From positions 1-27,110 of the IMG/VR virus record IMGVR_UViG_3300046167_000590: a DNA stretch of 27,110 nucleotides. One strand, 5' to 3'. Both the position numbers and the translations under genes were made by a program. Below are positions 1 to 27,110 of the stretch, piece after piece. Within the stretch, counting starts at the first letter, position 1; each line of letters starts with the position of its first letter. Origin of the DNA: a virus. The notes beneath the pieces are model-generated. The model was not told the origin of the DNA, did no database searches, and saw only the letters and a program-made list of their open reading frames with translations.

Positions 1-517
1 TTCCTGCCTGATCGTTTAATACATCTGTGAATGCATCGGATACGGATTTGTTACTGGAGTTGCCTACGAATATGTTTCCGTCATTAAGATTTGGGGTTGC
101 ATTTGTTCTCCCCGCTCCGCCCACCTTGATAGATCCGTTGCTAGCATGAACCCTTTGCACCATACCAATGTTTTGAACTTTACTTGCTTCTAGTCCAGAG
201 GGATCATTTGTTAAAGATCCTGCTGTTGTAGATATATACAGTATGTCTCCGAGGGCATAGGAGGATGTGTCTATTCCTGCTAGAGTTCCGTTACTTGTTA
301 CTTCTATTGATCCGTTCGTTGATACGGTTGATTCGGCAAGACCGAAGGCTGGCATTTTATTTGTATCATCTGCGTCTGCTAAAGATACTACTGGCACCTC
401 TCCTGATATGCCTGAAATGTAAACGGACTGTCCCTTGGTTATATTTTCCCCCGCCTTAGCCGTGAAGCGTACTACTGAGTCTTTTAAATATTCACCTGGT
501 ATTTTTGTCTTTGCCAT
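1..517 (-). CDS. Phage structural (probably tail/fiber-associated) protein, 3' end cut by window edge
   Basis: An open minus-strand frame starts at the ATG whose first base is 517 and runs off the left edge, giving 172 visible residues (MAKTKIPGEYLKDSV...). Its start lies directly after the TAA of the upstream fiber gene (520-518), and the end of that gene (GGAAGG) provides a good ribosome binding site. The protein is Gly/Ser/Thr/Asn-rich with no signal peptide or membrane segment. It contains a KGQSVYISGISGEVP stretch, a KMPAFGLAES stretch and a GGAGRTNATPNL stretch followed by GNIFVGN. From memory, this pattern recurs in beta-rich structural proteins encoded beside fiber genes in marine phages, but I cannot name a family. 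Position as the next gene of the fiber cluster suggests a virion role. Function is inferred from style and context only. Confidence 0.75.
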   Translation of the reverse strand, partial: MAKTKIPGEYLKDSVVRFTAKAGENITKGQSVYISGISGEVPVVSLADADDTNKMPAFGLAESTVSTNGSIEVTSNGTLAGIDTSSYALGDILYISTTAGSLTNDPSGLEASKVQNIGMVQRVHASNGSIKVGGAGRTNATPNLNDGNIFVGNSSNKSVSDAFTDVLNDQAG

Positions 518-2626
518 TTATCCTTCCAATGTTTCTATTCTTGATTTTAAATCGTCTATTATTGTTTGTTGTTCTTGTATAGCTTTAACCAGTGTTGGAA
601 TCATATCTCCCATTTTTACAGATTTAGCATCATCTAAAGTATCATGTTGGAAATCTCCAATTAAATCAGGTAAAACTGTTTCTACTTCTTGTGCTATGAA
701 ACCTGGAACATTTTTTTGTTTACTACCTTCTCCTTCTTTCCAATCAAATCTTCTTGGCTGTAATGCCATTACTTCGTTAAGACCAGTTTCTAAATCTTTT
801 ATATTTTCTTTTAATCTTTCATCAGATAGTCCAGTGATTGAAGTAGACGTTGCGTGTATTAGCCCCGCAGAACCTCCTGTTGCTCTAACATAGAACCTGT
901 AAGCAGAGTCTGCAAAATCATAGACATGAAGTGTGTTTGCAGAGCCAGGATCATTCATACTATGAAATGACTCACCATTAGCTCTGAATATATGTCCTCT
1001 TCCATTTACCAGTCCATTAAGCGAATCGTTTGTGCCATTAATAGCTAAAGCACCTGATGAATCCAGTCTCATGCGTTCTGTTAAATTTGGAGATGTATTA
1101 TTTTTTATACCTGTATAAAAACATAGTTGACCGCCAGCTTCATAATTTTGGTTTGCTGTGCCATCACCTGTAATACCAATTCTTGCTTGTGGTGTAGAAA
1201 TTCTTGTATTGTTATCCCAAAGATAAAAATCCAAATCACAAGTCATGCTATAACCTTGGTCATCAGAACTTGCATCTTGTTTTAATGCTAATGCAGTAAA
1301 TTGACCTCCACTTGCATCTCCTGAAACTGTTAGTCTTCCTTCAGATGTTGTAGTACCCACCAACAAGTTGCCTGATGAGTCTATTCTCATGCGTTCGTTT
1401 GCTGGATAGCCGCCACTTAAATTACCAGTGCCGACATTAAAGGTCATATAGTTATAACTAAATAAATGCATCAGGTTGCTGTTGGCATCATACTGTATTC
1501 CACCATCACCTGAACCTGTTGAGCTTAGTAATAAAGTAGCCTTACCTGAATTATTGTTAGGTTCAATCCTTGCTATTGTGTTTGCATCTCCTTTAACGTG
1601 GAACTCACTACTAGGAGATACACCAATTCCAACATTGCCTGAAGAATTAATGGTCATTCTAGTAGCTGAGTTTCCAAAAAATCTTAAATCATCTGAAGAA
1701 GTATCTTGATACATTATCCAGTTAGTACCACCTGTACCACCAGTGAGTTGTAAAGCAACTTGTCCTTGTGATTGTGAAGCTCTGCTAATATCTAAATATG
1801 TATTTCCACTAGAACGATTGACTACTAATGCTTGTCCTGGACTAGTCGTTCCAATTCCAACATTGCCTGTTGCATCTATTCTCATGCGTTCTGTATCGTT
1901 ACCACTAGATGTACCAGCAGTATGAAAAGACATATATGTAGTAGCACCTGATGAGCTTCCATATTTGTATCTAATACTTCCTTTTACACCTGCACCTGCT
2001 CCTGAACCATCTCCACTATAAAATTCTAAACCAGCTATATCGTGACCAACAGTATGTGACGAACCTGAATTGCTAGTGCCTAATCTTAAATATGCTGAAT
2101 TAGCTGTGCTTGTTTGACCCTCAATAAGAACAGAAGGACTATCCGTTCCAATTCCAACATTGCCTGATGAGTCTATGGTCATTCTACGAGTAGTGTCAGT
2201 GTGGAATCTCATAGAGTTATCACTATGACCATAACTTATGATGCCTCTATATCTGTCTTCACCACTTGTTCCATCACTAAAATGAATAGCACCAATAGCG
2301 TTTGTTGGTGTATTAATTGTTAAACCACCATTTCCTGCTGTGTCTGAAATTACTAAATTATTAGCAGAAGCATCTTGCGAAGAAGGACTAGTCGTTCCAA
2401 TTCCAACATTCTCCGAACTATCAATAGTAATAGCAGTAGATGTGGCATTATCATCAATACCTGTTGAAGTGAATCCTGTTAGCGTACCAAGACTTGTAAT
2501 ATTAGGTTGTGCTGCTGTAGCTAGTGTACCTGTGATATCTCCAGATATAGTTATGTTAGTATCTAGCTTTGCACTTGTTATAGCTCCGTCTGCTATTACG
2601 TTTGTTGTGATCTTAGTATTAGCCAC
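518..2626 (-). CDS. Tail fiber with C-terminal S74 intramolecular chaperone (702 aa)
   Basis: This is a putative trimeric receptor-binding fiber. The N-terminus (MANTKITTNVIADGAITSAKL) is typical of repeat fibers of marine phages. The shaft carries four VGIG motifs of the type SGNVGIGTTSP plus a diverged LLVG copy, separated by 60-100 residue beta-rich modules. The C-terminus carries the peptidase S74 chaperone signature SDERLKENI from about residue 601, then GFIAQEVE and a coiled-coil end (AIQEQQTIIDDLKSRIETLEG region). In characterised S74 proteins this domain trimerises the fiber and then cleaves itself off next to the conserved Ser; here the candidate is Ser601. The gene overlaps the preceding fiber gene by 8 nt and is followed at once by the partial gene at 517, so all three are probably co-translated. 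Receptor specificity cannot be predicted. Confidence 0.9.
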   Translation of the reverse strand: MANTKITTNVIADGAITSAKLDTNITISGDITGTLATAAQPNITSLGTLTGFTSTGIDDNATSTAITIDSSENVGIGTTSPSSQDASANNLVISDTAGNGGLTINTPTNAIGAIHFSDGTSGEDRYRGIISYGHSDNSMRFHTDTTRRMTIDSSGNVGIGTDSPSVLIEGQTSTANSAYLRLGTSNSGSSHTVGHDIAGLEFYSGDGSGAGAGVKGSIRYKYGSSSGATTYMSFHTAGTSSGNDTERMRIDATGNVGIGTTSPGQALVVNRSSGNTYLDISRASQSQGQVALQLTGGTGGTNWIMYQDTSSDDLRFFGNSATRMTINSSGNVGIGVSPSSEFHVKGDANTIARIEPNNNSGKATLLLSSTGSGDGGIQYDANSNLMHLFSYNYMTFNVGTGNLSGGYPANERMRIDSSGNLLVGTTTSEGRLTVSGDASGGQFTALALKQDASSDDQGYSMTCDLDFYLWDNNTRISTPQARIGITGDGTANQNYEAGGQLCFYTGIKNNTSPNLTERMRLDSSGALAINGTNDSLNGLVNGRGHIFRANGESFHSMNDPGSANTLHVYDFADSAYRFYVRATGGSAGLIHATSTSITGLSDERLKENIKDLETGLNEVMALQPRRFDWKEGEGSKQKNVPGFIAQEVETVLPDLIGDFQHDTLDDAKSVKMGDMIPTLVKAIQEQQTIIDDLKSRIETLEG

Positions 2627-3695
2627 CTTCTCTTATCTCCCGGATTTCCTGCTTGAGTGTTTCAATCTGTGTTTGTTGTTCTTGTATAGCTTTCATTAAG
2701 ATAGGTATAGTTTCTGTATATCTTATAGAGTAACGAGTTTCTTCATCTGAATCTAAAACTTTTGACTCATCTAATACTTGGTCAAATTTACCTATAAAAT
2801 CCTGTGCTATAAAACCTATAGTCTCGTGCTTATTTTCATCATCAACATCTTTTCTGTTATAAGTTACACATCTAATATCTTTTATTTTTTCAGTTACAGA
2901 GCCTATGTCTTGTATATTTTCTTTAAGTCGTTCGTCAGAATAACTAGACCAAGAGTTGCCACCATTTGTTAAATATACACCAACGCCTTCATTTGAGCCT
3001 GAGTACATTCTAAGATGTCTACCATTTGAGTTTTGACCTATATAATATGCAGTACCATTTAACCAATGATGTCCTACATATCCTGTACCTTCAATTTTTA
3101 ATTGTGCAGTAGCTTCTGTTGCATTTGCTCCATCGTAAATGTGTAATTTAGCTGAAGGACTAGTCGTTCCAATTCCGACTTTACCATTTATATCTATACC
3201 AAATCGTGAAACTGATGGAGTTCCTCCTGTACCTGTAGATTGCCTTAAAGAAAGACCTCCCCAGCTACCAGAACCAAATGAGTTGCTTATAAAATCCCAG
3301 TTTCTGTTCTGACTGTAACCATGAGCAGAAGAAAGAGTTAAATTGGAGTAAACACCACCCTGTACATCTAATACTCCTTTAGGAGTATTAGTTCCAGTTC
3401 CAATCCCAACCGAGCCTGATGAGTCTATTCTCATAGCCTCTACTACACTAACACCATTGGTAGAAGTAGAAAAAATTAAATCAGTATCTCCAGCAGCAGG
3501 ACTATTAGTTCTATCAGCTTTAATTTGTGCAGAAGTTCCTGATGAAGCTAATTGCCAATCAATACTAAAAGATGAGTTATTCGCCCCAGCAGAGTTTTCA
3601 AGTTTTATAGAAGAATTTGCACCTGATTGATTTTTCTTTATGTGTAATGAGGTATCAGGAGAGGTTTCTCCAATTCCAACGTTGCCTGATGAGTC
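1624..3695 (-). repeat. Dispersed DNA repeats coding for VGIG fiber modules
   Basis: A near-identical motif (plus strand CCAATTCCAACATTGCCTG or close variants) recurs near 1624, 1851, 2149, 2397, 3171 and 3671, across both fiber genes. In three places it is preceded by the same GGACTAGTCGTT string (1839, 2385 and 3158). Each copy encodes the VGIGTTSP-type hinge and is often followed by the codons for a second shared motif, MRIDSSG. The conservation is at DNA level as well as protein level, and it joins two different genes, so these copies could serve as recombination points for exchanging shaft modules. That role is inferred. Confidence 0.75.
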
Positions 3696-5423
3696 TAAGA
3701 ATAAAGTATTTGTAGGTGTTGCCGCTTCAATTTGGAAAGGGTAGGCTGTTCCTGATACTGTAGTATCTCTAACTGCAAAAGTACCGCCATAAGAAGCCAT
3801 CAACCAAGTTTGATTAGAAGCATCATTTTCTCTAAGTGTATAACTAGGTGCATTGCCAGTAGACCTAATCGCACCTGCAACATCAAGCCCATAAGTGCTA
3901 GATGGGTTTGTATGACCTATAGCTAAAGACTCCGCACTTGCATCCCAAAATAACTTAGCTGTTGTGCCTGTATCTTCGTAAAAAGAAATGTCTCCAATAG
4001 GAGAAACATTTAATCTAACCTTATTACTAGTACCATCATTAGTTCTAATAAATAAAGACCCACCACCTGTTTGGCTTAAATATGAATCACCTGCTCTTTG
4101 AAAATCAATATCATTACCACTTAATAAAGTTGTAATAGATGTTCCAATCGTTACATTACCATTTAGGTCGCTAGTACCATCAACAGTCAAACCATCCATT
4201 GTGGCTGTACCTGTTACGTCTATGCCTGTGCTGGTGGTGGCGAGTTTTTCTAAGCCATTGTGATAAATATATGAAGAACCATTTGCTTGTCCTTGAAAAA
4301 ATAATTCATCTTGAGGTGATAATAGTTGAAGATAGTTTCCTCTAATTTTTAAAGAACCTGCACCACTTTCATCTATCCATGTGTCAGTACCATCATGATA
4401 AATCTGTAAATCTGAACCTGTACCAAACTTGGCTATAGCATTATCTGGCATATTGAGATGGCTAGATATTTTTACTTCGCCGACAATATCTACGGGCACG
4501 GATGGTGTTGCTGTTCCTAGACCTACACGAGAGTTAGCGTTATCTACTACAAATGTTGGGGAATCAAAAGCTACATCACCTGTTACCGTAAGATCAGCAG
4601 GCATAGTAATGTTGCCAGATAGCTTGGAGCTAGTAACTGTGTTATCGCTAGGAGCCCCTATATTAACTGGGTTCATTACATAAACTGTTACGACCATATC
4701 GGCAGTAACTCCATCGGTCATGCTTAGCGTTGTGCTTGAAATGGTATAGGTGTCATTAGCTTGAAATACACCATCAACAAAGACGATCAGATTTGTTTCT
4801 CCCGCGGGGGCATCTGATAGAACAAAGTCAACCTGTGGATTGCCGCCAACATCCGCTGCGGTAAATGTGTCCACTGTTAAATTAGAGGACTGAAGGTTAA
4901 TTAAGTTATCAACAATAACCTCTAAAGCCAATCCGTTGGATGGGGCTGTGTCGAATGTTAATGTGGATCCACTAAATGAGAAGGTGTCATGGTGTTGCAT
5001 TACACCATTGAGAAATACCATTGCATTACTTTCAAGACCAGGATCTATGCCTATGTCATAGTCTGTAGCACTTGATGCGGTAGTTGCGTTATATACTGTT
5101 TGGTTTGCAGACTTAGCTGCAATGTTTTCTTGTATGTCAGTTAGTAAAGCAGCTGTAGCTCTTAGCTGTACGGTAATACCATTGGCAAAGGTTCTCGCAG
5201 TAGTGCTATCCGAAGCACGTACCACGGTCCAAGTTGTACCAGAAACACCCGTAACTTTGACGATTTCGTTATTAGTACCATCGTCAAGAGTAGCATAAAA
5301 ATGCTCTCCTGCCTGTATTGCAGGGAACGTGCTACTGCTAGTAACGGATATGCTTGTAGCACTTGTACTCGTTATAGCCGCTGCTAGAGTAGTTTCGGCA
5401 TTGTTTGTAAAAACTACGCCCAT
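2619..5423 (-). CDS. Large tail fiber with S74 intramolecular chaperone (934 aa)
   Basis: This is a second putative receptor-binding fiber upstream of the 702-aa one. The first 270 residues differ from it: a beta domain (about 1-110) with an ATLDDGTNNEIVKVTGVSG segment, then two related modules near residues 110 and 180 (FLNGVMQHHDTFSF and FVDGVFQANDTYTI). The latter are the kind of repeated N-terminal modules expected to attach a fiber to the tail. The shaft has VGIG/VGLG hinges separated by longer modules. The S74 chaperone begins at about residue 829 (SDERLKENI, then IGFIAQDF) and ends in a coiled coil (QTQIETLKQEIREIREGG). A clear Shine-Dalgarno (AGGAGT) precedes the ATG. Since only this fiber has the extended N-terminal modules, it may be the tail-proximal one (inference). 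Confidence 0.9.
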   Translation of the reverse strand: MGVVFTNNAETTLAAAITSTSATSISVTSSSTFPAIQAGEHFYATLDDGTNNEIVKVTGVSGTTWTVVRASDSTTARTFANGITVQLRATAALLTDIQENIAAKSANQTVYNATTASSATDYDIGIDPGLESNAMVFLNGVMQHHDTFSFSGSTLTFDTAPSNGLALEVIVDNLINLQSSNLTVDTFTAADVGGNPQVDFVLSDAPAGETNLIVFVDGVFQANDTYTISSTTLSMTDGVTADMVVTVYVMNPVNIGAPSDNTVTSSKLSGNITMPADLTVTGDVAFDSPTFVVDNANSRVGLGTATPSVPVDIVGEVKISSHLNMPDNAIAKFGTGSDLQIYHDGTDTWIDESGAGSLKIRGNYLQLLSPQDELFFQGQANGSSYIYHNGLEKLATTSTGIDVTGTATMDGLTVDGTSDLNGNVTIGTSITTLLSGNDIDFQRAGDSYLSQTGGGSLFIRTNDGTSNKVRLNVSPIGDISFYEDTGTTAKLFWDASAESLAIGHTNPSSTYGLDVAGAIRSTGNAPSYTLRENDASNQTWLMASYGGTFAVRDTTVSGTAYPFQIEAATPTNTLFLDSSGNVGIGETSPDTSLHIKKNQSGANSSIKLENSAGANNSSFSIDWQLASSGTSAQIKADRTNSPAAGDTDLIFSTSTNGVSVVEAMRIDSSGSVGIGTGTNTPKGVLDVQGGVYSNLTLSSAHGYSQNRNWDFISNSFGSGSWGGLSLRQSTGTGGTPSVSRFGIDINGKVGIGTTSPSAKLHIYDGANATEATAQLKIEGTGYVGHHWLNGTAYYIGQNSNGRHLRMYSGSNEGVGVYLTNGGNSWSSYSDERLKENIQDIGSVTEKIKDIRCVTYNRKDVDDENKHETIGFIAQDFIGKFDQVLDESKVLDSDEETRYSIRYTETIPILMKAIQEQQTQIETLKQEIREIREGG

Positions 5424-5437
5424 AAATTACTCCTATT

Positions 5438-5722
5438 TTAACTTACTGTTACAGTCCAAGTGATTGTCATTGAGTCAGCAGATCCTTTGTTCACAACAGA
5501 AAATACTGTTCTACAAAGCATAGTACCATTAGAAGCTGCAGTTAAAATACCTGCTTCTGTAACTGCGCCTGTTCCAGTACCTGCCGCAAAACTAGCTACG
5601 TAAGTAACAACAGCATTAGACACAGTTGAACTTGTTAGAGCTACTCTACCAAGTTCTGTTCCTAAAGCAGTGTTTCCTGCTGCAGCCGCTGTAGTACCAC
5701 TACCAATAGCCATGTGTGACAT
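5438..5722 (-). CDS. Small tail-associated beta protein, C-terminal part (94 aa), frame-separated from the ORF at 5868
   Basis: The frame encodes MSHMAIGSGTTAAAAGNTALG followed by beta-rich sequence ending in SMTITWTVTVS. In related phage proteins as I recall them, the MSHMAIGxGTTA motif lies inside one protein of about 130-140 residues whose N-terminus resembles the overlapping 68-aa ORF (5662-5868). Here the two halves are in different frames: this half is in the -1 frame relative to the first and is open upstream only to a TGA at 5743-5741. No convincing ribosome binding site precedes the ATG at 5722. It is therefore either the second half of a gene broken by a one-base change (real or sequencing/assembly error), a frameshift product, or a separately translated domain. 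Position just before the fiber genes points to a tail-tip role. Confidence 0.65.
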   Translation of the reverse strand: MSHMAIGSGTTAAAAGNTALGTELGRVALTSSTVSNAVVTYVASFAAGTGTGAVTEAGILTAASNGTMLCRTVFSVVNKGSADSMTITWTVTVS

Positions 5723-5868
5723 GACACTAGAGTTGTTTCTTCATACGGATCTGCTACATAGTTTTTACCTGCAGTAACTACTAAGTTATCTACGTCACGT
5801 ACAACTTCACCGTTTAGGCTTACTTGTAAACGACCTTTCATTTTTAGATTGTCTTGTATATTAGACAT
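5662..5868 (-). CDS. Small tail-associated protein, N-terminal part (68 aa)
   Basis: The ATG at 5868 has a good ribosome binding site (GAGG, 7 nt upstream), so translation is expected to start here. Residues 1-40 (MKGRLQVSLNGEVVRDVDNL then VVTAGKNYVAD) match the N-terminal style of small phage structural proteins whose remaining part is encoded in the frame at 5722-5438. After about residue 48 the sequence (CHTWLLVVVLQRLQQETLL) looks like an out-of-frame tail rather than real protein. The overlapping open stretch of the two frames is about 76 nt (5740-5665). I see no canonical X_XXY_YYZ slippery heptamer in it. Best reading: the start of a gene whose second half is displaced by a -1 shift. 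Confidence 0.6.
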   Translation of the reverse strand: MSNIQDNLKMKGRLQVSLNGEVVRDVDNLVVTAGKNYVADPYEETTLVSCHTWLLVVVLQRLQQETLL

Positions 5869-5879
5869 TATTACCTCGC

Positions 5880-6884
5880 TTAAGCGTTTAGCATATTAAT
5901 ATTCAAGGAGTTAGAGTTAATAGGTCCAACCCCTTTTATCAATTCTACATCAATTGATTCAGTTATTGTAGCAGTATCTGCAAAAAGCGGCAGAAAGGAA
6001 AAAACAGAACTTTCGCTTATATTTACAGTTTCTGCTTTAGTTCCCGGTATAAAACTAGAAACATAGGCTTCTGCTACGGACACACCCTCAGCGATATCGC
6101 CCGGAATGAACGAACTAACATAGGCTTCTGCTACGGATACACTGTCTGTTTTTGTTCCGGGTGTAATTGCAAATGCCTGTGTTTCTGTTACAGATATAAT
6201 ATTTGTTTTGTTTACGCCCGTGTCGGTAGCTAGCTCATCATCTACAGAAGAAGTATCGTCTAACCCGTACGCGTCTGCAAAAGATCTAACATAAGGTACG
6301 ACACGGCTAAAATTATCAGTAAAACTAAAACTGTCTTCACTTATTCTTTCTACATTAAATGCCGGAGCATCTACAAAAGAGTAGGAGTCCGCTAGTAACT
6401 TAGTGGTATCGAAGACTTGTACTTCTGCAATACTAACAGTATCAGTAGATGCTTTACTAAAATCATATGTATGTGTTTCAGAAAGAGTTGGTGCGTCTGT
6501 AAAGTTTCTACCAAAATCTACAACCCTACTTAAGTTCTCTGCTATAGATACAGATTCCGTTAAGCCTTTTTGCATAGCATTGGCTAGTTGCTCTGTAATA
6601 ATTGGGGTATCAGCTAGGCCTTTACTAAAGCTAAAGCTATCAGAATCTGTAAAGCTAAAACTCTCTGCGTTAGGCGAATTGTATTGGTCAGTAAAATACC
6701 TATTTAAAGTGTCTGCGTCTACTAGAACATTCGCTGCAGTTAGTTGTTGATAAGCTAATACTTGTTGTAGGTTTTGATAATCTAAAGTACTTTTTAAATG
6801 TTGAAATAAACTTACAGGCTCAACAGAGTCTGTACTTATTACCAACCGTAGGTTCTGATAACCTACTGTAAACTTGAACGCCAT
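5880..6884 (-). CDS. Repeat-built structural protein with about 19-residue repeats (334 aa)
   Basis: I do not recognise a named family. After an N-terminal portion of about 70 residues containing two YQNL motifs, the rest is a tandem array of roughly a dozen units of 18-20 residues. Each has the form Asp/Glu-Ser/Thr, then V/F-S-I/V/F-A/T-E/D, then about 10 variable residues including an aromatic (examples: DSVSVAEAYVSSFIPG, DTVSIAEVQVF, DSFSFTDNFSRVV). Two adjacent units are almost identical, also at DNA level (copies at 6061-6080 and 6118-6137, exactly 57 nt or 19 codons apart). The regular spacing suggests a beta-solenoid or fibrous fold. The gene overlaps the BppU_N-like gene by one base (ATGA-type junction at 6884) and precedes the fiber genes, so a tail or adhesin role is likely but inferred. 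Confidence 0.7.
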   Translation of the reverse strand: MAFKFTVGYQNLRLVISTDSVEPVSLFQHLKSTLDYQNLQQVLAYQQLTAANVLVDADTLNRYFTDQYNSPNAESFSFTDSDSFSFSKGLADTPIITEQLANAMQKGLTESVSIAENLSRVVDFGRNFTDAPTLSETHTYDFSKASTDTVSIAEVQVFDTTKLLADSYSFVDAPAFNVERISEDSFSFTDNFSRVVPYVRSFADAYGLDDTSSVDDELATDTGVNKTNIISVTETQAFAITPGTKTDSVSVAEAYVSSFIPGDIAEGVSVAEAYVSSFIPGTKAETVNISESSVFSFLPLFADTATITESIDVELIKGVGPINSNSLNINMLNA

Positions 6885-7258
6885 TAATCAAAATCGTCAC
6901 GTACTTTAAACTTAACGAAGTCTTGTACGGTTTGTATATTACCATCGGACTTTGTATATTCTATCTCTCCTTCGTACGTACCTGCAGTTGTCCAGGTTCC
7001 AGATGGGAAGATCAAAGTGCAAGTCCCTGTACTAGGTGCAGATATTGTAGCGGTAATAGTAGCGTCAACAGTAGTTGTACCTAGTTCCCTTATTCTAAGT
7101 TTTACAGTACCTCCTGTTAAGTCAATTGCTGCCCAAGTCGTACTATCTTCTGGGTCTAAAATCTTACCGGAAGCTGCAGTATTACTGTCTTTTAAGTTAA
7201 ATGTTAGTTCAGGAAGTGTGTCTCCTACTACTAATTTTATTGTGTCTGAATATGCCAT
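6884..7258 (-). CDS. BppU_N-like beta-sandwich tail protein (124 aa)
   Basis: The sequence has the layout of the N-terminal domain of lactococcal phage baseplate protein BppU and related tail proteins: an opening VGDTLPELTFNLKDSNT, a central DLTGGTVKLRIRELG, then a strand-turn-strand ending in AGTYEGEIEYTKSDGNIQT and VKFKVRDD. At 124 aa it is a stand-alone domain without a following fiber. In the known family the domain acts as an attachment adaptor for receptor-binding proteins. The gene sits between the last internal-virion protein and the repeat protein, i.e. at the start of the tail-tip/fiber block, which suits an adaptor role. Family assignment is from motif memory and has not been tested by profile search. 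Confidence 0.7.
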   Translation of the reverse strand: MAYSDTIKLVVGDTLPELTFNLKDSNTAASGKILDPEDSTTWAAIDLTGGTVKLRIRELGTTTVDATITATISAPSTGTCTLIFPSGTWTTAGTYEGEIEYTKSDGNIQTVQDFVKFKVRDDFD

Positions 7259-7266
7259 AATTAATT

Positions 7267-10200
7267 TTACCTTCCTAATGCTCTAGTGTCGAGCTGTCCG
7301 TATACGGGTAGCCATTTATACCCATTAAAATCACCAGTTGCTACGTCCCAAGCTTTTTCTGCACTTGGCCCTAGTATAGGCACAAAGAAAGGATTTCCAT
7401 ATCTTTTATCTTCCATAAACAAAGGTATAGCTAAAGCAAATGGTCCTAGTTGCCCAGACCTATCTAAAACGTCAAACCAGTAGTCTCCGTTAGACATGTT
7501 CCTAGAAGCTTGATAATTGACCCCAGGGTCATTTGGGCTAATACCAGGTAACAACCATGATAAACCCATTTTAAATCTTTCTCTTAAGTCCCAACCTAGC
7601 ATTGTTAAAGGCATAAGTAGACTTGCTCCAAATAACAATGGTGCGACCCCATCTGATATATGTCCTGTTTCTCCTTTTTTAGTTTTACCTTCTCTAACTA
7701 ATCCGCCCATAATGTTTTTACCATACGCGTAGTAGAAAGACTTAAGCTGCCAGACTAGCGCAAAATTAGGATCAGAAGCCCAAATAGGTCTTTCTGCAGC
7801 ATTTGGTCTTACTATAGATTCATCTACAAACCTACCCATAGCAGCAGACACTTGCGGGTGCGCATCTATATCTTGTCCTTCTGAAGCTAAAATCTGTTCA
7901 GATGTAACGTTGAGTTCTTTTAGATATCTTGCAGACAACATAACATCCTGATCGCCTTCATACCCTTCTTTAACTATTTTTGCGTGTTTAAGTAAAAAAT
8001 CTCTGCCCATGCCAGCCGCAAACTTTCTAGTAAACATCGTCCACCTTTCTAGCTGTGTATACTTAAACCAGCCGTTAGATAATTTTCTGCCCCATTGATC
8101 AAGCATGTCCATCTCACCCGCATACAATATAGTAGTAGCGGCTGCTTCTACCCCATTAGTTCCTATAGATTTTGCTAGCTGGGCTCCTTCTTTTTGGCCC
8201 ATGGCTTGCCCTAGGTTTTTAGAAATAGTATTAAGCTCGAAGTTTCTACTACGAAGTATAGGCCCTGCTGCATCGGGTATTGAAGCAAAAACAGCCATAC
8301 TTAAAAGGTTTACTACATTTAACAGTAACCCTCCTCCTGTTACATATCTCCATATATCATTTTTTATGGGGTTTACATTACCTAACATAGCGTCTATAGC
8401 TTCTTTAGCCTGGCTACGTTCTTCTTCTGGTAAATTGTTTATTAAAACATTAACTCTAGCTGCTCCACCTCTTTTTTCGTACTCCGAGCGTCTTACTGCA
8501 TTTCGTATGTACTCTAGCATAGCTATTTCAGGAGGCACTATTAGACCTTCTTCTAAAAGTGTTTCAGAATCTAAAGCTTCAAATAGTTCTGCTCTTTTCT
8601 TATTCATGCCTATTTCAAAATCATCAGTAGCAGTAGGTAAATTTACAGATTTTTCATTGTTCTTTATAACTCGTTCAGTTACTTTGGTAGCTTCTTCTAT
8701 AGAGATGTTATTACGTTCTGCTAGTAGTTCTATTATCTTTGTACGTTTTTTACTCTTAGAAGCTATATCTGCAACATGAATTATACGCGGGAAGAAGTTT
8801 GGTCTTCTTTCTACATCATACTTAGATAGTTCTAATTCGTCATATATCTTAAATAAAAACTCTCTAATTTGTTTAGCTTTAGGGGATAACTGGTCATTAT
8901 TTAACTTTTCATTACTAGCTTCTTTGAATACAGCAACTTCGTCTTTGGTGAAGGCTTTATCAGTACCAGTTAGAACGTTAATACTATCATCATCTCTAAT
9001 AATTCCTACTAACCTGTTAATATACATGTTAGTTTTTCTGTTTGCCTCATTAATAAAACCAACGTCTTTTTGGTTTCCACTTTCTGTATGGAATATGTCT
9101 GCAAGATCTTTACCGACTCCGGTATCTTTTCCTAAGTTACCCAAAAAGCTATGCGCATCGTAAAACAATTTTTTAAACCATTTAGGCATTTTACCGTTCT
9201 TAATAATTCTTTCGGCTTCCCTGTTAATTCGTTGTACTTGTTTTTCTCCTACTTTTGGTGGGAAAACTGCATCAAGCATACTTTCTATATGAGCTTTGTC
9301 TAAATAATGAATTTCATTTTCTCTAACAGAAGGTTCTTTAGTGGCTTCTAATACTCCATTTACATATTCAGCAAAAGTTTCACTAAAAGCAAATCGTTCT
9401 TGCACTACGCTAACTTGAGGACGTGTGCTAGTTTCAAAAGCCTTTAAACGTTTAGCTATACGTAATAAAACAGATTGACCTATATTTTTAGCTTGTAAAG
9501 ACACCCCTTTTTCAGAATCAAACAAGTAAGCTCCTGTTTTATCTGATGCCCACTCTTCCATGCCATTAGCCTGTTGCCATTGACCTATTTGAGGGTTTGC
9601 TTGTTTATCTTTATTGAACTCATTAATTAACTTTGCTCTAACTTTAGGATTACCTAATGTTTTAAGAAGTTCATCTCTTAAAAAACTGTGTCCTATTTCG
9701 TGCCCTAACCTTTTGTAATATAAACCCTGTAGGTCTAGATCAGGGTCTATGCCTACTTTTAAAATAATTACATCGTAATCTCTGAAGGGTATGTTTATAC
9801 CTTTTATGCTGTCTTTATCTAAAACTTGTTGTCTATATTCTTGTATCTTTGAATTAATGTTTTCATCGCCTACATCTATGTTGTCTGTTTCTCTTGTAGT
9901 AAATATTTTAATAGGCTTAGTTATTTTTAATTTAGTTCTAGCATTTTCTACAAGCTTTTCTACTAGGCTTTTATTATTACCAAAGCTACTTACAAAATCT
10001 TGAGATATAGAAATATCAGCAGGTTTAGTACTTGGCTTAAATTTAATTTTAGTAAACTGTTGTTTTGCCCAAGATGCTTGTTCCGCGTCCCATTGCTCAT
10101 CTGCAGGCATCTCATTGAAGATAGAGTCTCCTTCCTCTTCACTTATTTGTTCAGGGCCTAAATCTTGTGTAGGGTCAAAAGCTCCTTCGTTTAGAACTCT

Positions 10201-12930
10201 TTCTAGAGCTTCTAAGTCACTGCTATCAAATTCCCCTTCTTGTTCAGTGCCTATTCGTTCTTGTAGCTCATCTGCTTTTTGACGTACGAGGTTTCTATTT
10301 CTAGGATTAATCCCAAATCTATTATTAACACGTTTCTCTGGCCCTGTTAAAGGTCTATCTTCTTGTTCTCTAGCAGCTTCAAACAACTGCCCTAAAGTAA
10401 AAGTAGTGTCTCCCTCTGTATACACAACTGCATCAGGGTCAGAAAAAGTTGTGTCAGATATATCATCAAACTTAAATGTAAGTTTTTGATTATCACTTTC
10501 TAAAAGGCTACCAACAAGAGTAGTAAAAGTATCGGCAAGCTGCTGTCTGTAATTTTGATTATTGTCTATAACACCTGTTCTACGTAAAACTCGTAAATAG
10601 TTGTTTAGAAGATTTGGCATATCTATGGCTCTAGCAGTGCCATCATTAGATGATATCTGCCAACGGCTTTGTGTTGCTTTTTTTGTTGATTTAGCTCTAC
10701 GAACTGCTGAGTCTAAGTCACTTTTTATATCTTCAAAACCTTGTGCCCTTGTCAAAGGATCACGTGCGTAAGGGGCAATAACGTAGCCGCCGTCTTGCTC
10801 TTCTATCTTATAAGTTTTGTCAGCGCCAAAATAAACGTCTGAAACTTCTAAATACCGTTTAAGAAGTAGTCTTGAATATTTATTATCCCTTATATTTTTA
10901 TCAAACTCTGCTCTAAAAGCAGGGTCTACTAATTGCCTAGCATCTGCTATTAAGTCTGGGGTGGGCTGTGTATTTTCATAGTTTTCATCTGGGGTTGTCC
11001 AAGCCTGTCCTGCTTTATTAAGAAAAGTTTTAGTTTCTACTTTACCTGTATCTTCTATTTTAGTAGGCACTTGTGACTCTATTGTCTCTTGGAAGTCGTT
11101 TGCAAACTCATCAAAGTCCAGATTATCTTGCATGTTACCCAAATCACCGTCTTCGATTGTTCTTACATCTCCAACTATTGTGGTGGCTTCGACCCTAGCA
11201 TCTAAATGAGTTTCTCCATCTACAAGTTCGTAAGTGTACTCAGGATTGTTTCCAAATATTTGTTTAGCTTGTTCTAAGTGCATGGCCCCGTCTTCGTTTA
11301 GGGCGCTAGTTTGATGGTAGTGAACAGGTATACCGTCTTTGTTTTTAACTTCGACTACATGAGTATCTGTAGATAATCTAGAACGCGGGTACCTTAAGAA
11401 ACTAGTTAAAGTGTCATCTACAAACTTAGTAGACGGAGTGTTTAACTCCATTAGTTGTTTAAAGGATTGAATTTGATCAGAGTCATTAGAAAGTAATATA
11501 CCTCCCAGCCCTGTTTCTGGGTTGCCCATGTCATATCCCTTTATAGCATTCCCATATTTTTTACCAATCTTATCGGATATTTGATCCCATTGGTCATAGC
11601 TGTTTATATCTATCCAAACAGTTTCTTTAGAATTAGTAGGGTCCATCATTGCTTCGATTTGCGCTTCTATATATTTAGCAGGTTCCTTTATAACCCCAGG
11701 GCCGCCATCTCCGTATTTCTCACGATACATCTTAGATAAAGCATCTTTTTGATGGTTGGTGTTAAGTAGTTCATTAGCCTTAGCAGTAATACTTGAAGCT
11801 GTACTTGCAGCTCCACCCATACCAAAACCACCTACTGCTCCAGCAAAAGCAGAAGTAGCTAGATCTAGTTTTGCTTGTTGTTTTGTGTACTCATCATCTA
11901 TAGCAAATTTCTGTGCCACTTCGATTGCGGTTTGTCCTGTTTCCGCTACCCCTTCTGCTCCGGTAGATACGCCGGTAGATATAAGTGCACGTTTTCCTAT
12001 TTGAGATTTTTCTCTACCTGCTTTTGTTAAAAGAGACTTACCACCAGAATTTTTGAATACATTTGTAACAGCATCAAACACTATTTTTTCTGTACCAACT
12101 CCTATAACTGTTGCAGGTACACCTAATCCGGCTGCTTTTAAAGCTGATACAGGGTCTGTCATACCTTGTTCTGCAAAGTTGCCGAAGAACGTACCGGCCA
12201 TTTGTGGGTACTCTTGGGCTGCAGCACCAGTTATACCGCCCCTGGTTAACCTTCTTTTGTACATTTGCGCTTGAAAGTTTTGATAGACTGCATCCATAAC
12301 TTCTTTTTGTTTTTTACTTAATGCTTGTTTTTTAGAAGCAGCTTCTATAGATTCTGTAACCATTTTTCTAGTTAGCCCTTGTTTAGCTAAACGAGTAGTT
12401 ACACCCTCGGCTGTTTTTTTAGTTAACGCTGCAGCGCCTGCGCCAACAACTGTAGTTGGAACTGTAGCCGGTGCAGTTAAAGCAGCGATACCCGTACCAA
12501 CTAATGCGGTGCCTACAGTAGCTAAAGCGGAAGGTCCTATCTCACCAGTAAACCCAAGAACAGCATTCATAAAGTCTTCAAAGTTTCCGTTTTTAAATGC
12601 GGCATCTTCAAATGCAGAAGCTGCGTCTACATAAGCTGATGCGCTACCAGCTGATTGAGCTTCCCCAGCCTCTTTTATAGAATCACGCATGGCTTGTTCT
12701 TGACCCATCATAGAATCAACCATAGCTTTAAAGTAGTTAGTGTTAGCCTCCATGTTTTTAACACCTTTGTTAAAACCAGAAGCTATTTGTTTAGCTGGGT
12801 CAAACTCGTAGCCAAGTTCAGGCGTTGGTAAGTCTTCTTCATAAAGACCGGGTATTGCAGAGCCCACATTTGGCTCATCATTAAAAACGCCAATTAAAGA
12901 CTTTACTGGATCATCGAATTTGTTTTGCAT
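7267..12930 (-). CDS. Giant internal virion (ejection) protein with HExxH zinc-peptidase motif (1887 aa)
   Basis: This is the largest gene in the window and the last of the ejection-protein block. Residues 131-171 form a Gly/Ala-rich hydrophobic stretch that could enter a membrane. A metallopeptidase motif LGHEIGHSFL lies at H1077-E1078-x-x-H1081, followed about 45 residues later by EEWASDKTGAYLF (E1125/E1126, D1130), the spacing expected of a gluzincin third ligand. The C-terminal third is mixed helical with a second hydrophobic region (APLLFGASLLMPLTMLGW). By position and size it corresponds to the large ejection proteins of podoviruses (T7 gp16-like role, entering the host to move DNA across the envelope), but I see no lytic transglycosylase signature. 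A polyvalent-protein relationship is possible. It overlaps the preceding gene by 20 nt. Role: good inference; peptidase activity: motif only. Confidence 0.75.
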   Translation of the reverse strand: MQNKFDDPVKSLIGVFNDEPNVGSAIPGLYEEDLPTPELGYEFDPAKQIASGFNKGVKNMEANTNYFKAMVDSMMGQEQAMRDSIKEAGEAQSAGSASAYVDAASAFEDAAFKNGNFEDFMNAVLGFTGEIGPSALATVGTALVGTGIAALTAPATVPTTVVGAGAAALTKKTAEGVTTRLAKQGLTRKMVTESIEAASKKQALSKKQKEVMDAVYQNFQAQMYKRRLTRGGITGAAAQEYPQMAGTFFGNFAEQGMTDPVSALKAAGLGVPATVIGVGTEKIVFDAVTNVFKNSGGKSLLTKAGREKSQIGKRALISTGVSTGAEGVAETGQTAIEVAQKFAIDDEYTKQQAKLDLATSAFAGAVGGFGMGGAASTASSITAKANELLNTNHQKDALSKMYREKYGDGGPGVIKEPAKYIEAQIEAMMDPTNSKETVWIDINSYDQWDQISDKIGKKYGNAIKGYDMGNPETGLGGILLSNDSDQIQSFKQLMELNTPSTKFVDDTLTSFLRYPRSRLSTDTHVVEVKNKDGIPVHYHQTSALNEDGAMHLEQAKQIFGNNPEYTYELVDGETHLDARVEATTIVGDVRTIEDGDLGNMQDNLDFDEFANDFQETIESQVPTKIEDTGKVETKTFLNKAGQAWTTPDENYENTQPTPDLIADARQLVDPAFRAEFDKNIRDNKYSRLLLKRYLEVSDVYFGADKTYKIEEQDGGYVIAPYARDPLTRAQGFEDIKSDLDSAVRRAKSTKKATQSRWQISSNDGTARAIDMPNLLNNYLRVLRRTGVIDNNQNYRQQLADTFTTLVGSLLESDNQKLTFKFDDISDTTFSDPDAVVYTEGDTTFTLGQLFEAAREQEDRPLTGPEKRVNNRFGINPRNRNLVRQKADELQERIGTEQEGEFDSSDLEALERVLNEGAFDPTQDLGPEQISEEEGDSIFNEMPADEQWDAEQASWAKQQFTKIKFKPSTKPADISISQDFVSSFGNNKSLVEKLVENARTKLKITKPIKIFTTRETDNIDVGDENINSKIQEYRQQVLDKDSIKGINIPFRDYDVIILKVGIDPDLDLQGLYYKRLGHEIGHSFLRDELLKTLGNPKVRAKLINEFNKDKQANPQIGQWQQANGMEEWASDKTGAYLFDSEKGVSLQAKNIGQSVLLRIAKRLKAFETSTRPQVSVVQERFAFSETFAEYVNGVLEATKEPSVRENEIHYLDKAHIESMLDAVFPPKVGEKQVQRINREAERIIKNGKMPKWFKKLFYDAHSFLGNLGKDTGVGKDLADIFHTESGNQKDVGFINEANRKTNMYINRLVGIIRDDDSINVLTGTDKAFTKDEVAVFKEASNEKLNNDQLSPKAKQIREFLFKIYDELELSKYDVERRPNFFPRIIHVADIASKSKKRTKIIELLAERNNISIEEATKVTERVIKNNEKSVNLPTATDDFEIGMNKKRAELFEALDSETLLEEGLIVPPEIAMLEYIRNAVRRSEYEKRGGAARVNVLINNLPEEERSQAKEAIDAMLGNVNPIKNDIWRYVTGGGLLLNVVNLLSMAVFASIPDAAGPILRSRNFELNTISKNLGQAMGQKEGAQLAKSIGTNGVEAAATTILYAGEMDMLDQWGRKLSNGWFKYTQLERWTMFTRKFAAGMGRDFLLKHAKIVKEGYEGDQDVMLSARYLKELNVTSEQILASEGQDIDAHPQVSAAMGRFVDESIVRPNAAERPIWASDPNFALVWQLKSFYYAYGKNIMGGLVREGKTKKGETGHISDGVAPLLFGASLLMPLTMLGWDLRERFKMGLSWLLPGISPNDPGVNYQASRNMSNGDYWFDVLDRSGQLGPFALAIPLFMEDKRYGNPFFVPILGPSAEKAWDVATGDFNGYKWLPVYGQLDTRALGR

Positions 12931-15130
12931 TTTCTATAATCGCTACAAGATGTTCAGCAGGCAAAATGTTATTTTTAATAAGATAATCAAAACTAATACT
13001 TGCTTCACCTTCTACTACTCTGCCAGCTTCTGAATCTCCTGTATTTTGACTTGCATATTTAGGATTATTTGTTCTTATGACTAACTCGATTGGCTTACCA
13101 TTAGAATCTGTTCGTATCGCCATTTTTTGTTTCATAAACTGAGTTGGGTTAAAAGGCGTATTTGGAGCCATAAAATCTCCAAGAAAGTCTTTCATAGTTA
13201 TTTTACCGCCAGGCCAAAGCGCTCCAGCAAGATTAGATTCAACTAACTGTTGGTACCCATTATATAAAGCTACTTCTGCTCTACCCTCAATTAAATCAGC
13301 TCCGCCTATGGGTTCTGCCATTCTAAAGAACATTTCATCAGTAAAAGCATCTTCTGAAAAACCGTATTTTTCTACAAAGTCTTTTTTTGTTAAGCTATAT
13401 ATACTCTCTCCGTTTTCGTCTTTAGTCTTAAACTGGTTAGCATAGTCTTTTATAATCGTTTTACTTTTTCTATCGTAGCTAGAGTACTGCTCGAAAGTTT
13501 TAGTTTTATCACCTTCATTAAAAGATTCTCTTATAAAACCCATTGCGTTTAGGAAATCTGGTTCTAACCCAGAGACACGTTTTAGAATATCTTTTACTCG
13601 AGTGTCAAAAGCCTGTCTTGCACTCGCGCTTTTAGTACCCCAATACTTAGATACATTGAAATCAAAAGTTTTTCCTAGTCTTTGTTCTTGTGCTATAGAA
13701 ATATCGTCTGCGATTTGTTGTTTTGCAGTTCTATTAGGATCACCTGCTACTAGGTAGTTAAAAGTTCTGTCTGTTGCTGTTTTTATATCTTGTCCGTTTA
13801 CTTGTCCTTTGTCATTCGCCAAAGCTAAGTTCAAAGTAAGTGCGTATTTATATGGGTTTTTAACAGTTCCGTCTTCCACTTTTGCTTTTAAATCATCCAT
13901 AGACTCTACATTCATGGACTCTAAATTAGTTCTAACGCTTTGCACTTGTTCTGGAGTAAAGCCATTGTTTATAAAAGTACCATCATTTATAAAGTCGTTT
14001 ACTTTTCCTTGTAGTTCTGTCTCTGATAAATTTTCTAAGCCAGGGAAAGCTTCATTAAATTTAACTTCTATAGGGTCTACGGCTGTTTCAGTTCTTACAG
14101 TTTCGGTTGTAGTAGAAGCAGGATCTAAACCTTTTGATCTTCTATAGCTGTCTCGCAAAACATCATCATCTGGCATTGGTTGTACATTTCCGCCTCTGGC
14201 ATATCCTGCGGCTACAGTTCTTTTATAAGATTGAAAATCTTTTTCATCAATTTTAGAACCTGGGGTACTAGTAGTAACCTCTTTTTCTGTAACGATAGGG
14301 GGTTGTTCTTTTACGTTAGGGTTCTTGTTATATTCATCTGTGATTTGTTGCAGTAGACCTAGCTTAGTAGTTCTAGGTACTCCATCATCATATAAAGCTT
14401 TTGCACGTTCCATACTAACGTTCATCTGGTCATAACCGCCCGTATTATCGTACGCACCCTGCGCTGCTGCGCTTGCTTGTCTTCTTGCATCGGGGTTTAT
14501 TTCTAACTGTAGACCAGATATTAGATTGTTTCCAAGATAAGCTTCAACTTCATTCTCACTAAAAGTTAACTCTTCATCATCTGCTTCATCTGTACCAAAC
14601 CTAGTTAGAAAAGAGAACATGCCCTCTTGATTTTCAACTGGTACTATGTAAGCAGTTTTGGTTCCATTTTCATATTCTTTTTTTAACGCTAGCAAAGATT
14701 CATCATTAGGATTTGCTTCAAGTCTATCTAACAAAGAAGTGGGTATAGTTCCTGCTTTAGTTCTAGTGGGGCCAAATGTTCTCTTGCTTCTTTTTTTGAC
14801 TACTTCCCCGTCTGGGTTTTTAGATAAATAATTAGAAGCTAACTTATTAAATCGTAGCTTACTATCACCACCGGAGTGGTATTTATCTACCTGGTCTTTC
14901 CAGTCAGCTCTAAGAGTGTATTGAACATTATCATCTCCCTCATTATCACCGATTGTATATATACCAGTTCTAGCATCAGAAAGATAAGCTAGGTCTTCAT
15001 TGGCTGATCTAGACTGTTCACCCCTTTTAAGTTCTTGTTGGGTTAGTTTATTCACCAACCCCCTAGTTTCTGCAGTTGAAGTTTTGTTTATAATATTTCT
15101 GCCTTGTTGCATGCTGGCTAATACACTCAT
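12911..15130 (-). CDS. Probable internal virion protein (739 aa)
   Basis: This is a long hydrophilic protein with no signal peptide, membrane segment or enzyme motif that I can recognise. The N-terminus (MSVLASMQQGRNIINKTS) leads into highly charged, Gln/Asn/Asp-rich, mainly helical sequence with low-complexity linkers such as KEQPPIVTEKEVTTSTPGSK. A more ordered C-terminal half contains FDTRVKDILKRVSGLEPDFLNAM-type helices (about residues 500-740). Overlaps of 4 nt (ATGA) with the gene before and 20 nt with the 1887-aa gene after place it inside the ejection-protein block. That position and composition fit a podovirus internal core protein comparable in place to T7 gp15, without visible sequence similarity. 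Confidence 0.65.
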   Translation of the reverse strand: MSVLASMQQGRNIINKTSTAETRGLVNKLTQQELKRGEQSRSANEDLAYLSDARTGIYTIGDNEGDDNVQYTLRADWKDQVDKYHSGGDSKLRFNKLASNYLSKNPDGEVVKKRSKRTFGPTRTKAGTIPTSLLDRLEANPNDESLLALKKEYENGTKTAYIVPVENQEGMFSFLTRFGTDEADDEELTFSENEVEAYLGNNLISGLQLEINPDARRQASAAAQGAYDNTGGYDQMNVSMERAKALYDDGVPRTTKLGLLQQITDEYNKNPNVKEQPPIVTEKEVTTSTPGSKIDEKDFQSYKRTVAAGYARGGNVQPMPDDDVLRDSYRRSKGLDPASTTTETVRTETAVDPIEVKFNEAFPGLENLSETELQGKVNDFINDGTFINNGFTPEQVQSVRTNLESMNVESMDDLKAKVEDGTVKNPYKYALTLNLALANDKGQVNGQDIKTATDRTFNYLVAGDPNRTAKQQIADDISIAQEQRLGKTFDFNVSKYWGTKSASARQAFDTRVKDILKRVSGLEPDFLNAMGFIRESFNEGDKTKTFEQYSSYDRKSKTIIKDYANQFKTKDENGESIYSLTKKDFVEKYGFSEDAFTDEMFFRMAEPIGGADLIEGRAEVALYNGYQQLVESNLAGALWPGGKITMKDFLGDFMAPNTPFNPTQFMKQKMAIRTDSNGKPIELVIRTNNPKYASQNTGDSEAGRVVEGEASISFDYLIKNNILPAEHLVAIIENAKQIR

Positions 15131-15678
15131 ATTAAAAATGCTCCTAATAATGCTGAGCCTATTTGAGATCCCATTCCTTTCATTTGTGAGTTGTAGTTAG
15201 ACCTTGCGTTTTTGTAAGCTTGGTATCTATTGTTTTGCATAGCCGCAGCATCTTGCATCATTCCTAAAGAATTTCTATTAACTCCCTGTCCTATATTCAT
15301 AAGATCAGCCATAGTAGCTTGGTTAACTTCTCTTTGTTGTATACGAGCATTATTAATATTATCAGTGGTTGCTAAAGAGGTACCCCTTTGAAGAGCCCTA
15401 GTTTGTTCTTGTCGTTGTGCTACGGATAGCCCCGCACCCCCATATCTTTCTCTATTTCTCGCACTACTTTCTTTAGCTATCCTTGCTTGTGTTACAGAGT
15501 CTTCTCGTGCCTGGTCTATTAATTTTGTACTATTCCTTGACTCTAATAAACGTTCTTCAAAACCCCTAAAATTATCAATATATCTATTGTAGTCTCTAGT
15601 AGTAATATCATTTAAAGCCTTTTCAGGATCATCTACTATGGGTAAATTGCCTATCATATAATTATCATACTGGCTCAT
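15127..15678 (-). CDS. Probable small internal virion protein (183 aa)
   Basis: The protein is helical and rich in Gln, Asn, Arg and Ala, with a coiled-coil-like middle (AGLSVAQRQEQTRALQRGTS). It ends in a short Gly/hydrophobic tail (GSQIGSALLGAFLI), a C-terminus often seen in small phage ejection proteins that contact membrane. It has no Cys residues and no enzyme motif. Its start overlaps the stop of the preceding gene by ATGA and its stop overlaps the next start in the same way, so translation is coupled along the block. The function as an ejection/core protein comes from context. Confidence 0.65.
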   Translation of the reverse strand: MSQYDNYMIGNLPIVDDPEKALNDITTRDYNRYIDNFRGFEERLLESRNSTKLIDQAREDSVTQARIAKESSARNRERYGGAGLSVAQRQEQTRALQRGTSLATTDNINNARIQQREVNQATMADLMNIGQGVNRNSLGMMQDAAAMQNNRYQAYKNARSNYNSQMKGMGSQIGSALLGAFLI

Positions 15679-16298
15679 CCGAATAAACCCTCGCCCAATC
15701 TAGCACCGAAACCGTCTGTTCTTTTTCGAGCTTCTGTAACTTTACCTGTTTTAGGATCAGTTGTCGCTCCCCCAAAGAAAGTGTTCCCTGACGCTATATT
15801 GTCCATACCTTGAGCATAACCCGCTTGAGCTAACATAGCTCCGCCGTCAATGTTCGCTTGTCTATTTTGAAGTTTTCTTTTTGCTGACTCTAAGGTAGCT
15901 GTATTCTCTAGCCTGGCCAAAGTTCCTAGACCTGTAGTAGCATCTTGTTGTTGCCCCCTAGCCCCTGCTAAAGTACTTAACGCTAAATTTTGTTTTATTT
16001 TTTCTCCGCCTACTCTTGCCCTTAAGATTTGAGCGCCGGCTGCTGAAGCCATATCTGCAGCTGAATCTACAGAACGAGCAGCTACTAAAGAAGGTTTGCT
16101 CAGTGCTTGTTGAGTATCTGCTCCAGCCCTAGCTGCTAACAAGTCACCCGTTTTTTGGGTCATAGCTGCATCAAGCATCTCAACCATAATTGGGTCATAC
16201 TTTTCTGTAAAGTATTTATTCTCTGCATTAGCTACAGAAGCATTTACTTTTTCTGCTTCGCTTGCTTCGTACTCTGATTTTTTAGGTTTACTAGCCAT
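15675..16298 (-). CDS. Probable internal virion protein, Ala-rich (207 aa)
   Basis: A highly Ala/Gln-rich, mostly helical protein opening MASKPKKSEYEASEAEKVNAS. The middle is composed of small-residue helices (ARSVDSAADMASAAGAQILRAR) and the end is Gly-rich (DGFGARLGEGLFG). No catalytic motif or membrane helix is visible. Composition and location resemble T7 gp14-type internal core/ejection proteins, which are small, Ala-rich and assembled inside the head at the portal vertex; the similarity is in kind, not in sequence that I can align. It overlaps the upstream GNAT-like gene by 8 nt and the downstream gene by 4 nt. Confidence 0.65.
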   Translation of the reverse strand: MASKPKKSEYEASEAEKVNASVANAENKYFTEKYDPIMVEMLDAAMTQKTGDLLAARAGADTQQALSKPSLVAARSVDSAADMASAAGAQILRARVGGEKIKQNLALSTLAGARGQQQDATTGLGTLARLENTATLESAKRKLQNRQANIDGGAMLAQAGYAQGMDNIASGNTFFGGATTDPKTGKVTEARKRTDGFGARLGEGLFG

Positions 16299-16728
16299 TC
16301 ACTTCTTTCCTATAAATTCGTGTGTCTAACTCCCAGCCTATTTGCTTTGTGTACGATTCCATTTCTGGAACTCGTGATCTCGCTTCGAGATACTTACAAC
16401 CTACTTCTTTTGCTAAGTCGTTAAACCATTCATCATGAGCCAACCAATTGTGGCCCCCTTTATCATAAGTATACGCTATCCATAGCAGTAATGTCTTGTC
16501 TTTTGTAAACTGATCTACTTCAATAGTTAGTATCAAAAAACCTACAGGAGAAGTGTAAAGAAAAGCTCTTTCGTTTACACATTCACTATAAACATCCTCA
16601 GGAATAAAAGATAATAAAGGATTTTCTTTTAATATATCGACTATTCCGGTTTTAACCACATTCCAACACTTACGTATGTCCGTGTAAACGGGTAACTCAG
16701 TAGTCGATCTCCTTTCCGTACTTTCCAT
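16291..16728 (-). CDS. GNAT-like small protein in the structural operon (145 aa)
   Basis: The fold pattern suggests a GNAT-type (N-acetyltransferase-like) protein. Strands around FLYTSPVGFLILTIEV and TLLLWIAYTYDKGG are followed by a helix with AHDEWFNDLAKEVGCKYLEARSRVPEMESY and a final GWELDTRIYRKEV, which resembles the usual GNAT ending 'GF...Y.K.'. The acetyl-CoA loop (Q/RxxGxG/A) is not clear, so catalysis is doubtful. Small GNAT-like proteins lie at the same place, just before internal core proteins, in several podovirus genomes, where the family may have a structural role. The start overlaps the preceding adaptor gene by 32 nt; a later start would require loss of the MESTERRS segment and no better site is evident. 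Confidence 0.5.
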   Translation of the reverse strand: MESTERRSTTELPVYTDIRKCWNVVKTGIVDILKENPLLSFIPEDVYSECVNERAFLYTSPVGFLILTIEVDQFTKDKTLLLWIAYTYDKGGHNWLAHDEWFNDLAKEVGCKYLEARSRVPEMESYTKQIGWELDTRIYRKEVNG

Positions 16729-17371
16729 ACCGTCTCCTTGGTAGTCCTATTCCTTTGTACTTTACTGTTCTTTTTACGCCAAGGTCTCCGCCTCTAGCTC
16801 TTAGTTCTGCTTGTCTTACTTCTAAATTAAACTGGTATAAATATTCTTGGGCTGCAGGTACATCAGACCACTCTCTGCTTGGCATGCGAAGTAGTCTATA
16901 TAAAGCACCATATATAATAGCGTCTCTGTATTGGTTAGATATAGTAGTATCTATGTTATTTGAAGTTCTACTAGGTTTAAGTGCGACACTTGCAATAATC
17001 TGTTTAGAACCACTAGCTACTGGTACTACCCAAAATAAACTAGGTGACTTTTGTAAATAAACATGTGGATTACCTGTTCTATCTCTCCAATCTGGGTAGT
17101 TAAGTTCTAAACTACGCGGACTTATTGGATCCATGTCTTTACCGTCATGGGTCATATATAAAACTTGATGTACTTCTGTGCCAGTAGGAACATCAAAATC
17201 GTACTCATAAACCCCCGTAATGGTATTAAACGGGTCCATGTCGAGTATATAAGCTTTTGATCTTTCGCAGAACTCTATTGCTGCTGCTCTTATGTTTTGT
17301 TCAACCAAAGAGTCTGGGCATAAAGGTACGTAAGGTAAGACTTCTTTTACTAAAGAAGAGTAGGCTGCCAC
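16697..17371 (-). CDS. Head-tail connector/adaptor protein (224 aa)
   Basis: The N-terminus (MAAYSSLVKEVLPYVPLCPD, then a helix with IRAAAIEFCERSKAYILD) has the layout of phage adaptor proteins that dock under the portal. It continues as a beta domain with YEYDFDVPTGTEVHQVLYM and VYLQKSPSLFWVVPVASG, then helices with QYRDAIIYGALYRLLRMPSREWSD. The C-terminus is basic (RRRYGKYGKEIDY). I infer a connector ring or tail-tubular-A-like subunit. It follows the other adaptor gene by only 2 nt, so the two were probably made together and could form successive rings. Assignment rests on layout and position. Confidence 0.7.
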   Translation of the reverse strand: MAAYSSLVKEVLPYVPLCPDSLVEQNIRAAAIEFCERSKAYILDMDPFNTITGVYEYDFDVPTGTEVHQVLYMTHDGKDMDPISPRSLELNYPDWRDRTGNPHVYLQKSPSLFWVVPVASGSKQIIASVALKPSRTSNNIDTTISNQYRDAIIYGALYRLLRMPSREWSDVPAAQEYLYQFNLEVRQAELRARGGDLGVKRTVKYKGIGLPRRRYGKYGKEIDY

Positions 17372-17373
17372 AT

Positions 17374-18099
17374 CTACCTACCTTGCTGTTGCATTACTTT
17401 TGGAACAGCGCCTATGTTAGAAACCATATCGTTGTTTGGGTCTAGTAAAGTCTGAGCTTGGTTCCCTTGGCCTATACTAGATGTAAATAACTGATAATGA
17501 CTAGAAGCTCTTTGTGAATTACCTGCGTACTCTGCATCTTTCATGTATGCTTTAAATAGAACAAAGTCTATAATCGCGTTTGCATATATATCATCTACTC
17601 CAATAGTAGAACTTGCAGATGATAAATCTGTTGGGGAAGCTGAATAAACAACTTCTACAAATGCGTTACCTGCTACACCTGGATAAACATAATAGTTTCT
17701 TGGGTCATCTTCATCAAACATATAGTGTTTGACTATAGTAGTATGAGCTGCATCTCCGGATACAGTTGGGTCGTGCCAATCTGGTTCTTGGGTATTTAAA
17801 ATATCAGGGTTAACAATTCTTATTGCTCTTTTACCTGTAGCACTTCCGCCCGCTGCGGACATGTTTCTTACTATTTTAATTAACCTTAGCCCTGCGCTAG
17901 GTAAAGTTTGTTTTGTACCTGTAGTGAGCTGTACACTAGCTGTAGTGGCCGAAGATTCTGGCCTGAAATTTACAATTTCTCTTTGCGCATCATTTATATA
18001 CCTAATTAATTCAGCTTCAGGCCATCTAACGCTAGTAGTGTCCTGTAATGTATCTTTAATTCTGCTTAATAAGTTAGTGCCTGTCAGTGTCCCTGCCAT
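17374..18099 (-). CDS. Phage head-tail adaptor protein (241 aa)
   Basis: An adaptor-type protein: an N-terminal helix pair with LLSRIKDTLQDTTSVRWPEAE and LIRYINDAQREIVNFRPESS, a central beta domain (KQTLPSAGLRLIKIVRNM through NYYVYPGVAGNAFVEVVYS) and a C-terminal helix with YANAIIDFVLFKAYMKDAEYAG. This WxxxELxxyINdAqreI helix is the hallmark of phage adaptor proteins that bind the portal (gp4/gp11-like; I recall the DUF6682 adaptor family, unverified). It begins 11 nt after the HeH/LEM-like protein and ends 2 nt before the second adaptor. Product role is fairly secure; exact family is not. Confidence 0.8.
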   Translation of the reverse strand: MAGTLTGTNLLSRIKDTLQDTTSVRWPEAELIRYINDAQREIVNFRPESSATTASVQLTTGTKQTLPSAGLRLIKIVRNMSAAGGSATGKRAIRIVNPDILNTQEPDWHDPTVSGDAAHTTIVKHYMFDEDDPRNYYVYPGVAGNAFVEVVYSASPTDLSSASSTIGVDDIYANAIIDFVLFKAYMKDAEYAGNSQRASSHYQLFTSSIGQGNQAQTLLDPNNDMVSNIGAVPKVMQQQGR

Positions 18100-18110
18100 A
18101 ATTCATCCTT

Positions 18111-18458
18111 TTAACTTTGTGCAGTTTCTATTTCTGCAATTAAATCTGATTTCTTTTTACGTCTATCAAGTTCGATTCCTAAGGTGCGCCCGTGTTCTTC
18201 TAGTTGCACTTTAGTCATGTCTTCTAAATTTATTGAAGGTGTAGTTTCTTCTATTACTTTCTCTAAAATCTCTACCGCTTCTTCTATGACGGGGGCTGCT
18301 TTAGCCGTTTGTATTCCGTCTTTTACTTCCGTGCATCCATTCTGTAAACATAGTATACCTAGTTCTGTTCCTACTTCTTTAGGTTCTCCAGCTGTTAATC
18401 TAACAACTGCGCCCCATGTTGAAGCTACATACTTGTCTTCATTCGCTATTATCCACAT
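18111..18458 (-). CDS. Small head-associated protein with HeH/LEM-like C-terminal helices (115 aa)
   Basis: The N-terminal part (MWIIANEDKYVASTWGAVVR) is a short beta segment with a GTELGILCLQNGC turn. The middle is acidic (VIEEAVEILEKVIEETT). The C-terminal 35 residues (MTKVQLEEHGRTLGIELDRR, then KKKSDLIAEIE) form the LxxxGrxLGIxLdxrxxKxxLIxxI pattern of SAP/HeH/LEM-like helix-extended-loop-helix domains, often seen at the ends of small phage head proteins. It has a strong Shine-Dalgarno (AAGGAGAG), starts 55 nt after the capsid stop and is separated from it by a hairpin. Likely a decoration, completion or DNA-contacting head protein; the role is inferred. Confidence 0.6.
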   Translation of the reverse strand: MWIIANEDKYVASTWGAVVRLTAGEPKEVGTELGILCLQNGCTEVKDGIQTAKAAPVIEEAVEILEKVIEETTPSINLEDMTKVQLEEHGRTLGIELDRRKKKSDLIAEIETAQS

Positions 18459-18473
18459 AATTCTCTCCTTAAA

Positions 18474-18500
18474 TATAGGTGGCCATTACAGCCACCTATA
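18474..18500 (-). terminator. Perfect 10-bp hairpin after the capsid gene (terminator/attenuator or mRNA stabiliser)
   Basis: Stem TATAGGTGGC at 18474-18483 and GCCACCTATA at 18491-18500 enclose a 7-nt loop. It sits between the capsid stop (18514) and the next Shine-Dalgarno. The following transcript has only three U residues before AAGGAG, so full termination is doubtful. Partial termination or 3'-end protection of abundant capsid mRNA is the likelier role. Confidence 0.5.
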
Positions 18501-18513
18501 AAATATACCACAA

Positions 18514-19659
18514 TTAATAAGCTACATCTAATCTTATTACACCGAAGTCTTCATTCTGACCAGAAACGTCTGAATGGTAAACTGGCTTCTTAAGACCAAA
18601 TATCTTACCTATTGAAATACCATTTTGGTTGCCATAGTCAAATGTGTCTTCAACTATTTCTGGCACACCGATGTCAGCCATCGCTAGTGCTTGTGCACCT
18701 GCAAAGATACATGCAGAACCATTGACATCAGCGTCAGCTCCCCATTTGTATCCAGCTGAACCAGCATTTGATGATGTTCCAGTAGTAGCTCCGTTTGTGT
18801 TAAACACATGTCTGAACTCATGGATCATAATACCGTCAACCATTAGGCTTGAAGAACCTGCGAATAAGCTTGAACCTGGTCCTCTTACTCCAGCTTGTCT
18901 TACGTTAGCAAGGAAGTCTGAATCAAGTTTTAGGTCAGCCATAACTTGAGGTGTCACAAACAAGTGATACGTCTCGTCATTTCCAGCTCCTCTTAAACCT
19001 CTAATGTAGTTGTCTTTAGCATAAGCTTTTAAGTCAACAAGTGCGCTATAGCTAAGTTTGTCAGCTGCAGCAACTGCAGTAACATCACCAGCTACAATAC
19101 CATTAGTGGCATCGAATCTTCTATGTCTATTAGAAGTTGGGGCTGTTATATCCGATCCAAACGCTAGATCATTAAGGTTTTGTCCTGAGTTCATTACAGG
19201 TCTTAATGCGCCATTGTTTTTAAGGCTATAGCCTACTCCACTTAGAGTTAAGAATGCTAATTGGTCCATTCTGTCAGCCATTGCGTAAGCAAGTGCGTCT
19301 CTTGAATGTTCCCTAAAGTTCACAACAGATTTTTGATCAGCCAATCTACCAGATAGTCTGTTCGCGAATCTTAATTGATCAAGTTGTACAACTATGTCGT
19401 AAGCTCTTAGTGCCTCTTCATTACCTTCTAAAGTATTGTCACCAACGATACCGTCACCAGTCATGTCAGCTAAAAGTGTTAATACAGCTCTAGCTCCTTT
19501 TTCTGATTGAGTAAGCTCAGATATTCTCTGAACCATTGCGTTAGATCCGCTACCTGCGAATTGGTTAATGAAAGACATATTTCTTGCAACACGCCAAAAA
19601 TCTCTAGACCAGATCGTTAATTGTTCACTGGTTAGAGAAGCAAAGTTAGTATTTGCCAT
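18514..19659 (-). CDS. Major capsid protein, N4-gp56/DUF4043-like (381 aa)
   Basis: The main shell protein. The conserved region of the N4-gp56-type capsid family is visible: an N-terminal helix with LTIWSRDFWRVARNMSF (about 13-30), NAMVQRISELTQSEKGARAV (40-59), the TGDGIVGDNTLEGNEEAL loop (67-84), and the QLDQLRFANRLSGRLADQK helix region (92-110) leading to RDALAYAMADRMDQLAFLTL. The C-terminal part includes a VTPQVMADLKLDSDFLANVR spine-like helix and VDGIMIHEFRHVF. Length is normal for this HK97-fold family. It has the strongest translation start in the window (AAGGAG, 8 nt before ATG), in line with the most abundant product. It follows an unusual structured leader and is followed by a hairpin. 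The scaffold lies directly upstream, as in other phage head modules. Confidence 0.92.
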   Translation of the reverse strand: MANTNFASLTSEQLTIWSRDFWRVARNMSFINQFAGSGSNAMVQRISELTQSEKGARAVLTLLADMTGDGIVGDNTLEGNEEALRAYDIVVQLDQLRFANRLSGRLADQKSVVNFREHSRDALAYAMADRMDQLAFLTLSGVGYSLKNNGALRPVMNSGQNLNDLAFGSDITAPTSNRHRRFDATNGIVAGDVTAVAAADKLSYSALVDLKAYAKDNYIRGLRGAGNDETYHLFVTPQVMADLKLDSDFLANVRQAGVRGPGSSLFAGSSSLMVDGIMIHEFRHVFNTNGATTGTSSNAGSAGYKWGADADVNGSACIFAGAQALAMADIGVPEIVEDTFDYGNQNGISIGKIFGLKKPVYHSDVSGQNEDFGVIRLDVAY

Positions 19660-19667
19660 GATAATAT

Positions 19668-19673
19668 CTCCTT
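19668..19673 (-). promoter_or_regulatory. Ribosome binding site of the major capsid gene
   Basis: A full AAGGAG lies 8 nt before the ATG at 19659. It is not covered by any hairpin I found in the leader, so initiation should be accessible unless a longer-range pairing forms. Confidence 0.85.
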
Positions 19674-19679
19674 ATCATT

Positions 19680-19865
19680 AAAGTTTAATAACCAGTCGAC
19701 TTTTGGAGCGACTTTTATCCGTATACCCACTATCGTGCGGGAAACGCTCTCGTAAGTTACGGGTACGAATCCGGTCAGTTTAACGCCATGACGGGCGAAA
19801 ACGATTTTTTACAGGAACGACCCTGGTCAATTATCGTATTGACGGACGAACTTATCTAATTTATA
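19680..19865 (-). ncRNA. Candidate structured leader RNA of the capsid mRNA, with internal duplication
   Basis: The 213-nt gap between scaffold and capsid genes is far longer than other gaps in this operon and holds no ORF. On the transcribed strand it folds locally into a series of short hairpins (plus coordinates): 19826-19843 (6 bp, loop ACGATA), 19812-19825 (4 bp, loop GTCGTT), 19784-19797 (4 bp, loop CGTCAT), 19759-19775 (5 pairs with one mismatch, loop ATTCGTA), 19726-19741 (5 bp, loop ACGATA again) and 19694-19713 (5 bp). Two roughly 51-nt units are sequence repeats: 19840-19850 matches 19789-19799 at 10 of 11, and 19809-19830 matches 19757-19778 at 16 of 22 without gaps. I do not recognise a named RNA class. 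Function is unknown; control of capsid translation or RNA processing is possible. Confidence 0.55.
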
Positions 19866-19872
19866 CCACAGT

Positions 19873-20901
19873 TTATCCGAAATCTCCACGCATTCTACGT
19901 AAAGTTTCATCGGGTAAAGCATTAAATTCATCAGAAGATAGCAAATCCACATCTACTTTTTTCTCAACTTTGTTCTTTCCTTTTAAAGCAGGTGGTTGTG
20001 ATTCTGCGGCTTGTAATTTTTTCGTAGTATTAGCTACTTTTTTCTTTTGTGCAATTTGTGGGTCTACTTTAGGAGCTGATGGTGCTTCTACAGGAGAACC
20101 CATAACATATTTACTAGCTTTATCTAATGCGTCTGCACCAGAAAAACCCTGTACCATAAAAGCATCTCGTAAATCTAAAACTTCTTGCGTTTTAACTTCG
20201 TCAAAACTTGCATGCGTTTCATTTAACTCAGGGTATTTTGTTGCTAGCTCGGCTGCTTTAGTCTGAAGGGCCATAACTTCTGTGCTTTGTTCAACAGTTT
20301 TACCCATTTGGCTTTGCACTTCAAACATCATTTGTTCTTTTTCTGCCTGTCTAATTTCTTTTCGTAAGCTAGTAGCTTTTTGAGACTCCCCGTTTAACAC
20401 ATGTTCTTGATACTCAACTTCTTTTGCATCAAAATCGTACTCGGGTGACTCTGAAATTGTTTGTACGGGGTTAGTAGCTTCTTCTAGTTTTTTAGCTAAT
20501 GCTTTTTGTTTTGCTAAAACTTCATCGAACCTAGACTTGGGTATCATTGGCTCCTTTGGCGAGTCAACTTCTTCCGGTACTCTTCCTTCAAGCTGTTGTG
20601 TATCTGCGTCATCTTCTGCCAATACTGTTTCTTCTCCTGAATCTTCTGCGACTTCGTCTGTAGCTTCAATATTTTCTGTTTCTGTTTCCTCTTCAAGTTC
20701 TTCTGTTGATTCTTCTTCAGCTTTAAGTTGCTCGACTTCTTCAATTTCTTCCTCCTTGGGAAATTCTACTTCATCATCCTCTACAGCAGATTCAAAATTC
20801 ATATCTACTTCAAAAGGTTTACTTTCTTCTTCGCTTATTGGGTCCGCCCCTGGCATAGTTTCAAAAACTACTTTATCATCCGTTTGGTTATCTTTTGCCA
20901 T
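19873..20901 (-). CDS. Capsid scaffold protein (342 aa)
   Basis: An acidic, mainly helical protein between portal and capsid genes, the classic scaffold position. Residues 20-120 are extremely Glu/Asp-rich (EEEIEEVEQLKAEEESTEEL). The middle is coiled-coil-like (SRFDEVLAKQKALAKKLEEA; LRKEIRQAEKEQMMFEVQSQ). The C-terminus is basic then hydrophobic (QIAQKKKVANTTKKLQAAES; DEFNALPDETLRRMRGDFG), the part expected to bind the capsid protein. It begins 14 nt inside the portal gene with a strong ribosome binding site (GGAGG). The protein would direct procapsid assembly and then leave. The sequence is diverged, as scaffolds usually are, so the call rests on composition and order. Confidence 0.85.
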   Translation of the reverse strand: MAKDNQTDDKVVFETMPGADPISEEESKPFEVDMNFESAVEDDEVEFPKEEEIEEVEQLKAEEESTEELEEETETENIEATDEVAEDSGEETVLAEDDADTQQLEGRVPEEVDSPKEPMIPKSRFDEVLAKQKALAKKLEEATNPVQTISESPEYDFDAKEVEYQEHVLNGESQKATSLRKEIRQAEKEQMMFEVQSQMGKTVEQSTEVMALQTKAAELATKYPELNETHASFDEVKTQEVLDLRDAFMVQGFSGADALDKASKYVMGSPVEAPSAPKVDPQIAQKKKVANTTKKLQAAESQPPALKGKNKVEKKVDVDLLSSDEFNALPDETLRRMRGDFG

Positions 20902-23008
20902 TATTATTACCTCCTGTAGGTTTTACGGCAGCAGCAGCCATCTTGACTGCGGCTTGTACATCGGTTTGTTGTTTACGCATATCGTTTGTTATTGCTGACA
21001 AACGTTCACGCAAATCAAGTTCCTCACGTTTTTGTTGTAGTTTACTTTGTAATTCAGCAACCTTCAACTGCGGCTCGGCTTCCGCTTGTTCTACTTTCGC
21101 AGCATTTAGTGCTGTTTCAGATTGTAACTTAGTCACTTCTGCTTCTAGTTTAGCAATCTCAAGCTGCGTACTTCTTATTTGTGATTCCATTTGGAATTCT
21201 TGTAGTTGTACTTCTTGTTCAGAAGGTGGAGCGGTACCTTCTTGTCTTCTTATTCTATCTGCTATATCAGCTTTTCTAGATAAGTGCGAATACTCTACTA
21301 TCATATCATTTGGTATGGGTACTCCGGCGCCACGTAATGCAATAGCTTCTGCAAACTGCATTTCATCAAAGTTGTCTCTAGCAGGAGCAGTACCAATAAT
21401 TACATCGTACTCGCCTATTGTTAGATCGTTAATAACTTCTCCTTCTGGAGTCATTTCGTTTACCCTTAATTTTTCTCTAGGTTTATATGGGTCGGATTCA
21501 TTAGTTATTTGAATTATTCTTTCTTCTGTATAATAAGACTGAACCAGCTGTAGTATTTTTTCTGCTAAATATTGTCTTGTTTTAGCTAAATTATCTAAAG
21601 GGACTTGTAATAACAAAGAACCTCTGTTTTGTTTAGCATTAATAGCCACGCCAGAAACTTCTGGGCTATCCATACCCAGCATAGCATCTGTTATTCCACT
21701 TATTTCTTTTATATTCCTAGCGGCTTTTTGTCCTATCCTATCTAATCCAGTAGGTATTTGATTGGCTTGTATCTTAGCTGGAGGAGTAGACCCTCTGTTG
21801 TATTCTAGTACCAAGCCCGTTTCTGCTCCATGTTCTTCTAGATCATCTGCGGTCATACCAGACAAAGAACCGCCTTCTACAATCCAACCACTGTTAGCTG
21901 TTGTATTTACAATGTGAAGTTCTTGCGAAGTAATTTTGTTTAGTTGTTCCTGTGGTGATAATAAGTTTCTTACCATCCCGAACGGTTTTCCTCTTCGGAA
22001 GTATGGAAAGTACGGAACTAAAGTAAAGTGGCCATAAGGAGACCAATCATCAAATAGTATCACTGTATCCGCTGACACCGTCCAACGGACCTTGCGAATT
22101 TTTTTCTGTATTATATCTAGCCCAAACTGATCAGCAAACTGCTCTCTTTTCTTTTTACCCCAGTTATAGGGTATTTCTCTTTGGTCGCCTGTTACAGTAT
22201 CTACATAGTACATACAATCTTTTAACCTGTAATATTGTCTTTCTATAACTCTTATAGACCTAAGTGCACGTGCATTCTCTGGGTCCCCAGGGTATTGTTG
22301 TCCGTAATTATGTTCATCTGTATCTCCATACCTTTCTTCTTCAAAGTCCATAGAGTCAGCCCCTAGCGTAGTGCCAGTTTCTGCTAGTAGCCTAAGTTGA
22401 TCTGCTTCTTTTTGTCCGTAAGTTTCTTCTATTTCATCTAAGCTCATCCACTTAGTTTCAAATATTTCGTTCCAAGTTCTAGGGTCGTAATGTTTAGCAT
22501 CTGGGTCTATTACTATATCCAATGGGTCTTTGGATTCTATTCGTACTTCACCATTTACGTGATCAGAAAAATCTACACGAACATCAAACCATCCGCGGTC
22601 TTGTATAAGACCATCAGAAAAAACCTGGGCTTCCATCCAATCTAATTTGTTGTTGTCGGCTATGTGTGCGTAAACTTTAGTCAGTACGTCTGCAACTTCT
22701 TGGTTGCCTCCGCCCCTGGGTTTAAATTGCACGTCTGCTTTTTTAGAACTTTGTTCAGCTAGTACAGCATTTACAGTAGGTAAAATAGTATTAATAGTTA
22801 GAGCCGGACGCCCTTGGTCATCTAGCTGCTGCATATCAAAATCGTCCCATTGCTCGCCTCTATAATATGCGTCACATTTTTTTGCTAGATCTACATAGTC
22901 TTCATGTCCATGATCTCTAGCTCGGGTGTAGGCGTTCCACTGGTTTTTTGCCAGAGTCAGCTGTTCCGCTTTTGATAAATTCTTCTTTGGTTTTTTACTG
23001 TACGCCAT
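20888..23008 (-). CDS. Portal protein, P22-like (706 aa)
   Basis: Forms the dodecameric DNA channel at one head vertex. Seen: the N-terminal YYRGEQW motif followed by GRPALTINTILPTVNAVLAE, the wing/stem region with DGLIQDRGWFDVRVDF and DPLDIVIDPDAKHYD, and a central segment GHFTLVPYFPYFRRGKPFG with the helix around LSPQEQLNKITSQELHIVN. These match the large P22-type portal layout and length (about 700 aa). The last 120 residues are a long coiled coil (QLEIAKLEAEVTKLQSETAL region) like a P22 barrel. I chose the ATG at 23008, one base after the TerL stop (TAA 23012-23010); a GTG at 23017 would add three residues. It ends 14 nt inside the scaffold gene. Confidence 0.9.
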   Translation of the reverse strand: MAYSKKPKKNLSKAEQLTLAKNQWNAYTRARDHGHEDYVDLAKKCDAYYRGEQWDDFDMQQLDDQGRPALTINTILPTVNAVLAEQSSKKADVQFKPRGGGNQEVADVLTKVYAHIADNNKLDWMEAQVFSDGLIQDRGWFDVRVDFSDHVNGEVRIESKDPLDIVIDPDAKHYDPRTWNEIFETKWMSLDEIEETYGQKEADQLRLLAETGTTLGADSMDFEEERYGDTDEHNYGQQYPGDPENARALRSIRVIERQYYRLKDCMYYVDTVTGDQREIPYNWGKKKREQFADQFGLDIIQKKIRKVRWTVSADTVILFDDWSPYGHFTLVPYFPYFRRGKPFGMVRNLLSPQEQLNKITSQELHIVNTTANSGWIVEGGSLSGMTADDLEEHGAETGLVLEYNRGSTPPAKIQANQIPTGLDRIGQKAARNIKEISGITDAMLGMDSPEVSGVAINAKQNRGSLLLQVPLDNLAKTRQYLAEKILQLVQSYYTEERIIQITNESDPYKPREKLRVNEMTPEGEVINDLTIGEYDVIIGTAPARDNFDEMQFAEAIALRGAGVPIPNDMIVEYSHLSRKADIADRIRRQEGTAPPSEQEVQLQEFQMESQIRSTQLEIAKLEAEVTKLQSETALNAAKVEQAEAEPQLKVAELQSKLQQKREELDLRERLSAITNDMRKQQTDVQAAVKMAAAAVKPTGGNNNGKR

Positions 23009-23009
23009 A

Positions 23010-24656
23010 TTATGCACTCATTGCCGATTTCTTTTTCGACCCTTTCGCTATTAATTCTAACCTATCTCTCCACGAAGGTATATGCTCTGGAGCTTCATAA
23101 AAAGTAGCAAACTCCATTATCATTAAACCAACCCAAGCTAAAGCATCAACTTGGTCATCGTGTACCCCATTCGGAAAACGTAAAAGCTCAGCAATCATTG
23201 GGCCCGTCCAGACAGAATCTTCAGGGAAATAAACTTTACCCTGTTGCATTCTACCCTGTATAGCTCTCGCTCTAGCTTCTTTATCTCGTCTCCCTACTTT
23301 TAAATCTTTAAAATATGCAGAATGTAATCTACGTTCCGCAACACGTTTCTCTAAGAAAGGTCCAATAGCCATTTCTATGTGTCCACGCTCAATACCTACT
23401 ATGCCGGGTCTCCACTGTTCGTAAAGATCCAGTATTTTTTCTACCAGCTCGTAACCATCGTATTTGCCACGAACTAAGTCTACTACAAACATGTTATCAT
23501 ACTCATCTATACCTACGACAATTCCTACAGAAAAATCGTTCCTGTCTCTTTGCCCGATAGCCAAGTCCCACGCGCAGTAATAACGCATCTTATCATACTC
23601 AATCTCATCCGGTTCATAATATCTAATCATATCTCGAGTAAAGTAATCACCCTCATCGGATACCGGGTTCTGTTGATACAACGCCGTCCAGTCTCTGGGG
23701 CCGATGGCCCTTTGTATCATTTCTAAAGATTCTACATTATAACGTTCTGGATGCAGGGGTTCTCCCGCTGCACGAAACTCTTCATCTTCTTCTGCTATTG
23801 CTGGGTATTTAACTACTTCCCAAGAGTCCGCGCCTTTTTCTGCATGCTGAAGAAGCCGTCCGGCTAGATCATCATCGTGCCATCTTGTAAGAATAACTAA
23901 TATGCCCCCACCTGGAGATAAACGAGTATAGGCAGTAGAGGTGTACCAATCCCAGGTAGCCTCGCGGCTGTTTTCTGATTCTGCATCTTCTCTGTTTTTT
24001 ACTGGATCATCGATTAAAAGTACATGCGCACCTTTACCAGTAATACCACCACCAACACCGGCTGCTACGTATCCGCCGCCTTGGGTTGTTTGCCACGATT
24101 CTACGGACTGTGAATCTTTATCTAATTTCGTATCTTCAAATACATTCTTATAATTAGGCTCTCTTAATACTTGACGTACTTTTCTAGAGAAGCTCATGGC
24201 CAAAGATCCGGAATACGAACAACTTATGAACTCGTGCCCTGGATTACGGCCCAAGTGCCACGCTGGGAAGGCTATACTTGCAAGTGTACTTTTACCATGA
24301 CGCGGAGGCATGAACAACATCAACCTTGGTGATTTTTTATCCTGCACATCCTGACTAAACTGTTCGAGCCTTTGGCATATATCTTTGTGCACCCAACCTG
24401 CTTGGTAGTCTGGATTAAACTTTTCTACAAAAGGCAACATCCGTTTTCTGGACAGTATTCGTTTTGCCAGTTCTTGTTCTGCACGAACTTGCGCTTTTTG
24501 TTCTTTTTTAGCTTGTTTGTTTTCTTGGGGTTTAGGCTCGGGTAAAGCATCCGACTCATCCGCAGCGCAATACACGCACAACCCTTTGGGAAGTACGAGG
24601 TTATCTGCCAACAACTTTTTACACTTGTAGCATTCTACTTTTTGAAGCTCCGTCAC
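23010..24656 (-). CDS. terL: Terminase large subunit, with N-terminal zinc ribbon (548 aa)
   Basis: The DNA-packaging motor. The ATPase domain carries Walker A MPPRHGKST (116-124), Walker B LLIDD (213-217) and the coupling segment ILTRWH (255-260). The nuclease domain has the expected acidic residues: D364 (CAWDLAIG), E423 (GIERG) and D501/D504 (HDDQVDALAW). Before the ATPase there is an unusual start: four Cys in two CxxC pairs (C9/C12 and C27/C30), then a Lys/Gln-rich linker. The GTG start (24656) overlaps the TGA of the upstream 24-aa gene, so translation is coupled. It acts at the portal together with TerS. Whether packaging is headful or by cutting at fixed ends cannot be told. Confidence 0.95.
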   Translation of the reverse strand: MTELQKVECYKCKKLLADNLVLPKGLCVYCAADESDALPEPKPQENKQAKKEQKAQVRAEQELAKRILSRKRMLPFVEKFNPDYQAGWVHKDICQRLEQFSQDVQDKKSPRLMLFMPPRHGKSTLASIAFPAWHLGRNPGHEFISCSYSGSLAMSFSRKVRQVLREPNYKNVFEDTKLDKDSQSVESWQTTQGGGYVAAGVGGGITGKGAHVLLIDDPVKNREDAESENSREATWDWYTSTAYTRLSPGGGILVILTRWHDDDLAGRLLQHAEKGADSWEVVKYPAIAEEDEEFRAAGEPLHPERYNVESLEMIQRAIGPRDWTALYQQNPVSDEGDYFTRDMIRYYEPDEIEYDKMRYYCAWDLAIGQRDRNDFSVGIVVGIDEYDNMFVVDLVRGKYDGYELVEKILDLYEQWRPGIVGIERGHIEMAIGPFLEKRVAERRLHSAYFKDLKVGRRDKEARARAIQGRMQQGKVYFPEDSVWTGPMIAELLRFPNGVHDDQVDALAWVGLMIMEFATFYEAPEHIPSWRDRLELIAKGSKKKSAMSA

Positions 24657-24727
24657 TTCTTCTTTTTCTTAGCTGCTTTCTTTTTTTTCTTAACTGGCCC
24701 TCTCGGGTATCCTTTTCCATAGCCCAT
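24653..24727 (-). CDS. Lysine-rich mini-protein (24 aa) coupled to TerL
   Basis: A short ORF encodes MGYGKGYPRGPV followed by two runs of five Lys separated by Ala-Ala (10 Lys in the last 12 residues). It has a clear ribosome binding site (AAGGAG) and its TGA shares bases with the GTG start of terL, so even a non-functional peptide would deliver ribosomes to terL. It resembles the other basic small genes of this cluster in composition. Possible roles are DNA binding or charge neutralisation, or simply translational coupling; none is shown. Confidence 0.6.
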   Translation of the reverse strand: MGYGKGYPRGPVKKKKKAAKKKKK

Positions 24728-24742
24728 GCTTTTTCTCCTTGG

Positions 24743-25039
24743 TTAACACTTCCAGCGTCTACGCGCTTGTCTAATTCTTGAATTTGGATCATTTCTAGTT
24801 TTAGCAGAGCTTCTTTTAAGTTGTCCTGCTGACCTAGCGCAATAAGATTTACGTCTTTTTGCTGCTTTTGAACCTTTTTTAACTTTTCCTGTAACCGCGG
24901 TCTTTAACTTAGAACCGGGGTTCGCTTTTCTGTATGCAGCAACGCCTTTTTTGGTCATTCCTGCGCCAGATTTGGTTTTTCGGTAATTACCGCCTTTTCC
25001 TGTTGTTTTTCTTATTGCTTTTGCTGGTTTTCTTGGCAT
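24743..25039 (-). CDS. Small basic protein (98 aa), common marine-virus type
   Basis: Very basic, ending in Trp-Lys-Cys. It contains GGNYRKTKSGAGMTKKGVAA, then AYRKANPGSKLKTAV and KAAKRRKSYCARSAGQLK. I recall this pattern from small conserved proteins of uncharacterised function in many phages and environmental viruses (possibly DUF6321, unverified). No enzyme motif or membrane helix is present. Its first 53 nt overlap, in another frame, the Lys/Arg-rich end of the 102-aa gene. Its place between the terminase subunits suggests a role near packaging or on DNA, but this is inference. Confidence 0.8.
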   Translation of the reverse strand: MPRKPAKAIRKTTGKGGNYRKTKSGAGMTKKGVAAYRKANPGSKLKTAVTGKVKKGSKAAKRRKSYCARSAGQLKRSSAKTRNDPNSRIRQARRRWKC

Positions 25040-25295
25040 AAGTTCTCACATTTGTTGGTTTTCCGCCTACTCCTTGGGCTTTAGACCGTTTTCTCTTAAC
25101 AGCACTCTTCTTTTGTGCTGCAGTCATACCTGCTGCTTTGGCTTTTGGTACGCATTTTGGGTATCCTTTGCGTTTTGTTGACGCTTTTTTCCTACCGCAG
25201 GGTGCATGACCTCCACCTTTCTTCTTTCTACCTATATCAACCCATTTTTCGCCGAACCATTTAGTTAATCCGCCTTTGGGTTTACTAGTAGCCAC
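24987..25295 (-). CDS. Small basic protein (102 aa) with conserved KWFGEKWVDIGRKKKGGG motif
   Basis: The N-terminal half, GGLTKWFGEKWVDIGRKKKG followed by APCGRKK and YPKCVPKAKA, is a strongly conserved pattern that I recall from small proteins of marine phages and large algal viruses; its function is unknown to me. Two Cys (CGRK and KCVP) could bind metal together with His. The C-terminus is nearly all Lys, Arg, Ser and Asn. It starts with GTG, whose G is the last base of the preceding TAG (TAGTG), so translation is by termination-reinitiation. The last 53 nt overlap the following gene. Confidence 0.8.
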   Translation of the reverse strand: MATSKPKGGLTKWFGEKWVDIGRKKKGGGHAPCGRKKASTKRKGYPKCVPKAKAAGMTAAQKKSAVKRKRSKAQGVGGKPTNVRTYAKKTSKSNKKNNRKRR

Positions 25296-25468
25296 TATCT
25301 GTAGCCTCCGCCCCTCGCTTTATAAGTCTTAGTTAGCCAACCTGAAGCATATGCAGACGGCCAAACTTTATATTTACGTTTTGCTTCTGCTTTAACTCTA
25401 GAATATAGAGCTGGGTTAGTGGGCTTGGCCCCGCTTTTCTTTTTGGCGGGCTTTTTCTTTACTGCCAT
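25295..25468 (-). CDS. Small basic protein (57 aa) with NPALYxRVK...GGGYR motif
   Basis: A short protein: MAVKKKPAKKKSGAK, then NPALYSRVKAEAKRKYKVWP, SAYASGWLTKTYKARGGGYR. The helix-turn style pattern 'NPxLYxRVKxEAKxKxxVxPSAYAxxWLxxxYKxRGGxYR' is one I recall from phages and large eukaryotic algal viruses, so this is very probably a real gene despite its size. It begins at the ATG sharing a base with the preceding TAA (TAATG) and ends at TAG sharing a base with the next GTG. Likely nucleic-acid or capsid associated by charge; no function is known to me. Confidence 0.8.
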   Translation of the reverse strand: MAVKKKPAKKKSGAKPTNPALYSRVKAEAKRKYKVWPSAYASGWLTKTYKARGGGYR

Positions 25469-25566
25469 TACTTCTTGCCCCCTTTGTACGACTTCTTAGT
25501 TGTACCTTTGGACTTTTTCTTTTTGCCCATTTTCATACCCTTTGGTTTTTGATTTATACAATGCAT
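25468..25566 (-). CDS. Lys/Gly-rich mini-protein (32 aa)
   Basis: An ORF starting at the ATG that shares its A with the preceding TAA (25566) and ending at a TAA that shares its last base with the next ATG (25468). It encodes MHCINQKPKGMKMGKKKKSK followed by GTTKKSYKGGKK, about 40 percent Lys. A purine-rich AAAGGGGAAAA lies 5-15 nt upstream. No family is recognised. The exact overlaps on both sides and shared composition with its neighbours support real translation. Confidence 0.55.
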   Translation of the reverse strand: MHCINQKPKGMKMGKKKKSKGTTKKSYKGGKK

Positions 25567-25694
25567 TATTTTTTCCCCTTTTTAGCCATAATTTTTTTCT
25601 TAATAAAATCAGGCAAAGAATTTTGTTTACCTTTTAGCTTTGTTACTTTTCTTTTTTTCTTAGTAGCTTTTGCTTGTTGTGCGTATTTACTCAT
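25566..25694 (-). CDS. Lysine-rich mini-protein (42 aa)
   Basis: It begins at an ATG inside the last codons of the small terminase gene (ATGAGTAA, 8-nt overlap), with AAAGGAGAAAG about 5 nt upstream, and ends at a TAA overlapping the next ATG. The product opens MSKYAQQAKATKKKRKVTKL, has a QNSLPDFIKKKI segment that could form a short helix, and ends KKGKK. No family is recognised. It is the first of six basic small genes running from terS to terL. Confidence 0.6.
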   Translation of the reverse strand: MSKYAQQAKATKKKRKVTKLKGKQNSLPDFIKKKIMAKKGKK

Positions 25695-26205
25695 TTCTTT
25701 CTCCTTTTGGTTCTAGATAAGACATGTCTACTCCAGCTAATCTTAGCAGCTCGGAGTCGGGTAGTCTTTCTAATTGTTGAATTTTATCTACATTAATATT
25801 AACTTGAGTAGCTTGCTCGGGTGCAAATAGACCGTGGAGCTTGCATAACGAATCGACAACATTCTTTTCTTCGGTAGAGGTCGATGATTTACGGTGCGCT
25901 TCTAAATACATTTGGGTCGCGGTAGTCCTATCGAACTTTACTTCTTCACGCATCTCTTGTCTGAGGTACTCGATTGCCTGTTGGAGTTTCGGTCTTTTGA
26001 AGGCCTCGTATACCGCATCTTGGTTTCTGTACCCCGCTGCACGTCCCGCGGCCGCTTTACTCATTCCACGGATGAAGTACAAGATCAACCTTTCTTCTTG
26101 GACAGAAAGCTCGGACAGTTTTACTCCTGCATACGGAAAATGTGATTGAAGCTCGACTCTATCTTCGTCAGTAACTTCAAGGTTTTGTTCTGCGACTAGA
26201 CTCAT
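25687..26205 (-). CDS. terS: Terminase small subunit (172 aa)
   Basis: This is the DNA-recognition subunit that brings concatemeric DNA to TerL. An N-terminal helix-turn-helix-like segment is visible (LSVQEERLILYFIRGMSKAA, AGRAAGYRNQDAVYEAFKRP, residues about 33-72), typical of terminase small subunits. It is followed by the oligomerisation helices (VKFDRTTATQMYLEAHRKSS; KNVVDSLCKLHGLF) and an acidic C-terminal end (LERLPDSELLRLAGVDMSYL) that in relatives contacts the large subunit. It is the first gene of the leftward operon, with no strong Shine-Dalgarno before its ATG. It is separated from TerL by six small basic genes, whereas the two subunits are usually adjacent. Confidence 0.9.
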   Translation of the reverse strand: MSLVAEQNLEVTDEDRVELQSHFPYAGVKLSELSVQEERLILYFIRGMSKAAAGRAAGYRNQDAVYEAFKRPKLQQAIEYLRQEMREEVKFDRTTATQMYLEAHRKSSTSTEEKNVVDSLCKLHGLFAPEQATQVNINVDKIQQLERLPDSELLRLAGVDMSYLEPKGERNE

Positions 26206-26250
26206 ACTGCTAAATATAACTTATAAACCTTTATATTGGAAATTTATAAT

Positions 26251-26264
26251 AAAAAAATTTTTTT
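26251..26264. promoter_or_regulatory. A7T7 tract in the divergent region
   Basis: Seven A followed by seven T, flanked by further A runs, about 45 nt upstream of the small terminase start. Such a tract stiffens or bends DNA and is common near phage promoters and packaging or integration-factor sites. No specific protein site is recognised. Confidence 0.45.
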
Positions 26265-26410
26265 GAAAAAATATGAAATATATCCGTCAGACATCTTCTC
26301 CTTCTATCATACAGACCCCGTACCCCTCCCGTTCGAGTTTGACTTTGGTCATTTCTCATTTCAACTTTTGGAACCTTGTTTCAGTTTTTTATCGCTCGTC
26401 GGCTGTCGCC

Positions 26411-26460
26411 CTCCTCCTCGCTCCTAGTAGCACTCCGCTCGACTCCGTCTCTCGCTCCGT
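26411..26460. repeat. Pyrimidine-rich block with phased CTCCG / CTCGCTCC repeats
   Basis: CTCCG occurs at 26433, 26443 and 26455 (10- and 12-nt steps, about one helical turn), and CTCGCTCC occurs at 26417 and 26451. The whole block is strongly C/T-biased on the plus strand and stands out from the AT-rich surroundings. Its location immediately before terS makes a TerS-binding (pac-like) site or a regulator-binding array plausible; this is inference. Confidence 0.45.
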
Positions 26461-26479
26461 CGTCTGTTTATATCATCGC

Positions 26480-26492
26480 CCACGTACCGTGG
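26480..26492. promoter_or_regulatory. Perfect 5-bp inverted repeat CCACG-TAC-CGTGG
   Basis: CCACG and CGTGG are separated by 3 nt, extendable by two more pairs after one mismatch. There is no following T-run on either strand, so a terminator is unlikely. It lies about 55 nt before the first rightward gene and may be an operator for the divergent promoters. Confidence 0.35.
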
Positions 26493-26546
26493 TCGCTGTC
26501 ATCTGTTAGTGTGTATTCGTTAACTATTAAATATAAGGAGATTATT

Positions 26547-26753
26547 ATGAATATTATGTACGCACTTGGTAATGTAACTGGTAAGACTACGAAGTTAATC
26601 TGGGGAGCAACTACAACTACAACCGGCTCAGCTGTTCGTGGTTTCAAAGACGCTTTCAAGTCACCTACTATCATCACACCTAACGATGACCTAGAACCAG
26701 TGACCATCAACCCACAGCCTACAACTTATAGGCAAGCAGAGATGAAGATATGA
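26547..26753 (+). CDS. Small hypothetical protein (68 aa), first rightward gene
   Basis: I chose the ATG at 26547 because AAGGAG lies 6 nt upstream (26535-26540); the longer open frame to 26376 has no such site and covers the C/T-rich block. The product starts MNIMYALGNVTGKTTKLIWG and has a Thr-rich turn and the segment SAVRGFKDAFKSPTIITPND. No signal peptide, membrane helix or known motif was seen. The stop overlaps the next start by ATGA, so both are translated together. Its sense is opposite to the virion operon, suggesting the early/non-structural arm. Function unknown. Confidence 0.65.
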   Translation: MNIMYALGNVTGKTTKLIWGATTTTTGSAVRGFKDAFKSPTIITPNDDLEPVTINPQPTTYRQAEMKI

Positions 26754-26989
26754 GTAAGGTAATACTTAACATATTAACACTAGCGATATTCACAGTATCG
26801 TTAGTGTTGTTCACTCTATTAACCTCAGACATCATTAACTTCACCGGACAGCAATCCTTGTTCGAGTTAGGTCTTTGGTTTTTCTTTGGTCTCGTAGGAT
26901 TCATCTACGGCAAGACTATTATCCTACTTAATTATGAGAAAGATATAGACTGTGACGTTTGTCACGACTTACTTAATCGTGATTTATAA
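26750..26989 (+). CDS. Small two-helix membrane protein (79 aa)
   Basis: Two hydrophobic segments are clear: residues 4-25 (VILNILTLAIFTVSLVLFTL) and about 38-59 (LFELGLWFFFGLVGFIYGKT), with a short polar loop between them (SDIINFTGQQS). The charged C-terminal tail contains CDVC. Size and two-helix layout resemble class II holins, but there is no adjacent endolysin in the window and many small phage membrane proteins look alike, so holin is only a possibility; a superinfection or membrane-modifying role is equally open. It is coupled to the preceding gene by an ATGA overlap and followed 8 nt later by a GC-rich hairpin. Confidence 0.7.
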   Translation: MSKVILNILTLAIFTVSLVLFTLLTSDIINFTGQQSLFELGLWFFFGLVGFIYGKTIILLNYEKDIDCDVCHDLLNRDL

Positions 26990-26996
26990 ACCCTCA

Positions 26997-27014
26997 GGGG
27001 GCTAACAAGCCCCT
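26997..27014 (+). terminator. GC-rich hairpin after the rightward gene pair
   Basis: GGGGCT / AGCCCC with an AACA loop (plus a G-T pair at the base) begins 8 nt after the stop codon at 26989. There is no U-run after it, so it is either a weak terminator or an mRNA 3' end element. Confidence 0.5.
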
Positions 27015-27016
27015 AT

Positions 27017-27038
27017 CTACTATCATAACTACTATCAT
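27017..27038 (+). repeat. Tandem direct repeat of CTACTATCAT (12-nt period)
   Basis: Identical 10-mers at 27017-27026 and 27029-27038, just after the hairpin. It is short, but identical and close to one helical turn apart; a protein-binding site is possible. Confidence 0.5.
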
Positions 27039-27050
27039 CAAGGTTCGCGA

Positions 27051-27110
27051 GTGAATACGAGCGAATGCATGTGCCATGCAAATTGGTTCCTTGTGTTCCA
27101 CGGGACTAAG
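27051..27110 (+). CDS. Possible start of a further rightward gene, cut by the window edge
   Basis: A GTG at 27051 follows AAGG by 7 nt and opens a frame that stays open for 20 codons to the window end (MNTSECMCHANWFLVFHGTK). The CxCH arrangement could be the beginning of a metal-binding protein, but the fragment is too short to judge. A perfect 6-bp inverted repeat (27066-27080, TGCATG/CATGCA) overlaps it, so this stretch may instead be a regulatory structure. Confidence 0.25.
   Translation, partial: MNTSECMCHANWFLVFHGTK

Follow-up and report, generated by a model that had tools for sequence, protein, structure and literature searches.

The locus raises the question of why a single long gap should stand in front of the major capsid gene within an otherwise tightly packed block of virion genes, and what the RNA transcribed from it might do. 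Among the late products of tailed phages, the capsid protein is the most abundant, and the control of its mRNA is known for few of these phages. The DNA analyzed here (the window) is a stretch of 27,110 nt from a marine bacterial virus (IMG/VR record IMGVR_UViG_3300046167_000590). Its minus strand carries the genes for the small and large terminase subunits, the portal, an ORF in the scaffold position, the capsid, and further virion proteins. The capsid gene (18514-19659, minus strand) matches PHROG 334 (major head protein) and Pfam Phage_capsid_3, and the ORF ahead of it (19873-20901, minus strand), which has no PHROG match, is assigned as scaffold by position. The 213-nt gap between the two (19660-19872, minus strand) is the sole long one, since the other neighboring genes overlap or nearly touch, and it had rightly been singled out as an operon outlier in the initial annotation, a reading of the letters of the window whose coordinates and letters proved correct on inspection. 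Small ORFs that are very rich in lysine and arginine lie between the terminase subunits (24743-25468).

The initial annotation saw in the gap a modular structured RNA made of short hairpins. To examine homologous leaders, capsid homologues were collected from viral contigs; their complete scaffold-capsid gaps measured 208-230 nt, and all could be aligned. For 89 non-redundant leaders, covariation was assessed with an R-scape-like test in which null columns were simulated on the leaders' own tree, with a cut-off of E<=0.05. Eleven column pairs passed, so that the proposal is not refuted, and the comparison strongly confirmed a conserved, modular RNA ahead of the capsid gene. Ten of these pairs are Watson-Crick pairs (three each in stems P1 and P2, and one each in P3, P4, PK-A, and PK-C). 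The remaining pair, at the base of P6, is non-canonical. The hairpins are real, as homologues carry compensatory changes in P1, P2, P3, P4, and P7, and P6 is supported by one pair (UA besides CG).

Nearly all of the hairpin loops pair with a neighboring single strand across the 89 leaders. It is highly probable, as judged from sequence comparison, that the leader RNA strings together six H-type pseudoknots (PK-A to PK-F); to our knowledge, six consecutive pseudoknots in one leader of a bacterial virus are unusual. Pseudoknot contacts, which had been offered as one possibility, thus turn out by covariation to be the main feature of the RNA. The complementarity of ACGA and UCGU on which that suggestion was based is genuine, but the partners are adjacent single strands and not the loop of the neighboring hairpin: the P1 loop pairs with the upstream UUCGU, and the P4 loop with the downstream UUACGA. 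Kissing loops between neighboring hairpins are accordingly not supported, as the covarying partners form H-type pseudoknots.

The modules are of two types. In PK-A and PK-E, an upstream strand pairs into the hairpin loop, whereas in PK-B, PK-C, and PK-D the loop pairs with a downstream strand. PK-A (19826-19850, minus strand) joins UCGU (19849-19846) to the P1 loop ACGA (19837-19834) over the stem P1 (19843-19838/19831-19826); its pair 19846-19837 covaries significantly (UA in 51 and CG in 33 of 89 leaders), and its remaining three pairs are invariant. PK-B (19802-19825, minus strand) has the stem P2 (19825-19822/19815-19812), and its loop CGUU (19819-19816) pairs with 19805-19802. Its downstream strand reads A(U/A)CG, which leaves a U.U mismatch in the window and its own group, and single lineages carry the compensations CAGU/ACUG (L352), CGCU/AGCG (L159), CGAU/AUCG (L062), and CGGC/GUCG (L284). 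PK-C (19774-19797, minus strand) consists of the stem P3 (19797-19794/19787-19784) and the loop GUCA (19792-19789) paired with UGAC (19777-19774), and this pseudoknot also occurs in KPP25-like, Acidovorax, Paracoccus, and streptococcal phages. In PK-D (19750-19773, minus strand), with the stem P4 (19773-19770/19763-19760), the loop UCGUA (19768-19764) pairs with the UUACGA side (19754-19750); GC is replaced by AU in 9/89 leaders and UA by CG in 7/89 (UCAU/AUGA, UCGC/GCGA).

PK-E (19726-19746, minus strand) would pair CGU (19746-19744) with the loop ACG (19736-19734) over the stem P6 (19741-19737/19730-19726). It is unproven, because all three pairs are invariant and thus beyond the reach of covariation. 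P6 itself is nearly invariant, with two pairs fixed in 89/89 leaders and a third that is CG in 80, UG in 4, and UA in 3. The significant non-canonical pair at its base, 19737/19729 (A.A, U.U, C-G), is perhaps a tertiary contact in PK-E. PK-F (19694-19720, minus strand) pairs GGA (19720-19718) with the loop UCC (19707-19705) over the stem P7 (19713-19709/19698-19694), in which 6 independent paired double changes were found; its third pair is AU in 40, GC in 42, and GU in 7 of 89 leaders, so that GGA/UCC interchanges with GGG/CCC.

This structure also sorts out the two related units that had been noticed about 51 nt apart. By eye, all of the letter matches are present (10/11 for 19850-19840 against 19799-19789, and 16/22 for 19830-19809 against 19778-19757), as are ACGATA at 19736-19731 and GTCGCTCC at 19712-19705. 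In the second match, a module does recur, PK-B and PK-D being of the same type. The first is a mere letter match between structurally unlike elements, as GUCA is a stem strand in PK-A and a loop in PK-C. What looked like a duplication is a repetition of pseudoknot modules.

Over a 51-sequence alignment (A2), the complete fold pairs 93.8% of cells, compared with 31-41% for slid structures, and 32/49 pairs have changed on both sides; none of 500 shuffles matched any measure. By parsimony, 126 paired double changes fall on the tree, and 40 of these affect pseudoknot helices (PK-A 3, PK-B 5, PK-C 23, PK-D 6, PK-F 3). A scan that needs no alignment and looks for H-type pseudoknot chains gave a mean z of −3.9 for 27 marine leaders, −2.0 for 49 KPP25-like leaders, and about 0 for coding controls, and the commonest geometry in the marine scan was S1 4, L1 2, S2 6, L2 0, L3 2. 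Folded as a single sequence with nested pairs, the region does not stand out (z = −0.44), as nested folding cannot represent pseudoknots. An alternative from RNAalifold, in which the UUCG of PK-A pairs with a far-downstream CGGA, was dropped as the main fold because the PK-A pair 19846-19837 covaries significantly. Also ruled out was a helix between the CUCC of the P7 loop and the GGAG of the Shine-Dalgarno sequence, since leaders with a CCCC loop keep that GGAG while GGA changes to GGG. The leader is not explained by a short ORF either: the frames are interrupted or out of register, and the gap length (208-230 nt) does not vary in threes.

Directly ahead of the RNA lies an extended −10 promoter element, TG-TGG-TATAAA (19860-19868, minus strand). 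Comparison places this element at a fixed distance: the best extended −10 starts 16-22 nt upstream of the UUCG in about 86/88 leaders and at −18 in 55/88, and the −35 region of the marine group is weak. We infer that transcription starts 2-5 nt ahead of PK-A. Downstream, an A+U-rich stretch separates PK-F from the capsid Shine-Dalgarno sequence AAGGAG (19668-19673, minus strand), which lies outside every conserved pseudoknot. In the window, a perfectly paired 7-bp hairpin, AUGAUAA-GGAGAUA-UUAUCAU (19658-19678), also holds the Shine-Dalgarno sequence in its loop, and only close relatives keep this hairpin.

We put at about even the chance that the major capsid gene has a transcript of its own and that the RNA is its 5' leader, which shields the mRNA and/or enhances translation; for the shielding or enhancing mechanism taken by itself, our confidence is slightly below even. 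Transcription would begin a few bases ahead of the first pseudoknot, from the extended −10 promoter where the scaffold gene ends. The RNA would immediately fold into six compact H-type pseudoknots strung together like a rod, and the short A+U-rich stretch with the ribosome-binding site would come next. The string would most likely serve as a 5' shield against end-dependent decay by pyrophosphohydrolase/RNase E or RNase J, and as a spacer that keeps the ribosome-binding site free of long-range pairing. The outcome would be a long-lived, strongly translated capsid mRNA that is presumably independent of the upstream packaging genes, and the leader probably helps the virus to produce coat protein in sufficient amount and when it is needed. 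If transcription read through from upstream, the RNA would end up mid-message, and a shield for the 5' end would count for less.

The position of the RNA is fixed among its relatives. A covariance model of the marine six-pseudoknot capsid leader (R1) found one copy in each of 75/75 relatives, always before the capsid gene; in the window, it gave a single match (166.7 bits), immediately ahead of the capsid gene, and no further copies. A pattern derived from PK-E matched in capsid leaders only: where the contig carries a capsid homologue, all 109 matches fall 70-99 nt upstream of it. The same pattern had two true matches in 84,980 prokaryote genomes, both on contigs assigned to bins of Proteobacteria and Neomarinimicrobiota. 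The RNA is common to hundreds of related viruses, and a simpler form occurs in very different phages. On two contigs (L354 and L355), the marine RNA and the capsid gene are binned within metagenome-assembled genomes of Proteobacteria and Neomarinimicrobiota, which is a weak hint at the host.

An RNA that acts in trans (in packaging, or as a decoy for an endoribonuclease defence like a type III toxin-antitoxin system) and merely adjoins the capsid gene would profit from abundant late transcription, which would yield much of it. Type III antitoxins are indeed pseudoknotted RNAs (PMC8058203). However, in these RNAs the pseudoknot repeats are near-identical and a toxin gene follows, whereas the modules in the window are unlike one another and the next gene encodes the major capsid protein; no Rfam match to an antitoxin RNA was found in the window. 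In every lineage, the RNA lies in the sense orientation immediately before capsid or scaffold genes, and no terminator is seen between it and the capsid gene. We consider a trans-acting RNA very improbable.

The leader of KPP25-like phages extends the comparison. Their capsids are 60-74% identical to that of KPP25, which is in turn 54.5% identical to that of the window. R1 had eight matches in these phages (86 sources, 518 kb), seven along the capsid leader and an eighth covering 38 nt of it. The order PK-A, PK-B, PK-C is retained, and full compensations occur, for example UUGCAG/CUGCAA versus UCACAG/CUGUGA. A GGAG/CUCC hairpin in these leaders had been taken for PK-F, wrongly, as the covariance model places it at P2/PK-B. 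The isolates AP1, KLEP18-1, and KPP25 have recognizable candidate pseudoknots of the same kind, with whole-leader scan scores that are singly not significant, and they bring the leader within reach of bench work. The evolutionary support for the six pseudoknots of the marine leader is strong enough for compensatory tests to be designed directly. In Paracoccus phage KLEP18-1 (L086:711-1289) and Rhizobium phage RHph_Y1_10 (L363:553-1128), HNH endonuclease genes lie directly ahead of the capsid gene.

The KPP25-like leaders lie downstream of a sigma-70-like promoter, with a terminator ahead in 12/49 (0.4% in shuffles). This bears on RNA-mediated processive antitermination, in which the nascent pseudoknots would modify RNA polymerase for read-through of the long structural operon (about 19 kb downstream). 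HK022 put and the Bacillus subtilis EAR are structured leader RNAs that act in this way, and the RNA of the window does stand at the start of a long late operon. However, the position in the window is all that is consistent with this reading, and the terminator of the relatives lies upstream, where the RNA cannot act. We consider antitermination improbable.

The number of modules differs between lineages while the position is kept: marine leaders have six, KPP25-like leaders about two or three, and those of Firmicutes phages two or one. Such variation suits a structural rod more than one binding pocket. It also speaks against a ligand-binding riboswitch, for which compact pseudoknots, being common aptamer folds, might otherwise argue; there is no shared unpaired core and no visible expression platform, and we give this reading hardly any credence.

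The main rival to a shielding or enhancing leader is a protein operator, in which an RNA-binding protein of the phage or host (capsid, scaffold, single-strand-binding, or ribosomal protein) would bind the pseudoknots and repress or activate capsid translation. The loop bases UUCG, CGAUA, UCGU, and ACGG are strongly conserved, and this could be a sign of specific protein recognition rather than shielding; most of them lie within pseudoknot helices. Moreover, in the cousins BcepIL02, Parlo, PEp14, and LASTA, a gene for a CsrA-like RNA-binding regulator lies between the scaffold-side ORF and the capsid gene (L360:1009-1203, L361:975-1157, L362:949-1140, L087:1142-1351; Pfam CsrA confirmed in 2/4), in the place held by the pseudoknot RNA in the window, which points to post-transcriptional control of the capsid gene. 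No excess of pseudoknots was seen in Parlo, PEp14, or LASTA, and BcepIL02 was borderline. A precedent exists in the leader of T4-type gene 32, whose pseudoknot is bound by gp32 and is possibly the only viral pseudoknot in translational autoregulation (PMC3014915). Like the leader of the window, it is a pseudoknot in a phage mRNA upstream of the start codon, with an A+U-rich stretch before the ribosome-binding site (PMC3014915); however, it is a single pseudoknot before the gene for a single-stranded-DNA-binding protein with demonstrated autoregulation, whereas the window has six, before a capsid gene. Against an operator, the ribosome-binding site is not hidden by any conserved pairing, and an operator usually keeps one site, whereas the module number here varies by lineage. 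We regard the protein operator as unlikely. A role in translation, processing, or protein binding, as had been proposed for the RNA, would be plausible.

No Rfam family matched in the window, where a DUF2815 RNA match (15.5 bits, E=3) was judged to be chance and no tmRNA or tRNA-like element was found by ARAGORN or Rfam; no report of this RNA was found in the literature covered, which included few subscription papers. The statement that it belongs to no known class holds for the window in this sense, but one known family is built on a similar plan, and streptococcal phages connect the two. GP20-b (Rfam RF03003, cis-regulatory) is likewise a leader; the genes that follow it are those of the phage scaffold (Phage_scaffold, formerly GP20) and capsid. 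It differs in having two pseudoknots, not six, in belonging to another phage group and capsid family, and in preceding the scaffold gene, whereas the RNA of the window follows the scaffold-position ORF and precedes the capsid gene.

A chance-level BLAST match (E=0.7) pointed to streptococcal phage IPP16, which has a copy of PK-C and a PK-D-like pseudoknot in the gap directly ahead of its scaffold gene. Streptococcal leaders carry two such pseudoknots ahead of the scaffold-capsid operon. Relatives of IPP16 show compensations in the stem (CGCC/GGCG, CGAC/GUCG, CGUC/GACG) and in the second pseudoknot (CGUC/GACG versus CGUU/AACG). R1 matched IPP16 with E=8.2e-7 and Javan215 (L393) with E=1.2e-5 in 29 kb of preselected sequences, for which these E-values are flattering. 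Javan215 in turn matched GP20-b with 21.9 bits, under the gathering cut-off of 36.2 (E=0.0039 in 91 nt and 0.46 in 10.7 kb).

The Rfam model of GP20-b is printed as two hairpins without a pseudoknot. In the chain scan, the GP20-b members L418 and L420 carry H-type pseudoknots of the PK-C kind, which in L418 reads ACGCC-CC-GGGCC-GGCGU-AAAAG-GGCCU and is followed by a second pseudoknot with a UAAAAA linker and then the Phage_scaffold gene. We therefore find that members of GP20-b, too, appear to be tandem pseudoknots. Their linkers (UAAAA/UAAAAA) compare with UAAAAAA in PK-B and UUAAAC in PK-C of the window, which has four further pseudoknots. R1 had no match on the GP20-b members fetched, and GP20-b had none in the window at the gathering cut-off or up to E=10. 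The streptococcal leaders may thus bridge the marine RNA and GP20-b through matches below threshold. A generic PK-C pattern matched in 14 of about 790 Firmicutes genomes; the bare pattern is not evidence, because there was no excess over a reversed-pattern control. Matches in L368, L371, and L373 were judged to be chance, as the complementarity of loop and downstream strand was absent by eye.

The RNA of the window thus seems to belong with the structured leader RNAs of phages, as a variant not previously in Rfam. We raise only tentatively, as possible and somewhat doubtful, the idea of an old superfamily of capsid-operon pseudoknot leaders, built of one to six interchangeable H-type modules, that spans unrelated tailed phages of Gram-negative and Gram-positive hosts, includes GP20-b, and would be a common decay-resistant or ribosome-recruiting 5' device for the mass production of capsid protein. 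If true, the link would supply the orphan Rfam family GP20-b with a fold and a testable function and would widen its host range.

Other known systems share single features with this RNA. The T7 gene 10 leader consists of a stem-loop and a short enhancer and, unlike the leader of the window, has no string of pseudoknots. It is a capsid-gene leader that raises expression, and the enhancer has been described (PMC8748333). STAXI RNA is a tandemly repeated pseudoknot, as is the RNA of the window, but it accompanies DNA-handling genes, and the window has no Rfam match to it. The upstream pseudoknot domain (UPD) in the 3' UTR of plant viruses (SBWMV UPD-PKb and others) is also built of short H-type pseudoknots, and the streptococcal PK-C-like element GCGUUAAACUGU gave a sub-threshold match to it, far under the family cut-off; the domain lies at the 3' end of plant RNA virus genomes, and common descent with the phage leaders is not implied. 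Finally, a second, different tandem pair of H-type pseudoknots was observed in the last 150 nt before the streptococcal scaffold gene (L399, L402, and L406-L410), with no convincing Rfam match and with compensations such as GUCUGUG/UACAGAC versus UGUCACA/UGUGACA.
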